DNA of 64,000 nt, taken from assembly GCA_023664305.1 (NCBI GenBank), contig JAMPFT010000002.1, positions 1 to 64,000 of the forward strand, given 5' to 3'. Below are positions 1 to 64,000 of the stretch, piece by piece. Every line of letters starts with the position of its first letter. The first letter of the stretch is position 1. The notes beneath the pieces were generated by a model. It saw nothing but the letters and a program-made list of their open reading frames with translations. It was not told where the DNA came from and made no database searches. A program made the translations under genes and the position numbers. Source of the stretch: a bacterium (GTDB taxonomy: Bacteria > Bacillota > Clostridia > Lachnospirales > Lachnospiraceae).

Positions 1-114
1 TCCGGCAGGCAAAATCCGGGCTTGTCAGAAGTTTTCCGCGCGGGTATAATGAGAGGCAGAGAGGTCCTGTCAGGGAAAAACGGCGGGAACCGGTGCGAGA
101 AGGAGGGTATCGCT

Positions 115-1245
115 ATGCTTGCAAAAAAGGCGCCTATGGGGTGGAATTCCTGGAATACGTTCGGGAGCAATATCAATGAACAGCTGATTATGGAGATGGC
201 CGACAGGATTGTGGACGGGGGCTATCGGGAGGCGGGCTACGAGTATGTCATTATCGACGACTGCTGGTCCTTAAAGGAGAGGGTGGACGGAAAGCTGGCG
301 GCGGATCCCGCGCTTTTCCCCCACGGTATGAAATACGTCGCGGACTATATTCATGCGAAGGGACTGAAATTCGGCATGTATTCCTGCGCGGGATTTTTAA
401 CCTGTGCCGGATATCCCAGCAGCTACGGACACGAGTTCCAGGACGCGAAACAGTTCGCGGAGTGGGGCGTGGATTATCTGAAATATGATTTTTGTAATTT
501 TCCCGCCAGCGGCAATGCCCGCAACGCTTATCTGACCATGGCAATGGCGCTTCGGTGCAGCGGCAGGGACATCCTTTTCGCGGCGTGCAACTGGGGAGCG
601 GAGGGGCCTTCCGGCTGGATGCGTTCCAGGGGCGCTCACAGCTACCGTTCTACCGGCGATATTTTTGACGTGCCGAAGAGTTATAAGGATATTTTCAGAA
701 GCCAGGTGGAAAATATCGAAGGGAACGCGCCGGGCTGCTTTAACGATATGGATATGCTGATCGTCGGGATGCACGGAAAGGGAAACGTGGGGCTGGACGG
801 CTGCAGCGATACCCAGTATCTGCAGCATTTTGCCATGTGGGCATTCTTAGGCTCCCCGCTGATCATCGGAAGCGACTTAAGAGAAGCGGACGAGGCGACC
901 CGCAGGACGCTGCTCTGCAAGGGGCTGATCGATATCAATCAGGACGAAGAGTGCAGACCGGCGTTTCTGGTGGGGCATAACGGCGAGAAGAGCTACACTG
1001 TGGCAAAGATTCTGAGCGGGAACCGGATTGCCGTCGGATTTTTCAACCTGGAATGCGATAACGACTGGGAGAGCAAGATGAGCGTCTGCTTCGACGACCT
1101 GGGAATCCATTCCGAGTCGGGCGTGGGACTGAAGCTGACCGACGCCGTCACGGGCGAGGAGCTTGGCGTGTACCGGGACGGATACCGCTGCGAGGTCGGG
1201 GTGAACGAGTGCCGTGTGTTGATCGGGGAGATGGTCCGTGACTGA
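115..1245 (+). CDS. GH27 alpha-galactosidase
   Basis: This predicted cytoplasmic enzyme of 376 residues hydrolyses terminal alpha-galactosides, as in melibiose, raffinose or galactomannan side chains. The N-terminal motif PMGWNSWNTFG opens the (beta/alpha)8 barrel of glycoside hydrolase family 27. The nucleophile is the Asp of YLKYDFCN (about residue 125) and the acid/base is the Asp of RSTGDIFD (about residue 182); the conserved NDMDML motif follows. The start at 115 is chosen because AGGAGG lies 8 bases upstream and the family homology begins there; the frame stays open upstream to position 22, but that stretch does not look like family sequence. No signal peptide is visible, so the substrate is probably imported. 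The next gene overlaps its stop codon. The family call is firm; the exact substrate is inferred. Confidence 0.93.
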   Translation: MLAKKAPMGWNSWNTFGSNINEQLIMEMADRIVDGGYREAGYEYVIIDDCWSLKERVDGKLAADPALFPHGMKYVADYIHAKGLKFGMYSCAGFLTCAGYPSSYGHEFQDAKQFAEWGVDYLKYDFCNFPASGNARNAYLTMAMALRCSGRDILFAACNWGAEGPSGWMRSRGAHSYRSTGDIFDVPKSYKDIFRSQVENIEGNAPGCFNDMDMLIVGMHGKGNVGLDGCSDTQYLQHFAMWAFLGSPLIIGSDLREADEATRRTLLCKGLIDINQDEECRPAFLVGHNGEKSYTVAKILSGNRIAVGFFNLECDNDWESKMSVCFDDLGIHSESGVGLKLTDAVTGEELGVYRDGYRCEVGVNECRVLIGEMVRD

Positions 1246-1444
1246 CGCGCGGTGTAAGAAGTGCGGGCGGAGGCTGACGCCGGACGAGGTGGGGCTGCAT
1301 AAAAAGCTGTTCAACCGGGCGGCGGACTCCTTCTATTGCATCGATTGCTGCGCGGCGTATTTTGACGTCACCGTCGGATTGCTGGAAAAGAAGATCAGGC
1401 AGTTCAAGGATATGGGCTGTACGCTGTTTGAACAAAATGATTGA
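1238..1444 (+). CDS. Small zinc-ribbon-like conserved protein
   Basis: A 68-residue protein starts with GTG and overlaps the end of the alpha-galactosidase gene by 8 bases, which implies translational coupling. It has a CKKCG pair near residue 6 and a CIDCC cluster near residue 34, a spacing that fits one zinc-binding knuckle pair, followed by an amphipathic helix. I do not recognise a functional family. A strong terminator follows directly, so this is the last gene of the galactosidase unit. Confidence 0.7.
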   Translation: MTDARCKKCGRRLTPDEVGLHKKLFNRAADSFYCIDCCAAYFDVTVGLLEKKIRQFKDMGCTLFEQND

Positions 1445-1452
1445 ATAAGACG

Positions 1453-1491
1453 CCTCCTTTTCGGGAACGTTACCCGAAAAGGAGGTTTTTT
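1453..1491 (+). terminator. Strong intrinsic terminator that also carries the next gene's ribosome-binding site
   Basis: Perfect 13-base arms (CCTCCTTTTCGGG and CCCGAAAAGGAGG) flank a 7-base loop and are followed by seven T residues. It ends the alpha-galactosidase unit. The 3' arm contains the AAGGAGG that sits 10 bases before the ATG at 1496. Confidence 0.9.
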
Positions 1492-1495
1492 CATT

Positions 1496-1927
1496 ATGGA
1501 AGACGATACAATCAAGCTGCTTCGGGAATGCAACGCCGGGATCAAGATGGGAGTTTCTACCCTTGACGATGTGATGGAGCATGTACAAAGCGGGAATCTG
1601 CGGGAGCTTCTGGCAAAGAGCAAGGAGACCCACACGCGGCTGGGAAACACTACCCACGAATATCTGCAGGAATACCACGACGAGGGGAAGGAACCCGCCG
1701 CCATGGCAAAGATGATGTCCAAGATGAAGACGAGCATGAAGCTGGATGACGAGGGCCCCGACAGCACGGCGGCAGAGCTGGTCACCGACGGCTGCAATAT
1801 GGGGATCAAGAGTCTCTACCGCTATCTGAACCAGTACCCGGCGGCGGAGTCAAAGGTAAAAAAGCTGGCGAAGGATGTGGCGGAAGCGGAGGAAACCCTG
1901 GTTAGGGATTTGAGGGAATATCTGTAG
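1496..1927 (+). CDS. Conserved all-helical protein, ferritin-like fold possible
   Basis: A 143-residue soluble, highly charged and predicted all-helical protein. Residues such as His46, His54 and His61 with nearby Glu residues recall ferritin-like DUF2383-type proteins, but no clear ExxH pair can be shown, so this is only a suggestion. Its Shine-Dalgarno sequence is inside the 3' arm of the terminator upstream, so full-length transcripts from the preceding operon would mask it, while transcripts initiated elsewhere or a melted hairpin would expose it. A promoter for the following gene begins just after its stop codon. Function is unknown. Confidence 0.75.
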   Translation: MEDDTIKLLRECNAGIKMGVSTLDDVMEHVQSGNLRELLAKSKETHTRLGNTTHEYLQEYHDEGKEPAAMAKMMSKMKTSMKLDDEGPDSTAAELVTDGCNMGIKSLYRYLNQYPAAESKVKKLAKDVAEAEETLVRDLREYL

Positions 1928-1935
1928 AATTATCC

Positions 1936-1964
1936 TTGAATATACCGGCCGGAGGGAATATAAT
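1936..1964 (+). promoter_or_regulatory. Sigma-A promoter for the 81-residue gene
   Basis: TTGAAT at 1936-1941 and TATAAT at 1959-1964 are separated by 17 bases. The leader of about 105 bases contains a G/C-rich hairpin with arms TCCGCC (1984-1989) and GGCGGA (2003-2008) followed by TTTT, which might attenuate transcription. Confidence 0.7.
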
Positions 1965-2075
1965 AACCATTGTATTCACACTGTCCGCCGGGTGGAAGGG
2001 CGGGCGGATTTTCCGGCCGGTCGGAACCTTCCGAAGGCGTTTTCCGGCGGAACGGGAGGAAGGGAGAGACAGGAA

Positions 2076-2321
2076 ATGGAGGATATGCAGATTCTAATTT
2101 CGGGAGTCCTGAAAAAAGGGGACCGCAGATTTGCCCGCGTCAGCTTCCTGCGGGGGAAGGATTACGCGGAATTTACCGTGCCGGACGGCATGATGGACGG
2201 ATACAGGGGATTCTCCGAGGAAGAGATTACGAAGCTGTGCCGCTATGTGCGTGAAAACAGGGATCAGATCCTGCAGGAGGCCAAAGGCGTCAATCCCATG
2301 AAAAACTGGCTGGGAGTGTAG
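2076..2321 (+). CDS. Small conserved hypothetical protein
   Basis: An 81-residue soluble protein of mixed alpha/beta character (residues 1-35 strand-rich, ending with a charged helix). No family is recognised. The ATG at 2076 is preceded by GGAGG and AGGGAG stretches; the upstream in-frame extension is proline/glycine/arginine-rich and looks like leader sequence, not protein. It has its own promoter at 1936 and is followed after about 100 bases by the GH127 gene. Confidence 0.6.
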   Translation: MEDMQILISGVLKKGDRRFARVSFLRGKDYAEFTVPDGMMDGYRGFSEEEITKLCRYVRENRDQILQEAKGVNPMKNWLGV

Positions 2322-2423
2322 CCGGGGCGGTAAACGGCCGGAGTCGGTAAATGCACCGGGAAGCTGAGTTTCCCTGGGATGCGCAGCTTCTCATGGGCCG
2401 GACAAAAAAGGAAGAGGTGGAAA

Positions 2424-4628
2424 ATGGATCAGAAGAACTACAGCAGTCCGCTGAATTTAAGGCAGATTCGGATCACGGACAAATTCTGGGGAAGGGAACA
2501 GGAGTTGGTCCGCAGGGAAGTGATTCCCTATCAGTGGGAGGCGTTAAACGACAGGGTGCCGGGCGCCGCGCCCAGCTATTGTATGCGCAATTTTAAGGTG
2601 GCCGGCCGGCTGATGAAACAAAAGCGGCAGCAGGGGACGTCCTTTGCTGCGCCTTCCTATACGTTCCGGGGCTTTGAGGCCCTGCCGGAGGATCCCGAAA
2701 ATCCGGATCCCGACAAATTTTACGGCTTTGTCTTTCAGGACAGCGATTTCTCCAAATGGATCGAAGCCGTGGGGTATTCCCTGATCAACTGCCCGGATCC
2801 GGAGCTGGAGAAGACGGCGGACGAAGCGATTGATATTGTCTGCGCCGCCCAGGCGGAGAACGGATATCTGGATACCTATTACATCATCAACGGCATGGAT
2901 CGGATTTTTACCAATCTGCGGGATCACCATGAGCTGTACTGCTTCGGACATCTCGCGGAGGGGGCGGTTTCCTACTATCAGGCTACCGGCAAGGATAAAC
3001 TGTTAAAAGCGGCGGAGAGATACGCCGACTTTATCCTGTCCGAGTTTGGGCCGGAGGAGGGAAAACGGAAGGGCTATCCCGGCCACGAGATCGCGGAGAT
3101 GGCGCTGGCGAGACTGTATGAGGCCACAGGCGAGGAAAAATATCTGGAGCTTGGCAGATTCTTTTTGGAGATGCGTGGGACAAAGCCGTACTATTTTGAC
3201 CTGGAGGAAAAGGAGCGCGCGGCACACGACGGCAAACCCTACAGGGAGCCGGATCCGAAGGAAATCCGCCACGCGTACCATCAGGCGGATTATCCGGTAA
3301 AGGAGCAGTCCGAGGCGGTGGGACACGCGGTCCGGGCGGTCTATCTGTACAGCGGTATGGCGGATGTGGCGAGACTTACCGGGGATGAGGCCATGTTCGA
3401 GGCCTGTGAGCGGCTCTGGGACAATATCACGAAAAAGAAGCTCTATATCACGGGCGGCATCGGCGGAACACATGTGGGAGAAGCCTTTTCCTTCGGCTAT
3501 GATCTGCCCAACGACACGGCTTATTCGGAGACCTGCGCGGCGATCGGCCTGGCCTTTTTTGCCAGAAGAATGCTGGAGATCCGGGCGGACAGCCGTTACG
3601 GGGACGTGATGGAGCAGGCGCTGTATAACACGGTGCTGGCGGGGATGGCGCTGGACGGCAAAAGCTTTTTCTATGTGAATCCCCTGGAGGTGCTTCCGGA
3701 AGCCTGTGAGAAGGACGAGAGGAAGCGCCATGTAAAGGCGGTAAGACAGAAGTGGTTCGGCTGCGCCTGCTGTCCGCCCAATATTGCGAGAATTGTAAGC
3801 TCCCTGGGAGCGTATCTGTTTACGCAGAGTGAGGATACTCTCTATACGCATCTGTACGTCGGAAGCGACGTCAGCTGCACTCTGAACGGAAGAGCGCTGG
3901 ATCTGAAGCTGGAGAGCGGCTTCCCTTGGGACGGCAGCGTAAGGGCGGCGCTCCACGCGGAGGAAAACGTACATGCGGCTCTGGCCTTCCGGATTCCCGG
4001 CTGGTGTACGGAGATGAGCGCAGAGGTACATAACGGCGGCTGCGGCGTGATAAGCTGCCGGATCGGGAAGCAGAGCGGCAGGCAGGAGTTGTCTTCCTTT
4101 ACGGTATGTCCGGAAGGGACAGACACAAAAGCCGTGACGCCGGGCGGGGAAGAATCCCGCGGCTGCGGACAGGAAGAGCCCCGCAGATTGACGGCGCGTG
4201 TGGAAAGCGGTTATCTCTATCTGACGGGGGAATGGAAGGACGGCGATGAGATCCGTCTGAGCATGCCCATGGAGCCCCGCTGTGTTTTGGCAAATACCGG
4301 GGTCAGAGAGGATATCGGGAAGGCGGCGTTCACAAGAGGGCCCATATGCTTCTGCCTGGAGGAGGCGGATAACGGGAAGAACCTCCATCTGCTGCGGGCG
4401 GATGCGGAGAAGCTTTCCGGGATTACCGTGGAAAAATCGCAGGAGCTGGGTCATGAGATGCGCGTGCTGAAGGTGTCCGGGAAAAGGACGGAGGAGAGCG
4501 GAAACGATGCCGCACTGTATCATGAGTACAGGGCGGCCCGTGAGACAGACGCAGTCCTGACGTTTATCCCTTACTACGCCTGGAATAACCGCGGCGAGGG
4601 AGAGATGAGCGTGTGGGTAAGGATCTGA
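2424..4628 (+). CDS. GH127 beta-L-arabinofuranosidase
   Basis: A 734-residue protein of the HypBA1/DUF1680 type that releases L-arabinose from beta-arabinofuranosides, such as the arabinose chains of plant hydroxyproline-rich glycoproteins. The zinc-thiolate active site of the family is intact: Glu353 in VGEAF, Glu369 and Cys371 in YSETCAA, and the paired cysteines 449/450 in CACCPPN match Glu322, Glu338, Cys340 and Cys417/Cys418 of HypBA1. The ATG at 2424 has GAGGTGG upstream and precedes the family N-terminus; an upstream in-frame ATG at 2379 lacks support. There is no signal peptide, so the enzyme acts on imported oligosaccharides. An insertion-like, low-conservation stretch near residues 540-600 carries the 'TDTKAVTPGGEE' segment. 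The family call is firm; specificity is inferred. Confidence 0.92.
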   Translation: MDQKNYSSPLNLRQIRITDKFWGREQELVRREVIPYQWEALNDRVPGAAPSYCMRNFKVAGRLMKQKRQQGTSFAAPSYTFRGFEALPEDPENPDPDKFYGFVFQDSDFSKWIEAVGYSLINCPDPELEKTADEAIDIVCAAQAENGYLDTYYIINGMDRIFTNLRDHHELYCFGHLAEGAVSYYQATGKDKLLKAAERYADFILSEFGPEEGKRKGYPGHEIAEMALARLYEATGEEKYLELGRFFLEMRGTKPYYFDLEEKERAAHDGKPYREPDPKEIRHAYHQADYPVKEQSEAVGHAVRAVYLYSGMADVARLTGDEAMFEACERLWDNITKKKLYITGGIGGTHVGEAFSFGYDLPNDTAYSETCAAIGLAFFARRMLEIRADSRYGDVMEQALYNTVLAGMALDGKSFFYVNPLEVLPEACEKDERKRHVKAVRQKWFGCACCPPNIARIVSSLGAYLFTQSEDTLYTHLYVGSDVSCTLNGRALDLKLESGFPWDGSVRAALHAEENVHAALAFRIPGWCTEMSAEVHNGGCGVISCRIGKQSGRQELSSFTVCPEGTDTKAVTPGGEESRGCGQEEPRRLTARVESGYLYLTGEWKDGDEIRLSMPMEPRCVLANTGVREDIGKAAFTRGPICFCLEEADNGKNLHLLRADAEKLSGITVEKSQELGHEMRVLKVSGKRTEESGNDAALYHEYRAARETDAVLTFIPYYAWNNRGEGEMSVWVRI

Positions 4629-4744
4629 CCCGCGCCCGGATGTCTTGCGGCGCGGGGAAAATCGCAAGCCGGGAGACTTCGCAGGCGATGGAAAAACCGG
4701 CTCTCCTGAGGCGCGCGGGAAATCGGGTTCGGAGAGACCCTTGT

Positions 4745-5764
4745 CTATAGATTTTCCCGGATCCGGATATCTACGGCTACATAATTGTGTTCCTTCTCCG
4801 GAAGCTCGCCGGTGGTAAGGTAGGTAAAGAGGAGCGCAAGGGGCTTACTGCCCTGCAGCTTTGGCTGCTGGCAGATCACGGCGGAGACGGTGCCTTTTTC
4901 GACCAGCTCCTTCGTGGTGGGCACCAGATCGTAGGCTACGATGCGTATTTTTCCCTGCAGCCCCAGGGCTTTTACGCTCCTGCAGCCGCCGTATACCCCG
5001 CCTGCTGTAAAGTACAGGGCGTTGATCTCGGGATGCGCCTTTAAAAGGGCGGTCGTTCTTTCATAGCTTTCAATCTCGTCGTCGTGTACTTCGATGATAT
5101 CCGTTATGCGGATCGTGTCCCGGTAAGGTTTGAGGGTTTCGGTGAAACCGGCGATCCGCTCCGTATGACAGAGGATGTTGGAGGAGCCGGTAACGATTCC
5201 GACGTTTACCTGCCCGTGGGTCATAAGCTGCAGAAGACCGGCGGCAGTGGAGCCGCTTTTGGCATAATTGCTGCCCACATAGGCGATCCGTTTTGAATTT
5301 TCGATATCGGTGTTCAGAGTGACGGTGGGGATCCCCCGGGCGTGCAGTTGGTTGATACGGCGGCGGATCCGTCCGTCGTTATAGGGAGCAAGGGCGATGC
5401 CGCTTACTCCCTCCGCAACCAGCTCGTCTATGGCACGAAGCTGTTCCTCCACGCCGAAGGAAATCTGGCGGATCAGCACGGTGCAGTTGTAACCGGCCAG
5501 CTCTTCCGCCTTGTCGTTGACTCCGGCCAGAACGTCCACATAGAAAGGGTTTTCCGGGGAGAAAAGGATGACGCCGAGGCGGAGTCTCTTTTTCTGGGCG
5601 GCAAGAACCAGGCCCGCCACGTTAGGCCGGTAGTCCAGATCCTTTGCTATTTTTTCTATTTTCTTTGCGGTGGCGGGGTTGACGTTTCCCCTGTGGTTGA
5701 GGACGCGGTCTACCGTGCCCCGGGATACGCCCGCCAGCGCGGCGATTTCTTTGATGGTTGCCAT
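4745..5764 (-). CDS. LacI-family transcriptional regulator
   Basis: A 339-residue regulator with a LacI helix-turn-helix at residues 1-46 (IKEIAALAGVSRGTVDRVLN) followed by a periplasmic-binding-protein-like sugar sensor domain. AGGAGG lies 8 bases before the ATG. It is divergent from the DUF5692-xylulokinase-isomerase cluster and is the obvious candidate repressor of that promoter. The 'GTVDRVLNHRGNV' variant resembles the subgroup that controls pentose and polyol operons in Clostridia. I could not pick out a convincing palindromic operator in the divergent spacer. Confidence 0.9.
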   Translation of the reverse strand: MATIKEIAALAGVSRGTVDRVLNHRGNVNPATAKKIEKIAKDLDYRPNVAGLVLAAQKKRLRLGVILFSPENPFYVDVLAGVNDKAEELAGYNCTVLIRQISFGVEEQLRAIDELVAEGVSGIALAPYNDGRIRRRINQLHARGIPTVTLNTDIENSKRIAYVGSNYAKSGSTAAGLLQLMTHGQVNVGIVTGSSNILCHTERIAGFTETLKPYRDTIRITDIIEVHDDEIESYERTTALLKAHPEINALYFTAGGVYGGCRSVKALGLQGKIRIVAYDLVPTTKELVEKGTVSAVICQQPKLQGSKPLALLFTYLTTGELPEKEHNYVAVDIRIRENL

Positions 5765-5908
5765 ATGCTGCCTCCTGCGGTTTCCTCCACAGTACCATAA
5801 ACGGCCTGAAAATGCAAATCATGGCTGTGCCTGCCTGAAACGCTGCCCTCGTGCCCGCCGAACAGCATCAAATTCGAGCATTTTCTGGGAACAATGTCCG
5901 CAGAAGGA

Positions 5909-5937
5909 TTGAAAAAGGGAAAAAAAGGTCGTATAAT
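5909..5937 (+). promoter_or_regulatory. Sigma-A promoter of the DUF5692 gene
   Basis: TTGAAA at 5909-5914 and a perfect TATAAT at 5932-5937 are 17 bases apart. The transcript would start near 5944, so the leader contains a small hairpin (GTGTG and CACAC arms around CGG/CCG, 5955-5977) ahead of the ribosome-binding site. The spacer 5765-5908 shows no other clear element. Confidence 0.8.
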
Positions 5938-6001
5938 GTGGTATATTGATTATCGTGTGTCGGATTTTCCGCACACAAAAAAGAATGAGGAGGGAATTGA
6001 C

Positions 6002-7063
6002 ATGTTATTCCAGATTTACGGCGATAACGCCATGTATCAGCTGCTCGGGCTGCTGCTCGTGTTCCTGGGACTTGTGATCACGAACGAGATCGAGCGTCGG
6101 ACAAAGTTTGGCGGGATTCTCTTTTTCGGGGTAATCCTGGGAGCTTTGACGGTTTACTTTGTTGCCATCCAGATCGGTGCGGCGACAGGCGCGCAGTGGG
6201 CCCTGAACAATCAGACCTACCGTTATATGAACGGGTGGTTCCATTACGCGAAGCTTTATGCCGCGGTGGCGGGATGTATCGGTTTCATGTTCTTAAAGTA
6301 CAAGAAGGGAATCGGCGCGAAGGAATGGTTTAAGGTGTTCCCCTTTGTGATCGTTGCCATCAATATCCTGATTGCGGTTGGCTCCGATTTTGAGTCCGCA
6401 ATCCGGGGCGCTTCCGCGGTGAACGGCTGGTGGTACTCCAACGAGAAGGTCTGGCTCAACGGCGGCTGGTGGAACTGGTTAAACGGTATTGCCGGACTGA
6501 TCAACATCTTCTGTATGACCGGCTGGTGGGGCATCTACTCCTCCAAGGATAAGAACAAATCCGATATGCTCTGGCCGGATATGACGATCTGGTACATTGT
6601 TGCTTACGATATCTGGAATTTTGCCTATACCTACAACAATCTGCCGACCCATACCTGGTACTGCGGCGTGGCGCTGCTGCTGGCTCCTACCTTTGCCAAC
6701 GCATTCTGGAACAAGGGCGGCTGGATCCAGAACCGGGCCAACACCCTGGCTACCTGGTGTATGTTTGCACAGGTGTTCCCGCTGTTCCAGATCGGAACCA
6801 GATTTTCCGTCCTGCCCACGCTGTATGAGAACACGGGGGCGGTGACCGGACTGGATCTGGCGAATATGACGGCTTCCCAGATGGCGGGAATCCAGCCCAA
6901 CGCGGTGCCGCAGGGCGTGATCTCCTTCCTGGCGCTGGTGATCAATATCGTTTGTCTCTCCGTGATCGTTAAGCGTTCGATCGCTGCGAAGAAGAATCCT
7001 TACAAGAACGAAATCTTTGCAGGAACCAGGGACTTTGTAGAGGCAATGGAGAGAGCGGAATAA
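6002..7063 (+). CDS. DUF5692 multi-pass membrane protein
   Basis: A 353-residue integral membrane protein with about nine hydrophobic helices, unusually rich in Trp and Tyr (NGGWWNWLNG, TGWWGIYSS). I match it to DUF5692 from memory of the pattern. AGGAGGG sits 7 bases before the ATG. It is the first gene after the LacI-facing promoter and precedes the kinase and isomerase genes, so a role in sugar uptake or membrane sensing is plausible but unproven. The Trp/Asn-rich loops could bind carbohydrate. Confidence 0.75.
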   Translation: MLFQIYGDNAMYQLLGLLLVFLGLVITNEIERRTKFGGILFFGVILGALTVYFVAIQIGAATGAQWALNNQTYRYMNGWFHYAKLYAAVAGCIGFMFLKYKKGIGAKEWFKVFPFVIVAINILIAVGSDFESAIRGASAVNGWWYSNEKVWLNGGWWNWLNGIAGLINIFCMTGWWGIYSSKDKNKSDMLWPDMTIWYIVAYDIWNFAYTYNNLPTHTWYCGVALLLAPTFANAFWNKGGWIQNRANTLATWCMFAQVFPLFQIGTRFSVLPTLYENTGAVTGLDLANMTASQMAGIQPNAVPQGVISFLALVINIVCLSVIVKRSIAAKKNPYKNEIFAGTRDFVEAMERAE

Positions 7064-7090
7064 TAACAGAACAGGCTTTATCCTTTAAGA

Positions 7091-7123
7091 GGGGAGCGGC
7101 AGCGGTTTTGGCTGCGGCTCCCC
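7091..7123 (+). terminator. Hairpin after the DUF5692 gene
   Basis: Arms GGGGAGCGGCAGC and GCTGCGGCTCCCC pair with one mismatch. Only a weak T-rich tract follows, so termination may be partial and a new promoter follows at 7213. Confidence 0.5.
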
Positions 7124-7212
7124 TTGACTGTCCCGCGTTTCTCTTTCGAAGCATGGCTTTTTCGCCTGCCGCGTTTTCTTTTTGAATTATGCGTTTTCTT
7201 TCTATTTTGCCC

Positions 7213-7241
7213 TTGCATTTTGAGCGGATTCCCGGTATCAT
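7213..7241 (+). promoter_or_regulatory. Sigma-A promoter of the kinase-isomerase operon
   Basis: TTGCAT at 7213-7218 and TATCAT at 7236-7241 are separated by 17 bases; an A/T-rich start region follows. It would drive the kinase, DUF4867 and isomerase genes separately from DUF5692. Confidence 0.6.
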
Positions 7242-7329
7242 AAAATTAAAGCGTGCCCGCGCACAAAAAGAACCCCGGTTCATGAAAAAGGGTTTCCGCG
7301 AGGCGCAAAAATGAGTTGGGAGGTTACAA

Positions 7330-8799
7330 ATGCTGTACATAGGTATTGATTTGGGGACGTCGGCAGTCAAGCTGCTGCTGATGGACAGCGAGGGGAAGAT
7401 CGTAAACATTGTATCCAGAGAGTATCCCCTGTATTTTCCGCATCCCGGCTGGTCCGAGCAAAAGCCTGAGGACTGGTATGCGCAGACCGTGGAGGGGATC
7501 AGGGAGCTGTTAAAGGACGCAGACAAAAGCCAGGTGGCAGGCATCAGCTTTGGCGGGCAGATGCACGGGCTGGTGATCCTGGATCAGGACGACAATGTGA
7601 TCCGTCCTGCGATCCTCTGGAACGACGGGCGGACGGCGAAGGAGACGGATTATCTGAATCAGGTGATCGGCAGGGAAAAGCTGTCGGAGTATACCGCAAA
7701 CATTGCTTTTGCCGGGTTTACCGCGCCCAAGATACTCTGGGTAAAGGAGAATGAGCCGGAAAATTTTGCAAAAATTGCAAAGATCATGCTCCCGAAGGAT
7801 TATATCGCGTATAAGCTGACGGGGGTACACTGCACCGACGTTTCCGACGCTTCCGGCATGCTTCTGTTCGACGTAAAGAACCGCAGATGGTCCGAGGAAA
7901 TGTGCGAGATCTGCGGGATTGGCACACAGCAGCTTGCAAAGTGTTACGAGAGCTATGAGGCGGTGGGGACGGTGCTCCCCGAAATTGCAAAAGAGCTGGG
8001 GATTCCCGCTTCCTGCAAGGTGGCGGCGGGCGCCGGGGACAATGCGGCTGCCGCGGTGGGAACGGGCACGGTCGGAGACAATATGTGTAATATTTCTCTG
8101 GGAACCAGCGGAACCATCTTTATTTCCTCCAAAAAGTTCGGCGTGGATAAATTTAATGCCCTGCACTCCTTTGCCCATGCGGACGGCAGTTACCATCTGA
8201 TGGGCTGTATGCTCAGCGCCGCAAGCTGCAATAAGTGGTGGATGGATGAAATTATCGGGACGAAGGACTATGCGGGAGAGCAGAAAAGCATTGAGAAGCT
8301 GGGCGAGAACCATGTGTATTATCTGCCTTACCTGATGGGGGAGCGTTCGCCGCACAATAACCCCAACGCAAGGGCGGCCTTTATCGGCATGACCATGGAT
8401 ACCACCCGGGCGGACATGACCCAGGCTGTGCTGGAGGGCGTTGCCTTTGCGCTCAGAGACTCCCTTGAGGTGGCAAAGTCTCTCGGAATCGACCTGAAGC
8501 GCACCAAGATCTGCGGAGGCGGGGCGAAGAGCCCGCTCTGGAAAAAGATCGTCGCGAACGTGCTGAACCTGAAGGTGGACGTGATCGAGAGCGAGGAAGG
8601 GCCTGCCATGGGCGGCGCGATGCTGGCGGCGGTAGCCTGCGGCGAATATGCCGATGTGGAAGAGATTGCAGCCAAAGTAGTAAAGATTGTCGATACGGTG
8701 GAGCCGGAGCCGGAGCTGGTAGAGAAGTACGAGGCCCGTTACGCGCAGTTTAAGGAGATTTATCCGACCTGCAAACCGCTGTTTGAAAAGCTGCTGTAG
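7330..8799 (+). CDS. xylB: Xylulokinase-type FGGY carbohydrate kinase
   Basis: A 489-residue cytoplasmic kinase of the FGGY family that phosphorylates a ketopentose with ATP. It starts with the phosphate-loop motif IGIDLGTSAVK, has the sugar-binding MHGLV and ILWNDGR motifs of xylulokinases, and the C-terminal CGGGAKSPLW adenosine motif. GGGAGG is 7 bases before the ATG. Its neighbours are an aldose isomerase and a DUF4867 protein, so the pathway is probably aldopentose to ketopentose to ketopentose-5-phosphate. D-xylulose is the family default, but L-ribulose or another ketose is possible because the isomerase is not XylA. Confidence 0.88.
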   Translation: MLYIGIDLGTSAVKLLLMDSEGKIVNIVSREYPLYFPHPGWSEQKPEDWYAQTVEGIRELLKDADKSQVAGISFGGQMHGLVILDQDDNVIRPAILWNDGRTAKETDYLNQVIGREKLSEYTANIAFAGFTAPKILWVKENEPENFAKIAKIMLPKDYIAYKLTGVHCTDVSDASGMLLFDVKNRRWSEEMCEICGIGTQQLAKCYESYEAVGTVLPEIAKELGIPASCKVAAGAGDNAAAAVGTGTVGDNMCNISLGTSGTIFISSKKFGVDKFNALHSFAHADGSYHLMGCMLSAASCNKWWMDEIIGTKDYAGEQKSIEKLGENHVYYLPYLMGERSPHNNPNARAAFIGMTMDTTRADMTQAVLEGVAFALRDSLEVAKSLGIDLKRTKICGGGAKSPLWKKIVANVLNLKVDVIESEEGPAMGGAMLAAVACGEYADVEEIAAKVVKIVDTVEPEPELVEKYEARYAQFKEIYPTCKPLFEKLL

Positions 8800-8860
8800 G
8801 CTGCGGAAAAGGGTTATTTGCGGTCTGATATCGGAGAAATTCAGAGAAAGGAAGAGGAAA

Positions 8861-9502
8861 ATGAAAATTTTATCGGTAAAGGATCCTGCTTTTGGGAAGT
8901 ACGGACGTGTGATTGACAATGTGGATTTTAGCGGGCTGGTGGAGGCGATGAAAAAGACGCCCGTCCCCGAGGGAGTGGCGTATGAACCCAGTATTCCCGA
9001 GCTGGAGGCGCTTCCCGTGATGGCAAAGCTCTCTGAGGTCGTCTACGGCGAGATGCCGATTCAGATCGGCTACTGCAACGGTCATAACACGAAGCTGAAC
9101 GCGGTGGAGTATCACAGGGATTCCGAGATCAATGTCGCAGCCACGGACGCGATTTTGCTGCTGGGGATGCTGCAGGACGTGGAAGCGGATCATACCTATG
9201 ACACATCCAAAATCGAGGCCTTTCTTGTCCCGGCGGGAACCGGGGTGGAGGTATACGCTACGACGCTGCACTATGCGCCCTGCAGTGTGGAAGGCAGGGG
9301 ATTCCAGGTGGCGATCGTGCTGCCGAGAGGCACCAACTATCCGCTGAAGGCGGCGCATCCCCAGGCTTCGGGCGCTGTAGTTGACAACGAGGACTGCCTG
9401 ATCACCGCGGTGAACAAATGGCTGATCGGCCATCCGGAGGGCGGCCTGAAGGAAGGCAGCTTCCTGGGACTCAAGGGGAAGAATCCGGACATCACAGAAT
9501 GA
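8861..9502 (+). CDS. DUF4867 family protein
   Basis: A 213-residue soluble protein with a cupin-like beta-rich core; the EYHRDSEINVA and THDT-like 'DHTYDTSKIEAFLVPAGTGVEVYATTLHYAP' region contains His and Glu residues arranged as in metal-binding cupins (quoted in parts: EYHRDSE and TTLHYAP). AAGGAAGAGG precedes the ATG. It is sandwiched between a sugar kinase and a sugar isomerase, which points to a sugar-processing role such as mutarotase, epimerase or isomerase. No biochemical function for the family is known to me. Confidence 0.75.
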   Translation: MKILSVKDPAFGKYGRVIDNVDFSGLVEAMKKTPVPEGVAYEPSIPELEALPVMAKLSEVVYGEMPIQIGYCNGHNTKLNAVEYHRDSEINVAATDAILLLGMLQDVEADHTYDTSKIEAFLVPAGTGVEVYATTLHYAPCSVEGRGFQVAIVLPRGTNYPLKAAHPQASGAVVDNEDCLITAVNKWLIGHPEGGLKEGSFLGLKGKNPDITE

Positions 9503-9515
9503 TTTGAAAAACAGG

Positions 9516-9544
9516 TGGAAACCGACGGCAAAAACAGTTATAAT
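9516..9544 (+). promoter_or_regulatory. Possible internal promoter before the isomerase gene
   Basis: TGGAAA at 9516-9521 and a perfect TATAAT at 9539-9544 with a 17-base spacer lie in the 114-base gap before the isomerase gene. The weak -35 makes this provisional. Confidence 0.45.
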
Positions 9545-9616
9545 AAAGACAGAAATTTTGGCATGCCTCAGGCGGCCTTAATGAGTATGGAATCTAAAAA
9601 ACAGGAGGAACAAGAC

Positions 9617-11101
9617 ATGAACAATTTACCCCAGGTAAAAATCGGCATCGTCGCTGTCAGCCGCGACTGCTTCCCGGAAAGTCTGTCCGTGAACAGAAGA
9701 AAGGCTCTGGTAAAGGCTTATACGGACAAGTACGGCGCAGCTGACATCTATGAGTGCCCGATCTGTATCGTCGAGAGCGAGATCCATATGGTGCAGGCTC
9801 TTGAGGATATCAAGAAGGAAGGCTGCAATGCGCTCTGCGTATATCTTGGGAACTTCGGCCCCGAGATTTCCGAGACGCTTCTTGCAAAGCATTTTGACGG
9901 GCCTTCCATGTTCATCGCCGCTGCGGAGGAGAGCCAGGCGGATCTGATGGACGGCCGCGGCGACGCATACTGCGGTATGCTGAACGCAAGCTATAACCTG
10001 AAGCTGCGCAACATCAAGGCTTATATCCCCGAGTATCCGGTGGGAACCGCCGAGGAATGCGCGGATATGATCAATGAGTTCGTGCCCATTGCGAGGGCGA
10101 TCGTAGGCTTAAACAGCTTAAAGATCATTTCCTTCGGCCCCAGACCTTTGAATTTCCTGGCATGTAACGCGCCTGTGAAGCAGCTTTACAATCTGGGCGT
10201 GGAGATCGAGGAGAACTCTGAGCTGGATCTGTTCGAAGCCTTCAACAAGCATGCGGGAGACGAGAGAATCCCTGCGAAGGTTGCGGAGATGGCTGAGGAG
10301 CTGGGCGCAGGCAATAAAAAGCCCGAGGTTCTGGAGAAGCTGGCGCAGTATGAGCTGACACTGCTTGACTGGGTGGAGGAGCACAGAGGGTATCGCAAGT
10401 ACGTTGCGATCGCTGGTAAGTGCTGGCCTGCGTTCCAGACGCAGTTCGGATTCGTTCCCTGCTATGTAAACAGCCGTCTCACCGGTATGGGAATCCCCGT
10501 ATCCTGCGAGGTTGATATTTACGGCTGCCTGAGCGAGTTCATCGGCACCTGCGTGAGCCAGGATGCCGTTACCCTGCTTGACATCAACAATTCCGTGCCT
10601 GCGGATATGTTTAAGGAGTCTATCGAGGGCAAGTTCGGCTATACGCACAAGGATACCTTCATGGGCTTCCACTGCGGAAACACCTGCTCCAAAAAGCTGG
10701 CCTTCTGCGAGATGAAGTATCAGAAGATCATGGCGAGAAATCTGCCCATCGAGGTGACCAACGGAACCCTGGAGGGAGATATCGCGCCCGGCGACATCAC
10801 ATTCTACCGTTTACAGTCCACCGCTGACTGCAAGCTTCGCGCTTACATCGCACAGGGCGAGGTGCTGAACGTACCGTCCAGATCCTTCGGCTCCATCGGC
10901 GTGTTCGCGATTCCCGAGATGGGACGCTTCTACCGCCATGTGCTGATCGAGAAGAATTATCCTCATCACGGCGCGGTAGCATTCGGCCACTTTGGAAAGG
11001 CTCTGTATGAGGTGTTCAAGTATGTCGGCGTTCCTGTAGAGGATTTGAACTACAATCAGCCGAAGTCTCTTCCTTACCCGACGGAGAATCCGTTCTGCTG
11101 A
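9617..11101 (+). CDS. L-fucose/L-arabinose isomerase-family protein
   Basis: A 494-residue protein of the COG2407 aldose isomerase superfamily. Residues 1-150 form the Rossmann-like N-terminal part, and the metal centre is visible as Glu in SCEVDIYG and Asp in TLLDINN, with a late histidine cluster in PHHGAVAFGHF, matching the Glu/Asp/His triad of FucI. AGGAGG lies 8 bases before the ATG at 9617, which is preferred over an earlier in-frame ATG at 9515. It likely converts an aldose imported by the cluster into the ketose phosphorylated by the adjacent kinase. L-arabinose would fit the GH127 and GH51 enzymes nearby, but no epimerase (AraD) is seen. Confidence 0.83.
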   Translation: MNNLPQVKIGIVAVSRDCFPESLSVNRRKALVKAYTDKYGAADIYECPICIVESEIHMVQALEDIKKEGCNALCVYLGNFGPEISETLLAKHFDGPSMFIAAAEESQADLMDGRGDAYCGMLNASYNLKLRNIKAYIPEYPVGTAEECADMINEFVPIARAIVGLNSLKIISFGPRPLNFLACNAPVKQLYNLGVEIEENSELDLFEAFNKHAGDERIPAKVAEMAEELGAGNKKPEVLEKLAQYELTLLDWVEEHRGYRKYVAIAGKCWPAFQTQFGFVPCYVNSRLTGMGIPVSCEVDIYGCLSEFIGTCVSQDAVTLLDINNSVPADMFKESIEGKFGYTHKDTFMGFHCGNTCSKKLAFCEMKYQKIMARNLPIEVTNGTLEGDIAPGDITFYRLQSTADCKLRAYIAQGEVLNVPSRSFGSIGVFAIPEMGRFYRHVLIEKNYPHHGAVAFGHFGKALYEVFKYVGVPVEDLNYNQPKSLPYPTENPFC

Positions 11102-11181
11102 GAGAGGCGTAAGGCATAGCTGTCCGGGACGGGAAGCGTAAACCCCGGCAGCTGACTTTGATGCATGTTTTGATATGTGGT

Positions 11182-11222
11182 ATCCCTGCCTGATATTTTA
11201 TCGGGCGGGGATGTTTTATATT
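11182..11222 (+). terminator. Terminator of the isomerase operon
   Basis: Arms ATCCCTGCCTGAT and ATCGGGCGGGGAT pair over 13 positions with two G-T pairs around an ATTTT loop, followed by GTTTTATATTT. Confidence 0.75.
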
Positions 11223-11251
11223 TGACAGGTTTCGGATGCAACCCCGGCATT

Positions 11252-13351
11252 TCAAGACCGAACGCAGCAGATCCCTTCCTCACCGTCCTGCCCGGGAAGA
11301 AACGGGCTCGGTTCCCCGCTGTGCAGGAGAGTCAGCCGGTGTATGGCCCGGGTGCAGGCTACATACAGCAGGTTCCTTTCGTATTCCGAGCGGTAATTTT
11401 TACAGTCTGCCTCCGGAATAATTACCTCGTCAAATTCCAGGCCCTTTGACAGGAAGACGGAAGAAATCATGACGCCGCCGTAAAACTCTGCGCTGTCAAA
11501 GTCCAGCAGATGCAGGATTTTGCCGTCCGCGATCCGCCTTTTCAGCCAGAGGTACAAAAGCTTTGCCTGATCGTGGCTTTTACAAAGCAGACCAAGCTTT
11601 GCGCCGGGGTTTTCCTCTATTGTCCTTTGGATCAGACGCAGCGCCGTTTCCCGTTCCTGTTCCGCATCCCGGCAGGCGACGACGGCGGGCAGCTCTCCAT
11701 GGCGCAGCACCGGCTCCAGGAAGATGTCCGGGCGGATGCGGCCCGCAAACTCCATGATCTCAAAGGTGGAACGGTAGCTTTTGGTAATCTCCGTCACCTG
11801 TGCCGCCGGATACAGCTCTTTCAGGAAGGCAGGAGAGCTTTGCGCAAAGGGCATGACGTTTTGGGAGAAATCTCCCAGAATCGTCTTCCGGCAGCGGTAT
11901 AATTTGTTGATGACGGCGTACTGGATCGGGGTATAATCCTGCATCTCGTCGATAATCAGGTGCCTGATATCCGGGTTTCCGGCGCCGCCCTCCAGATACA
12001 GGCGCACATAAACCAGAGGAAAGACATCGGCGCTTTCCAACGGCTGTCCCTCCCGACGGAGGAACAAATCCTCCCGTCCGAGCCAGGTATAGAAATTTTG
12101 GTACAGCGTCAAAGGGTCGTTATACCGAAACCGGCAGGTCAGCCAGTCCAGAATTTCATTTTTGGGCGGACAGTATTTTCGTTCGGCCCTGCGGCTTCTG
12201 ATTTCACCTGCGATCATGCCTGCGGTCTCCCACAGTCTCTGCCTTACGGGAAGGGCGGTCTGCCGGGAGAGACATTTGCCGATGAACTCCCTGTCTACGA
12301 CGCCGTCTCTGTATACATAGTCCTGAACGGTAAAATAATGCCTGTCACAGTAATCGAAATATTCCTTCAGTCTGCGGACAAATTCGGGGGAAGCTTTAAA
12401 GGAAGTCCGCTCCGCCCAGGCGCTGTCCTTTGCGCCCGGGAAACGGTTTAACTGAGCGGCAAAGGGCTCTGCCACAAGATCCGTCGGCAGAAAGGGAGCG
12501 GCGACGTCCTCCATGGATAGGCTTCGCACGGTTTCCTCGCCCAGCTCCGGCAGCACCTCGGAGATATAATCCATAAAGATACCGTTGGGCGAAATAATCA
12601 GAAAATTTTTTGAGGTAATCTCATTTTTGAAACGGTACAAATAATAGGCGATTCTGTGCAGGGCGACGGAGGTTTTTCCGGAGCCTGCCACCCCCTGCAC
12701 AATCAGGGTATCCGCCGATTCATCCCGAATCAGACGGTTTTGTTCCTTTTGGATGGTGGTGACGATGTCTCTCATTCTGCGGTCCGATTCCCGGGACAGC
12801 TCCTGCTGCAGCAGGTCGTCCGTGATGGTAAGTCCGGACTCCAGGGCATATTCCAGAACCCCCTTTTTGATTTTATACTGACGCTTACAGCCAAGGACGC
12901 CCGCTATTCTGCCGGAGGGCGCGTCATACCAGGCGTCGCCCTGTTCAAATTCGTAATACATGCTGGCTACGGGCGCCCGCCAGTCAAACACCTGATAAGA
13001 GCTTTTGGCGTCCCAAAAGGAATATTTTCCGATATAAATTTTCATGATTTCCGTGTCTTCCAAGGGCTGAAAATCGATTCTGGAAAAATAAGGGGAATCC
13101 ATCATGCTTAAAATCCGGCGGAACTGCTTTTTGGCTGTTTCGCCGGTGTTCACCAGTTCCTTCAGAAAAAGCTCATGAAAGTTGGTTTCGTATTCGTCAA
13201 ATTCCCACTGGTGTTCCCAGAAATATTTCAGAGATTCATGGGAACCGGCGGCGTAGTAGTCCATGTGGTTTAAGAGCTTATCCGCCGTCCTGCGCAGCTC
13301 TGCTTCCAGACCCTGTAAATATTCTTTTTCTTCCGACAGGTTGATTGGCAT
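11252..13351 (-). CDS. helD: HelD-type UvrD-like ATPase/helicase
   Basis: A 699-residue superfamily 1 protein of the HelD group, which binds RNA polymerase and recycles stalled complexes; some relatives confer rifamycin tolerance. It starts with the helical N-terminal arm (EKEYLQGLEAEL, residues 7-60), has Walker A GVAGSGKTS at residues 220-228, the Walker B/Q region LIIDEMQDYTPIQ, and the SF1 motif TKSYRST. AGGAGGG is positioned upstream of the ATG. The extended, structured leader on its 5' side is described separately. Convergent with the isomerase operon. The alternative is a generic UvrD helicase, but length and N-terminal arm favour HelD. Confidence 0.88.
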   Translation of the reverse strand: MPINLSEEKEYLQGLEAELRRTADKLLNHMDYYAAGSHESLKYFWEHQWEFDEYETNFHELFLKELVNTGETAKKQFRRILSMMDSPYFSRIDFQPLEDTEIMKIYIGKYSFWDAKSSYQVFDWRAPVASMYYEFEQGDAWYDAPSGRIAGVLGCKRQYKIKKGVLEYALESGLTITDDLLQQELSRESDRRMRDIVTTIQKEQNRLIRDESADTLIVQGVAGSGKTSVALHRIAYYLYRFKNEITSKNFLIISPNGIFMDYISEVLPELGEETVRSLSMEDVAAPFLPTDLVAEPFAAQLNRFPGAKDSAWAERTSFKASPEFVRRLKEYFDYCDRHYFTVQDYVYRDGVVDREFIGKCLSRQTALPVRQRLWETAGMIAGEIRSRRAERKYCPPKNEILDWLTCRFRYNDPLTLYQNFYTWLGREDLFLRREGQPLESADVFPLVYVRLYLEGGAGNPDIRHLIIDEMQDYTPIQYAVINKLYRCRKTILGDFSQNVMPFAQSSPAFLKELYPAAQVTEITKSYRSTFEIMEFAGRIRPDIFLEPVLRHGELPAVVACRDAEQERETALRLIQRTIEENPGAKLGLLCKSHDQAKLLYLWLKRRIADGKILHLLDFDSAEFYGGVMISSVFLSKGLEFDEVIIPEADCKNYRSEYERNLLYVACTRAIHRLTLLHSGEPSPFLPGQDGEEGICCVRS

Positions 13352-13397
13352 TTGGGTTTCCCTCCTGATAAAATGTGGGTGATACTGTTCTTATCCG

Positions 13398-13548
13398 AAA
13401 GTGACGCTCCAGCCGTGTACAGGGCTTCTGCGGACGCGTTTGCACTCGGGTCGGCACATAGCGGACGCTATGCTCGAAAGTACCTCGCCAAGCGCCGATG
13501 TGCCTTTACGGTCCGCAGAAGCTCTGTACCCGGCCGGAGCCGGCGCTT
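13398..13548 (-). promoter_or_regulatory. Large palindromic leader element upstream of helD
   Basis: Left arm 13398-13435 and right arm 13511-13548 are imperfectly complementary over about 37 positions; the core GTACAGGGCTTCTGCGGAC pairs with GTCCGCAGAAGCTCTGTAC with one mismatch. The 75-base interior has further hairpins (CATAGCG/CGCTATG; GGCACAT/ATGTGCC). It lies between an extended -10 and the helD start, so it would form most of the helD 5' untranslated RNA. Confidence 0.65.
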
Positions 13549-13569
13549 AACAGAGTGAGTACAGTAGTG

Positions 13570-13578
13570 ATTATACCA
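13570..13578 (-). promoter_or_regulatory. Extended -10 promoter candidate for helD
   Basis: On the minus strand TGG precedes a perfect TATAAT (plus-strand ATTATA at 13570-13575). No good -35 is present, as is common for TGn-type promoters. It would give a leader of about 210 bases. Confidence 0.45.
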
Positions 13579-13677
13579 GTATAGTGTGGGAAGAGGCAGA
13601 TTACCAGACTTGATTTTTTCCCGGTTTTGTGGTAATATGTTAACATAGAAAAGAGTTGTGTCAACTTCTGATTCCAT

Positions 13678-13709
13678 GTGCGCTGAAGCGCACGAAATTA
13701 TGGTATAAT
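13678..13709 (+). promoter_or_regulatory. Palindrome plus extended -10 upstream of the MATE gene
   Basis: A 16-base palindrome GTGCGCTGAAGCGCAC (13678-13693) is followed after 10 bases by TATAAT (13704-13709) preceded by TGG. The palindrome occupies the place of a -35/spacer and looks like an operator. Transcription from here would run through a weak GGAG/CTCC hairpin with a T6 tract ending near 13771. Confidence 0.45.
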
Positions 13710-13825
13710 AAATATAAATCAAAGAGGCGGAGAGTCTATCCGAGCGGAAGCGGGTAAGGCTCCTTTTTTGTCGATTATTGACAGATTTTTTGCCCAAAAG
13801 GTTCCTTGATTGGCGAAAATGCACA

Positions 13826-13854
13826 TTGCGCTGTGAGCGGAATGTGGCTATACT
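13826..13854 (+). promoter_or_regulatory. Second promoter candidate for the MATE gene
   Basis: TTGCGC at 13826-13831 and TATACT at 13849-13854 are 17 bases apart. The 90-base leader that follows has a strong hairpin GCGCCGC/GCGGCGC (13880-13909) and a second one whose loop holds the purine-rich ribosome-binding site. The whole 600-base spacer 13352-13950 has no credible gene. Confidence 0.5.
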
Positions 13855-13950
13855 CTTAAGTCGGTGAGAATGCTAAAGTGCGCCGCCGGGTAATAGTCGG
13901 CTGCGGCGCGGAAATACACAGGCGAAAGACCGGAAGGGGACGGTAAGGCA

Positions 13951-15309
13951 ATGACGAAGGATATGACAAAGGGGCGGCCCATGAAGCTGATCTTGGGCTT
14001 TTCCATCCCGCTTTTGTTCGGGTTTTTGTTTCAGCAGTTTTATAATCTGGTAGATACGGTGATCGTGGGCAGATTTCTGGGGAAGGAGAATCTGGCGGCC
14101 GTGGGGGCCACCGGGTCGGTGAATTTTCTGATTATCGGCTTCTGCATGGGGATCTGCAGCGGTTTTTCCATCCCTGCCGCCCATAAATTCGGAGCGGGAG
14201 ACTACGGCGGCCTGCGCCGGGTAGTGGCAAACTGCGTCTGGCTGACCGTCTTTTTTGCGGCGGTGATGACGGTACTGACGACTTCGCTCTGCCGTTATAT
14301 TCTGATCGCGATGAGAACGCCGGAGAACATTATAGACGCCTCTTACTCGTATATCTGGGTCATCTTTCTGGGGATTCCGGTGACCTTTCTGTACAATATG
14401 ACCTCCGGCATTATCCGCGCTTTGGGAGACAGCAGGACGCCGGTGATCTTTTTGGTGATGTCTTCCTTTCTCAACATCGGTCTGGATCTGTTTTTTATTG
14501 TGAATCTGCACTGGGGCGTACAGGGGGCGGCATGGGCCACTCTGATCTCACAGGGGATATCGGGGCTGTGCTGTCTGGCGTTTATGAGAAAGAAATTTGA
14601 GATTCTGCAGATCAGGAAAGAAGAGTGGGCCTTTAACAGGCATCTGGCCGGTTCCCTCTGCGGTATGGGAATCCCCATGGGTCTGCAGTATTCCATCACC
14701 GCCATCGGCAGCGTCATCCTGCAGAGCGCTACCAATACGCTGGGCTCCGACGCGGTGGCCGCGGTGACGGCGGCAGGAAAGATCGGGGGCTTTCTGGCCT
14801 GTCCCTTTGACGCCATGGGTTCCACCATGGCTACCTACGGCGGCCAGAATATCGGAGCCGGGCGGCTGGACCGTGTGGGACAGGGCGTAAGAGACTGCGT
14901 GATTTTGGGGGCGGGATATTCCCTGATTGCCCTGAGCGTCAGCACCCTTCTGGGCAGAAAGCTGGCCTCCCTGTTTCTGGAGGCCTCGGAAGCGGCGATT
15001 ATCGACGATGTGAGGTTTTTCCTGATTATCTCCACGCTGTTTTATTTTCCGCTGGCTCTGGTGAACATTGTCCGCTTTACCATACAGGGCGTAGGATTCC
15101 CCATGTTTGCGATTCTGGCGGGAGTATTCGAGATGGCGGCAAGAGCCCTGACCGGATTTTTGCTGGTGCCGCGCATCGGCTTTACCGGCTCCTGTCTGGG
15201 CAGCCCCATCGCCTGGATTTTTGCGGATGCCTTTCTGATCCCGGCGTATTTTCATGTGAAGAAGGTGTTGGGGAAGCGGCTTAAGCTTCAGCCGGACAGC
15301 GGCGCTTAA
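13951..15309 (+). CDS. MATE-family efflux transporter
   Basis: A 452-residue membrane protein with twelve predicted helices and the MATE hallmark pattern LGFSIPLLFGFLFQQFYNLV followed by DTVIVGRFLG near residues 17-50, repeated in the second half (GLQYSITAIGSVILQ). It exports cationic or organic compounds by coupling to Na+ or H+. The second half lies near residues 230-440. A GGAAGGGG stretch precedes the ATG. Closest in feel to the MepA/NorM-like group frequent in Lachnospiraceae; the substrate cannot be told. Confidence 0.9.
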   Translation: MTKDMTKGRPMKLILGFSIPLLFGFLFQQFYNLVDTVIVGRFLGKENLAAVGATGSVNFLIIGFCMGICSGFSIPAAHKFGAGDYGGLRRVVANCVWLTVFFAAVMTVLTTSLCRYILIAMRTPENIIDASYSYIWVIFLGIPVTFLYNMTSGIIRALGDSRTPVIFLVMSSFLNIGLDLFFIVNLHWGVQGAAWATLISQGISGLCCLAFMRKKFEILQIRKEEWAFNRHLAGSLCGMGIPMGLQYSITAIGSVILQSATNTLGSDAVAAVTAAGKIGGFLACPFDAMGSTMATYGGQNIGAGRLDRVGQGVRDCVILGAGYSLIALSVSTLLGRKLASLFLEASEAAIIDDVRFFLIISTLFYFPLALVNIVRFTIQGVGFPMFAILAGVFEMAARALTGFLLVPRIGFTGSCLGSPIAWIFADAFLIPAYFHVKKVLGKRLKLQPDSGA

Positions 15310-15337
15310 GCTCTGCGGATTGTCCGGACGGCCGTAT

Positions 15338-17224
15338 CTACTCCTGCCCGCCTCCGATCTTTACCACTCTTCTGTCGTAGGTCACCAGCCCGTTTACCTC
15401 CTCCTCCACATCGGAAAGCTGGGTGTAGACGGCGCCGCTTAAGCCCTTCTCGATCAACGGGGTCAGCTGTCTGTCGATCAGCTGGCGGTATGCGGCGTCA
15501 AGCTCCGTCAGGGAGGCGTATTTTCGGTAGCCGAAGGCGCGGTCTACGGAGGAATGTCCGGCAATATGGCAGGCGTAGCCGCCGTACTCGCTGATAACAA
15601 AGGCACGTTTTTTGTCAGGCTTTACCTTCAGCGCGCGGAAATAGTTGTGGATGCTTTTGAAGTCTCCGCTTTTCTGGTCAAACCAGCCGCTGGCGTGATC
15701 TATGGGGCGGGTGGGATCCTGCCGTTTGATCTGTGCGGCGATCCGGGCCGCGTCAAACTGTCCCCAGCCCTCGTTAAAAGGCACCCAGACCGCAATGGAG
15801 GGCACGCTGTAGAGATGATCCACGGTGTCCCGGCATTCCTGTTCCCATTCCAGACGGCCTTCCCGGTCGGCGCGGGAGAAGAGTCTGTAGTGACGGTCCC
15901 TTGTGTGAAAGGCGGTGTTGGGAAATACGGTAGGAATATAACAGACGTAGGGCATACGGTAAGCTGTGCCGCCGTTGACCATATCCTGCCAGACGATCAT
16001 TCCCAGCCGGTCGCAGTGGTAGTACCAGCGCAGAGGCTCCACCTTGATGTGCTTGCGCAGCATATTAAAGCCTTTTCTTTTGGCCAGCCCGATGTCGTAG
16101 AGAAACGCTTCGTCGCAGGGCGCGGTCATAAGCCCGTCGGGCCAATAGCCCTGATCCAACAGGCCGTGCAGAAAATAGGGGCGGTGGTTTAAACAAAACC
16201 GCAGGATACCCTTTTCGTCGGGCTCCACGGAAAAGCAGCGCAGGGCAAAATAGCCGTGGACGGTATCGTTGTCGGCCATGACGGTAAAGCTGTAAAGATA
16301 AGGGGTTTCCGGAGTCCACAGACGGACGGAATCCTCCGGCAGGGTCAGCTGCAGCAGATGGGGAGCCACGGATTCCCGCCTGAGGGATACGCCGATCAGA
16401 GCGACGGTGCGTTCCCCGGGCCGCAGTCCCTTTCCCGAGGCGGATTTTCCGGAAGTCGTGGACCGGGAACGGTCCGCAGCCTTATAGACCGTACAGGATA
16501 CGGAGGCAAATTCCTGTGGAGACTGCAGCTCGACGGTGACGCAGTGATGATCGGGATCGGGCGTGATCTTCATGCTTTCGATATAATTGTCGGGCACCCA
16601 TTCATACCAGACGGTCTGCCAGATCCCGCTCTGGGCGGTGTAAAACATGCCGCCCCGCTGCAGCGTCTGCTTGCCTCTCGTATGCCAGGAGGTGTCGCTG
16701 ACGTCCCGCACCCGTACCTGAAGCAGCAGCGGTTCTTTGTCTGCGTAGTCCGTGATCTCTACGCTGAAGGGAAGGTAGCCGCCGGAATGGCTTGCCTCCT
16801 CCGTCCCGTTGCAATAAACGACGGCCTGCTGATCCACTGCCCCGAAACGCAGGATACAGCGCATACCCTTCTGCCGCAGGGCAAGCTCCTCGTCGGAGAA
16901 GGAGACGGTTCTTTCATACCAGAGATATTCGTCCGGCTTAAGCTGGCGTCCCACGCCGGAGAGCAGGGATTCGGGAGAAAAGGGAACCAGGATTTCTCCC
17001 TTTTGGGGCGCATCGCACTCCCCTGTTGCGGGAACGATCCAATAGCGCCATTTTCCGTTAAGGATGCGGTAATTATCCCGCTCCAGCTGAGGCCGTGGAT
17101 ATTCCGGCCAGACGTCTTCGGAACCCGTCTGCATCAGTTCTTCGCCCCAGGGCGTATAGAGGGGCTGAAGTGTGTCCTCCGGGTGTTCCTTCTGGATACT
17201 GTCAAGGGCTTCCTTTATTTTCAC
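15338..17224 (-). CDS. GH2 glycoside hydrolase
   Basis: A 628-residue protein with the sugar-binding jelly-roll (residues 55-210), immunoglobulin-like and TIM-barrel domains of glycoside hydrolase family 2. The catalytic acid/base is in WVPFNEGWGQ and the nucleophile in VISEYGG. It starts with GTG; GGAGG is 9-13 bases upstream. No signal peptide is present. The DRLGMIVWQDM signature is standard for beta-galactosidase/beta-glucuronidase relatives, but the short length and lack of LacZ C-terminal domains make the exact activity uncertain. A promoter with an extended TGC TATACT box faces it from 17271. Confidence 0.88.
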   Translation of the reverse strand: MKIKEALDSIQKEHPEDTLQPLYTPWGEELMQTGSEDVWPEYPRPQLERDNYRILNGKWRYWIVPATGECDAPQKGEILVPFSPESLLSGVGRQLKPDEYLWYERTVSFSDEELALRQKGMRCILRFGAVDQQAVVYCNGTEEASHSGGYLPFSVEITDYADKEPLLLQVRVRDVSDTSWHTRGKQTLQRGGMFYTAQSGIWQTVWYEWVPDNYIESMKITPDPDHHCVTVELQSPQEFASVSCTVYKAADRSRSTTSGKSASGKGLRPGERTVALIGVSLRRESVAPHLLQLTLPEDSVRLWTPETPYLYSFTVMADNDTVHGYFALRCFSVEPDEKGILRFCLNHRPYFLHGLLDQGYWPDGLMTAPCDEAFLYDIGLAKRKGFNMLRKHIKVEPLRWYYHCDRLGMIVWQDMVNGGTAYRMPYVCYIPTVFPNTAFHTRDRHYRLFSRADREGRLEWEQECRDTVDHLYSVPSIAVWVPFNEGWGQFDAARIAAQIKRQDPTRPIDHASGWFDQKSGDFKSIHNYFRALKVKPDKKRAFVISEYGGYACHIAGHSSVDRAFGYRKYASLTELDAAYRQLIDRQLTPLIEKGLSGAVYTQLSDVEEEVNGLVTYDRRVVKIGGGQE

Positions 17225-17270
17225 AGGCCGTTACCTCCGTCGTAAAAATGACATTATCTTTTCTAAAAAC

Positions 17271-17303
17271 AGTATAGCATAAAAGAATGATTTGTGATAT
17301 AGT
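17271..17303. promoter_or_regulatory. Divergent extended -10 promoters for the GH2 and ABC-F genes
   Basis: On the minus strand TGC precedes TATACT (17271-17276 on the plus map); on the plus strand TGA precedes TATAGT at 17298-17303. Neither has a good -35. The two -10 boxes are only 21 bases apart, so RNA polymerases would compete. Confidence 0.55.
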
Positions 17304-17380
17304 AAACCTGTAAAAAGCGTCTCTTCATGCTGTTTTTGGCTGTAAGAGAAATACTGATAAAAGAAAAACGGAGGGGAAAC

Positions 17381-17392
17381 ATGCGAAAATAA
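17381..17392 (+). CDS. Three-codon upstream ORF (Met-Arg-Lys) in the ABC-F leader
   Basis: ATG CGA AAA TAA is preceded by GGAGGGG at 17370-17376, an excellent ribosome-binding site. It sits about 70 bases into the leader of the ABC-F gene and before several hairpins. Such minimal upstream ORFs serve as ribosome-stalling sensors in attenuated ABC-F and related resistance genes; here this role is inferred from layout. Confidence 0.5.
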   Translation: MRK

Positions 17393-17404
17393 TCGGCTTT
17401 TGAG

Positions 17405-17547
17405 AACATGAAACGACGTTTGACGTAAGGAAGGCGCAGCCTTTTTTGTATTCATGTTGCCAAAAGCGGATTCTTTCCCATGTGTCCGCTCCTTTTGCAT
17501 TGCAGTAAGGAAACGCTTCCGAACGGCCGGTTTTACGGCCGGGAAGC
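17405..17547 (+). promoter_or_regulatory. Chain of leader hairpins before the ABC-F gene
   Basis: AACATGAA/TTCATGTT (17405-17458) encloses a terminator-like AAGGC/GCCTT hairpin with T6 (17431-17447). It is followed by CAAAAGCGGA paired with TCCGC...TTTTG (17461-17497) and by GCTTCC..CGGCCG paired with CGGCCG..GGAAGC (17515-17547). These alternatives fit an attenuation device. Confidence 0.6.
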
Positions 17548-17560
17548 TTTGCGGGACGGG

Positions 17561-17596
17561 ACGGTATCCCTGCGGCGGCAGGAGTACCGTCTTTTT
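17561..17596 (+). terminator. Leader terminator upstream of the ABC-F gene
   Basis: Arms ACGGTA (17561-17566) and TACCGT (17585-17590) with an inner CCTGC/GCAGG stem are followed by CTTTTT. It lies 125 bases before the ABC-F start and after the promoter, so it must be read through for expression. Confidence 0.7.
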
Positions 17597-17720
17597 GCGC
17601 GCATAAGCAGAGTCAGGATCTTTCACGGTCACAGGCCGTGCCGGCACGAGCCGGTGGACAGGGAAGATTCTGACGGGTAACGCGAACGGGAAAGGCGCAG
17701 CCCCAAGAAGGAGGAAGCAT

Positions 17721-19526
17721 ATGTCACAGATTACGGTATCGGATCTGACCTTTCGTTATGAGGGCAGCTATGATAATGTCTTTGAGAAGGTATCTTTTGT
17801 GTTGGATACAGACTGGAAGCTGGGAATGATCGGAAGGAACGGAAAGGGAAAGACCACGTTCCTGAGACTTTTGTACGGAAGCTTCGGCGGCCGCAGGGAG
17901 GAACGGGCCGCCGGGAACAGGAGTTTTGAAGGCGGAGCCGGGCCGCTTCCGGAAAAGACGGCTTACGAGTATCAGGGCAGCATCAGCGCCACTACGGCCT
18001 TTGACTATTTTCCCTATGAGATAAGCCCGGAGCAGGAGAAATTACCAGCGGCGGAGCTTTTTGATCTGCTGCGTCCGGGTTACGAGCTCTGGAGGGTATT
18101 GTGCGAGCTGGAGCAGCTTTCGCTTGACCCGGAATGCCTTTACCGGCCCTTTTCCACCTTGAGCAAGGGGGAGCAGACGAAGGTGTTATTGGCGCTGCTG
18201 TTTTCTCAGGAGAATTTTTTCCTGTTGATCGACGAGCCGACCAACCACCTGGACGGCGAGGCAAGGAAAACGCTGCAGGCTTACCTGAAGACGAAAAAGG
18301 GGTTTCTTCTGGTTTCTCACGACCGGGAGCTTTTGGACGCCTGTATCGACCACGTTCTGGTGCTGAACCGGAAAACCATACAGGTGGAGAAGGGGAATTT
18401 CAGCAGCTGGTGGGAGAATAAGGAGAAGCAGGATCAATTCCGGCGTTCCGAAAACGAAAAGCATCTGCGGGAGATCGGGAAGCTGAAGGAGGCGGCGGAT
18501 CGGACGGCGCGCTGGGCGGAGCAAAGCGAGAGAAGCAAGATCGGCTTCGACCCGGTACAGGAGCACGACCGGAGTATCAGTACAAGATCCTACATCGGCG
18601 CTAAGACAAAGAAAATGCAGAGCCGGGTGAAGAATACAAAGCGTCGGCTGGAGGCGGAAATCGAGAGCAGGGAAGGCCTGCTGCAGGATATTGAGAGTCC
18701 GGCGGAGCTGAAGCTGATGCCGCTGACCTTTCACAAGGAGATTTATGTGCTGGCCCGGGAGCTTTGTCTGGGGTATCCGGCGCGGAAGGAAGGTTCGGCG
18801 GAGAAGGATAGTACTATTGAATTTATGCCCGCTGGAGCGGGCATGGGGTGTAAGTGTGATCCTCCGCAGCAGGAAGTGCAGGCTTCCGGATACCGCACCG
18901 TCCTGCAAAACCTGAATCTGGAGCTTCACAGGGGGGAGCGTATTTTGCTGCGGGGAGCAAACGGCTGCGGGAAATCCAGTCTGATCAGGGCGATTCTGTG
19001 CGCGGCGGAAGGGAACCGGCGGGAAAGGGCGGAGGTGATCGGATCGGGAAAAGAGGGAAGGGCGGAAGGTCTCGCAAGCACGGAATACCGGGCGGACGCT
19101 GTCCCTCACATCCTGTCCGGCATTTTGGAGGTTCCGTCCGGACTGAAGATCTCTTATGTGAATCAGGATACTTCTTTCCTGCGGGGGAGCCTGTCTGCGT
19201 TTGCGGCGTCCCGCGGCCTGGAGGAGAGTCTTCTGCTGGCGCTGCTCAGACAGCTGGATTTTGACCGGGTTCAGTTTGGGAAAAGGATGGAGGATTATTC
19301 TGAGGGGCAGAAGAAAAAGGTCTTGCTGGCGGCCAGCCTGCTGACCTCTGCCCATCTCTATATCTGGGATGAGCCGTTAAACTATATCGATCTTTTCTCC
19401 AGGATGCAGCTGGAGAAGCTGATCCTGGACTACCGGCCTGCCATGCTGCTGGTAGAGCATGACGCGGCGTTCGGGGAGCGGGTGGCGGATCGTGTCGTTT
19501 CGCTTACGCCGAAGCCTTCCGCCTGA
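17721..19526 (+). CDS. ABC-F ribosome-protection protein, Lsa-like
   Basis: A 601-residue protein with two ATP-binding cassettes and no membrane domain. The first cassette has DWKLGMIGRNGKGKTT (Walker A at residues 38-46), signature TLSKGEQTK and LLIDEPTNHLD; the second has RGANGCGKSS, signature DYSEGQKKK and YIWDEPLNYID. The charged linker (about residues 225-330) is the antibiotic-resistance domain position. DWKLGMIGRNG and the overall layout resemble Lsa-type proteins, which dislodge lincosamides, pleuromutilins and streptogramin A from the ribosome. AAGGAGGAAG precedes the ATG. The attenuator-type leader supports a drug-inducible role. A non-resistance ABC-F role cannot be excluded. Confidence 0.88.
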   Translation: MSQITVSDLTFRYEGSYDNVFEKVSFVLDTDWKLGMIGRNGKGKTTFLRLLYGSFGGRREERAAGNRSFEGGAGPLPEKTAYEYQGSISATTAFDYFPYEISPEQEKLPAAELFDLLRPGYELWRVLCELEQLSLDPECLYRPFSTLSKGEQTKVLLALLFSQENFFLLIDEPTNHLDGEARKTLQAYLKTKKGFLLVSHDRELLDACIDHVLVLNRKTIQVEKGNFSSWWENKEKQDQFRRSENEKHLREIGKLKEAADRTARWAEQSERSKIGFDPVQEHDRSISTRSYIGAKTKKMQSRVKNTKRRLEAEIESREGLLQDIESPAELKLMPLTFHKEIYVLARELCLGYPARKEGSAEKDSTIEFMPAGAGMGCKCDPPQQEVQASGYRTVLQNLNLELHRGERILLRGANGCGKSSLIRAILCAAEGNRRERAEVIGSGKEGRAEGLASTEYRADAVPHILSGILEVPSGLKISYVNQDTSFLRGSLSAFAASRGLEESLLLALLRQLDFDRVQFGKRMEDYSEGQKKKVLLAASLLTSAHLYIWDEPLNYIDLFSRMQLEKLILDYRPAMLLVEHDAAFGERVADRVVSLTPKPSA

Positions 19527-19683
19527 CTCGAAAACGCTTATTCCCGCGAGCAATGAGCCGAACCGGATGATATGTCGCATTTGCCTGTATCAAGTATACG
19601 CGAATAGAGGTAAGTAAGACAGGCCATGCCGAATTTGCTCATACATGACATAGGTGCGCTGTTGCGCTGCCTGCGCAGGCATA

Positions 19684-20601
19684 TCACTCATAATAAGCCC
19701 GAACCAGGATAGACTGATTATAGTCGCCGAATTTTGCGCCGAACAGGGTGCAGCCGCCGCAGTTTGCGGTATCCTCCGGCACCTCGATCCGCAGGGAGAG
19801 CGTGCTGTTGTAGTCGATGCCCAGACTGTCAAGCGTGACATCAGAGAGCTTCTGGCCGCCGTCCATAAAGGTGCCCTCGCCGTTGACGATCAGGGTTTTT
19901 AAAAGACCGTACTGATTCAGACATTCGGGCCACCAGGCCGGAGAGACATGTCCCCTGCGGTCGCCGTAGTCCCCGGGACTGACCCATACGCCGAGGGGAA
20001 CGCCGTTCAGGGAAAAGTGGATATCGGAGGGATAATCCTTGTTAAAGCCGGGGTATTCGGAGGATATTTCAAAGGATATCTGCAGCTGCGTCAGACGCTG
20101 GCCCGCCTGCAGATGATTGGGCAGATCATACTCCACATAGCCGCTGGTAAACCAGAGGATATCGGCATCGAAGCGTTTGGGAAAAGTAAAGGCGTTGATA
20201 TCGTCGATGGCGCCGATGATCTGGCTGGAGGTGGAAAGACCGCAGGTGGGGGCGACGCTGCAGGAGGTAAAATATCCGATGCGGATGTCGTCAACATAGC
20301 TCTGCTGCGGCGTCTGTTCCTGTTCGGAGGGCATATCGATGATGATTCTGTTGTGGCGCGGGCTGACCAGCTTCGTGATTCCCCTTTTCCCGGAGGCCGC
20401 CTGCACGGTCACGAGCTCTGCCTTCAAAAGCTTGCTGATATGCATGGAGACGGAGCTGTTGGTGAGACCGAGGGTCTGGGCAAGGTAATGCATGCTGACG
20501 CCGGGCGTCTTGTAGATTATTTTCATGATTTCCATCCGCATGGGAGCGCTCAGCGCTTTTATGACGGTTTGAGCTTCTTCCAGATTCGTTAAATAGAGCA
20601 T
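19684..20601 (-). CDS. ArsR-type winged-helix regulator with large C-terminal domain
   Basis: A 305-residue protein. Residues 10-85 form an ArsR-like winged helix (KALSAPMRMEIMKIIY, then SMHYLAQTLGLTNSSVSMHISKL). The remaining 200 residues are beta-rich with many aromatic residues and a CGGC pair near the end, probably a ligand-sensing domain. It is divergent from the GH51 arabinofuranosidase gene and has a perfect inverted repeat 20 bases before its start, so it probably represses itself and the GH51 gene in response to a sugar. The assignment to COG4189-like regulators is from memory. Confidence 0.8.
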   Translation of the reverse strand: MLYLTNLEEAQTVIKALSAPMRMEIMKIIYKTPGVSMHYLAQTLGLTNSSVSMHISKLLKAELVTVQAASGKRGITKLVSPRHNRIIIDMPSEQEQTPQQSYVDDIRIGYFTSCSVAPTCGLSTSSQIIGAIDDINAFTFPKRFDADILWFTSGYVEYDLPNHLQAGQRLTQLQISFEISSEYPGFNKDYPSDIHFSLNGVPLGVWVSPGDYGDRRGHVSPAWWPECLNQYGLLKTLIVNGEGTFMDGGQKLSDVTLDSLGIDYNSTLSLRIEVPEDTANCGGCTLFGAKFGDYNQSILVRAYYE

Positions 20602-20620
20602 TGCAACCTCATTTCTCTGT

Positions 20621-20648
20621 AATTAGTTCAATTTGTAATGAACTAATT
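20621..20648. promoter_or_regulatory. Palindromic operator candidate for the ArsR-type regulator
   Basis: AATTAGTTCA (20621-20630) and TGAACTAATT (20639-20648) form a perfect 10-base inverted repeat around an 8-base centre. It overlaps the probable -10 of the regulator gene (TTGTCA on the minus strand at 20665-20670, 17-base spacer). Confidence 0.7.
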
Positions 20649-20712
20649 TGCGTTTCATGAATAGTGACAAAGATAGGAAAAAAATTTGTGAAAACTGCTA
20701 TTATCTTTTTGT

Positions 20713-20741
20713 TTGACATTTCCACTATAATGAAATAGACT
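20713..20741 (+). promoter_or_regulatory. Promoter of the GH51 gene
   Basis: TTGACA at 20713-20718 is 17 bases from TAGACT at 20736-20741; a perfect TATAAT at 20726-20731 overlaps and may be an alternative -10 without a good -35. Confidence 0.6.
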
Positions 20742-20810
20742 GAAAATGTAAAGAGAAACTTTAATGTTTCAATAAAAAATGAAGTAAACATAAAAGGAAG
20801 GGCAGACAAA

Positions 20811-22307
20811 ATGGCAAAACTTTATGTAAATCCTAATGTGAAAAAGGGACATATCAATCCCGAGCTTCAGGGGCATTTTTCCGAGCATCTGGGAAGGTGT
20901 ATCTACGGCGGAATCTTTGTGGGAGAAAACTCTGATATTCCCAATGTCAACGGTATGCGTACCGACGTGGTGGAGGCGCTGAAGGAGATCCGGGTTCCGG
21001 TACTGCGCTGGCCGGGCGGCTGCTTTGCGGACGAGTATCACTGGATGGAGGGGATCGGTCCCAAAGAAAAGAGAAAGAAAATGATCAATACGCACTGGGG
21101 CGGCGTCGTGGAGGACAACAGCTTCGGTACGCACGAGTATATGGAGCTTTGCAGGCAGCTGGGCTGCAAGACTTACATAAACGGCAACGTGGGAAGCGGA
21201 ACGGTTCAGGAGATGAGCGAGTGGGTGGAATATATGACCTTTGAAGGCGTTTCTCCCATGGCGGAGCTGAGAAAGGAAAACGGTCATGAGGCGGCCTGGA
21301 CGGTAGACTATTTCGGCGTCGGAAATGAGAACTGGGGCTGCGGCGGAAACATGAGGCCGGAATATTACGGCGACCTGTACCGCAGATATCAGACCTATGT
21401 GCGGGATTATGATTCCAGGAAAAAGATTAAAAAGGTTGCCTGCGGGCCGAATGCGGACGATTATCACTGGACGGATAAGGTTCTGGAGACGATATTCGAC
21501 CATGGCAGCAGATGCTTAAGCGGACTGTCCCTGCACTATTATACCCTGCCCAACGACAGCTGGAAGGAGAAGGGCTCGGCTCTGGACTTTGATGAGAAGG
21601 ACTGGTATCGCACGCTGAAGAAGACTCTGAAGATGGAAGAGCTGCTGAGCAGACACGGCGCGATCATGGACGGCTATGACCCGAAGAAGAAAATTGCTCT
21701 GGTTGTGGACGAGTGGGGCACCTGGTACGATGTGGAGCCCGGAACAAATCCCGGCTTCCTGTATCAGCAGAACACCATGCGCGACGCGCTGGTGGCAGGC
21801 ATCAACCTGAACCTGTTCAACAAGCACTGCGACAGGGTGAAAATGGCAAATATCGCCCAGACCGTAAACGTGCTTCAGGCGGTGATTCTCACCGAGGGAG
21901 ACCGGATGGTTAAGACTCCTACCTGGTATGCGTTCAATCTGTATAAGGAGCATCAGGATGCGGATTTGGTGGAGTCCAGCATAGAGAATACGGAGGTCGG
22001 CCTGGAGGAGGATTATTTGATTCCCGCGCTGACAGAGTCCGTGTCCCTGGGCAGGGACGGGAAGCTGCATGTGACGCTGACCAACGCGTCGCTGACCGAT
22101 GCGGCGGAGATTGAGGCAATTTTTGCGGAGACTCCGGTAAAGGGAGTAAAGGCGTCGGTGATCACCGGGGAGATGAGAGCGCATAACACCTTCGACGAGC
22201 CCGACACAGTGCATTCGACGGATTTTGCGGACGTTACGGCGGCAGGAAACAAGGTAAGCTTTACGATCCCGGCCTGCAGCGTGATGCAGCTGGAGGTGGA
22301 AATCTGA
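20811..22307 (+). CDS. GH51 alpha-L-arabinofuranosidase
   Basis: A 498-residue intracellular enzyme that removes terminal alpha-L-arabinofuranosyl units from arabinan or arabinoxylan oligosaccharides. The family motifs are complete: [13 protein letters not shown] near the start, [14 protein letters not shown], acid/base Glu173 in [11 protein letters not shown] and nucleophile Glu301 in VVDEWGTWY. Length is normal for GH51. A GGAAGGG site precedes the ATG. The ArsR-type regulator transcribed divergently is the likely controller. It complements the GH127 enzyme at 2.4 kb, giving the cell both anomeric specificities for arabinofuranose. Confidence 0.95.
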
Positions 22308-22320
22308 GGAAAGAGTAAAT

Positions 22321-22346
22321 TCCCGGATCGGTAAAAGGATCCGGGA
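22321..22346 (+). terminator. Hairpin after the GH51 gene
   Basis: TCCCGGATC and GGATCCGGGA arms surround a short A-rich loop. There is no T tract, so it may stabilise the 3' end or act with the next terminator. Confidence 0.45.
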
Positions 22347-22377
22347 GACAGATTCGAAAACGAAAAGAACAAAAAGC

Positions 22378-22418
22378 AAAAAGCAGGAGATCGGCCACAG
22401 AACCGCCCCTGCTTTTTT
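22378..22418. terminator. Bidirectional terminator between GH51 and the small membrane peptide
   Basis: AAAAGCAGG (22379-22387) pairs with CCTGCTTTT (22408-22416), followed by a T6 tract. The A-run on the other side makes it work in both directions, ending the GH51 unit and the leftward peptide gene. Confidence 0.75.
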
Positions 22419-22467
22419 GTGTCTGAAACGGATTGCCAAAGCAATTCAAAGACCCTGCGGCAAGCCT

Positions 22468-22581
22468 TCAGTCCTCCGTGGAATCCGCTTCCGCGGCCAC
22501 GGCTGAGGAAATCGTGCTTACAACCGCCACGACCACAGCCACCACAATTACCAGTAATCCACCGGCTAAAAGAATAAACAT
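22468..22581 (-). CDS. 37-residue single-pass membrane peptide
   Basis: This short gene encodes a 37-residue peptide with a 20-residue hydrophobic helix beginning MFILLAGGLLVIVVAVV and an acidic tail EADSTED. AAGGAG lies 10 bases before the ATG and a very good promoter (TTGTCG, 17 bases, TATAAT) lies just upstream. A bidirectional terminator follows. The layout is that of a genuine, well-expressed small protein. It could be a membrane regulatory peptide or a toxin-like peptide; no homologue is recognised and there is no visible antisense RNA gene. Confidence 0.65.
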   Translation of the reverse strand: MFILLAGGLLVIVVAVVVAVVSTISSAVAAEADSTED

Positions 22582-22616
22582 AAGCACATCACTCCTTCTG
22601 AAACGAAACTAAAGCT

Positions 22617-22645
22617 ATTATAGCACTGTTTTTTTGATTCGACAA
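22617..22645 (-). promoter_or_regulatory. Strong promoter of the 37-residue peptide
   Basis: Read on the minus strand: TTGTCG, 17 bases, TATAAT preceded by TGC (extended -10). The TTGTCG box is repeated once 15 bases further upstream. The leader is about 28 bases. Confidence 0.75.
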
Positions 22646-22676
22646 CAAAATCGACAACAAAATTTCCGTTCGGGTA

Positions 22677-22705
22677 TTGACTTTTTCTCCTGACTGGTGT
22701 AATGT
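22677..22705 (+). promoter_or_regulatory. Promoter candidate of the Tad operon
   Basis: TTGACT at 22677-22682 and TAATGT at 22700-22705 are 17 bases apart. Transcription would begin near 22712, leaving a leader of about 220 bases with hairpins GACGGA/TCCGTC and GGCTG/CAGCC before the structured element at 22853. Confidence 0.5.
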
Positions 22706-22852
22706 ATCAATTATCAAACATTTCTGACGGATGACATTTCCGTTCCGTCGCTTTCTTGTTTCATGTTGGCTGGTTCAGCCGGTATCGCTATTTTTAATTC
22801 AGACAGGGTAGAGATACAGCGCGCGGTATTTTTATCTTATAGGAAATTGCGT

Positions 22853-22917
22853 TGCAGCAAGGGAAGAATGCGAAGCATTCTTCTAAGTGCTTCGCAGAAG
22901 CACTTTTTTATGCTGCA
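22853..22917 (+). promoter_or_regulatory. Three-way-junction leader with embedded terminator before the Tad operon
   Basis: An outer stem TGCAGCA (22853-22859)/TGCTGCA (22911-22917) encloses two perfect hairpins: GAAGAATGC/GCATTCTTC (22863-22883) and AAGTGCTTC/GAAGCACTT (22885-22905). The second is followed by T residues to 22909 and would act as an intrinsic terminator ahead of the first pilus gene. Confidence 0.65.
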
Positions 22918-22981
22918 GAGAATGGAGGGATGAAGAATCAAAACGGAATACGGTGCATCGGAGGAATTTCTGCAGCGGCTT

Positions 22982-24073
22982 GTGGAGGAGTACACGGCCC
23001 GAAAGCAGCAGGTCCTGATGCAGATGAAAAAGGGTCTGGTATCAAAAGAGGACTTTTTGAAGGATGTGCAGCAGCACATAAAGAGCTATTATCACAGATC
23101 TGAGCGGGAGGACGCGGAGCTTTTGAAGGAATTTGAGCAGTATGTCTTCGGCTATTCCAGACTTTCCGAGCTGATCGATGACAAGACGGTATCCGATATC
23201 CGGGTGTTGGGATACGACAATATCCGCGTCAAGAGAAAAGGGAAGCGGATGCGGGCGGGAGTTTCCTTCCCGACGCCGCGTGAATACAGACAGTTTATCG
23301 ATTATATCGCGACAAAAAATCAGGTCAATATTTCTAATCTCAATGCGATCCAGAGGTTTACCGACAACGAGAGCCATCCGGATTTCATACTCCGCTTTAC
23401 GCTGTCGATGCCTTTGATCAATACTTCTAATGAACCGTATCTTTGTATCAGAAAAGTTCCGAAATTTTTTCCGCAGATGAAGGATTTAATTGAACAGGAG
23501 ATGATGTCGCAGGAGACGGCGGAGCTTTTGGTCAGCCGTTTCAGGGAGAGCTCTACGCTGATCTGCGGCGGAAATTCCTCCGGAAAAACGACGCTTTTGA
23601 ACGCGCTCAAGGAGACGCTTCCCGATGACTGCGCGGTGCTGGTGGCGCAGCAGGCGGACGAGCTGACGACCAGGCGGCATCCGGACATGATGTTTTTGCA
23701 CTCTCTGCCGGGAGCGGGGGAGCAGCAGGTCAGCTACGATCTGGAGCATATCAGCATCGCGGGCCTGACCATGGATGTGGATTTCTTCATTGTGGGAGAG
23801 GTCAAGGGCTCGGAGGCCGTCTATCTGCTGAACGCAGCCTATACGGGACAGATCTGCGCGGCGACGATTCATGCGCCGTCGGCGGACAAGGCGACGGACA
23901 AGCTGGTAGACTACTGTCTGGGAAAGAGCCGCTATTCCAGAGACGAGCTGATGAAAATGCTGGATTGCTTCAAGACGCTGGTGTTTATGGAGCATTACAA
24001 GGTAAAGGAAATTTTTGAGTGTACAGGCTGGGATGCGGAGAGCAGAAGCCTGATTTATCACAGAATACTTTAG
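22982..24073 (+). CDS. CpaF/TadA-type secretion ATPase
   Basis: This cytoplasmic ATPase powers pilus assembly in the Tad system. From the GTG shown it has 363 residues: an N-terminal helical part, then Walker A CGGNSSGKTT (about residues 196-205), an Asp-box/Walker B region DVDFFIVGEVKG and the His box AATIHAPSA. The start is uncertain: coding-like sequence (KTEYGASEEFLQRL) continues in frame upstream to a stop at 22931, yet contains no ATG or TTG, and the good GGAGGG at 22924 points to an ATC codon at 22937. Walker A shows Asn-Ser in place of the usual Gly-Thr. It is the first gene of an operon with TadB, TadC and pilin. Confidence 0.85.
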   Translation: MEEYTARKQQVLMQMKKGLVSKEDFLKDVQQHIKSYYHRSEREDAELLKEFEQYVFGYSRLSELIDDKTVSDIRVLGYDNIRVKRKGKRMRAGVSFPTPREYRQFIDYIATKNQVNISNLNAIQRFTDNESHPDFILRFTLSMPLINTSNEPYLCIRKVPKFFPQMKDLIEQEMMSQETAELLVSRFRESSTLICGGNSSGKTTLLNALKETLPDDCAVLVAQQADELTTRRHPDMMFLHSLPGAGEQQVSYDLEHISIAGLTMDVDFFIVGEVKGSEAVYLLNAAYTGQICAATIHAPSADKATDKLVDYCLGKSRYSRDELMKMLDCFKTLVFMEHYKVKEIFECTGWDAESRSLIYHRIL

Positions 24074-24085
24074 GAGGGAGAAAGG

Positions 24086-25012
24086 ATGAAGGTGATTTTG
24101 TTTTTACTGATCTTTACAGGTTTTTTCCTGCTGTTTCACGAGATGCGCGCGTTGGAATACGCGGCGGAGGCGTTAAAGCGAACCAGGGAGGGAGTGGACG
24201 CAGCCGCCAGACAGAGGAGTCTGGCGGACAGGCAGCAGCTGCAGACGCTGCAGGAGGAGCATTCCTTCTGGTATTCGGTGGAACGGCTGCTGCAGTACAG
24301 CGGGGTCAGAGGAAGATTTCCCGAGATAACGGCGGAGTGGTGGATTGTGGGAAATGTCGCCGCGGGAGCGGTAATTTTTCTCGCCGTCGATCTTGTCTTT
24401 CGGGTAAAGGCAGCGGCTGCGGCAGTGCTTTTCTGCGGCGCGCTGGAATGGTATGTGCTGAAAAAGCTGCGGGAACGCAATCTGCGGAGGACGGAGAGAA
24501 ATCTCATGAAGCTGCTGGACTTCCTCGGAAATTACAGCGTCACGGCAGGAGAGATTACAGGGATATTCCGTCAGGTCAGCAGATATGTGGAAGAACCGGT
24601 CAAGGGCGCGCTGGAGCTTTGCTGCTATGAGACGGCCGCCACCGGGGACGCGGAAATGGCGCTGCGGTTGATGGCGGAGAGAATCGAGCATCCGAAATTC
24701 AAGGAGCTTGCGCGGAATATGGAGATCAGCATGCGCTACAGCACGGACTTTTCCGCGTTGGTGGAGAGCAGCCGCAGGAGCCTGCGGGAGTATCTTAAGG
24801 TGGCCCAGGAGCGCCGCGGAATGGTGCGGGAAGCCATAATTCATCTCGCGCTGCTGATGGGAATGTCGGCGGTGGCGCTGGTTATGGTAGAGAAGCTGAC
24901 CGGGATCGGCGTGAGACAGCTAATGATTTCCACATGGCCGGGAAGAGCCGGAGCGGCGGCGCTGCTGCTGATCTTTGCCGCGTTTCGGAATCACATGTAC
25001 AGAGCAGATTAG
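24086..25012 (+). CDS. TadB-like type II secretion inner-membrane protein
   Basis: A 308-residue protein with an N-terminal hydrophobic helix (residues 1-18), two helices near 90-125 and one or two near 250-300, flanking a helical cytoplasmic T2SF domain around residues 140-250. This is the platform protein of the Tad machine, which works with the CpaF ATPase. AGGAGGG lies before the ATG, 12 bases after the ATPase stop. Sequence is divergent from proteobacterial TadB; assignment rests on topology, T2SF-like helices and gene order. Confidence 0.8.
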   Translation: MKVILFLLIFTGFFLLFHEMRALEYAAEALKRTREGVDAAARQRSLADRQQLQTLQEEHSFWYSVERLLQYSGVRGRFPEITAEWWIVGNVAAGAVIFLAVDLVFRVKAAAAAVLFCGALEWYVLKKLRERNLRRTERNLMKLLDFLGNYSVTAGEITGIFRQVSRYVEEPVKGALELCCYETAATGDAEMALRLMAERIEHPKFKELARNMEISMRYSTDFSALVESSRRSLREYLKVAQERRGMVREAIIHLALLMGMSAVALVMVEKLTGIGVRQLMISTWPGRAGAAALLLIFAAFRNHMYRAD

Positions 25013-25021
25013 GAGGTATGG

Positions 25022-25861
25022 GTGGAAAGAGCACAGATTCATCTTGTACTGAAAGGAATCGCTTTACTGACCGGAATCCTGACGTTTTTTGCGCTGCGTT
25101 TTGTCAGAAACGGATGGCACCCGGAGAAAAGGATTTTGAAGGCTTACCGTGAACTGTCGGGATTCCTCCGGGAAAAGAGCGGTAAAAGCGGTTTCTATTT
25201 GAGGAGTAAGCGGTGGTTGGAGAAGACAGGAGCGGTTTTTCATTACGGAAGCTGGGTGGAGCCGATGCGTTTTCTGGCGCTGCGGCTGATCCTGGGTCTG
25301 GCGGGGAGCCTTGCCGGCGCCGCATTCGAGCCGTGGTACGGTGTGATCGCGTTCCTGATCCTGTTTTTCCTGCCGGTGTGGATGCTGCTTTATCTGAACA
25401 GGAGGGACAACGAGAGACTGCTGCCGGAGCTGAAGCTTTTGTATCATTCCCTGGAGATTCAGATCAAGGCGGGTATCTATGTGACGGATGCGTTGGCGGA
25501 GTGCTACGGGAGCGTACAGGAGAAGAGACTGCGGCAGGCGCTGCTGGAGCTGGCCGGGGATATCGTCATGAAGGCGGATATTTACGATTCCATGGAGCGC
25601 TTTCAGGGGAAATTTGACAATCGGTATGTGGATTCGCTGTGCATTACGATTCTGCAGGCGCTGGAATCGGGGCAGGCGGTGGAGCTGCTTCGGGATATCG
25701 GAGAGCAGATAAAGGACATGGAGGCGGCGGTGCTGGAACGAAAGAAAGCGGCGCTGGATCGGAGGATTACGTTCTGCCAGCTTGGCGTACTGACCGCAGT
25801 GCTGGGACTTGCGCTGTTTGCCTGCGTAAGCTATATGTTTAACGCCGCCTCCTTCTTTTAA
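25022..25861 (+). CDS. TadC-like type II secretion inner-membrane protein
   Basis: A 279-residue second T2SF-type platform protein. It has a helix at residues 8-28, a pair near 80-125 and one at the C-terminus, with the T2SF helical bundle between (LLYHSLEIQIKAGIYVTDAL). It begins with GTG, 5 bases after AGGAGG, and 9 bases after the tadB stop. Gene order supports TadC. Confidence 0.8.
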   Translation: MERAQIHLVLKGIALLTGILTFFALRFVRNGWHPEKRILKAYRELSGFLREKSGKSGFYLRSKRWLEKTGAVFHYGSWVEPMRFLALRLILGLAGSLAGAAFEPWYGVIAFLILFFLPVWMLLYLNRRDNERLLPELKLLYHSLEIQIKAGIYVTDALAECYGSVQEKRLRQALLELAGDIVMKADIYDSMERFQGKFDNRYVDSLCITILQALESGQAVELLRDIGEQIKDMEAAVLERKKAALDRRITFCQLGVLTAVLGLALFACVSYMFNAASFF

Positions 25862-25880
25862 AGGATGTTTACGGAAAAGT

Positions 25881-26094
25881 GTGAGAAGAATTTCTAATCG
25901 CCGTTGGCAATTTTCGCTCAGCAGCCAAAGGCCTGATTCTCAGGCCTGGCTGTTTCGCGAAGAAATTCTAAGTCTCACAAGTTGCTAAAGCAACTTGAAG
26001 AATGCCAAGAGGGGGCGTAGCCCACCTCTTTGGACAGGCATTCTTCCCGGAACCGAATGGTTCCGTGGGATTGGTTTGTGCCGCCGGAGGCGGC
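25881..26094 (+). repeat. Cluster of five consecutive hairpins between tadC and the pilin gene
   Basis: A: GTGAG and AGAATTTCT (25881-25895) pair with AGAAATTCT and CTCAC (25961-25978), enclosing AGGCCTGA/TCAGGCCT. B: AGTTGC/GCAACT (25980-25995). C: GAAGAATGCC (25997-26006) pairs with GGCATTCTTC (26037-26046) over an inner AAGAGG/CCTCTT stem. D: GGAACC/GGTTCC (26049-26064). E: GCCGCC/GGCGGC (26080-26094). No gene fits here. Confidence 0.7.
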
Positions 26095-26136
26095 ATGACG
26101 GTAAGTATGAAAATAAAACAGAATGGAGGAATCAGA

Positions 26137-26373
26137 ATGAGAAAAATGTACAGGACAGTCAGGAAAAAAATCTGCCGGATCGGAAAGAGTATGGCGGAAA
26201 AAGCATTCAGGAAGGAACCGGGAATAGACGGCATTCTGGTGACGGTGGGGCTGTGTATCATTGCGCTTCTTCTGTGCGTGGTGATGAAGGACAGTCTGAC
26301 GGCTTTTATCAAGACGTTGGTGGATGCCATGACCGTCAAGGCACAGCAGATACTGACGGGGGTGACCTCATGA
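26137..26373 (+). CDS. Flp-type IVb prepilin
   Basis: A 78-residue major-pilin candidate. A basic N-terminus (about 28 residues, with KEPGIDGILV as the probable leader/processing region) precedes a hydrophobic helix ILVTVGLCIIALLLCVVM and a short C-terminal tail. This matches clostridial Flp1-like pilins, which are exported and cleaved by the TadV peptidase encoded at 32.3 kb. GGAGG lies 7 bases before the ATG. The hairpin cluster upstream could boost or uncouple its expression from the platform genes. It overlaps the next gene by ATGA. Confidence 0.82.
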   Translation: MRKMYRTVRKKICRIGKSMAEKAFRKEPGIDGILVTVGLCIIALLLCVVMKDSLTAFIKTLVDAMTVKAQQILTGVTS

Positions 26374-26726
26374 AGCGGGAAGAAGGAAATGTCGGAGACT
26401 TTATGATGGTATGCGTCTGTATGCTGATGCTGACTGCGCTGGTGACGGCCTATATGGACAGCGCCCGTCTGATCGAAGAAAAAACGCAGATGAATCAGAT
26501 CGCCAGAAAGTACATACTGAGAATGGAGTCGGTGGGGATGCTGACGGACTCCGACAGGGCAAGCCTTTGTATCGAGCTGGCGCAGGCCGGCGCGTCGGAG
26601 ATCAGCCTGGAGGGATCGACATTCGAGAGGGCGGGGTACGGGGAACCCATTATACTCTGCATCAAAGGAAAATTGAGGGGGAGCTATGAATTTGAAGAAA
26701 AAAGAGTTTCTACCGCAAAATACTGA
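26370..26726 (+). CDS. Tad-locus pseudopilin-like protein (DUF4320-like)
   Basis: A 118-residue protein with a short polar N-terminus, one hydrophobic helix (residues 10-28, DFMMVCVCMLMLTALVTA) and a soluble domain containing QIARKYILRMES, a pattern of DUF4320 proteins in clostridial Tad loci. It is likely a TadE-type minor pilin. The start overlaps the pilin stop (ATGA), and its end overlaps the next gene by 41 bases. Confidence 0.75.
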   Translation: MKREEGNVGDFMMVCVCMLMLTALVTAYMDSARLIEEKTQMNQIARKYILRMESVGMLTDSDRASLCIELAQAGASEISLEGSTFERAGYGEPIILCIKGKLRGSYEFEEKRVSTAKY

Positions 26727-27270
26727 GAGCGGCCAGGTCAGCTGGACCGCGGGTCTGTGGCTCATTCTGTTCATAGGATGCTTTCTCTGCGCCTTGATTC
26801 AGACGGACCTGTTCAGAAGCTCGGCCCAGTATATGGAGGACGCGCTGGCGGCCTCCAACCTGGCAGCAGCGGTAATCGACGTGGAGGAATACGGGATTTC
26901 TCACTCCCTGCGGATCGGGGATCTGCAGGGGGCCCGGAACCGTTATATGACGGCGGTGAAGGGTAATCTCGGTCTGAATGAGGCGTGGGAATGTGAAAAC
27001 AAAGGAATGATTTCCGGGCCGGTGAGTGTGGTCAATTTTACGGTGTATAACGTCAGCGGAAACGATGTGGAGATTAACACATTCGACGGGAACGGTATCC
27101 TGAGCCGCACACAGGGAACGCTGGGACAGGTGAGAGCGCCGGACGGAACCGTAGTGGAATCTACGGGAATATACAGCGAGCTGCGCTATTTTATTCGGGG
27201 GCTTTTCGGCATGGAGGCGGAAGCCCACAAAGGGAAACTGGCAGATGTACTGCAGACGGACGATTTTTGA
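26686..27270 (+). CDS. Tad-locus membrane-anchored protein, TadE/TadG-like
   Basis: A 194-residue protein with one N-terminal membrane helix (about residues 22-42) and an extracytoplasmic beta-rich domain. GAGGGGGAG precedes the ATG. The large overlap with the preceding gene implies coupling. Sequence family is not recognised; position and topology suggest a minor pilin or assembly factor. Confidence 0.7.
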   Translation: MNLKKKEFLPQNTESGQVSWTAGLWLILFIGCFLCALIQTDLFRSSAQYMEDALAASNLAAAVIDVEEYGISHSLRIGDLQGARNRYMTAVKGNLGLNEAWECENKGMISGPVSVVNFTVYNVSGNDVEINTFDGNGILSRTQGTLGQVRAPDGTVVESTGIYSELRYFIRGLFGMEAEAHKGKLADVLQTDDF

Positions 27271-27302
27271 ACGCCCGCCGAAGCGGACGGATAGGAGGCA
27301 GA

Positions 27303-27971
27303 ATGAGAAAAAGGGAAGCAAAAAGAGGAAGCATTTCACCGGATAAATGGAAAGCCGGCGGGATTGTCGCCACGCTGGTGGCGGCGCTGGCGGTTTTCGG
27401 AGTGATGCTGCAGATGGAAAAGAATGTCCTGACAAAGTACGAGAAGGGAACCGTGTATGTGACGGTAACGACGGTTCCGAGAGGACAGATTATCACGGCA
27501 CAAAATTACGGACAGTATTTTGCGGAGCGGGAACTGGACCGTTCCTGCATATCGGATTCGGCGCTGCGCAGTCCGGAGCAGATAACGGATATGGCGGCCA
27601 GGCTGGATATTGAACCGGGCGTGCTTTTGACGGAGGGAATGTTTGAAAAACGAAGCGAGGCACTGTCGGGGATGAAGGAGCCTGTGGTGGCCGGGTTCAA
27701 GGCGGAGGATCTCTATCAGGTGGTAGGCGGAACGCTGCGTGCGGGAGACAGAATCCATATTTACAGTGTGTCCCAGGAGTCGGAGGCCGTGTTGATCTGG
27801 GATAATATCTATGTGCAGGAGGTGTTTGACCAGACCGGCGCGCGTATCGGAAGCGGCGATACGGAAACCGCGGCCCAGCGCATCAACGTCTATATCGATA
27901 AGTGTAATGTGGAAGCGTTTTACACGGAGCTGGCGTCCGGGACGCTGCGGGTCGTCAAAAAATGTAACTGA
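27303..27971 (+). CDS. CpaB/RcpC-like protein with SAF domain
   Basis: A 222-residue protein with a basic N-terminus, one membrane helix (residues 18-38) and an SAF-type domain (VTTVPRGQIITAQNYG, then EPGVLLTEGMF), as in CpaB/RcpC proteins of Tad pili that act outside the inner membrane. AGGAGG lies 4 bases before the ATG at 27303. Fits the gene order. Confidence 0.82.
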   Translation: MRKREAKRGSISPDKWKAGGIVATLVAALAVFGVMLQMEKNVLTKYEKGTVYVTVTTVPRGQIITAQNYGQYFAERELDRSCISDSALRSPEQITDMAARLDIEPGVLLTEGMFEKRSEALSGMKEPVVAGFKAEDLYQVVGGTLRAGDRIHIYSVSQESEAVLIWDNIYVQEVFDQTGARIGSGDTETAAQRINVYIDKCNVEAFYTELASGTLRVVKKCN

Positions 27972-28132
27972 ACGGCGCGGGGCGGGACAGGAAGAAGCGA
28001 AGCAGGGAAAGAAGCAGGGCAGGGAAAGAAGCGGGACGGGAAAAGAAGCAGATGCGGGGAAAAAGGAAGGGATGAAGAAAGAGACAGGATGTGGAGAAAA
28101 GAAGCGGAAAGAAACGGAGGCTGCGGGAACGT
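27972..28132 (+). other. Purine-rich spacer between cpaB and the giant secreted protein gene
   Basis: About 140 bases are almost entirely A and G on the plus strand, with repeated GGGAAAGAAGC units (near 28005 and 28022) and related shorter blocks. No gene or hairpin fits. It may act as an unstructured leader or ribosome-loading region. Confidence 0.55.
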
Positions 28133-31100
28133 ATGATGATTCGTGCGGAAAAGAAAATAAAACGGTTGGGACGGCTGCTTTGGGGACTGCTTATTCTCCT
28201 GGCAGGAGTGTGGTCTTATACATTGTCAGCAAAGGCACAGGACTCATTGTTGAAAAGTCCTTACATTTCCTTTTCTCCGGACGGTATGGCATGGACCACC
28301 GATGCGGGGAAGAAGGATATCGTCTGGTATCCGAACGGTACTGCCGTACATACGGGGATAAAGTCCGAGCTTGCAAAGACAGGCGTGGGAGAACACTATT
28401 ATGAATATGAGAGAACCGGCAATGTGCCGGTAAGCGTCTGGAAAGTGGCGTACAGGGAAGGACAGTGCATTCACAGTACATATCCGAGCGGCGATTACCA
28501 CAATATTGCCTTTGGAAGACAGATCTGCTTTCAAAGACATTATTCCGGGTGGAACGGTTACTGTGCCGACTGCGGCGAGCTGATCAGCGGCGGGTTGATT
28601 TACATGAGTAAAGAGACGGCGGAGAGCATCCGTTTTATTCAGATTCAGGACGGATTTGATTATTATTATCTCTGTCCCTTTTGCAGAAATCTGGAGCAGG
28701 GGTTTACGATCCGGCATTATTGTAAGGATATTTCCGCGAACCGTTATCGGGTGGTATATGACGCAAATCACACGGGAACGGAGTTCGAGAAGAACGGTAT
28801 CCTGGAGGGAGTAATGTCCCCCAGCATTCATATGTACGGTAACGCAAAGCAATATGAAGGAAAAGAAGTCACCCCGGTAACACATTTGACCCTGAATGCG
28901 TTTAGCCGCACAGGCTATCGGTTTGTCGGATGGAATACCAGACCGGACGGGAGCGGAGAGAGCTTTTCCGACGGTCAGGAAATTTTGAATCTGACGGCGG
29001 AAAACTGGGACGGACGCGAAACGGACGCCGCAGGGACGGTGACGCTTTACGCTCAGTGGGCGCTTTCGGAGAGCATTCTGCAGATAGATCCGAATCAGGG
29101 AAGCTATAACGGGAAGCAGGAGATTACGCAGCTGACGGGAGGATACGGTACTGTCTACAGTCCGGATCCTTCGCTGCTGATCCCGCCGGAAGGATACCGG
29201 GTGTCCTTTGTGTGCGGCGGCGGAACATCTGCTGCGCCTGTAAGGACAAAGATGCATTTTGTGGAATGGAGCATGGTTCAGCCGTTTCGGGGAACGTTTT
29301 CCGGAGGAGGCTATCGGTATCGTGTGCCCGGAGGGACGGTAGATACGCTTCGGGCCCGCTATGCTTCAGACAGTATCGTGCTGCCGCTGCCGCAGAAGGA
29401 AGGCTTTTCTTTTGGCGGCTGGTATTATGACGAGGACTGCGTGCGTCCCGCGGGAGGCGCAGGCGACAGCTTTACGCCGACAGAGGATGTCACGCTTTAC
29501 GCTCAATGGGTGGAGCTGATATTACAGGCCAGGGACAATTATGACGTCAATGAGGGAGCGGGAGCGGTAAACTTAAGCTGGAGCCAGGCGGACGGGAACG
29601 GAAAGACCTATCGGATCTATCAGAGCAGAAACGGAACGGACTGGGTTCGGATCAATGCGGTGGACGATATCGGCAACGAGAGAAGCGTTGACAGGCAGTT
29701 TGGTTTTTCCGGAGGTCAGGAGCAGTATGTGGTTCCGTACGGAGGCATTTATACGATTTCCCTGTCCGGCGCTCAGGGCGGCGGCAGCGGCGGGTTCTCG
29801 GGCGGGAAAGGAGGAAGCGTGACAGCCTCTTTTTACCTGTATCAGGGGGAAATCCTGACCGTTACCGTCGGAGGACAAAACGGCTATAACGGCGGCGGTA
29901 AGGCGCAGAATTACGGAGTCGGAGGCGGGATGACCTGTGTGGAATCGGATCGGAAAGGGCTTCTGCTCACGGCAGGCGGCGGAGGAGGCGCGACGGCGCT
30001 GTTTGACGGATATCCGGGCGGTTCCGAGGCCGGACTTTTGCCCTCGGGAAGCACAGGTCAAAACGGGGCCTCCGGAGGAGGCGGCGGATACCGGGGCGGC
30101 ATATCGGGAGAACTGATCTATCATGACCACTGTGGGCAGCCGGGAGAAATGGCCGTCCTGAAAAACGGCGAGGTGATCTATGTGACGGATACCTGTCTGC
30201 ATACGCATACCGGAAACAGTACGGACGGCGGCGGATGTTACGGGATCCGGGAAGAGGTAAGCTATCAGGGAAACTGCAGGGTCGCCTGGTATATCGCGAA
30301 TGTGGTTACCTATGCGGACGGGTGCAGCGCGCTTCTGCCGGACGGGACGAGGTGCAATAAGGGCTGGACCTGGACGCATTACAAAGAGTATCATGAATGC
30401 GATGCCTCCGCCAGAGAAACGCAGCTGTATGTATGCACTGCCGGACACAGAGGCTGGACGAACGGAGAGACAGGAAATTATACGCATACGGGAACCTTCA
30501 GAAAAACCGTGTTCAGGCGCAGCTGTGCGGCGGCGGACAGGGAAGACGGATGGACGGCGGCGGAGTGTAAGTATGGGCTTTCCGATCACCAGGTTCTTTC
30601 CGCAAAGCCGTCCTATGGAGGAGGCAGCTATGTCAACACGGCGTATGCGATTTCCTATGAGATGACGGCAGGCGTCCGGCAGGGAGACGGACAGGCCTCC
30701 GTAAAGGCCGATCTCATCGGCTTTCAGGATGTCCCGGCGCTTGAGGGAGTCAGCGCGCCGGATCTGGAAGCGCCGCTGCCCGTGGAAGAGAGCGCGGTGG
30801 AAAAGGTTCCTCTTGAGGGGAAGAAGGTTCTGATCCGGTGGCAGGAGCCTGAGGATCGGGGAACGGATTATTATCACAGGGCCGAAACCTGTCTACAGGG
30901 CTCCGCATCTGTGCTCTGCGTGTCTAACGTGACGAAAAACACATTGATTTCCGGAGTAAAGGGCTATCGCTATGTGCTGGATGAGAGAGAGGACACCTCC
31001 GCAGAGGGAGGCGTCTTCATCCGTGACAGAAGCGTGACGGTTGAAATAGGAGACGGGCCGCGTTATCTGCACCTTGCGGCGGTAGACACGGCGGGTAATA

Positions 31101-32320
31101 TCAGCGATACGGTTCATGTGAAGCTGGAACCGGGGAATGTGCGGTGGAATCTTTTTACCCGTCAGCTTGAAATTGCGCTGGGGGACAACGTATGCGCGGC
31201 GGGTGAAAAAATGTATTATGTAAAGTGTGACGGCGCGACGCCCTTTACGCTGCTGCACGGCGGATACACGGACGGGATCCCGACGGAAGGTTACCAGCTG
31301 AATTATACGGTCTATGAGTCGGAAATCCGGGGCGAAATGGACAGCCTGGGAGAGATGATTATTTTTACGCCGTCCGGAGAGGAGGCGGAGAAGGACGCGG
31401 TGATTTTGGCACAGGAGCAGACCTGGTCGGTACGGGGAACGGCGGCTCTCGGGCAGTATCCCTATTCCGTTGCCCGCCGCAAAGCGGAGGGAAGGGAGCT
31501 GGAAAGCGAGCAGATGTTTACGTTAAACGGTGAGTATAACGGAAAGTATGTGGAAATCCGGCCCCGATCCGGCGCGGAATATGAGGAGGACGGCATAAAG
31601 CGGATACAGTATTCCGATCCCGAAGCGGACGCCGCAAATGCCCTTTTGATCATCGGAGACGGGGAGGGCCCCGTAATCCGGGGGCTTGAATGTCTGCAGG
31701 ACGGGGAACTGATTAACCGTCTGACGGAGGATGTTGTCCTTCATGTGACGGCGCAGGACGAATTGTCCGGTGTGGAGGAATTTTATCTTAAGGTGGTGAA
31801 TGAGGACAATTACAGCGAACGTGTCTGTTATCCGGAAAACGGAGTGATAAGTCTTGAGATCACCGTGGCGGAACCCCTGTTCTCGGGCGATTTTACAGTC
31901 ACGGGCTATGCCGTGGATAAAGTGGGAAATGTCACGGAGACTGTCTGCAGTATAACGGAATTTGCGCTGGAGACGAGTGTGGAGAGGATTTTGGAGCCGC
32001 ACGATCCTGTTTTCAAATGCGGCGAGAGCGGTATTTTATCTGTTACGACATACGGTTACGCGGACAGGGTGGAGGTAGAGTTCCCGGAAGAGCTGCTGGC
32101 GATGAATCCCGGGCTGAACAGATGCTTTGAATATACGGACAAGGAATACAGGCAGGAATCGCGGCTGCAGTTTATGGTACCGCTTTACGTCGGGGCGGAT
32201 CAATATACCGTCAAGGTGAGCGCGTACAAGGACGGGCGGAGACTTGACAGCTATTCCGACATTGGCATCACAGTGGGGGGCGGAAGCGTTCTGAGCGAAT
32301 TTCGTACGAGATTAAGATGA
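28133..32320 (+). CDS. 1395-residue secreted InlB-repeat, glycine-rich protein of the Tad operon
   Basis: The start at 28133 gives a classic signal peptide: basic KKIKRLGR, a hydrophobic core and the site SAKA before QD. Next comes a region with two CxxC pairs (CADC and CPFC, about residues 144-184), two InlB/Listeria-Bacteroides repeats ending in TLYAQW (about 205-309 and 385-470), a glycine-rich segment (about 550-680) and a Cys/His-rich part (CLHTHTG, ECDAS), followed by Ig-like beta domains to the end. No LPXTG, membrane tail or cell-wall domain is seen. GGAGG is 12 bases upstream. Being inside the Tad operon, it may be a pilus-tip or surface adhesin. An upstream in-frame GTG at 28091 is less likely. 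Confidence 0.82.
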   Translation: MMIRAEKKIKRLGRLLWGLLILLAGVWSYTLSAKAQDSLLKSPYISFSPDGMAWTTDAGKKDIVWYPNGTAVHTGIKSELAKTGVGEHYYEYERTGNVPVSVWKVAYREGQCIHSTYPSGDYHNIAFGRQICFQRHYSGWNGYCADCGELISGGLIYMSKETAESIRFIQIQDGFDYYYLCPFCRNLEQGFTIRHYCKDISANRYRVVYDANHTGTEFEKNGILEGVMSPSIHMYGNAKQYEGKEVTPVTHLTLNAFSRTGYRFVGWNTRPDGSGESFSDGQEILNLTAENWDGRETDAAGTVTLYAQWALSESILQIDPNQGSYNGKQEITQLTGGYGTVYSPDPSLLIPPEGYRVSFVCGGGTSAAPVRTKMHFVEWSMVQPFRGTFSGGGYRYRVPGGTVDTLRARYASDSIVLPLPQKEGFSFGGWYYDEDCVRPAGGAGDSFTPTEDVTLYAQWVELILQARDNYDVNEGAGAVNLSWSQADGNGKTYRIYQSRNGTDWVRINAVDDIGNERSVDRQFGFSGGQEQYVVPYGGIYTISLSGAQGGGSGGFSGGKGGSVTASFYLYQGEILTVTVGGQNGYNGGGKAQNYGVGGGMTCVESDRKGLLLTAGGGGGATALFDGYPGGSEAGLLPSGSTGQNGASGGGGGYRGGISGELIYHDHCGQPGEMAVLKNGEVIYVTDTCLHTHTGNSTDGGGCYGIREEVSYQGNCRVAWYIANVVTYADGCSALLPDGTRCNKGWTWTHYKEYHECDASARETQLYVCTAGHRGWTNGETGNYTHTGTFRKTVFRRSCAAADREDGWTAAECKYGLSDHQVLSAKPSYGGGSYVNTAYAISYEMTAGVRQGDGQASVKADLIGFQDVPALEGVSAPDLEAPLPVEESAVEKVPLEGKKVLIRWQEPEDRGTDYYHRAETCLQGSASVLCVSNVTKNTLISGVKGYRYVLDEREDTSAEGGVFIRDRSVTVEIGDGPRYLHLAAVDTAGNISDTVHVKLEPGNVRWNLFTRQLEIALGDNVCAAGEKMYYVKCDGATPFTLLHGGYTDGIPTEGYQLNYTVYESEIRGEMDSLGEMIIFTPSGEEAEKDAVILAQEQTWSVRGTAALGQYPYSVARRKAEGRELESEQMFTLNGEYNGKYVEIRPRSGAEYEEDGIKRIQYSDPEADAANALLIIGDGEGPVIRGLECLQDGELINRLTEDVVLHVTAQDELSGVEEFYLKVVNEDNYSERVCYPENGVISLEITVAEPLFSGDFTVTGYAVDKVGNVTETVCSITEFALETSVERILEPHDPVFKCGESGILSVTTYGYADRVEVEFPEELLAMNPGLNRCFEYTDKEYRQESRLQFMVPLYVGADQYTVKVSAYKDGRRLDSYSDIGITVGGGSVLSEFRTRLR

Positions 32321-32760
32321 GACCGGCGTTGTGGGCGGTAATCGGGGTTTGTCTGCTGTTTGCCTGCGCTACGGACTGCAGAACCTGCCAGGTTTATAAT
32401 TTTACCTGGTGGATTGCGGGGACGGCGGCTGTTCTCCTGCTGTTTGCCGGGAACCGAATCACGGCGGAGAGCCTTCTGGAGCTTGCCCTGTTCACCGCGC
32501 TGCAGTGCGGTTTCTTTTCAAAAATGTACGGACGGGCGGACTGTTATGCCTTCAGCGTCTGCGCTGCGGCGGCTGCCTCGGAAGGGATCGGGCTGGCGGG
32601 ATTTCTGAACCATATGCTTCTGGCGTTCGCCCTGCTGGCCGTTGTTCAGGGAATCCGCCACAATATCGGCTCGGACGGCAACCTGAAACGTCCGGTTCCC
32701 TTTCTGCCCTATATAACACTTGCTTTCTGGGGCCTGCTTTGGTATTATAATAGCTGTTGA
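32317..32760 (+). CDS. Prepilin peptidase TadV/CpaA (A24 family)
   Basis: A 147-residue polytopic membrane aspartic protease that removes the prepilin leader. The two catalytic aspartates are in CATDCRTCQVYN and YGRADCYA, the latter in place of the usual GxGD. The C-terminal PFLPYITLAF motif is typical. The start overlaps the preceding stop (ATGA). It closes the Tad operon. Confidence 0.85.
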   Translation: MRPALWAVIGVCLLFACATDCRTCQVYNFTWWIAGTAAVLLLFAGNRITAESLLELALFTALQCGFFSKMYGRADCYAFSVCAAAAASEGIGLAGFLNHMLLAFALLAVVQGIRHNIGSDGNLKRPVPFLPYITLAFWGLLWYYNSC

Positions 32761-32793
32761 AATGCGTTTTTCCAAAAGAAAGGCGGGGAACCG

Positions 32794-33834
32794 ATGATTA
32801 CGATTTCGCTGTGTATGATTGTCAAAAATGAAGAAAAAATATTGAGAAGATGCCTTGACAGTCTGGCGGGCCTGACAGATGAGATTGTAATCGTGGATAC
32901 GGGCTCCACGGACGCGACAAGGGCAGTGGCGGCGGAATACACGGAGAAGGTCTATCAGTTTGAATGGATAGACGATTTCAGCGCGGCAAGAAATTTTGCC
33001 TTTTCCAAGGCGACAAAGGAGTATATCTATTCCGCCGATGCGGATGAGGTTTTAGACGAGGAAAACAGGGAGAAATTCAAGGCGTTGAAGGAAGGGCTTC
33101 TCCCCGAAATTGAAATCGTTCAGATGAGATACGGGGGACAGCTTCGGTTTAATACGGTATACAATTTTGACGAGGAATACCGGCCCAAGCTTTTTAAACG
33201 GCTGAGACAGTTTGTCTGGCAGGAGCCGATACACGAAACCGTGCGGTTGGAACCGCTGGTATACGACAGCGATATTGTGATAACGCATCTCCCTGAGAAC
33301 AGCCATGCGAAGCGGGATTTGTCGGTTTTTTACAAATACAGCGGAGGGCACAGGCTGTCAAAGAGACTTCACGATATGTACGCGAGGGAACTTCTCATAG
33401 CGGGAGACGAGGAGGATTTTGCCCGGGCGTCTGAGTTTTTTGAAAAATCGGCGGCGGACGGAACGCGTGACGGCGAGGAAGTGGCGAAGGCGTGCTGTAT
33501 TGCGGCGCGCGCCGCGCGACTGGCAGGAGATACGGTGCGGTTTTTCAAGTATGCCTCAAAGGTGATAGCGGAGGAAGCAAACTCGGAAATATGCTGTGAA
33601 CTGGCGCATTTTTACGAGGATACGGGCGACGCGGAGGAAGCGGCTGTCTGGTATTACAATGCGGTGTATGAGACGCAGCCGGTCATGAACATTGCCGCGG
33701 GAGGCAGGGAAGCCCTGCAGGGTCTGATCCGCTGCTATGAGCGGCTGGGGTATCCGGAGCAGGCGGCTGTCTACCGGGATGAGCTTGCCGAGCGGGCGAA
33801 GGACGAAGGACCGGGCGGTAGTCTGCCGCAGTGA
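32794..33834 (+). CDS. GT2-family glycosyltransferase with C-terminal TPR-like region
   Basis: A 346-residue protein. Residues 1-110 form a GT-A nucleotide-sugar domain of the SunS/TagF-like group (SLCMIVKNEEKILRRCLDSL; VDTGSTDAT; DADEVLD as the DXD motif). Residues 200-335 are helical TPR-like repeats. Such enzymes glycosylate proteins or make surface saccharides; the position after the Tad operon suggests pilin or adhesin glycosylation, but this is inference. The last 12 residues (KDEGPGGSLPQ) belong to a 113-base tandem duplication that runs past the stop. Confidence 0.83.
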   Translation: MITISLCMIVKNEEKILRRCLDSLAGLTDEIVIVDTGSTDATRAVAAEYTEKVYQFEWIDDFSAARNFAFSKATKEYIYSADADEVLDEENREKFKALKEGLLPEIEIVQMRYGGQLRFNTVYNFDEEYRPKLFKRLRQFVWQEPIHETVRLEPLVYDSDIVITHLPENSHAKRDLSVFYKYSGGHRLSKRLHDMYARELLIAGDEEDFARASEFFEKSAADGTRDGEEVAKACCIAARAARLAGDTVRFFKYASKVIAEEANSEICCELAHFYEDTGDAEEAAVWYYNAVYETQPVMNIAAGGREALQGLIRCYERLGYPEQAAVYRDELAERAKDEGPGGSLPQ

Positions 33835-34012
33835 ACTGACGGGACGGCAAACATAAGGAAGGGACAGACAAGACGGCTGCCTGCCGGGGTAAACTGACAG
33901 AACGGCAGGCGAAGGACGAAGGGCCGGGCAGTAGTCTGCCGCAGTGAACTGACAGAACGGCAAACGTAAGGAAGGGACAGACAAGACGGCTGCCTGCCGG
34001 GGGAAACGCACA
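33796..34012 (+). repeat. 113-base tandem duplication across the glycosyltransferase stop codon
   Basis: Unit 1 is 33796-33908 and unit 2 begins at 33909 and runs for about 100 bases with only a few differences. Each unit starts GCGAAGGACGAAGG and contains a TGA stop after CTGCCGCAG. An internal sub-repeat AACTGAC..ACGGCA occurs twice per unit. The spacer up to the next gene is otherwise featureless. Confidence 0.85.
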
Positions 34013-34067
34013 AAACGTTGGGAAGAGAAAAGGAACAGGCGGCAGGATAAGCGCGGAGGAAATGAGA

Positions 34068-35129
34068 ATGAGCTGGGAAAACAAGGTGCGGAGAGTCGTG
34101 CCCTATGTGGCGGGAGAACAGCCCGGTAAGCCGGGTGTGATAAAACTGAATACGAACGAGTGCCCTTACCCGCCTGCTCCGGGGGTGGGCAGACTCGCCG
34201 CAGAGCTGGATTGCGGGACGCTGCGGCTGTATCCGGATCCGGATGCCGCGGGTCTGACGGAGGCTTTGGCGGAATATTACCGGGTGAGCCCGAAGCAGGT
34301 GTTCGTGGGCGTCGGTTCGGACGACGTTCTGGCAATGGCGTTTATGACGTTTTTTAACGGGGAGGACCCGATTCTGTTTCCGGATGTCACCTATTCCTTT
34401 TATGATGTATGGGCGAGGCTCTTCCGGATTCCGTACAAGACCTGCCCGCTGGACGAAAACTGGCGTATCCGGCCTGAGGACTACCGGCAGAAAAACGGAG
34501 GAGTGATCTTTCCCAATCCCAACGCGCCAACAGGGGTGTACGAGGAATTGGAGACCGTGGAGGAGATCCTTTCGGCCAACAGGGAGGTGGCGGTCATTGT
34601 GGACGAGGCCTATATCGATTTCGGGGGAATCAGCGCCCTGAAGCTGTTGGAACGGTATGATAATCTGCTGGTAGTGCAGACCTTTTCCAAATCCCGGGCC
34701 ATGGCGGGGATGAGGATCGGCTTCTGTATCGGCAGCGAAAAGATGATAAACTGCTTAAAGGATGTGAAATTTTCCTTCAATTCTTATACCATGAATCTCC
34801 CCGCTCAGATTCTTGGCAGGGAGGCGGTTCGGGACGACGCATATTTTCGTTCCGTCACGGCGAAGATTGTGAAAACCAGAGAGAGAGTAAAGAAAGAACT
34901 GAGAAATCTGGGCTTTTCCTTCCCGGACTCCATGGCGAATTTTATCTTTGCCACGCATGAAAAAATTCCGGCAAAACGTATTTTTCGGGCGCTCAGGGAC
35001 GCGGATATCTATGTGAGGTACTGGGATAAGCCCAGAATATCGGAATATCTGCGGATCACGGTAGGCACCGACGGTCAGATGGACAGCCTGCTGGAATTTC
35101 TGAAAAACAATGCCGCAGACATGTTATGA
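34068..35129 (+). CDS. HisC-like aminotransferase
   Basis: A 353-residue fold-type I PLP enzyme of the histidinol-phosphate aminotransferase group. It begins VIKLNTNECPYPP, has YPDPDAAGL, VGVGSDDVL, NPNAPTGV and VDEAYIDF, and the PLP lysine in TFSKSRAMAGMR. GGAGGA lies 7 bases before the ATG at 34068; the ATG at 34062 is too close. It is not in a histidine operon, so the substrate could be histidinol phosphate, an aromatic amino acid or a specialised amine. HisC is the default call. Confidence 0.85.
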   Translation: MSWENKVRRVVPYVAGEQPGKPGVIKLNTNECPYPPAPGVGRLAAELDCGTLRLYPDPDAAGLTEALAEYYRVSPKQVFVGVGSDDVLAMAFMTFFNGEDPILFPDVTYSFYDVWARLFRIPYKTCPLDENWRIRPEDYRQKNGGVIFPNPNAPTGVYEELETVEEILSANREVAVIVDEAYIDFGGISALKLLERYDNLLVVQTFSKSRAMAGMRIGFCIGSEKMINCLKDVKFSFNSYTMNLPAQILGREAVRDDAYFRSVTAKIVKTRERVKKELRNLGFSFPDSMANFIFATHEKIPAKRIFRALRDADIYVRYWDKPRISEYLRITVGTDGQMDSLLEFLKNNAADML

Positions 35130-35175
35130 ATGTGAAATTTTCAAAATAAGATAAAGAAAAAGATCGGAGATTGTT

Positions 35176-35652
35176 ATGCTGAAAAAATACCTGTTTGTTT
35201 TTTTTATTTCCATGGTTCCGCTGGTTGAACTGAGATTGGCCGTTCCCACTGCGATCGGCATGAATCTGCCGGTGCTTCCCAGTTACATTGTCTGTATTAT
35301 AGGCAATATGCTTCCTGTCCCCGTTATTTTTCTGTTTGCCAGAAAGGTTCTGGAGTGGGGAGCGGATAAGCCGGTGATCGGCGGCTTTTTCAGGTTCTGT
35401 CTGGAAAAGGGACATAAGGGCGGTGTGAAGCTGAAGGAAAAGGCGGGCAGAGGACTTTTTGTGGCGCTTTTACTGTTTGTGGGGATCCCGCTGCCCGGAA
35501 CCGGCGCGTGGACGGGTACTCTCGCGGCCAGCCTGCTGGATATGGACTTTAAGTCCAGCGTGTTTGCGGTGCTCTGCGGAGTCGTGCTGGCGGGAATTAT
35601 CATGGGATTGGTCAGCGCCGGACTGTTTGGCGCGCTGGGCGCGTTGTTCTGA
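35176..35652 (+). CDS. Small multidrug-export-like membrane protein (COG2426)
   Basis: A 158-residue protein with four hydrophobic helices. The motif ISMVPLVELRLAVPTAIG and FVGIPLPGTGAWTG mark the COG2426 'putative small multi-drug export' family. The real substrate is unknown. A weak GGAG precedes the ATG. Confidence 0.82.
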   Translation: MLKKYLFVFFISMVPLVELRLAVPTAIGMNLPVLPSYIVCIIGNMLPVPVIFLFARKVLEWGADKPVIGGFFRFCLEKGHKGGVKLKEKAGRGLFVALLLFVGIPLPGTGAWTGTLAASLLDMDFKSSVFAVLCGVVLAGIIMGLVSAGLFGALGALF

Positions 35653-35719
35653 CAAAAGACGGCGGGGATTTTCCGATGTGTTTGGGCGGAAACCGTTTTT
35701 GTGCCGGCAGGCGGCAGAC

Positions 35720-35806
35720 GAGTGCCTAAACCGCGCGGGAGACGGGGATTCACGACTTCCGCCCGGTTTGACAGTCCGCGAGTGCTAAAACCGCGCGGGA
35801 GACGGA
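35720..35806 (+). repeat. Pair of direct 26-base repeats 60 bases apart
   Basis: GAGTGCCTAAACCGCGCGGG (starting 35720) and GAGTGCTAAAACCGCGCGGG (starting 35780) both continue AGACGG. They lie in the 210-base spacer before the methyltransferase gene, which shows no other clear element. Confidence 0.7.
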
Positions 35807-35862
35807 CGAAGGATGCAGACGGATCAGAGAAGCGTGTTGACCGACGGGACGGGAGGATAAAG

Positions 35863-36672
35863 ATGGCGGGGCAGTATGAGGATTTTGCAGAAGTATATGA
35901 TGAATTGATGGACAATACTCCCTATGAGCTGTGGAGTGAGCGCCTGGACTCGCTGATCGGAAAATACGGAGTGTCAAAACCGGAGAGAGACGCGGAAAGT
36001 CTTTTGGACTCCGAGAGAAACCTTGTGGTGGACCTGGGCTGCGGCACGGGAACTCTGACGGAGATGATGTACCGGAAGGGGTATGACATGATCGGGGTGG
36101 ATGTTTCCGACGCCATGTTGAATATTGCCATGAGGAAGAAGGAGAAGAGCGGAGACGAGATCCTTTATCTTCAACAGGATATGAGGGAACTGGAACTGTA
36201 CAGTACCGTGGGAACCGTGTACAGCGTCTGCGATTCCCTGAATTATATTCTGGAGGAAAAGGAATTGGCGGCGGTGTTTTCTCTAATAAACAATTATCTT
36301 TATCCGGAGGGCATTTTTATTTTTGATTTTAACACCGAGTATAAGTATCGGGAAGCAATCGGGAACGCGACGATAGCCGAAAACAGGGATGACTGCAGCT
36401 TTATCTGGGAAAACTTTTACGACCCGGAGGAAGAGATCAACGAATACGATTTGACGGTATTCGTGAGAGAGGAAGGGGAGCGGTTCCGCCGCTTTACGGA
36501 AACGCATCTGCAAAGAGGATATCGGCCGGAGAGAATGCTGGAGCTGGTGGAGCAGTCGGGAATGACGGTATTGGAGATGACGGACGCGGATACCGGGGAG
36601 GCGGTCAGGCCGGAGAGCGAAAGAGTCTATATTGTGGCGAGGGAACAGGGAAAAGGGCGGAATAAACCGTAG
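35863..36672 (+). CDS. Class I SAM-dependent methyltransferase
   Basis: A 269-residue cytoplasmic methyltransferase. Motif I is VVDLGCGTGTLTEMM and motif II is GVDVSDAMLN; an acidic QQDMREL loop follows, matching the methyltransferase domain 25 group. GGGAGG is 6 bases upstream of the ATG at 35863. The long in-frame extension upstream is proline/arginine-rich and lies over the 26-base repeats, so it is not counted. Substrate unknown. Confidence 0.85.
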   Translation: MAGQYEDFAEVYDELMDNTPYELWSERLDSLIGKYGVSKPERDAESLLDSERNLVVDLGCGTGTLTEMMYRKGYDMIGVDVSDAMLNIAMRKKEKSGDEILYLQQDMRELELYSTVGTVYSVCDSLNYILEEKELAAVFSLINNYLYPEGIFIFDFNTEYKYREAIGNATIAENRDDCSFIWENFYDPEEEINEYDLTVFVREEGERFRRFTETHLQRGYRPERMLELVEQSGMTVLEMTDADTGEAVRPESERVYIVAREQGKGRNKP

Positions 36673-36772
36673 GACGTTTTGCCTGAGAAATCAGCTGCAA
36701 AAGAGAATTACCGGGAAAGACAAAGAAGCTGTAAAGTGTCCGGCGTGTGCGGACACGCATGGAGGTGTACGG

Positions 36773-37660
36773 ATGGAAGATTATATCGTGCGGGCTACGG
36801 CGGCGGATGCGCAGATCCGCGCGTTTGTGTGCAGTACAAGGGGCGTGGCGGAGGCAGCCAGACAGGTACACAATACCAGCCCCGTCGTGACGGCGGCTCT
36901 CGGCCGTCTTTTGAGCGCCGGGGCCATGATGGGCAGTATGCTGAAGAACGAAACGGATTTGATCACGCTTCAGATCAAGGGAGACGGGCCGATACGCGGT
37001 CTGACGGTGACCGCCGGACCGACGGGAAACGTAAAGGGATACGCATTGACGCCGGATGTGCTTCTGCCCGCTAATTCCGCGGGAAAACTGGATGTGGGCG
37101 GAGCCGTGGGGCGCGGGACGCTGCGCGTGATTAAAGATATGGGATTAAAAGAGCCCTATATCGGGCAGACTCTGCTACAGACGGGAGAGATTGCGGAGGA
37201 TCTGACCTGGTACTTTGCCTCTTCCGAGCAGATTCCCTCCAGCGTCGGGCTGGGTGTGCTGATGAACCGGGACAACACCGTGCGGCAGGCGGGCGGCTTT
37301 ATCATACAACTCATGCCGTTTGCGGCGGATGAAACGGTAGACAGGCTGGAGCAGAATCTGAGCAGGGTCAGTTCGGTGACTTCTCTGCTGGACGGCGGAT
37401 GTACGCCGGAGCAGATGCTGGAGATCCTTCTCGAGGGACTTTCTCCGGAAAAGACGGATACGGTTCCGGCAGTTTTCCGCTGCGAATGCAGCCGGGAGCG
37501 GATCGAGAAGGTTCTGGTGAGTCTGGGATCCAAAGAGATAAAGGAAATGATAGACGACGGGCAGGAGATAGAGGTGAACTGTCAGTTTTGTAACGCGCAT
37601 TATAAGTTCTCGGTGGAGGAGCTGGAGGCAATTTATCGCAGATGTGTGAAAACGCAGTGA
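36773..37660 (+). CDS. hslO: Redox-regulated chaperone Hsp33
   Basis: A 295-residue cytoplasmic chaperone that is activated by oxidation. The N-terminal domain (YIVRATAADAQIRAF) and the C-terminal zinc-binding cysteines CEC (FRCECSRE) and CQFC, spaced about 30 residues apart, are all present, so the redox switch is intact. GGAGGTG lies 5 bases before the ATG. Confidence 0.93.
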   Translation: MEDYIVRATAADAQIRAFVCSTRGVAEAARQVHNTSPVVTAALGRLLSAGAMMGSMLKNETDLITLQIKGDGPIRGLTVTAGPTGNVKGYALTPDVLLPANSAGKLDVGGAVGRGTLRVIKDMGLKEPYIGQTLLQTGEIAEDLTWYFASSEQIPSSVGLGVLMNRDNTVRQAGGFIIQLMPFAADETVDRLEQNLSRVSSVTSLLDGGCTPEQMLEILLEGLSPEKTDTVPAVFRCECSRERIEKVLVSLGSKEIKEMIDDGQEIEVNCQFCNAHYKFSVEELEAIYRRCVKTQ

Positions 37661-37754
37661 AGGACGCTGTGACGGCTTATGCTTTCGCGCCGAAGGGCGG
37701 GCAGGGCGGCGGTACGGGACTGCATGGAATGTATCTGTGATACGGAGGGATACG

Positions 37755-39665
37755 ATGGAGCACGGATTTATCAAAGTGGCTGCAGTGACACCAAAGATAA
37801 GAGTGGCGGATCCGGTATACAACGGAGCGGTGATCTGCGAAGAACTGGATAAAGCCTGTGAAAAGGGAGCCAAAATCATTGCGTTTCCGGAGCTTTGCCT
37901 TACAGGCTATACCTGCGGCGATCTGTTCCTGCAGCAGACGCTGCTTGAAGAGGCAAAGCGGCAGCTGCTTGCGGTGGCGAAGGCGTCCGAAGGCAGGGAC
38001 CCGTTGGTTATTCTGGGGCTTCCCATAGAGCGCGCGGGACGCCTCTATAATACGGCGGCGGTGATACAGGACGGAAAGGTCCTGGGGCTGGTGCCAAAGG
38101 CAAATATTCCGTCTTATGCCGAGTTTTATGAAGGAAGACATTTTGCCGCGGGGAACAGCGAACCGGCGGCGCTTGAGCTGGGAGGAAGAGAGGTTCCCTT
38201 TGGAACCAATCTGCTGTTTGAGTGCGGGAATGTGACGGGGCTTACGGTAGCCTGCGAGATCTGCGAGGATTTGTGGGTTGCGGAGCCGCCGTGTACGCGC
38301 CATGCGCTCAAGGGCGCGACCGTCATCGTGAATCTGTCCGCTTCCAACGAGACGGTGGGAAAGGACGAGTATAGGGAGCTTCTGGTAAAATCCGCCAGCG
38401 CAAGGCTCATCTGCGGGTATGTATACGCGGCGGCGGGGGAAGGGGAATCCACACAGGATCTGGTGTTTGGAGGCCATAATCTGATCGCCGAGAACGGAAC
38501 CGTGCTGGCGCAGGCAAAAAGGTTTCGATGCGGGACGCTCTACGGGGATCTGGATGTTCACAGGCTTCTTGCGCAGAGACGCAGGATGGGGACATTCGGC
38601 GGGGAACCGGGGGAGAATTATGTGACGGTGCCTTTTGGGCTGAGGACGGAAGAGACAAACGTGGAGCGAATCTTTGCCTGCAGACCTTTTGTCCCGGAGG
38701 ATGAGGAGAAGAGAAGGCAGCGCTGCGAGGAAATTTTGTCGATTCAGGCCTACGGACTGAAGAAGAGACTTGAGTATACGGGGCTTTCCGCGGCGGTAAT
38801 CGGAATTTCCGGGGGCCTGGACTCGACGCTGGCGCTTCTGGCGACGGCTAAGACCTTTGATCTGCTCAAGCTGGATCGGAAAGGGATTACCGCGGTGACC
38901 ATGCCCTGTTTCGGCACTACGGACAGAACTCTCGGCAATGCCTGCAGACTTGCGGAAGGTTTGGGAGTCACGCTTAAGAAGATAGAGATCGGCGAGGCAG
39001 TGGAGCTTCACTTCCGCGATATCGGACAGGATCCGTCAGAGCACGACGCCGCGTATGAAAATGCCCAGGCGCGGGAACGCATGCAGGTGCTTATGGATCT
39101 GGCAAACCGTCTGAACGGTCTGGTCATCGGAACGGGAGATCTGTCGGAGCTTGCGCTGGGATGGACGACCTATAACGGGGATCACATGTCTATGTACGGG
39201 GTGAACGCGGGCGTTCCCAAAACGCTGGTGCGGCATCTGGTGAAATTTTGTGCGGAAAACAGCGCCGGGAGGGAGTTGGCGGAGGTTTTGGAGGACATAC
39301 TGGATACCCCGGTGAGTCCCGAACTGCTGCCTCCGGTAGACGGCAGAATCTCACAGCGGACGGAGGAACTGGCAGGCCCCTACGAGCTTCACGATTTTTT
39401 CCTCTATTACATGCTGCGGTGCGGGTTTCCGCCTGCAAAGGTGTACCGTGTGGCAAAGCTTGCCTTTCGCGGGCAGTATGAGGATGCGGTTATCTTAAAA
39501 TGGCTGAAGGTCTTTTACCGGAGATTTTTCGGGCAGCAGTTCAAACGATCCTGTCTTCCCGACGGCCCCAAGGTGGGCAGCGTGTCCTTATCGCCCAGAG
39601 GGGATCTGCGTATGCCGTCGGATGCCTGTGCGGATTTATGGCTGGAGGAATTGGAGAAGCTGTAA
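37755..39665 (+). CDS. nadE: Glutamine-dependent NAD(+) synthetase
   Basis: A 636-residue two-domain enzyme that amidates nicotinic acid adenine dinucleotide to NAD using glutamine. The N-terminal nitrilase-type glutaminase has Glu in FPELCLTGY, Lys in LVPKANIPSY and Cys in ACEICEDLW. The C-terminal ATP-pyrophosphatase has GISGGLDSTLAL. Length is typical for the clostridial/tuberculosis-type enzyme. GGAGGG lies 5 bases before the ATG at 37755. Confidence 0.94.
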   Translation: MEHGFIKVAAVTPKIRVADPVYNGAVICEELDKACEKGAKIIAFPELCLTGYTCGDLFLQQTLLEEAKRQLLAVAKASEGRDPLVILGLPIERAGRLYNTAAVIQDGKVLGLVPKANIPSYAEFYEGRHFAAGNSEPAALELGGREVPFGTNLLFECGNVTGLTVACEICEDLWVAEPPCTRHALKGATVIVNLSASNETVGKDEYRELLVKSASARLICGYVYAAAGEGESTQDLVFGGHNLIAENGTVLAQAKRFRCGTLYGDLDVHRLLAQRRRMGTFGGEPGENYVTVPFGLRTEETNVERIFACRPFVPEDEEKRRQRCEEILSIQAYGLKKRLEYTGLSAAVIGISGGLDSTLALLATAKTFDLLKLDRKGITAVTMPCFGTTDRTLGNACRLAEGLGVTLKKIEIGEAVELHFRDIGQDPSEHDAAYENAQARERMQVLMDLANRLNGLVIGTGDLSELALGWTTYNGDHMSMYGVNAGVPKTLVRHLVKFCAENSAGRELAEVLEDILDTPVSPELLPPVDGRISQRTEELAGPYELHDFFLYYMLRCGFPPAKVYRVAKLAFRGQYEDAVILKWLKVFYRRFFGQQFKRSCLPDGPKVGSVSLSPRGDLRMPSDACADLWLEELEKL

Positions 39666-39673
39666 ATGTGCAG

Positions 39674-39699
39674 CGGAAAGGAGCTATTGCTCCTTTCCG
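39674..39699. terminator. Perfect hairpin between convergent genes
   Basis: CGGAAAGGAGC and GCTCCTTTCCG pair perfectly around TATT. It covers the stop codon of the leftward gene and lies 9 bases after the nadE stop, serving both genes. Neither side has a long T tract. Confidence 0.6.
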
Positions 39700-40160
39700 G
39701 CCGCCGCCTTATCCAGGGAGTTTTGGATGGCCTCCAGCAATACCAGAGAGGTATATTTGCTGTCGGAGGAATAGGTTACGCCTTCCGGTGTCTGCAGCTC
39801 GTAAATCTGACTGCAGATGGATTCGAAAGCGGGTTCCAGCAAGGGATACATAGTGGTGACGGCATCGTTCAGATTTACCATACGGATGGAAGTGATGGAA
39901 TCCTTATCCACGATAACCTCCACGTCGATGGTCTGATTGCCGAGAACCAGTTCTGTGGTGTAGATGCCGGGTATGTAGAGGGAGGCGGAGCTTGTGGTGA
40001 CGGCATCCTCTTTTGCCTCTTTTGGAGTGGGAGCGTCTTCCTTGTCGGGAAGGAGCATCATGACCAGCAGAACGATGAACAGGATGCCCAGAGCGGCAAA
40101 GATGGCGGTATAAATCAGCTCTTTCATATGTAATACGACTATTTTTGTTTTTGCACTCAT
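39684..40160 (-). CDS. Membrane-anchored conserved hypothetical protein
   Basis: A 158-residue protein with one N-terminal membrane helix (about residues 16-36, TAIFAALGILFIVLLVMMLL) and an extracellular domain. The pattern GIYTTELVLGNQTIDVEV followed by SIRMVNLNDAV loosely resembles FMN-binding-like or peptidoglycan-associated domains of clostridial proteins, but no SGAT flavinylation motif is present. AAGGGG precedes the ATG. Function unknown. Confidence 0.7.
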   Translation of the reverse strand: MSAKTKIVVLHMKELIYTAIFAALGILFIVLLVMMLLPDKEDAPTPKEAKEDAVTTSSASLYIPGIYTTELVLGNQTIDVEVIVDKDSITSIRMVNLNDAVTTMYPLLEPAFESICSQIYELQTPEGVTYSSDSKYTSLVLLEAIQNSLDKAAAGKEQ

Positions 40161-40248
40161 TTATAATCCCCTTGATTCGTCACGGTACGTTTCTTTATAA
40201 TAAATATGAGCAGGCGGGAAAGAATATGCTTTCTCCCGTAATTTCTCA

Positions 40249-40278
40249 TTGACAAGTGTCCCTGCCTGTTGCTATGAT
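40249..40278 (+). promoter_or_regulatory. Promoter of the glutamine synthetase gene
   Basis: Perfect TTGACA at 40249-40254 and TATGAT at 40273-40278 preceded by TGC, with an 18-base spacer. Transcription should start near 40285, exactly at the base of the leader hairpin. Confidence 0.8.
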
Positions 40279-40285
40279 GATCTCG

Positions 40286-40332
40286 GGACAAGGGCGTTCT
40301 ATTGAGGGATAGGACTGCTCTTGTCCTGTTTT
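40286..40332 (+). terminator. Leader terminator hairpin with hexaloop before glnA
   Basis: GGACAAG (40286-40292) pairs with CTTGTCC (40320-40326) and GTTCTAT (40296-40302) with ATAGGAC (40309-40315), leaving a six-base loop TGAGGG; TGTTTT follows. It is at the extreme 5' end of the transcript. A second hairpin TGTCCGC/GCGGACA lies just before the glnA ribosome-binding site. Confidence 0.7.
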
Positions 40333-40390
40333 AAAATGTGCGATGCTGGATGTTTTGAATGTCCGCCGGAGCGGACAGATGGGAGTCGGT

Positions 40391-41719
40391 ATGAAGAATT
40401 ATTCACGAGAGGACATTTTCAGACTGGTGGAAGAGGAGGATGTGGAATTTATCCGTCTGCAGTTTACGGACATGTCCGGCAATCTGAAAAACATTGCCGT
40501 CACGGCGAGCCAGCTGGAGAAGGCGCTGGATAACAGGTGTATGTTCGACGGATCCGCCATTGACGGCTTTGTGGGGATCGAGGAGTCGGACCTGTATCTG
40601 TATCCCGATCTGTCAACCTTTGAAATTTTTCCCTGGAGACCTCAGCAGGGCAAGGTTGCAAGGATGATCTGTGACATACACCGGTCGGACGGCAGTCCGT
40701 TTTACGGGGATCCCAGACTGGTGCTGAAGAAAGCGCTTAAGGACGCCGCCGGGCTGGGGTACACCTTCGAGGTGGGGCCTGAGTGCGAATTTTTCCTGTT
40801 CAACACGGACGAGAACGCCATGCCTACGACTCAGACGCGTGAGCAGGCGAGCTATTTTGACATCGGACCGCTGGATGAGGGGGAGAACGCGAGGCGCGAC
40901 ATTGTCATGACGCTGGAGGATATGGGGCTGGTCATCGAGGCGTCTCACCACGAGATGGCCCCGGCCCAGCATGAGATCGATCTGGGGTATGACGAGGCGC
41001 TTGCCACGGCGGACAATATTATGACCTTTAAGCTGGCGGCCCGCACCATAGCGAAGCGGCACGGTCTGCACGCCACGTTCATGCCAAAGCCGAAGTATGG
41101 CGTCAACGGTTCCGGCATGCATATCAATATGTCTATGCGCAGGGACGGGAAAAACATTTTTGCGGATGAAGAGGATCCGAACGGATTGAGCAGGGAGGCG
41201 TACTGCTTTATCGGAGGTATCATGAAGCATATCAGGGCGATGGCGGCGGTCACGAATCCTTTGGTCAATTCTTACAAGAGGCTGGTGCCCGGATTCGCGG
41301 CGCCGGTGTACATTGCCTGGAGCGCCACGAACAGGAGTCCGCTGATCCGGATACCGAAGGGAGGAGCAGGCACCAGAATCGAGCTGAGAAGCCCGGATTC
41401 GGCGGCAAATCCTTATCTGACGTTGGCAGTCTGTCTGGAGGCAGGGCTGGACGGCATCAGAAACGGGATCGAACCGCCGAAGAGTGTGGACGGCAATATT
41501 TACAGCATGGCGGAAGCAGAGAGAAAGCGGCTCGGGATCGGAAATCTGCCCGGGACGCTGATTGAGGCGGTAGAGGAGCTGAAGCGGGACAGCTTTATTC
41601 TGGATGTGCTTGGAGAGCATGTGGCTGAGAATTACATTGCGGCAAAGGAAAAGGAGTGGCAGAAATACCGCGCCCATGTGTCTGAATGGGAGATAGAGGA
41701 GTATTTGTACCGTTATTAG
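40391..41719 (+). CDS. glnA: Glutamine synthetase type I
   Basis: A 442-residue cytoplasmic enzyme that makes glutamine from glutamate, ammonia and ATP. Recognisable motifs are FDGSAIDGFVGI, the Glu-rich metal site EVGPECEFFLF, HHEMAPAQHEIDLGY, the glycine loop GVNGSGMHINMS and the phosphate-binding NRSPLIRIP. Length (442) fits the GSI-alpha subtype of Gram-positives, which is not adenylylated. GGGAG lies before the ATG at 40391, which is preferred over an upstream in-frame ATG at 40343. It is followed by an ANTAR regulator, and its leader has a hexaloop terminator. Confidence 0.96.
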   Translation: MKNYSREDIFRLVEEEDVEFIRLQFTDMSGNLKNIAVTASQLEKALDNRCMFDGSAIDGFVGIEESDLYLYPDLSTFEIFPWRPQQGKVARMICDIHRSDGSPFYGDPRLVLKKALKDAAGLGYTFEVGPECEFFLFNTDENAMPTTQTREQASYFDIGPLDEGENARRDIVMTLEDMGLVIEASHHEMAPAQHEIDLGYDEALATADNIMTFKLAARTIAKRHGLHATFMPKPKYGVNGSGMHINMSMRRDGKNIFADEEDPNGLSREAYCFIGGIMKHIRAMAAVTNPLVNSYKRLVPGFAAPVYIAWSATNRSPLIRIPKGGAGTRIELRSPDSAANPYLTLAVCLEAGLDGIRNGIEPPKSVDGNIYSMAEAERKRLGIGNLPGTLIEAVEELKRDSFILDVLGEHVAENYIAAKEKEWQKYRAHVSEWEIEEYLYRY

Positions 41720-41818
41720 CGTGAGAAGAATCCGGCGCTCGCGGTCGAAGCCGCTTCGCGAAGATTTTGCGGCGCAGGGAACGTCAGATACTCATGCCGG
41801 AGGGAAGGAGTTGGGTGC

Positions 41819-42367
41819 TTGACGAACATTATTGTTGCTCTGCCGAGATTGGAAGACGCAAAGGGCATTCGAAATATCCTTGTCCGGAACGGTTTCCCGG
41901 TGACCGGCGTCTGTACCACGGGCGCCCAGGCAATCAGTCAGGCCGATGAACTGGGAAGCGGGATTCTGATCTGCGGCTACAAGCTGACAGATATGGTATA
42001 TGCGGATATACGCGGATGTCTGCCGTCTGAATTTGAAATGCTGCTGATAGCGTCCCCGCGTTTTTTAAGCCAGCGGGAGAGAGGCGGAATCGTCTGTCTT
42101 GCCATGCCGTTAAAAACCGGGGAACTGGTGGGCACGGTGGAAATGATGGCGGAGGAGCTGAGACGGCGTCGCAGAAGCGCAAGGCTAAGCCCCAGAACCC
42201 GAAACAGGGAGGAAGAGGCGGCGATCCGGGAGGCAAAGGAGCTGCTTATGGCCCGAAACCATATGACGGAGGAAGAAGCCCACAGATATCTGCAGAAATG
42301 CAGTATGGACAGCGGTACAAATCTGGCGGAGACAGCGTTTATGGTGCTGTCCGTGATGAAGAACTGA
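41819..42367 (+). CDS. ANTAR-domain antitermination regulator with receiver-like domain
   Basis: A 182-residue protein starting with TTG (GGAG 8 bases upstream). Residues 1-115 look like a response-regulator-type receiver, but the usual Asp pocket is poorly conserved (GILICGYKLTD in place of DLVLLD), so it may be a pseudo-receiver as in AmiR. Residues 125-180 form the three-helix ANTAR domain (IREAKELLMARNHMTEEEAH, then MDSGTNLAETAF). ANTAR proteins bind paired hexaloop hairpins and block terminators. The adjacent glnA with its hexaloop terminator is the obvious target. It precedes dapF by about 70 bases. Confidence 0.88.
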   Translation: MTNIIVALPRLEDAKGIRNILVRNGFPVTGVCTTGAQAISQADELGSGILICGYKLTDMVYADIRGCLPSEFEMLLIASPRFLSQRERGGIVCLAMPLKTGELVGTVEMMAEELRRRRRSARLSPRTRNREEEAAIREAKELLMARNHMTEEEAHRYLQKCSMDSGTNLAETAFMVLSVMKN

Positions 42368-42439
42368 GCGAGGTCCGACAAAACGGACAGGGAGGTATGG
42401 TTTGAAAATAAAATTTGAAGCACGCAAGGGGGTATCGGC

Positions 42440-43327
42440 ATGAAGTTTACCAAGATGCATGGCTGCGGAAACGATTATGTGTATATTAACGGCTTTACGG
42501 AAAAGATGCCTCAGGAGGAAAAGCCGGAGGTGGTCAGATTTTTAAGCGACAGGCATTTCGGCGTGGGAGGAGACGGGGTGATTTTTATCAATCCTTCTCA
42601 GGAGGCCGATTTTGAGATGGAGATGTTTAACGCGGACGGAACCGGGGCGCAGATGTGCGGAAACGGCATCCGCTGCGTGGCAAAGTTCGTCTATGACAAG
42701 GGGCTGACGGATTCCACGCGGATCTCGGTGATCAGCGCCGGGAGCATAAAGTATCTGGAGCTTGCGCTGACGAAGGATCCGAAACAGCCGGAAAGCCGGG
42801 GGACGGTGAAGACGGTGCGGGTGGATATGGGCAGTCCGATTCTGGCGGCGGAAAAGATCCCTGTGGTCTCGGGATCCAAGGAAGTGATAAATGAGCCGAT
42901 TTATGTGGACGAGAAGGAATACAGGATGACCTGTGTCTCCATGGGAAATCCTCACGCGGTGATTTTCTGCCGCGATGTGGCGGATAAGAAGCTGGAGCAG
43001 ATCGGGCCGCTGTTCGAAAGACATGTCCGGTTTCCGCAGAGAGTCAATACGGAGTTTGTAGAGGTGCTGGACCGGCGGAACATATTTATGCGCGTCTGGG
43101 AGAGAGGAACCGGAGAAACGCTGGCCTGCGGCACAGGCTGCTGCGCTGCCGCGGTGGCCTGTGTGCTGAACGGGCTGACGGAGGAGCGTGTCACGGTGAA
43201 ATTACCGGGCGGAGAGCTGCTGATCGAATGGGACCGCGGGGAAAACAGAGTCTATATGACGGGTCCGGCGGTTACGGTATATGAAGGAGAGATATCGGTA
43301 TGTTTAAAATCAATGACGACTATTTAA
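42440..43327 (+). CDS. dapF: Diaminopimelate epimerase
   Basis: A 295-residue enzyme that interconverts LL- and meso-diaminopimelate for lysine and peptidoglycan synthesis. The cofactor-free catalytic cysteines are in MCGNGIRC and ACGTGCC. The start MKFTKMHGCGNDY is standard. GGGGGTAT lies before the ATG. Its end overlaps dapL by 28 bases, so the two are coupled. Confidence 0.95.
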   Translation: MKFTKMHGCGNDYVYINGFTEKMPQEEKPEVVRFLSDRHFGVGGDGVIFINPSQEADFEMEMFNADGTGAQMCGNGIRCVAKFVYDKGLTDSTRISVISAGSIKYLELALTKDPKQPESRGTVKTVRVDMGSPILAAEKIPVVSGSKEVINEPIYVDEKEYRMTCVSMGNPHAVIFCRDVADKKLEQIGPLFERHVRFPQRVNTEFVEVLDRRNIFMRVWERGTGETLACGTGCCAAAVACVLNGLTEERVTVKLPGGELLIEWDRGENRVYMTGPAVTVYEGEISVCLKSMTTI

Positions 43328-44514
43328 AGCTTCCGGGAAGCTATCTGTTTTCCACGATCGGAAAGAAGGTCGGCGCGTACAGCGCCGCACACCCCGACAA
43401 AAAGGTTATCCGGCTCGGGATCGGCGACGTGACGCAGCCTTTGGTTCCCGCGGTTTTAGAGGCGCTGCACAGCGCCGTGGATGAGATGGGAAGGGCGGAG
43501 ACCTTCCGGGGCTACGCGCCGGATCTGGGCTATGAATTTTTAAGAAACGCGATTGCGGACAATGATTACAGGGCAAGGGGATGCCATATCCTTCCGGACG
43601 AGATCTTTGTCTCCGACGGCGCAAAGAGCGATTCCGCCAATATCCAGGAGATTTTTAGCCGGGACAATCGGATTGCCGTGTGCGATCCGGTTTATCCCGT
43701 CTATGTGGATTCCAACGTCATGGCGGGCAGAACCGGCAGCTATGACCCTGAAACGGAGACCTGGAGTAATGTGATTTATATGCCCTGTACGGCAGGAAAC
43801 GGTTTTCTGCCGGAGCTTCCCGACAGGACGCCGGATTTGATCTATCTGTGTTTTCCGAATAATCCCACAGGCGCGGCGATTACGCGGGACAGACTCCAGA
43901 GCTGGGTGGATTATGCCAACAGGGTGGGGGCGGTGATCCTGTATGACGCGGCGTATGAGGCCTATATATCGCAGGAGGATATTCCCCACAGCATCTATGA
44001 GTGCGACGGAGCCAGAACCTGCGCCATCGAGCTTCGCTCCTTTTCCAAAAACGCCGGTTTTACGGGGGTGCGGCTCGGCTTTACCGTTGTCCCCAAGGAT
44101 TTGAAATGCGGGGAAACTGCGCTTCACTCTCTCTGGGCGAGACGGCACGGCACGAAGTATAACGGCGCGCCGTATATCGTACAGCGGGCGGGCGAGGCGG
44201 TTTACTCGGAGGTCGGGAAAGCGCAGCTGAAGGAACAGATTGCATATTACAGGAATAATGCGCGTTATATTTACAACGGGCTGAAGGAGGCCGGCTATAC
44301 GGTTTCCGGCGGAGTAAACGCTCCCTATATCTGGATGAAGGTGCCGGAAGGCATGACGAGTTGGGAATTTTTTGACTATCTGTTGGAGAATGCCAATGTT
44401 GTGGGGACGCCCGGCTCCGGCTTCGGTCCCAGCGGCGAGTCCTATTTCCGGCTGACCGCGTTCGGGAGCTATGAGAATACCGTGGAGGCGGTGGACCGAA
44501 TCAGAGAGCTGTAG
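43300..44514 (+). CDS. dapL: LL-diaminopimelate aminotransferase
   Basis: A 404-residue PLP enzyme that converts tetrahydrodipicolinate directly to LL-diaminopimelate, bypassing the succinyl and acetyl routes. Motifs include IRLGIGDVTQPL, GYEFLRNAIA, VSDGAKSD, FPNNPTGAA and the PLP lysine in FSKNAGFTGVRLGF. It overlaps dapF and together they complete the route to meso-diaminopimelate. Confidence 0.95.
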   Translation: MFKINDDYLKLPGSYLFSTIGKKVGAYSAAHPDKKVIRLGIGDVTQPLVPAVLEALHSAVDEMGRAETFRGYAPDLGYEFLRNAIADNDYRARGCHILPDEIFVSDGAKSDSANIQEIFSRDNRIAVCDPVYPVYVDSNVMAGRTGSYDPETETWSNVIYMPCTAGNGFLPELPDRTPDLIYLCFPNNPTGAAITRDRLQSWVDYANRVGAVILYDAAYEAYISQEDIPHSIYECDGARTCAIELRSFSKNAGFTGVRLGFTVVPKDLKCGETALHSLWARRHGTKYNGAPYIVQRAGEAVYSEVGKAQLKEQIAYYRNNARYIYNGLKEAGYTVSGGVNAPYIWMKVPEGMTSWEFFDYLLENANVVGTPGSGFGPSGESYFRLTAFGSYENTVEAVDRIREL

Positions 44515-44536
44515 ACGTAAGGCGGAGGAATCGGGA

Positions 44537-44833
44537 ATGGAGCACAGGGTAAGTAAAGAGACAATAGAATATGTGAGCATACTGGCGCAGCTGGAGCTCA
44601 CCGAAGAGGAGCGTGTACAGGCCGGAAAGGATATGGGGAGGATGCTGGACTGTATCGACAGGCTGAACGAGCTTGACACCTCGGGGACGGAGCCTGTGTC
44701 CCATGTTATTCCGGTACAGAACGTATTCCGCGAGGACGAGGCGGTAAACGGGGACGGGAGAGAAAAGACGCTGCAAAATGCGCCGAAGGCAAAAAACGGC
44801 ATGTTTGCGGTTCCCAGAACCTTTGACGCTTAA
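44537..44833 (+). CDS. gatC: Asp/Glu-tRNA amidotransferase subunit C
   Basis: A 98-residue small subunit that stabilises GatA/GatB. It has the typical opening VSKETIEYVSILAQLELTEEE. GGAGG lies 8 bases before the ATG at 44537. First gene of gatCAB, which is in canonical order. Confidence 0.93.
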   Translation: MEHRVSKETIEYVSILAQLELTEEERVQAGKDMGRMLDCIDRLNELDTSGTEPVSHVIPVQNVFREDEAVNGDGREKTLQNAPKAKNGMFAVPRTFDA

Positions 44834-44864
44834 GGCGCGCCTGCCGGGATCGGAGAGGAAAAAG

Positions 44865-46358
44865 ATGGAGAGAACGGAGATTCTGCGCATGAGCGCCGTC
44901 GGGCTGGGCAGGGCCATCCGTCGGGGGAGGCTTACCGCGGTGGATGCGGTAAAAGCTGTTCTGGAGCAGATCGGGGAGACGGAAGAGCAGTATCATTGTT
45001 ATATCACCGTTGCGGCGGACAGGGCCGTCGCGGCGGCGAGACGGGTACAGGAGAGGATAGAGCGGGGAGAGCTTACGGGGCCTTTGGCGGGAGTCCCCGC
45101 TGCGGTAAAGGATAATCTGTGTACGGAGGGGCTGCGGACGACCTGCGCCTCTAAGATGCTGGAGCACTTTGTTCCCACATACACGTCTGAGGCTGTCCGC
45201 AGGCTGGAGGAGGCCGGCGTGATTTTGATCGGCAAGACCAATATGGATGAGTTTGCCATGGGTTCCACCACGGAGACGTCGTTTTTCGGCGCGACAAAAA
45301 ATCCCGGAAATCCGGAGCATGTGCCGGGAGGTTCTTCCGGCGGTTCCGCGGCGGCGGTAGCGGCTCGGGAATGTTTTTTTGCCCTGGGGTCGGACACCGG
45401 CGGCTCCGTCCGACAGCCGGCGTCTTATTGCGGCGTGGTAGGAATGAAGCCTACCTACGGAACGGTTTCCCGATACGGTCTTATAGCCTACGGCTCGTCT
45501 CTGGATCAGATCGGTCCCATAACGGGAAATGTGGAGGACTGCGCCGCCGTGCTGGAGCTGATCGCTGCCCGGGACGAAAAGGATTCCACCTCCCTTTCCC
45601 GGGAGGACACGGATTTCACCTCTGCTCTCGGAGAGGAGATCAAAGGGATGCGGATCGGGATTCCGCGGGATTACATGGGGGACGGCTTAGAGGAGGAGGT
45701 ACGGAGCGCGGTGCAGGAAGCGGCAAAGCTGCTGCGGAGCGCAGGCGCTTTGACGGAAGAGTTTGATTTGGGGCTGACGGAATACGCCGTTCCTGCCTAT
45801 TATACCATAGCGGCGGCGGAGGCAAGCTCCAATCTGGAACGGTTCGACGGCGTCAAATACGGATACCGCGCCGGGGATGCAAAAGAGCTTCATCAGATGT
45901 ATAAGAAGACCCGCTCTCAGGGCTTTGGGCCGGAGGTGAAGCGGCGCATCATGCTGGGAAGCTTTGTTCTCAGCTCCGGATATTATGACGCCTATTATCT
46001 GAAAGCACTCAAGGTGAAGGCCATGATCAGGGAGGCCTTTGACAGAGCCTTTGCAAGATATGACTGTATCCTGGGGCCTGTGGCTCCCACTACGGCGCCG
46101 AGGCTGGGAGAAAGCCTGAAGGATCCTGTCAGAATGTATCTGGGAGATATTTATACGGTTTCCGCGAATCTGGCGGGGCTGCCGGGGATCAGCGTGCCCT
46201 GCGGCAGGGATTCCCGCGGCCTTCCCATCGGCCTGCAGCTTGTCGGGGACTGCTTCCGGGAAAAAGAGCTGCTCCGCATAGCTTACGCTTATGAGCGGCT
46301 GGCGAGGAAGAAGACAGAGGACACCGAAGCGGACGGACAAAAGGGAGGATCAGGATGA
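44865..46358 (+). CDS. gatA: Asp/Glu-tRNA amidotransferase subunit A
   Basis: A 497-residue amidase-family subunit that releases ammonia from glutamine. The catalytic Lys is in PAAVKDNLC and the Ser-cisSer pair in GGSSGGSAAAVAA and GSDTGGSVRQPASYCG. GGAGAGG precedes the ATG at 44865. The gatB start overlaps its stop. Confidence 0.95.
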   Translation: MERTEILRMSAVGLGRAIRRGRLTAVDAVKAVLEQIGETEEQYHCYITVAADRAVAAARRVQERIERGELTGPLAGVPAAVKDNLCTEGLRTTCASKMLEHFVPTYTSEAVRRLEEAGVILIGKTNMDEFAMGSTTETSFFGATKNPGNPEHVPGGSSGGSAAAVAARECFFALGSDTGGSVRQPASYCGVVGMKPTYGTVSRYGLIAYGSSLDQIGPITGNVEDCAAVLELIAARDEKDSTSLSREDTDFTSALGEEIKGMRIGIPRDYMGDGLEEEVRSAVQEAAKLLRSAGALTEEFDLGLTEYAVPAYYTIAAAEASSNLERFDGVKYGYRAGDAKELHQMYKKTRSQGFGPEVKRRIMLGSFVLSSGYYDAYYLKALKVKAMIREAFDRAFARYDCILGPVAPTTAPRLGESLKDPVRMYLGDIYTVSANLAGLPGISVPCGRDSRGLPIGLQLVGDCFREKELLRIAYAYERLARKKTEDTEADGQKGGSG

Positions 46359-47785
46359 CAGGAGAGTATGAAGCGGTCATCGGTCTTGAGGTTCATGTGG
46401 AGCTTGCCACAAAAACAAAAATATTCTGCGGCTGCTCCACGGCTTTCGGGGGGAGCCCCAATTCCCACACCTGTCCTGTGTGTACCGGAATGCCCGGCGC
46501 GCTTCCCGTTTTAAACAGAAAGGTGTTGGAGTATGCCGTTGCCGTGGGGCTTGCAACAGGCTGTGAGATCACCCGTTACTGTAAATTTGACCGGAAAAAT
46601 TATTTTTATCCCGACAATCCCCAGAATTATCAGATTTCCCAGCTTTATCTGCCCATCTGCAGAAACGGCGGGGTGGAGATTGAGACGAAGGAGGGCGGCA
46701 GGCGGATCGGCATCCGGGAGATCCACATGGAGGAGGACGCCGGAAAGCTGACTCATGACGCGGAGGAAGACTGCACGCTGATAGATTATAACCGCTCCGG
46801 CGTCCCGCTGATCGAGATTGTATCCGAGCCGGACATGAGAAACGCGGAGGAGGTGATCGCTTATCTGGAGAAGCTCCGTCTGATTATCCGGTATCTGGGC
46901 GCAAGCGACTGTAAGCTCCAGGAGGGTTCCATGCGGGCAGACGTCAATTTGTCCGTGCGCAGAGCGGGAGCAAAGGAGCTGGGAACCAGAACCGAGATGA
47001 AGAATTTAAGCTCCTTCCGTTCCGTTGCCAGGGCGATCGAAGGAGAGAAAATCCGCCAGATCGGTCTGATCGAGGCGGGAGAAAAGGTGATACAGGAGAC
47101 GAGACGCTGGGACGAAGCAGGGGGAACCTCTTATGCGATGCGCTCCAAGGAGGACGCCCGGGATTACCGTTATTTTCCCGATCCCGATCTGCCGCCCGTC
47201 AGCATCAGCCAGGATTTTCTGGACGGGATAAAGAGCAGACAGCCGGAGCTTTGCGATGAGAAGAGGAAGCGCTACAGGGAGGAATTTGATATCCCGGAGT
47301 ATGACATCGGGATCATCACGGAATCAAAGCATATGGCGGATTTGTTTGAAAGGACCGTGGCTCTGGGGGGACAGCCGAAAAAGGTATCCAACTGGCTGAT
47401 GGGGGAGACGCTGAGACTTTTAAGGGAAAGGGAGACGGATCCGGAGGATATCCGTTTTTCACCGGAAAACCTTGCGAGGCTGATTGCGCTGACCGAGAGC
47501 GGGGTCATCAATTCCACCGTGGCGAAGGAGGTTTTTGAGGTGATGTTCGACGGAGATGCAGATCCGGAAAGGTATGTGAAGGAGCACGGACTGGCAATGG
47601 TAAGCGACGAGGGGACGCTCCGGAAGACAGTGGAGAACGTTATCGCCGCAAATCCGCAATCGGTACGCGACTACCGAAACGGCAAGGAGAGAGCGCTCGG
47701 ATTTCTGGTGGGCCGGACCATGAAGGAGATGAAGGGAAAAGCGGACCCCGCCGCCGTCAACAGACTGTTGAAGGAGCTGCTTTGA
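46355..47785 (+). CDS. gatB: Asp/Glu-tRNA amidotransferase subunit B
   Basis: A 476-residue subunit that phosphorylates and amidates tRNA-bound Asp or Glu. The N-terminal cradle motif YEAVIGLEVHVELATKTKIFC and the zinc cysteines in CGCSTAFG and CPVC are present; the C-terminal YqeY-like tail (KADPAAVNRLLKELL) is complete. GGGAGG precedes the ATG. Confidence 0.95.
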   Translation: MTGEYEAVIGLEVHVELATKTKIFCGCSTAFGGSPNSHTCPVCTGMPGALPVLNRKVLEYAVAVGLATGCEITRYCKFDRKNYFYPDNPQNYQISQLYLPICRNGGVEIETKEGGRRIGIREIHMEEDAGKLTHDAEEDCTLIDYNRSGVPLIEIVSEPDMRNAEEVIAYLEKLRLIIRYLGASDCKLQEGSMRADVNLSVRRAGAKELGTRTEMKNLSSFRSVARAIEGEKIRQIGLIEAGEKVIQETRRWDEAGGTSYAMRSKEDARDYRYFPDPDLPPVSISQDFLDGIKSRQPELCDEKRKRYREEFDIPEYDIGIITESKHMADLFERTVALGGQPKKVSNWLMGETLRLLRERETDPEDIRFSPENLARLIALTESGVINSTVAKEVFEVMFDGDADPERYVKEHGLAMVSDEGTLRKTVENVIAANPQSVRDYRNGKERALGFLVGRTMKEMKGKADPAAVNRLLKELL

Positions 47786-47791
47786 AGAGAG

Positions 47792-47822
47792 AAAGGCCGC
47801 CGCGTGGAATGCGGCGGCCTTT
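47792..47822. terminator. Bidirectional terminator of gatCAB and the convergent gene
   Basis: AAAGGCCGCCGC and GCGGCGGCCTTT pair perfectly over 12 bases around a 7-base loop. Confidence 0.85.
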
Positions 47823-47827
47823 GACGG

Positions 47828-48589
47828 TCAGTCCTGTTTTACCTGCATGAGAAAATCAATATATTTTGACGCTGCTTCAGGTCTTTGCGTATTGATCAGA
47901 ACGCTCACCGCAATCTCGTCCCCCCGGAAGGAATAGTCTTTCAGCAGAGGACAGTCTGAAGGAAGGAAAATCCCGGTGGGGATGGGATTCTGCATTTCCT
48001 CCGGGTGATGCGGATCGCCGTAAACGGGTACATAATCATAATCGTTGGCCTCATTGGCCGCGGCGTGCTCATCGGCAACCGCCTGGTCCATGTAATAAAA
48101 GGAATCGGCGTATCGGCTCAGCTGCTCCGGCGAGAGAAATTCGCGCAGATCCTGAAAATCTCCCTGATACGCATACAGCTGCATGGAATCCGGATCGGAG
48201 ACGATGACATCCAGTTCTTCGGAGGCGATGTAGACCATCAGCTTTTGGACGGAGGTGTATTCGTCTGCGGCGCCGTTCCCGATATGCACGGAGGTATCGT
48301 ACATAATCTGATATTCTTCCTCGTCGATACCGGCGTACTCCGCAAACGCGGCGGTGTTGAGGGATTCGTCCGCCAGAAAATCGTTCGCGGATCCGTTCAG
48401 CAGCATAGCGTACAGCGCGGTGTCCCGTTTGGTTACGGCCTGATGAACGATGGAGACGGCAGAAGCGACGACGACTATGCCGATGATAAGGTGTAGTTTA
48501 TAATAATCCCAGAAGTATGCCAATTTCTGCTTCAGAGTACCGTTTTTCAGAGCCTGACGCTCTTCTTTAAATTCATCCATTACCGGCAT
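47828..48589 (-). CDS. Membrane-anchored conserved hypothetical protein
   Basis: A 253-residue protein. A charged cytoplasmic start (DEFKEERQALKNGTLKQKL) precedes one membrane helix (about residues 32-52) and an acidic extracytoplasmic domain rich in Asp, Glu and Tyr. Lachnospiraceae genomes commonly carry such proteins without known role; no motif is recognised. Two starts are possible (48589 and 48580); the ribosome-binding site is weak for both. Confidence 0.72.
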   Translation of the reverse strand: MPVMDEFKEERQALKNGTLKQKLAYFWDYYKLHLIIGIVVVASAVSIVHQAVTKRDTALYAMLLNGSANDFLADESLNTAAFAEYAGIDEEEYQIMYDTSVHIGNGAADEYTSVQKLMVYIASEELDVIVSDPDSMQLYAYQGDFQDLREFLSPEQLSRYADSFYYMDQAVADEHAAANEANDYDYVPVYGDPHHPEEMQNPIPTGIFLPSDCPLLKDYSFRGDEIAVSVLINTQRPEAASKYIDFLMQVKQD

Positions 48590-48750
48590 GGTGGTTTCCG
48601 CCTTTCGTCTTCCGATATTTGATAAAGGACCGCTGCTTCGGATCCCGAATCCTATTTATTATAATACGGGTCCGGGAAAGGCTTGTCAATGAATCCCGTC
48701 TAACCAGAATCTAAAAAAATGATAAAAAATGTTGTATTTCAAAACTTCTC

Positions 48751-48779
48751 TTGCAAGTTGGAGCAAGTTGAGATATCAT
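48751..48779 (+). promoter_or_regulatory. Promoter of the 164-residue membrane protein gene
   Basis: TTGCAA at 48751-48756 and TATCAT at 48774-48779 are separated by 17 bases. The leader contains a hairpin GAGAAACC/GGTTTCTC. The rest of the spacer 48590-48750 shows nothing clear. Confidence 0.65.
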
Positions 48780-48874
48780 AAATACATACAAAAAAAGACA
48801 GAGAAACCGGAGGTAAGGCTTTTGGTTTCTCCGATCTTCGGATGCGCGCGTATGGCGCGCGGATAGGAGCAGGA

Positions 48875-49369
48875 ATGAGTGACGCTTATGTGGAATGCCT
48901 AGTAAAGGCAAAGACTTCCGTGATGGGAAAGCTTTTGAAATATCTGTTGATTGCGCTGACGGTAATCTTTGTCATAATCATGATGATTTACCCCATCTTT
49001 TTCCTGTTGGCTCTGGCGGCGGGAGTTGGCGCTTATTTTGTCAATATGTTCACCGATTTGGAGTATGAATATCTCTACCTCGACAAAGAACTGACCATCG
49101 ATAAGGTCATGGCGAAAACCAGGAGGAAGAGAGTAGCTGTCTACCAGCTTGACAAGGTGGAGATACTTGCGCCGGTCAAAAGTTACCATCTCGACAGTTT
49201 TAAGAACAGGACCGTGAAGGAAAAGGATTACAGCATCGGCTATGAGGACAAGCCGGATCTGCGCTATGCGATGTATTATGAAGGCGGGGAAAAACTGATC
49301 TTAAGCCCGTCGCCGGAACTGATCAAGGTCATGAAGAACGTGGCCCCCAGAAAAATATTCAGCGATTAA
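48875..49369 (+). CDS. DUF6106-like membrane protein
   Basis: A 164-residue protein with two adjacent hydrophobic helices (about residues 20-60) followed by a soluble C-terminal domain containing KVMAKTRRKRVAVYQLDKVE. The DUF6106 assignment is from memory and moderately sure. TAGGAGCAGGA precedes the ATG. Role unknown; it sits alone before guaB. Confidence 0.7.
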   Translation: MSDAYVECLVKAKTSVMGKLLKYLLIALTVIFVIIMMIYPIFFLLALAAGVGAYFVNMFTDLEYEYLYLDKELTIDKVMAKTRRKRVAVYQLDKVEILAPVKSYHLDSFKNRTVKEKDYSIGYEDKPDLRYAMYYEGGEKLILSPSPELIKVMKNVAPRKIFSD

Positions 49370-49376
49370 TTTTTTG

Positions 49377-49405
49377 TTGACTTTGTTTCCTTTCTCTGAT
49401 ACACT
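49377..49405 (+). promoter_or_regulatory. Promoter of guaB
   Basis: TTGACT at 49377-49382 and TACACT at 49400-49405 are 17 bases apart. The leader carries a perfect TAACCCCGG/CCGGGGTTA hairpin (49421-49451) with a T6 loop. Confidence 0.7.
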
Positions 49406-49454
49406 CATATGAAATTCAAGTAACCCCGGCGTCGTTTTTTGTCCGGGGTTATGA

Positions 49455-50960
<1,506 letters not shown>

Positions 50961-51023
50961 GAGAGCCATTGGCTTGTGGAAAGGGCCGGTTCGGCTGTGC
51001 GGGAGAATTAAAATATTTGTCAT

Positions 51024-51066
51024 GAAGAGAGGTTCCTCTGCAAAAAGCGGAGGGGCTTCTTTTTTT
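51024..51066 (+). terminator. Terminator of guaB
   Basis: CCTCTGC pairs with GCGGAGG around AAAAA, flanked by GAAG/CTTC and followed by T7. Confidence 0.85.
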
Positions 51067-51096
51067 GCGCTGATTTGGAGCCGGAGAAGAATCCTG

Positions 51097-51127
51097 TTGA
51101 CAAGAAACGTTCGGGGGGGGGTAGAAT
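51097..51127 (+). promoter_or_regulatory. Promoter with a nine-G spacer tract before the SPFH gene
   Basis: TTGACA at 51097-51102 and TAGAAT at 51122-51127 are 19 bases apart; a run of nine G residues (51113-51121) directly precedes the -10. Loss of two G would give the optimal 17. A start codon at 51129 would fall inside this promoter, which supports translation from 51162. Confidence 0.6.
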
Positions 51128-51161
51128 TATGTCATTAAAGCGATACGAGGGGGAAACGGAT

Positions 51162-52451
51162 ATGGCAAAAATTGCGGAAGTCATTAAGTATGAGGGGGAT
51201 AACTCGACCTTTGTCTGGAAGCATCCCAGTGAGGATTTTAACTCGCTGAGCCAGCTTGTGGTACATGAGAATCAGGAAGCGCTGTTTATGATGAACGGGC
51301 AGGCGCTGGATCTTTTCGGGCCGGGCAGATACACCCTGGAGACGGAAAATATACCGCTGATCGGCAGGCTCTTTCATCTGGTGACCGGAGGCGTCTCCCC
51401 CTTTCACTGCGAGGTCTACTTTATCAACAAGACGGAGCAGATGTCGGTCAAATGGGGGACGGACAGCAAGGTACAGTTTCTGGAGCCTGTCTACCGGTTT
51501 CCTATGGAGATCGGCGCCTGCGGGGAGATGAGCTTGAAGGCTGAGGATTCCAGGAGGCTCTGTCTGAAGCTGGTAGGGACGGAGGATATTCTCGACCAGT
51601 CCAGGCTGACCCGGTATTTCAGGGGATTTCTGATGACGAGGATCAAGTCCTGTCTGGCGAGGACGATCCGGGAGCAGTCCCTCAATATTTTCGAGCTGGA
51701 CGAGCATCTGGACGAGCTTTCCGGCGCGTTGCGGGAACTGCTTGCGCCGGATTTCGCGGAATACGGGGTAGCGCTGGAGCATTTTTTCGTAACTACCGTC
51801 ATGCGGCCGGAGGGGGATGAGACCTACGAACGCTTTAAGAACCTTCATTTCCGGCAGTATGCGGATGTGGCGGAGGCGAGACTGAGCCAGCAGGTAGACA
51901 TCATCAAGCAGCAGACGGAGGCGCAAAAGATCATTATCGAGTCCCAGGCCCTCGCGCAGAAGCGGCTGCAGGAAGGCTACACCTACGCTCAGGAGCGCAG
52001 CTTCGATGTGGCGGGAGCGGCGGCAGCGAACGAGGGAATGGGACAGTATACAAACCTGGGCGTGGGTCTGGCAACCATGGCGGGCGTAGGAAATACGGTC
52101 GGAGGGATGTTCCGGGACGCCCTGGCTGGGGCGGGAACGACGGCGCAGGGAATGCCGCCCCAGACCGGGAACGGGCAGCTTCAGGGGATGCCCCGGGAAG
52201 AAGGCGGGCAATTCCAGGGGATGCAGCAGTCTGGAGGCGAACGGGTTTCGGGGATGCCGCCCCAGTCCGGGAACGAACAGCCGCAGGGAGACGGGATAAT
52301 CTGCGGACAGTGCGGTCATATCGTCCCGCAAGGGTTTAAATTCTGCCCGGAGTGCGGGGCGAAGGTACAACAGGCGCCAACTGTCTGCCCGAAATGCGGG
52401 AGTGATGTGACAGGGTTCAAATTTTGCCCGGAATGCGGTGAGAGGTTATGA
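51162..52451 (+). CDS. SPFH-domain protein with C-terminal double zinc ribbons
   Basis: A 429-residue protein with a beta-rich SPFH-type domain (about residues 15-240; MMNGQALDLFGPGRYTLET), a coiled-coil segment (ARLSQQVDIIKQQTEAQKII), a glycine/alanine stretch, a Gln/Gly/Pro-rich linker with GMPPQ repeats and two CxxC zinc ribbons at the C-terminus (ICGQCGH...FCPECG and VCPKCG...FCPECG). The start at 51162 is chosen from GAGGGGG 9 bases upstream. SPFH proteins scaffold membranes as oligomeric rings; this version lacks an N-terminal membrane anchor. It leads a five-gene unit with a TIR protein. Function in this context is unknown. Confidence 0.83.
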   Translation: MAKIAEVIKYEGDNSTFVWKHPSEDFNSLSQLVVHENQEALFMMNGQALDLFGPGRYTLETENIPLIGRLFHLVTGGVSPFHCEVYFINKTEQMSVKWGTDSKVQFLEPVYRFPMEIGACGEMSLKAEDSRRLCLKLVGTEDILDQSRLTRYFRGFLMTRIKSCLARTIREQSLNIFELDEHLDELSGALRELLAPDFAEYGVALEHFFVTTVMRPEGDETYERFKNLHFRQYADVAEARLSQQVDIIKQQTEAQKIIIESQALAQKRLQEGYTYAQERSFDVAGAAAANEGMGQYTNLGVGLATMAGVGNTVGGMFRDALAGAGTTAQGMPPQTGNGQLQGMPREEGGQFQGMQQSGGERVSGMPPQSGNEQPQGDGIICGQCGHIVPQGFKFCPECGAKVQQAPTVCPKCGSDVTGFKFCPECGERL

Positions 52452-52471
52452 GCGAGGGAAGGAGTACAAGG

Positions 52472-53173
52472 ATGGAAAAATATCAAAAAAGTTATCGGAT
52501 CGCCTGGGGGATCGCCGTTGTCCTGTTTGTGGGGACGGCGCTTCTGATTCCAAACGAAATCGGGAGCTGGAGCAAAAACGAGGGCTCCTTCTGGGCGGCA
52601 TTTGTCATGATTTTACTGGTGTTCGCGGGGCAGCTGGGCTGCAGCGCTTTCCTCTTCCGCAAGGCGGATCCCGGGCGGAGGTTCCTGCAGCTTCCGATTG
52701 TTTCTGTGAGCTATCTGGCCCTTCTGATTACGCTGATTGTGGAAATTGTCTGTGTAGTCGTCCCGACGACGAAAAACTGGCTGGGCTTTGCCCTGGGATT
52801 TCTGATCCTTGCCTGCTACGGCATCGCCGTAGCGGCGTCGGTCTCCGGGGCGAAGATAATCGAGGAAAAGGAGCGGGAGCGGAAGGAGGAGACAAGGTTT
52901 CTGTACGCCCTGCGGACAGAGGCAGAGCTTCTGTTAAAGCAGACGGAGAATCCGAAAATTGCTCCCATCGTAAAGAAGGTGAGCGAAGCGGTACGTTACA
53001 GCGATCCCCGCGGCAACGCGGCTCTCGAGGAGCTGGAGGGGCGGCTGTACGTTACCTTTGCGGCATTTTCCGAGGCGGCACAGACGGGGGATGAAGCTTC
53101 CTGCGGTGAGAAGGCGGAGACGTTTTTGAAGCTTCTGGAGGAAAGGAACAGTAAATGCAGGCTGTTGAAATAG
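52472..53173 (+). CDS. Membrane protein with cytoplasmic coiled-coil tail
   Basis: A 233-residue protein with four hydrophobic helices (about residues 8-30, 40-62, 75-98 and 105-130) and a charged helical tail (EEKERERKEETRFLYALRTE and after). AAGGAG lies 7 bases before the ATG at 52472; an in-frame ATG at 52448 overlaps the preceding stop. No family recognised. Encoded between the SPFH and zinc-ribbon proteins, so it is probably a membrane partner. Confidence 0.72.
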   Translation: MEKYQKSYRIAWGIAVVLFVGTALLIPNEIGSWSKNEGSFWAAFVMILLVFAGQLGCSAFLFRKADPGRRFLQLPIVSVSYLALLITLIVEIVCVVVPTTKNWLGFALGFLILACYGIAVAASVSGAKIIEEKERERKEETRFLYALRTEAELLLKQTENPKIAPIVKKVSEAVRYSDPRGNAALEELEGRLYVTFAAFSEAAQTGDEASCGEKAETFLKLLEERNSKCRLLK

Positions 53174-53197
53174 GCTGCGCGGAGGGGAGGAAAAGAC

Positions 53198-53743
53198 ATG
53201 GTATGCCAATACTGCGGAGCGCAGGTTGAAGATGAGACGCTGGCCGTCTACTGTAAAAAGTGCGGAAAGAAGCTGATCAGGGAGGAGACCGGTCAGGAGG
53301 CGGAAGGGCCGGAGGACGGGAAATCGAAAACCGGCCGTAAAAAATGGTACTTAGCCGCGGCGGGAGGAGCGATTCTTCTGATCGCCGTGATTGTGCTTCT
53401 TGTAGTAATGCAGGGTCCCGGCGCTTTTCGGAATCCAGAGGGCGGGACGGCGGGGAGCCGGACGGAAGCGGAGACGGAGCTGTACGGGGAATGGTCGGAC
53501 GAGAACGGTCTGCTGTCCATGACCTTCCGGGAGGACGGCACGGTGCGCATCGGAGCCGGTTCCGGTTTCCTGGGGGCCGATTTGTTTACCTTTACCGAGG
53601 AGGGCGGCGATACCCTGTACCTGAAGGCACAGGCGGATGGTCTGCTGGGGGATCTGCTGTCCCTGCAGATAGATTATGAGATGCAGGGGGACGAGATGAG
53701 GGTGTCCTTTCTGGGAATGGAATATTTTTTGAAGCGCAAATAA
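53198..53743 (+). CDS. Zinc-ribbon membrane protein
   Basis: A 181-residue protein: an N-terminal zinc ribbon (CQYCG...CKKCG, residues 3-22), a charged linker, one membrane helix (about residues 51-71) and a C-terminal beta-rich domain (YGEWSDENGLLSMTF) like lipocalin-type DUFs seen in clostridial surface proteins. GGGGAGG precedes the ATG. The zinc ribbon would be cytoplasmic and the beta domain outside. Its zinc ribbon resembles those of the SPFH and TIR proteins on either side. Confidence 0.75.
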   Translation: MVCQYCGAQVEDETLAVYCKKCGKKLIREETGQEAEGPEDGKSKTGRKKWYLAAAGGAILLIAVIVLLVVMQGPGAFRNPEGGTAGSRTEAETELYGEWSDENGLLSMTFREDGTVRIGAGSGFLGADLFTFTEEGGDTLYLKAQADGLLGDLLSLQIDYEMQGDEMRVSFLGMEYFLKRK

Positions 53744-53767
53744 CAAAAGCGGAGAGGGGATAGTAAA

Positions 53768-56700
53768 ATGGCTGTTTTTAAATGTAAGATGTGCGGCGGA
53801 AACCTTGAGGTACAGGAGGGGATGAGCATCTGTGAATGCGAATACTGCGGGACGAAGCAGACCCTGCCGAAGATGAACGATCAGCGCCGGGCCAACCTGT
53901 ACGACCGGGCGAATCATTTCCGCCGGAATAACGAGTTCGACAAGGCGATGTCCATGTATGAGCAGATTCTGGAGGAGGATCGGGAGGACGCGGAGGCGTA
54001 CTGGTCGCTGGTGCTCTGTACCTACGGGATCGAATATGTGGAGGATCCGACGGATCACACGAGAAAGCCCACCGTAAACAGAACCCAGTATACCTCGGTC
54101 TTTGCGGATGAAAATTATAAGGCGGCCCTGAAATACGCCGACGAGAAGCAGAGACAGCTCTACGAGGCGGAGGCGAGGCAGATCGACGGCATCCAGAAAG
54201 GGATCCTCGATATTTCCAGTCAGGAGGAGCCCTTTGACGTCTTTATCTGCTATAAGGAGACGGATGCCGCGGGCCAGAGAACCCAGGACTCCGTCCTGGC
54301 GAATGATCTCTACCATCAGCTGACCCAGGAGGGCTTTAAGGTGTTTTTTGCCCGGATTACTCTGGAAGATAAGCTGGGCAGCGCGTACGAGCCCTATATT
54401 TTCGCGGCCTTGAACAGCGCGAAGGTGATGGTCGTATTGGGCACGAAGCCGGAATATTTTAACGCGGTTTGGGTCAGGAACGAATGGAGCAGGTACTTAA
54501 GCCTGATCAAGGGCGGCGCGAAGAAGGTGTTAATTCCCGCCTACAAGGATATGGATCCCTATGACCTGCCCCAGGAATTTTCCCATCTGCAGTCTCAGGA
54601 TATGGGCAAGCTGGGCTTTATGCAGGATCTGATTCGGGGAATCCGGAAGCTGACAGGGGCGGATCAGGCGAAGCAGACCGCCGCCGCGGCCTCCGGGACG
54701 CCCGGGAACGAGACGGCGGCGCTCTTAAAGAGAGCCTTTCTGTTCCTGGAGGACGGGGATTTCGCGAAGGGGGATGAGTACTGCGAGCGCGTGCTGAACC
54801 TGGATCCGGAGAGCGGGGAAGCGTATCTTGGAAAGCTGATGGCGCAGCTGAAGATACGGAAGCGGGAGGGACTGGCACAAAACCCGAATACTCTGGAGCA
54901 GGAAGACGCCTACCAGAAGGTCATGCGCTTTGGCGGGGACGCCGTCAAAAAAGAGCTGGAGGGCTATAATCAGCAGATCCGCAAGCGCCTGCAGGAGCAA
55001 CAGGAAAAGCAGCGGGAGGACTCTTATCAGGGAGCGCTGAAGCTGCTGGAGTCGGCGGTAAAGAGCAGCCAGATTCAGGAGGGAATCAACCGACTGAAGC
55101 TCCTGGGAGGTTATAAGGACACGGCGGAAAGACTCGCGGCGGCCGCAGAGAAGCTGGCTCAGCTGGAGAAGAAGGAGCGGGAAGAGAGGAAGAAGCGGCA
55201 GAGGAAGGCGACAAGGATTGGAATCGTTCTGGCGGCGGCTGTGGTTGTTGTGGCGGTTATTGCTTCCGCGGCAGTGAAGAGAAATCAGTATAACCAGGCG
55301 GTTCAGGCGGCGGAGAGCCTGCTGCAGGCGGGGGACTATGACGGTGCTTACCGGCAGTTTGCGGATTTGACAGGGGAGGAGAAGGCGAAGGAAGAAGTTG
55401 CTAAGGCGATGGGGGATGTGGCGGAGAAAGCCGTGGAGGAAGGAGAATACAGAAGGGTTTTCGAGCTGCTGAGAGGAATGAGTTCATATGCGAATGATCC
55501 GGAGGAAGAGGCGACGCGGTTGGGGAATGCCATGTTTCAGTCGGCGCAGGAGTATGTAAGGCAGGGGGTATATGATAAGGCGGACGAATTACTTTCCTCT
55601 ATTGAAGCGTTGCCGGGCGGGGCGGACGTTACGGAGGCAGCAGCCCGGCTGGGAAGCGCACTGTATCAGGCCGCGCAGGAACATACCAGCGCCGGGGAAT
55701 ATGAGAAAGCGGAGGAGCTGCTGGCTGTGATCGGGAAGCTGCCGGAAAGTACAGATACGGTGGAGGCGGCTACGCAGTTCGGCAACGGAATATACCAGGC
55801 TGCGCTGCAATATGTAAATGCAAAAGAATACGCTAAGGTGAGCGAACCGCTTGTCTTGCTTGAGAAGATACCGGTTGCCATAGACACGTCAGAAGCGGCG
55901 GCACAGCTAAGCAATGCCATGTATCAAATGGCGCAGGAAGATGCCGACGCGGGGGAATCTGCTTCCGCGAAGCAGCTGCTCCGTGAGATAGGAAAGCTGC
56001 CTGGTACCGCAGACAGGTCGGAGGCGGCCACCCGGTTTGCAGACGCTATGTATCTGGCGGTACAGCAGTGTGTAAGCTTGGAAGAGTATGCGAGGGTAGA
56101 TGAATTGTTCTCGCTAATCGGAGAAATTCCAGATACGGTAAAGAGGTCGGAAGAAGGTGCGCGATTGGCGGAGATTATCTATCGTACAACGCTGAATTAT
56201 CTGAAAGAAAATCAAAATGAAAAAGCGGAGGCACCCTACGCCTTGATGGAACAGGAAGCTATGGCAGCTTATCGGATCCCGATAGAGGATACGAAAGTCG
56301 AATTGGCGAGAGCGTCGGTGGGGAAAAAGGTTTCCTTTGGACACACAGGCGAGTATGGGAGTTCTTGCACTGTTGTTGAAAGAAATGAAAACGGCGAAGT
56401 GCTTCTTTATTGGAAGCATTATGATTCTTTCTCCATCAATGCGTTTCAGTCTTCCTGGAAAGATTCTTTTATCCGAAAATGGCTTAATACAGATTATCTG
56501 AAGGAACACTTTAGCGCGGAGGAGCAAGCGCTGATTTTGACTAAGACGATACAAAATGAAAGTTTTCAGATAGATGCGGAATATCATGTGGTGGACGAGG
56601 ATAATATCTGGAATGTCAGGCAGGAACTGGAGACAACAGAGGATAAGCTGTTTTTGCCGTTATTGTCGGATGCATGGCTTGATACATTTAATAAATGGAA

Positions 56701-56962
56701 GGAGAATAAAAACATTGCTTTATGGCAAGCTCCTGTTGGCTTTTATAGAAGCAGTGGAAATGTTGATTCCTTTGAAACACTTCTGTATCATGACGATCAT
56801 ACTGGCCGTGCAAAGAATAAGATTTCGGGTCTTTACTACCTAACGAAGGAATATCCTGGCCTTTGGGGTACAATAGATAGCACAGAATCAGTGGACGGCG
56901 GCAGTGGATTAAAAGTGGAGGGGATTATGGTTTATTTTTGGGTCAATCCCTATGCGGAATAA
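53768..56962 (+). CDS. 1064-residue zinc-ribbon/TPR/TIR/membrane/repeat protein with DUF6273-like end
   Basis: Domains in order: zinc ribbon (CKMCG and CEYCG, residues 6-28), TPR-like helices (40-150), a TIR domain (155-295; EEPFDVFICYKETD, then AVWVRNEW), TPR-like helices (315-470), a membrane helix (483-502), a partial repeat, five 43-residue helical repeats (585-799) and a beta-rich DUF6273-like domain (about 850-1060; WLNTDYLKEHFSAEEQ). TIR residues Trp235 and Glu239 form the WxxxE pattern, so the NADase glutamate appears present. Thus TIR and zinc ribbon are cytoplasmic and the repeats outside. Similar TIR N-termini are widespread in Clostridia without known role. A defence or membrane-sensing function is plausible. 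Confidence 0.8.
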   Translation: MAVFKCKMCGGNLEVQEGMSICECEYCGTKQTLPKMNDQRRANLYDRANHFRRNNEFDKAMSMYEQILEEDREDAEAYWSLVLCTYGIEYVEDPTDHTRKPTVNRTQYTSVFADENYKAALKYADEKQRQLYEAEARQIDGIQKGILDISSQEEPFDVFICYKETDAAGQRTQDSVLANDLYHQLTQEGFKVFFARITLEDKLGSAYEPYIFAALNSAKVMVVLGTKPEYFNAVWVRNEWSRYLSLIKGGAKKVLIPAYKDMDPYDLPQEFSHLQSQDMGKLGFMQDLIRGIRKLTGADQAKQTAAAASGTPGNETAALLKRAFLFLEDGDFAKGDEYCERVLNLDPESGEAYLGKLMAQLKIRKREGLAQNPNTLEQEDAYQKVMRFGGDAVKKELEGYNQQIRKRLQEQQEKQREDSYQGALKLLESAVKSSQIQEGINRLKLLGGYKDTAERLAAAAEKLAQLEKKEREERKKRQRKATRIGIVLAAAVVVVAVIASAAVKRNQYNQAVQAAESLLQAGDYDGAYRQFADLTGEEKAKEEVAKAMGDVAEKAVEEGEYRRVFELLRGMSSYANDPEEEATRLGNAMFQSAQEYVRQGVYDKADELLSSIEALPGGADVTEAAARLGSALYQAAQEHTSAGEYEKAEELLAVIGKLPESTDTVEAATQFGNGIYQAALQYVNAKEYAKVSEPLVLLEKIPVAIDTSEAAAQLSNAMYQMAQEDADAGESASAKQLLREIGKLPGTADRSEAATRFADAMYLAVQQCVSLEEYARVDELFSLIGEIPDTVKRSEEGARLAEIIYRTTLNYLKENQNEKAEAPYALMEQEAMAAYRIPIEDTKVELARASVGKKVSFGHTGEYGSSCTVVERNENGEVLLYWKHYDSFSINAFQSSWKDSFIRKWLNTDYLKEHFSAEEQALILTKTIQNESFQIDAEYHVVDEDNIWNVRQELETTEDKLFLPLLSDAWLDTFNKWKENKNIALWQAPVGFYRSSGNVDSFETLLYHDDHTGRAKNKISGLYYLTKEYPGLWGTIDSTESVDGGSGLKVEGIMVYFWVNPYAE

Positions 56963-57020
56963 CGATAATTACAGGAGATAAAAGTCAGAAAACATTACGG
57001 ATAAAGAAAAGGAGAATCTT

Positions 57021-57530
57021 ATGGACGATCGACAGAAGCAGCTGATGGATTTCCTGGAGAAGATTGGAGAAGCGCAGGAGAAGAAGCGTAACAAAAAGCA
57101 GAAAACGGAGAGTATCGTTGACGGCGGAAAACAGATCGAAGAGCTGCTGAGGGTGGAGGGTCTGATACCGAGGGAATCGGAAATTGAACTGACCGAGCCG
57201 GAAATCGAGAAGCTGAAGGACGCCTGCCTGAAGCTGCGGGAGGATGGCGTAGAGACCATCAATGTAAGTACGGCGTTAAATGCGCTGTGTGTTTCCGTGC
57301 TATCATTGATTTTGTCAGCGTCGGCAACTGTGATGTCGCTGGTAAAGGACGTACACATTTCCTACTTGTTTGTAGCTGTATTTGCCGGGCTGTCGATTGT
57401 GGCAATCATCGGAATCGTATTTGCTCTGTTCCTTTTCTGTGGCAGGATAAAAGGAAATGCAAAACGGGCTGATCGCTACCGAAATGCCTATATTGAGCTG
57501 AGCCTTATGCAGAAAAATACTGCTGTATAA
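57021..57530 (+). CDS. Small membrane protein with coiled-coil N-terminus
   Basis: A 169-residue protein with a charged helical N-terminal half (about residues 1-80, QKQLMDFLEKIGEAQEKKRN) and two hydrophobic helices (about 90-110 and 115-140). AAAGGAGAA precedes the ATG. Last gene of the SPFH-TIR unit. No family recognised. Confidence 0.7.
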   Translation: MDDRQKQLMDFLEKIGEAQEKKRNKKQKTESIVDGGKQIEELLRVEGLIPRESEIELTEPEIEKLKDACLKLREDGVETINVSTALNALCVSVLSLILSASATVMSLVKDVHISYLFVAVFAGLSIVAIIGIVFALFLFCGRIKGNAKRADRYRNAYIELSLMQKNTAV

Positions 57531-57566
57531 CGCGCCCCAAAAGCGGCCGCACAGATGGAAAAACAG

Positions 57567-57595
57567 CAGGGGAGCTGGCATTGCCGGTTCCCCTG
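57567..57595 (+). terminator. Hairpin after the SPFH-TIR unit
   Basis: CAGGGGA and TCCCCTG flank GGC/GCC. The T-run is missing, so efficiency is uncertain. Confidence 0.45.
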
Positions 57596-57786
57596 AAAAT
57601 ATGCCCTTAAGTCACATGGGTTTTCACTATATTACATGCTGTTTCGGATTCCCTTAACAGTGATTTTAGTGATGGGAAAAAGGAGTTTGTCAAAGGGGGT
57701 GCGTCCGGTCGATCAACAGAAAATACGACATAAAAATATGACAAAAAAACGACAAAAGAATATAAATAATTATTTCCGGAAATGTA

Positions 57787-57815
57787 TTGTCAACATTCGG
57801 ACGATCTGTTATAAT
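57787..57815 (+). promoter_or_regulatory. Promoter of the heptad-repeat protein gene
   Basis: TTGTCA at 57787-57792 and a perfect TATAAT at 57810-57815 are 17 bases apart, with T-rich sequence after. The 450-base spacer 57531-57982 holds no other recognisable gene; the short open frame within is A/T-rich and lysine-rich without a ribosome-binding site. Confidence 0.75.
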
Positions 57816-57982
57816 TTTTTTAAGCATAATTCTTTGAACAAACATCTTTTATTCTATCAGAATCTATCTGTATGGTCTCAACGAATTCTATGCTTTTCAT
57901 CACATTATTTTAAACAGGCATAGGGTCGGAGAGGCAGAAGCCGTTCAGGTGTCTTTTGCGTACCCTATGGAAAAGGAGGTAC

Positions 57983-58519
57983 ATGAAGGAAGACGGAAAA
58001 AAAGATCGACGCTCAAAAGGCAAAGAGGCCGTAACGAGGGTCATCGGGGAACAGGAAAGAGAATTTGACAGAAGGGAGATTGCTATGACAGACAGTGAAA
58101 AATTGGATCAGATATTGAAGGCGATGAGTGCTTTGGACGGGAAGGTGAACGCCCTGGATGAGAAGGTGAATGCTTTGGACGGGAAAGTGAACGCTCTGGA
58201 TGAGAAGGTGAACGCTTTGGACGGGAAGGTGAACGCTTTGGACGGGAAAGTGAACGCCCTGGATGAGAAGGTGAATACTCTTGACAGGAAGGTAAATGCC
58301 CTTGGTATAGAGCTAAAGGAGGTAAAACAGAAGGTAGTCAAGACGGAAGTGATCGTTGAAAATGAGATTCGCGTGAATATCATGCGTGTAGCGGAAGGGC
58401 ATTTCGACTTGTCGAGAAAGCTGAATGAATGTATTCGGATCTCCGGCGAAATTAAGGATAAACAGGAGATACAGGATATTTTTATCAATATGCACGAAAA
58501 TCGGTTGAAGGCTTTGTGA
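57983..58519 (+). CDS. Heptad-repeat coiled-coil protein
   Basis: A 178-residue protein with a basic N-terminus, then eight near-identical heptads (ALDGKVN, ALDEKVN; one TLDRKVN) and a long amphipathic helix to the C-terminus. This is a parallel coiled-coil stalk. AGGAGGT lies immediately before the ATG at 57983; the ATG at 58085 with GGGAG 6 bases upstream is an alternative start and would lose the basic segment. No membrane helix. Function unknown; such proteins occur as phage-, sporulation- or cell-division-associated coils, but nothing here decides. Confidence 0.72.
   Translation: MKEDGKKDRRSKGKEAVTRVIGEQEREFDRREIAMTDSEKLDQILKAMSALDGKVNALDEKVNALDGKVNALDEKVNALDGKVNALDGKVNALDEKVNTLDRKVNALGIELKEVKQKVVKTEVIVENEIRVNIMRVAEGHFDLSRKLNECIRISGEIKDKQEIQDIFINMHENRLKAL
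58130..58297 (+). repeat. Eight 21-base tandem repeats encoding heptads
   Basis: Units of 21 bases (GCTTTGGACGGGAAGGTGAA and variants) encode ALDxKVN eight times. High identity suggests recent expansion and possible copy-number variation. Confidence 0.9.
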
Positions 58520-58535
58520 TATGCTCGCATGCCTC

Positions 58536-58564
58536 TTGCGTTTTCCGAAAAAAGAGTGTAAGAT
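58536..58564 (+). promoter_or_regulatory. Promoter of the ZTP-riboswitch transcript
   Basis: TTGCGT at 58536-58541 and TAAGAT at 58559-58564 have a 17-base spacer. Transcription would start at about 58571, the exact 5' edge of the riboswitch. Confidence 0.65.
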
Positions 58565-58570
58565 ATTGTC

Positions 58571-58648
58571 AACGGCTGCATGACTGGCGGAAGTAGGAGC
58601 ACCTACGGGGAGTGTGGCAGAAGAAGATAAGCCGACCGCCTGGGCACC
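58571..58648 (+). promoter_or_regulatory. ZTP (pfl) riboswitch aptamer
   Basis: P1 is CGGCT (58573-58577) with AGCCG (58630-58634). The family hallmarks are visible: TGACTGGCG after the first strand and the 3' ACCGCCTGGGCA (58635-58646) that forms the pseudoknot and ligand pocket. ZTP/ZMP binding would report low 10-formyl-tetrahydrofolate. It is followed by a terminator and by the two last enzymes of IMP synthesis. Confidence 0.92.
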
Positions 58649-58679
58649 ACCTGAATTTGTGATGCTCAGGCGGTCTTTT
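58634..58679 (+). terminator. Riboswitch-controlled terminator
   Basis: GACCGCCTG (58634-58642) pairs with CAGGCGGTC (58667-58675), then TTTT. Its 5' arm reuses the aptamer pseudoknot strand, so ligand binding should prevent termination. Confidence 0.85.
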
Positions 58680-58766
58680 GCGCGAATCAGCAGACTCTGC
58701 TGATTCCGAACCGGCGGAGCCCCGAAAAGCAGGGGAGTCTGCCGCTCTCAGAAGAGGAGGAGAAGA

Positions 58767-59474
58767 ATGTTACAACTGGATCAGGAACTGAAAAACAACG
58801 AGTACCCCGGGCGTGGGATTGTGATCGGGCGTTCGGAGGACGGTAAGTACGCGGTGACGGCGTATTTTATCATGGGGAGGAGCTCCAACAGCAGAAACCG
58901 TGTCTTTGTGACGGAAGGAGAAGGAATCCGCACCCAGGCTTTTGATCTTTCGAAGCTGGAGGATCCCAGTCTGGTCATTTATGCGCCGGTGCGTGTATTG
59001 GGGAGCCGGACGATCGTGACGAACGGCGACCAGACGGATACGGTATACGACGGACTGCAAAGCGGACTGACCTTTGAACAGGCGCTTGGAAGCAGAGAGT
59101 TTGAGCCGGACGGCCCTAATTACACTCCCAGGATTTCGGGACTTTTGCATGTGGAAAAAGGCAGCTATGATTTTTCCATGTCAATCTTAAAGAGCAACGG
59201 AGGGGATCCTTCCTGCTGTAACCGATATACCTTTACCTATGATCATCCGGCGGCGGGGGAGGGAAGGTTTCTCCATACTTACATGCATGACGGAAATCCG
59301 CTGCCGAGCTTCGAGGGAGAGCCGAAGCGGGTAAGGCTTTGGGGGGATATCGACAGCTTTACGCAGACAGTCTGGGAGAGCTTAAATCAGGACAACAAGG
59401 TATCGCTTTTTGTGCGGTATATTGAGATCGGGACAGGGGAGTACGAGACACGGATTTGCAACAAGAACCGGTAA
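58767..59474 (+). CDS. IMP cyclohydrolase (PurO-like)
   Basis: A 235-residue enzyme that closes FAICAR to IMP. It belongs to the IMP_cyclohyd family, better known from archaea (PurO), and not to the N-terminal half of bifunctional PurH. Motifs: NNEYPGRGIVIG near the start, then TYDNGD-like 'IVTNGDQTDTV' and PNYTPRISG. GAGGAGGAG precedes the ATG. It lies directly after the ZTP riboswitch. The last codons and the stop belong to a 54-base tandem repeat. Confidence 0.88.
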   Translation: MLQLDQELKNNEYPGRGIVIGRSEDGKYAVTAYFIMGRSSNSRNRVFVTEGEGIRTQAFDLSKLEDPSLVIYAPVRVLGSRTIVTNGDQTDTVYDGLQSGLTFEQALGSREFEPDGPNYTPRISGLLHVEKGSYDFSMSILKSNGGDPSCCNRYTFTYDHPAAGEGRFLHTYMHDGNPLPSFEGEPKRVRLWGDIDSFTQTVWESLNQDNKVSLFVRYIEIGTGEYETRICNKNR

Positions 59475-59601
59475 ATTGACATTGCGGAAAGAAACAGAGA
59501 ATGATGAATTTGCAACAAGAATCGGTAAACTGACATTGCGGAAAGAAGCAGAGAATGATGAATTTGCAACAAGAACCGGTAAATTGACATTGCTGAAAAA
59601 G
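59454..59601 (+). repeat. 54-base tandem repeat across the cyclohydrolase stop codon
   Basis: Copies begin at 59454, 59508 and 59562, each starting ATTTGCAACAAGAA; the third is truncated. The first copy contains the last codons and stop of the cyclohydrolase gene. Each unit carries TTGACA. Confidence 0.9.
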
Positions 59602-59617
59602 AAAGGAACAGAAAACC

Positions 59618-60796
59618 ATGAAAGAGATCGAACTGAAATACGGGTGTAACCCGAACCAGAAGCCTTCCCGGATTTTTATGGAGGACGGCAGCGAGCTGCC
59701 GGTAACCGTGCTCAACGGCAGGCCCGGCTATATTAACTTTCTGGACGCTTTTAACGGCTGGCAGCTGGTGAAGGAGCTGAAGGAGGCTACAGGACTTCCC
59801 GCGGCGACTTCTTTCAAGCATGTGTCTCCTGCGGGAGCGGCGGTAGGGCTTCCCCTGGACGAAACACTGGCGAAGATTTACTGGGTGGACGACCTGGGGG
59901 AGCTTTCCCCGTTGGCCTGTGCTTACGCAAGGGCGAGGGGCGCGGACAGAATGTCTTCCTTCGGAGATTTTATCGCGTTGTCCGACACCTGTGACAGGGA
60001 TACTGCGCGGCTGATCAAGAGAGAGGTTTCCGACGGCGTTATCGCGCCTGACTTTACCGAGGAGGCGCTGGCAATTTTAAAAACAAAAAAGAACGGAAAT
60101 TATAATGTGATCAGGATGGACGCTTCTTACACGCCTGCCTCCGTAGAAAAAAAGCAGGTTTACGGAATTACCTTTGAGCAGGGAAGAAACGAACTGGATG
60201 TTGACGGCGGCCTGCTTTCCAATATCGTCACCGTAAGCAAAGAGATTCCAAAGGAGGCGCTGATCGATATGAAGATCGCGCTGATCACCCTGAAGTATAC
60301 GCAGTCAAACTCGGTCTGCTATGTAAAGGGGGGGCAGGCGATCGGGATCGGAGCCGGTCAGCAGTCCCGCATCCACTGCACCAGGCTGGCGGGGCAGAAG
60401 GCGGATAACTGGTTCCTCCGTCAGTCCCCTCAGGTGATGGGATTGGATTTTCTGGAGGGACTGGGAAGGGCTGACAGGGACAACGCCATCGATGTCTACA
60501 TGGGCGATGAATGCATGGATATCCTGGCGGACGGCGCGTGGGAGAAGATTTTCAGGACGAAGCCGCCTGTGTTTGGCCGGGAAGAAAAACGCGCGTGGCT
60601 GGATCGTCTGCAGGACGTTACCCTGGGCTCCGACGCTTTCTTTCCTTTCTCCGACAATATCGAGAGAGCGCACAAGAGCGGCGTGAAATACATTGCCCAG
60701 CCGGGCGGCTCCGTCCGGGATGACGCCGTTATCGCATGCTGCGACAAGTATGATATGGTGATGGCTTTTACCGGGATCAGGCTGTTCCATCATTGA
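59618..60796 (+). CDS. AICAR transformylase (stand-alone PurH transformylase domain)
   Basis: A 392-residue enzyme that formylates AICAR with 10-formyl-tetrahydrofolate. Motifs of the PurH transformylase domain are present: KHVSPAGAAVG, the Lys in QSNSVCYVKGGQ, RIHCTRLAGQKAD and FFPFSDNIERA. The IMP cyclohydrolase domain of bifunctional PurH is absent and replaced by the preceding gene. AAAGGA precedes the ATG. Both genes sit behind the ZTP riboswitch, which senses the substrate that accumulates when this step lacks folate. Confidence 0.92.
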   Translation: MKEIELKYGCNPNQKPSRIFMEDGSELPVTVLNGRPGYINFLDAFNGWQLVKELKEATGLPAATSFKHVSPAGAAVGLPLDETLAKIYWVDDLGELSPLACAYARARGADRMSSFGDFIALSDTCDRDTARLIKREVSDGVIAPDFTEEALAILKTKKNGNYNVIRMDASYTPASVEKKQVYGITFEQGRNELDVDGGLLSNIVTVSKEIPKEALIDMKIALITLKYTQSNSVCYVKGGQAIGIGAGQQSRIHCTRLAGQKADNWFLRQSPQVMGLDFLEGLGRADRDNAIDVYMGDECMDILADGAWEKIFRTKPPVFGREEKRAWLDRLQDVTLGSDAFFPFSDNIERAHKSGVKYIAQPGGSVRDDAVIACCDKYDMVMAFTGIRLFHH

Positions 60797-60848
60797 GAGG
60801 CGGTGCAAAAGATCAGACGCGATCGCGGATTTCAGTGCGGCGAAATAC

Positions 60849-60878
60849 TTGATAATATACCGGCATTTGTGATATGAT
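60849..60878 (+). promoter_or_regulatory. Promoter of glnS
   Basis: TTGATA at 60849-60854 and TATGAT at 60873-60878 (with TGA before it, extended -10) are 18 bases apart. Confidence 0.6.
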
Positions 60879-60939
60879 AAAAGAAGGAGATTTGTTTGAA
60901 AAAACGAAATGAAATGCTGGAAAGGCAAGGAACGAACCT

Positions 60940-62616
60940 ATGAGTGAGACGGAATCAAGGAATTTTATTCAGACGATTATCGATAAGGATCTGGCGGAGG
61001 GCGCCTGCGACACCGTGCATACGCGCTTTCCGCCGGAGCCCAACGGATATCTGCATATCGGTCATGCGAAGGCGATTCTGACGAATTACAGTCTGGCGAA
61101 GGAGTACGGCGGGAAGTTCAACATGCGCTTTGACGATACAAACCCCACGAAAGAAGATATTGAGTTTGTGGAGTCGATCAAGGAGGATGTAAAATGGCTG
61201 GGGGCCGACTGGGAGGACCGGCTGTTTTTCGCCTCCGATTATTTCGGACAGATGTATGAGGCGGCGGTGAAGCTGATCAGGAAGGGAAAGGCCTATGTGT
61301 CCGATCTCACCGCGGAACAGATCCGGGAATACAGGGGTTCCTTTACGGAGCCGGGCAGGGAGGATCCTTACAGCACACGCTCCGTAGAGGAGAATCTGAA
61401 GCTGTTTCAGGAGATGAAGGACGGCGTTTACGGAGACGGGGAAAAGGTGCTCAGGGCCCGTATCGACATGGCGTCACCCAATATTAACATGCGGGATCCG
61501 GTGATCTACCGGGTAGCGCATATGACGCATCACAATACCGGGGACGCCTGGTGCGTTTATCCGATGTATGACTTTGCGCACCCCATCGAGGATGCGATCG
61601 AGGGAATCACTCATTCCATCTGTACGTTGGAATTTGAGGATCACAGGCCGCTTTACGACTGGGTGGTGAGGGAGCTGGAGTATCCGCACCCGCCCAAACA
61701 GATCGAGCAGGCGAAGCTGTATTTGAAGAATGTGGTCACGGGGAAGCGTTACATCAAAAAGCTGGTGCAGGACGGCGTTGTGGACGGCTGGGACGACCCC
61801 AGGCTGGTATCCATTGCCGCGCTGCGGCGCAGGGGCTTTACGCCCGAGTCCATCCGCAGGTTTGTGGAGATGTGCGGCGTGTCGAAGGCCCAGTCGGTAG
61901 CGGACTATGCGGCGCTGGAATACTGTATCAGGGAAGATCTGAAGACCGCCGCGCCGCGCTATATGGCTGTGCTTGATCCGATCAGGCTGGTGATCGACAA
62001 TTATCCCGGGGGACAGAATGAACTGCTCTCGGGCGTGAACAATCCGGAGAATGAGGCTTTGGGCACGCGGGTAATTCCGTTTGGCAGGGAACTGTACATT
62101 GAGCGGGAGGATTTTATGGAGGAACCGCCCAAAAAGTATTTCCGCTTATTCCCCGGCAACGAGGTCCGGCTGATGAACGCTTACTTTGTGACCTGTACAG
62201 GCTGCGTCAAGGATGAGGCGGGCAATGTGACGGAGGTTCACTGCACCTATGACCCGGCTTCGAAGGGAGGAAACAGCCCCGACGGCAGGAAGGTAAAGGG
62301 AACGATTCACTGGGTGGCGGCTAAGACGGCGATACCCGCGGAGGCGCGTCTTTATGAGAACCTGATCGACGAAGAGCAGGCCGACGAAAAGGGAGCAATC
62401 TATAACGAGGCGGGGGAGCTTTATCTTAACCCTGATTCCCTTGTAGTGAAGAAATGTTACCTGGAGCCTGCGTTTGCGGGCGCAGCGGCCTACGACAGAT
62501 TTCAGTTTGTGAGACAGGGTTTCTTCTGTGTGGACGCCAAAGATTCCACGCCGGATCATCTTGTGTTCAACAGGATCGTATCGCTGAAGAGTTCCTTCGT
62601 GCTGCCGAAGCAGTGA
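60940..62616 (+). CDS. glnS: Glutaminyl-tRNA synthetase
   Basis: A 558-residue class I synthetase. The HIGH-type motif is [14 protein letters not shown]; the MSK-type loop is [26 protein letters not shown] and the two C-terminal beta-barrels are complete. GlnRS is of eukaryotic/proteobacterial origin and reached some Clostridia by transfer. The same window encodes GatCAB, so Gln-tRNA can form directly and GatCAB may serve mainly Asn-tRNA. Confidence 0.95.
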
Positions 62617-62860
62617 GGACGGCAGCAGAAGAGAAACAGCCCGATTGAGTGGGCAGAGAAAGTGCCGGTTACGGCGCGGACAACCGGAAGCGGTGTGCTA
62701 AAAGGAGGCAGTCGAAACCGGGGGCACTGCAGAAGGAGACAGCCGGAAGCGGTGCAGAGAGAAGCCGACGGTATGAAGACAGCGCAGGGAGAGCGGTGCA
62801 GGGAGGCAGCAGGAAACAGGAAAAGGAGCTTCCGCAGAGGCGGATTGGAGGTAGTTAAGA
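62617..62860 (+). other. Purine-rich spacer before the DUF2225 gene
   Basis: Highly A/G-rich on the plus strand with repeated CCGGAAGCGGTG units near 62685 and 62745. No gene, terminator or promoter could be fixed. Confidence 0.5.
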
Positions 62861-63724
62861 ATGGGATTGTTATCAGGACTTCGAAAGCTTGGGCTGGGCG
62901 GGCTCGAGGGAATGGAAATTTATGAAGAGGAGGAGACAAAGCAGAAGGCCGCGGCGGCCGCCGTGCCCGTAAAGGTTGAGGAAAAGGATCTGATTTATGA
63001 CAAAAGCTTTACCTGTCCGGTCTGCGGTCAGGAGTTTTCGGCCAAAATCATGAAGTCGGGCAAGGCGAAGCTGGTCGGCACCGATTGGGATCTGCGCGCC
63101 AGGTACGACGGAATCGACGCGGTAAAATATGACGTGCTGCTTTGCAATAAATGCGGTTATTCGGCGCTGAGCAGATATTTTAACAGCATTATCAGCGCGC
63201 AGTCCAAGCTGATTCGGGAGAAAATCAGTCCCGGCGTACATATCGATGAGAGCTCCGGCGAGACCTACAGCTATGAGCAGGCGTTTGAGCGGTATCAGCT
63301 GGCGCTTGCCTGCGCGGTGGTGAAGAAGGCAAAGGCCAGCGAAAAAGCGTACATTTGCTTAAAGAGCGCCTGGCTGCTGCGGGGCTGGCGGGAGAGCCTG
63401 CAGGAAGACGGGAAGGAAAGCGCCAAGGAGGACGCAAAGCTGTCGGAGGAACTGGCGAAGCAGGAACTCGAATATCTGCAGAACGCTTACAAGGGATTTG
63501 TGGAGGCCAGAAAGTCGGAGAGCTTTCCGATGTGCGGCATGGACGAGATCACCGTGGATTATCTTCTGGCGGTGCTGGCGTCAAAATTCAGGAAGTATGA
63601 TGTGGCCAGCAAGCTGGTGGCGGGTATCCTGACTTCCTCCTCGGCCAACGCAAGGATCAAGGAGAAGGCGAGAGACCTGAAGGAACAGATACTGGCGGAT
63701 ATGAAAAAGCAGTCCGGCGAATGA
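62861..63724 (+). CDS. DUF2225 family protein
   Basis: A 287-residue cytoplasmic protein. A zinc-ribbon core (TCPVCGQEF and LCNKCGYSA, about residues 51-100) precedes a helical, TPR-like tail (YEQAFERYQLALACAV). This matches DUF2225 proteins of Firmicutes, which have no assigned function. GGAGG precedes the ATG. Confidence 0.85.
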   Translation: MGLLSGLRKLGLGGLEGMEIYEEEETKQKAAAAAVPVKVEEKDLIYDKSFTCPVCGQEFSAKIMKSGKAKLVGTDWDLRARYDGIDAVKYDVLLCNKCGYSALSRYFNSIISAQSKLIREKISPGVHIDESSGETYSYEQAFERYQLALACAVVKKAKASEKAYICLKSAWLLRGWRESLQEDGKESAKEDAKLSEELAKQELEYLQNAYKGFVEARKSESFPMCGMDEITVDYLLAVLASKFRKYDVASKLVAGILTSSSANARIKEKARDLKEQILADMKKQSGE

Positions 63725-63745
63725 GACCCGTCCGGGGAGACGATT

Positions 63746-64000
63746 ATGTATGACATGACGATCCGGCTGCAGACGGACGGCAGAGTCTGCCTGTATGAGC
63801 AAATTTATGAGCATATCAAGAGAGAAATCAGGGATGGGAAGCTTCTCGAGGGGGAGAGGCTTCCCTCTACGCGTTCTCTGGCGGAATATCTGCAGGTGGC
63901 CAGAAGCACGGTGGATTACGCCTACGGACAGCTGCAGGACGAGGGCTATATTGAAGCAAGGCCCTGCAGGGGTTATTTTGTCTGTCCGCTGGAGGGATTG
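63746..64000 (+). CDS. GntR/MocR-type regulator, 5' part
   Basis: Cut by the end of the window after 85 codons. The start MYDMTIRLQTDG is followed by a GntR winged helix (LYEQIYEHIKREI, RLPSTRSLAEYLQVARSTVD, YGQLQDEGYIEARPCRGYFV). The YEQIYEHIKREI..G.L..G..LPS pattern and the ending GYFV suggest a MocR/PdxR-type protein with an aminotransferase domain downstream, which cannot be verified here. Confidence 0.75.
   Translation, partial: MYDMTIRLQTDGRVCLYEQIYEHIKREIRDGKLLEGERLPSTRSLAEYLQVARSTVDYAYGQLQDEGYIEARPCRGYFVCPLEGL

Follow-up and report, generated by a model that had tools for sequence, protein, structure and literature searches.

An SPFH and TIR operon of Clostridia as a candidate membrane surveillance system with exchangeable outer sensors

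The locus studied here raises the question of whether five adjacent genes, among them one for an SPFH protein and one for a TIR-domain protein, form a single system, and what such a system would sense. The genes lie in a 64,000-nucleotide stretch of a Lachnospiraceae genome (assembly GCA_023664305.1, contig JAMPFT010000002.1, positions 1 to 64,000), referred to below as the window. We propose that the operon is a membrane surveillance system in which TIR receptors, gathered by an SPFH protein and fitted with exchangeable outer sensors, would cleave NAD+ on an outside cue. We hold this proposal to be evenly balanced between right and wrong; we think that it most likely serves to fend off phages or rivals.

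An ORF check located five co-directional genes at 51097..57530, the place given in a preliminary description of the locus. All the genes that it named are present, and two of its starts were moved: gene 1 most likely begins at the ATG at 51162, not at 51097, because homologues share this start (...IKYEGDNSTF among their first 17 residues), and gene 2 most likely begins at 52472 rather than at 52448, from which its frame is open. Gene 1 (51162..52451, +) encodes a 429-aa SPFH protein (Band_7_1, E 6.5e-38) with a C-terminal double zinc ribbon, both recognized by Pfam; no membrane helix was detected in it, and it is predicted to be a scaffold. Gene 2 (52472..53173, +) encodes a four-helix membrane protein of 233 aa with a charged C-terminal tail, which is predicted to anchor the SPFH protein in the membrane and for which Pfam gave only a weak match below cut-off. 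Gene 3 (53198..53743, +) encodes a 181-aa protein with a zinc ribbon, one membrane helix and a beta-type domain, and gene 5 (57021..57530, +) a two-helix membrane protein of 169 aa. Between them, gene 4 (53768..56962, +) encodes a putative receptor of 1064 aa that runs from zinc ribbon, TPR and TIR through a membrane helix to repeats and a DUF6273 domain. A terminator-type hairpin with a T-rich 3' arm and tail, not listed by a simple terminator scan, lies 3' of the upstream guaB (51024..51066, +; -26.3 kcal/mol, z -4.9). Because this strong hairpin closes guaB, the operon starts on its own.

The linkage of these genes was predicted to hold in other genomes, and for three of them it does. The SPFH gene adjoins the TIR gene in 40 of the 52 relatives with enough upstream DNA, relatives of gene 2 stand beside TIR genes in 37 of the 52 loci, and the order SPFH, four-helix, TIR recurs across genomes of several families in Clostridia, a co-occurrence beyond chance. 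Relatives of gene 3 were found in 2 of 79 loci (L005, L021) and of gene 5 in 1 of 79 other loci (L005; BLAST, E<=1e-4), so that genes 1, 2 and 4 of the supposed five-gene system stand as its core and genes 3 and 5 do not. Judged by this recurrence, the conserved core has three kinds of member: an SPFH/zinc-ribbon protein, a four-helix membrane protein and a zinc-ribbon/TPR/TIR protein, the last in one or more versions. Pfam matches of genes 3 (zinc ribbon and DUF5640) and 5 (weak ones) were all below cut-off. The position of gene 3 is a variable slot that holds different genes in other genomes, encoding HEPN, DUF4365, FRG or TIR domains in relatives; several loci have no ORF at all between the four-helix and TIR genes. 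The immune reading is supported by the slot because it carries such conflict-type domains. Separately, neither partner was found in 11 of the 52 loci, and 5 near genomes have the SPFH gene but lack this TIR gene; both observations were counted against the surveillance reading.

The family is seemingly undescribed and patchily spread in Clostridia, occurring in 21 of 391 genomes, the window's own included. The claim of novelty held up: no match of the operon proteins exceeded a curated NCBIfam cut-off, PADLOC was silent for genes 1-4 (E<=0.1) and gave two weak matches for gene 5 (E 0.016 and 0.02), and no published account of the system was found in a search of open-licence papers. Ordinary mobility is not evident, since no match to the module turned up in 72,556 plasmid or 50,697 phage records (E<=1e-5). 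We also compared the purO neighbourhoods of 18 congeners, none of which matched the SPFH, four-helix or TIR proteins (E<=1e-6). In 13 of the 18, guaB and purO share a stretch: in 9 of these the site is occupied by a sensor-like gene of 862-904 aa (accompanied in one case by two further large ORFs), in one it is just 115 bp long, and in three it has smaller ORFs. Because the trio is missing from this site in congeners, the operon is probably not ancestral there. The expected enrichment in defence islands failed to appear: the 134 nearest genes and 136 distal genes of the same loci both rarely match PADLOC models (E<=1e-15), with 31 and 19 families, respectively, and no clear difference, members being counted per model and not as distinct proteins. 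The nearest set had been picked as 136 genes, from which two were dropped because they make up the L014 stretch with Avd and reverse transcriptase; its families are mostly AbiEi/AbiEii models with one member each (25 of the 31 listed). The lack of flank enrichment and the absence from plasmids and phages were also weighed against surveillance.

In gene 4, a single membrane helix at residues 484-502 (55217..55273, +) has nine Lys/Arg on its N side and two on its C side. The same N-in/C-out pattern occurs in 74 of the 78 relatives that have a helix and, by the charge rule only, agrees with the earlier proposal that the TIR and zinc ribbon lie inside and the C-terminal part outside. Beyond the helix follow helical repeats, five of which are spaced by about 43 residues, predicted to be outside (55265..56317, +), and the C-terminal C-type-lectin-like DUF6273 domain (56315..56959, +; Pfam residues 892-970, E 6.4e-9). 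The window copy carries DUF6273 only, with no LRR; it is missing the WWLRSPG...VRPALW segment of relatives, and the last part of the gene 4 model has a pLDDT below 50. Among 76 relatives the domains after the helix vary, being DUF6273 in 52, RCC1 in 6, LRR (LRR_5) in 4 and InlB-type in 2, and some tandem paralogues are 95-98% alike in the module and 14-35% in the remainder. Of 28 tandem pairs, 4 are as similar in their ends as in their modules. Sixteen complete proteins have no membrane helix, and DUF6273 (5), RCC1 (2), LRR (1) and MORN (1) may also work inside, because these helix-less proteins carry them. Cysteine makes up 1.7% of the outer parts versus 0.9% of the inner module minus its zinc ribbon (71 proteins). 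The similar pairs, the helix-less proteins and the higher cysteine content were each entered against the surveillance reading.

In a few relatives the lectin-like tip is, by the pattern of its substitutions, rewritten or was once rewritten by a diversity-generating retroelement (DGR). In L022 an intact DGR of reverse transcriptase (RVT_1, 72.4 bits, over cut-off), Avd (DivGenRetAVD, E 1.3e-13, 51.2 bits versus a cut-off of 80) and template repeat adjoins the receptor, and all 21 of 21 differences between template and variable region in 120 nt fall on template adenines; a longer 123-nt stretch that runs past the repeat end has 22 on adenines and 3 elsewhere. A second genome (L200) has 21 of 22 differences on template adenines, and decayed DGR pieces occur in four more of the 79 loci. 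The L022 reverse transcriptase matches 34 of 391 Clostridia (E<=1e-20) and 10 of the 27 genomes of lectin-tip loci, among which a reverse transcriptase stands beside the receptor only in L014, L022, L025, L031 and L043. No TIR module was found in 20 regions around the best-matching related reverse transcriptases, a result that was likewise counted against surveillance; one of these regions (L200) shows the receptor outer part. No further case of a DGR with a TIR was found among 148 relatives of G126 (E<=1e-80). A DGR in the window itself was considered and rejected: its genome (G000, 94.6% complete, so that a miss is possible) has no RVT_1 match, there is a single DUF6273, and the WWLRSPG frame is missing. 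The window copy is a non-hypermutated member of the family.

Two described groups of DGR targets resemble these receptors. Tentaclins are phage receptor-binding proteins whose lectin-like DUF6273 variable domain is diversified by DGRs, and the reverse transcriptase of nd12, one of the phages of that report, is among the top listed phage matches (45.6%); in that report (PMC10743442) the domain sits on phage proteins, whereas here it sits on a bacterial TIR receptor. In multicellular bacteria, DGRs rewrite putative antigen sensors of STAND and VMAP systems, which share a lectin-fold variable domain, a retroelement beside a putative conflict protein and, in some targets, a TIR; as described in that paper (PMC10907252), however, they use STAND or MoxR/vWA proteins, in contrast to a single-pass TIR receptor with an SPFH scaffold in Clostridia. 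No STAND, MoxR or vWA was found in the window operon or in three scanned L022 proteins, the L022 sequence reaching just 333 bases beyond its receptor on the upstream side.

The operon could instead be an envelope-stress system like pspA-ydjGHI, with no immune role, in which the outer repeats would respond to damage of the wall or membrane and a signal produced by the TIR protein would adjust both. As reported (PMC8581546, PMC11237479), B. subtilis YdjI is a helix-free SPFH protein that carries a C-terminal zinc ribbon and needs partners in the membrane, and a partner protein has zinc ribbons as well; genes 1 and 2 likewise pair a helix-free SPFH/zinc-ribbon protein with a membrane protein. SPFH genes are also found with other zinc-ribbon-like proteins where the TIR is absent, and the flanks lack defence-gene enrichment. 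However, none of the five window proteins matches PspA or TPM (E<=0.1), and the place of the output is taken here by a TIR receptor whose outer domains are swapped and, in some relatives, hypermutated, which is ill-suited to a fixed stress signal. The conflict-type slot domains and the patchy distribution also weigh against this reading, which we consider unlikely.

The same outer domains admit another explanation, in which mucus, host glycans or neighbours would be the ligands of the lectin-like, LRR and InlB-type domains and the TIR would signal colonisation, not immunity. Wherever a record title gives a body site, that site is in the gut (caecum, colon, rectum, ileum, rumen, reticulum or faeces; many titles give none), the LRR region of L032 is similar, below cut-off, to an LRR adhesin model, and the solved structure nearest to the tip comes from a gut IgA peptidase, whose DUF6273 domain it represents (PMC12402451). 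Yet the HEPN, DUF4365 and FRG genes of the slot look like effectors, and a NADase-type TIR would be costly for mere adhesion sensing; we regard host or community contact as improbable.

What the inner module does bears on a further possibility, that the TIR is a non-enzymatic adaptor that gathers proteins while the slot gene is the real effector. Pfam placed TIR_2 (E 1.1e-11) and TPR over cut-off in gene 4. The TIR domain (residues 153-296; 54224..54655, +) contains W235-x3-E239, with the E239 codon at 54482-54484, and we take E239 to be the equivalent of SARM1 E642. This catalytic-type Glu is intact and unchanged in all 103 of 103 aligned modules, and C6, C9, C24 and C27 of the N-terminal zinc ribbon (53768..53872, +) are kept in 102, 103, 103 and 103 of them, with one gap at C6. 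In the alignments the TIR module is strongly constrained and the inner module near-constant across relatives, and the best reading is that the gene 4 TIR would cleave NAD+. Against PDB sequences (E<=1) the TIR profile had one match only, a Toll-like-receptor TIR (E 1e-5), which favours the adaptor reading; Toll-like-receptor TIRs are mostly known as adaptors. Full-length gene 4 found mainly TPR-type chains as a profile against PDB sequences, and the top 50 listed in a fold search of its model were TPR-type and other helical-repeat chains. The invariant Glu and the loci with no ORF in the slot argue against an adaptor, which seems to us decidedly improbable. That the genes are chance neighbours, each acting alone, is a very remote prospect: genes 3 and 5 are barely conserved and both partners are missing in 11 of 52 loci, but the SPFH, four-helix, TIR order recurs in several families, and this recurring linkage already makes the reading unlikely.

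The surveillance reading also differs from the TIR systems already known. Thoeris and other bacterial anti-phage TIR systems share a TIR with a conserved Glu, and gene 4 gave a weak ThcB4 match of 26.9 bits, but this is far from the cut-off of 220 bits and gene 4 has no PADLOC match; the window TIR is fused to a membrane receptor, and the operon has no ThsA-like gene. Animal Toll-like receptors share, here by the charge rule, a single membrane helix with the TIR inside and the ligand domain outside, and an LRR outer domain is found in 4 of the 76 relatives. In contrast to them, the window family is TIR-first, with an N-end zinc ribbon and TPR, mostly lectin-like tips, a NADase-type Glu and an SPFH partner; common descent with them as receptors is not claimed.

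In the proposed surveillance mechanism, the four-helix protein would hold the SPFH protein at the membrane, as YdjG/YdjH hold YdjI, and the SPFH protein would gather receptors in a patch, the receptor zinc ribbons perhaps serving as the contact. When the outer domain binds a cue from outside, such as a phage particle, a rival cell or damaged wall, the TIR modules may cluster. Clustered modules could then cleave NAD+, and thereby either starve the cell or make a signal for the slot gene, in relatives HEPN, DUF4365 and the like. Anchoring, clustering, cue binding and cleavage are the steps we infer; the window copy would be a sensor that has no hypermutated segment and sits on a long helical stalk.

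The main addition to the preliminary description is an outer part that can be exchanged and that, in a small number of relatives, a retroelement diversifies. Gut Clostridia may, though we put this at somewhat below an even chance, carry a repertoire of SPFH-clustered innate immune receptors at the cell surface, of Toll-like topology with the sensor outside and a TIR enzyme inside, whose sensors are exchanged between tandem paralogues and, in some lineages, hypermutated by a dedicated retroelement. Known bacterial TIR systems mostly sense phage intracellularly. If true, the family, which would read the cell exterior via one helix and a TIR module and bear exchangeable, sometimes hypermutated tips, would be what Toll-like receptors have as their counterpart in bacteria. 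SPFH proteins would then gain a defined task in immunity, and DUF6273 lectin-like domains would be linked to the sensing side of it.

The five co-directional genes proposed in the preliminary description were all recovered on the + strand at 51162-57530 of the window, between a terminator-type hairpin behind guaB on the 5' side and a purO-type gene on the 3' side. Pfam assigns an SPFH domain and zinc ribbons to gene 1, and TPR, TIR_2 and DUF6273 domains to gene 4. Curated NCBIfam cut-offs were passed by none of the five proteins, and PADLOC at E<=0.1 gave no match for genes 1-4 and two weak matches for gene 5. This operon is a plain member of its family, whose striking features are visible only together with its relatives. 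Its surroundings include, at 57956-58519, a 187-residue protein with about 8-9 tandem heptad-type ALDxKVN coiled-coil repeats and, at 58767-60796, a PurO-type IMP cyclohydrolase (PF07826, by Pfam) followed by an ORF of 392 residues that looks like an AICAR transformylase. Of 13 congeners in which the fetched stretch includes both guaB and purO, 9 have a sensor-like gene of 862-904 residues in place of window positions 50961-58766. The window's genome encodes three more TIR_2 proteins (C42:138750, C11:242173 and C21:25487; loci L118-L120), and none of the profiles for SPFH, the 4-helix protein or the TIR module matched in the stretches around them.

Residues 1-331 of gene 4, the TIR module, served as query against the genome collection and yielded 434 confirmed relatives. 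The best 80 of these (79 loci, 71-87% identity) were retained and used to build core-gene profiles, which were then applied to the 79 loci; figures from this set describe the closest relatives. An SPFH gene was found at 59 of the 79 loci, and two or more TIR-module genes at 26. The proposed linkage in other genomes is borne out where the upstream sequence reaches 4.5 kb or more (52 loci): SPFH adjoins TIR at 40, the gene for the 4-helix membrane protein is present at 37, both at 36 and neither at 11. SPFH also lies beside TIR in 14 of 20 further regions, taken from 16 genomes that gave matches when Clostridia were sampled evenly; among the other six, two (L256 and L269) end at a contig edge upstream. 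The distribution is patchy: counting the window's own, 21 genomes in an even sample of 391, and 18 of 222 genera, have the module at E<=1e-20. Seven of the nearest 61 genomes have a match at E<1e-100, and all seven an SPFH match at E<1e-60. Five genomes (G002, G003, G015, G021 and G025) carry SPFH without this TIR gene; in four the next protein appears to have a zinc-ribbon-like start. One of these four is locus L114 (5652-8677), where a TIR-less zinc-ribbon/membrane-helix/LRR protein comes after the SPFH gene; the SPFH scaffold may serve other receptors too.

W235 and E239 are invariant in 103 aligned modules, so the TIR glutamate is intact as predicted; the four zinc-ribbon cysteines are likewise invariant, save one gap at C6. 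Among the 96 proteins that are complete at the C-terminus, 78 show a strong helix following the module, and its N side is richer in Lys/Arg in 74 of these (equal in 1, reversed in 3), which indicates the topology by charge. The parts C-terminal to the helix in 76 proteins (L090 was dropped from 77 picked because of strand) carry DUF6273 (52), RCC1 (6), LRR_5 (4), Flg_new/InlB-type (2) and also TPR families. DUF6273 (5), RCC1 (2), LRR (1) and MORN (1) also occur among the 16 proteins that lack a helix signal, an argument against a role exclusively outside the cell. Tandem receptors were compared in 28 pairs drawn from 14 loci: their median identity is 62% for the module versus 26.5% for the remainder. 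Some pairs combine near-identical modules with dissimilar ends (98/35, 95/14 and 88/22%), as would be expected if sensors were exchanged on a constant signalling part; in 4 of the 28, the ends resemble each other as closely as the modules do.

A variable slot, occupied in the window by gene 3, separates the TIR gene from the 4-helix (or SPFH) gene; across the loci it contains 40 same-strand ORFs forming 25 sequence clusters. Scans covered 33 of them; the rest were three ORFs that cluster with gene 3 of the window and four short ones, 60-101 residues long. At E<=0.01 the hits include HEPN families, DUF4365, DUF2971, FRG, DUF4062 (weak), DUF1413 and a TIR, and those in PADLOC at E<=0.001 include ThsB, PDC-S15, PDC-S31, PDC-S66 and one restriction-enzyme model; several scanned ORFs matched no family. 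The matched domains are mostly ones known from biological-conflict systems.

The DUF6273 tip of 35 receptors has the frame WWLRSPG...VRPALW, with small variations. Locus L022 comes from a record titled as a MAG of an uncultured Eubacterium sp. Behind its receptor gene (334-2823) stand, in this order, an Avd-like gene, a template repeat that encodes Asn 14 times and a 364-residue reverse transcriptase frame, the parts of a diversity-generating retroelement (DGR). Template adenines account for 21 of 21 differences from the variable region over 120 bases; over a 123-base stretch running beyond the repeat end, 22 differences fall on adenines and 3 elsewhere. Codons of 34 framed receptors were compared between the 14 columns that are Asn in the L022 template and 43 variable control columns upstream in the same domain (entropy >=2.3 bits; mean 2.7 against 3.3). 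The third base is C/T in 89% at these 14 columns, 48% at the controls and 53% over whole genes. Within the segment, C/T endings also prevail (about 76-97%) at the majority of columns with a fixed Gly, Val, Ala, Pro or Arg. For this reason the scarcity of Lys/Gln/Glu/Met/Trp (6%, against 26% in the controls) is the better half of the test. DGR traces occur at 5 of 79 loci: L022, cut off upstream, and four with decayed pieces within 1.5 kb behind the receptor (L014, from an Emergencia sp. not labelled MAG, L025, L031 and L043), all four with the SPFH gene. Genome G126 holds a second set (L200), with 21 of 22 template/variable differences at adenine sites, on a short contig starting just behind the helix place; its TIR gene breaks off at another contig's end, after SPFH, 4-helix and DUF4365 genes, and the two are likely one gene. 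Most relatives of the L022 reverse transcriptase do not adjoin a TIR module. That of phage nd12 is among its closest listed phage matches (45.6%), and the nd12 DGR targets are DUF6273 proteins, according to an excerpt of PMC10743442. The window's genome gave no reverse transcriptase match, and its single DUF6273 is without the frame. Loci L201 and L203 have reverse transcriptases with DUF6273-like stretches close by, in genomes that gave no TIR-module match.

We propose that receptors would be clustered through SPFH and the zinc ribbons, that the TIR module would cleave NAD+, and that the purpose may be immune. By analogy, YdjI, which according to excerpts of PMC8581546 depends on the membrane partners YdjG and YdjH, supports a scaffold role for the SPFH protein. 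On a viral contig (L309; IMGVR_UViG_3300031555_010668), SPFH, 4-helix, slot and TIR genes lie behind putative lysin, holin and serine recombinase genes, a site often occupied by phage-borne defence genes; the same lectin-tip segment is found in L008. The proposed enrichment in defence islands was not found, as flanking genes show none by PADLOC; this, with no match to the TIR module in the plasmid and phage collections, weakens a conflict role, and the slot genes and hypermutated tips support it. TIR-linked lectin sensors diversified by retroelements exist in other systems, as excerpts of PMC10907252 describe, and the system is therefore not categorically new. As a system the operon is real and conserved. 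Nothing in the libraries searched matched it, and it joins known parts in a new way; we class it as a variant of TIR-based conflict systems.
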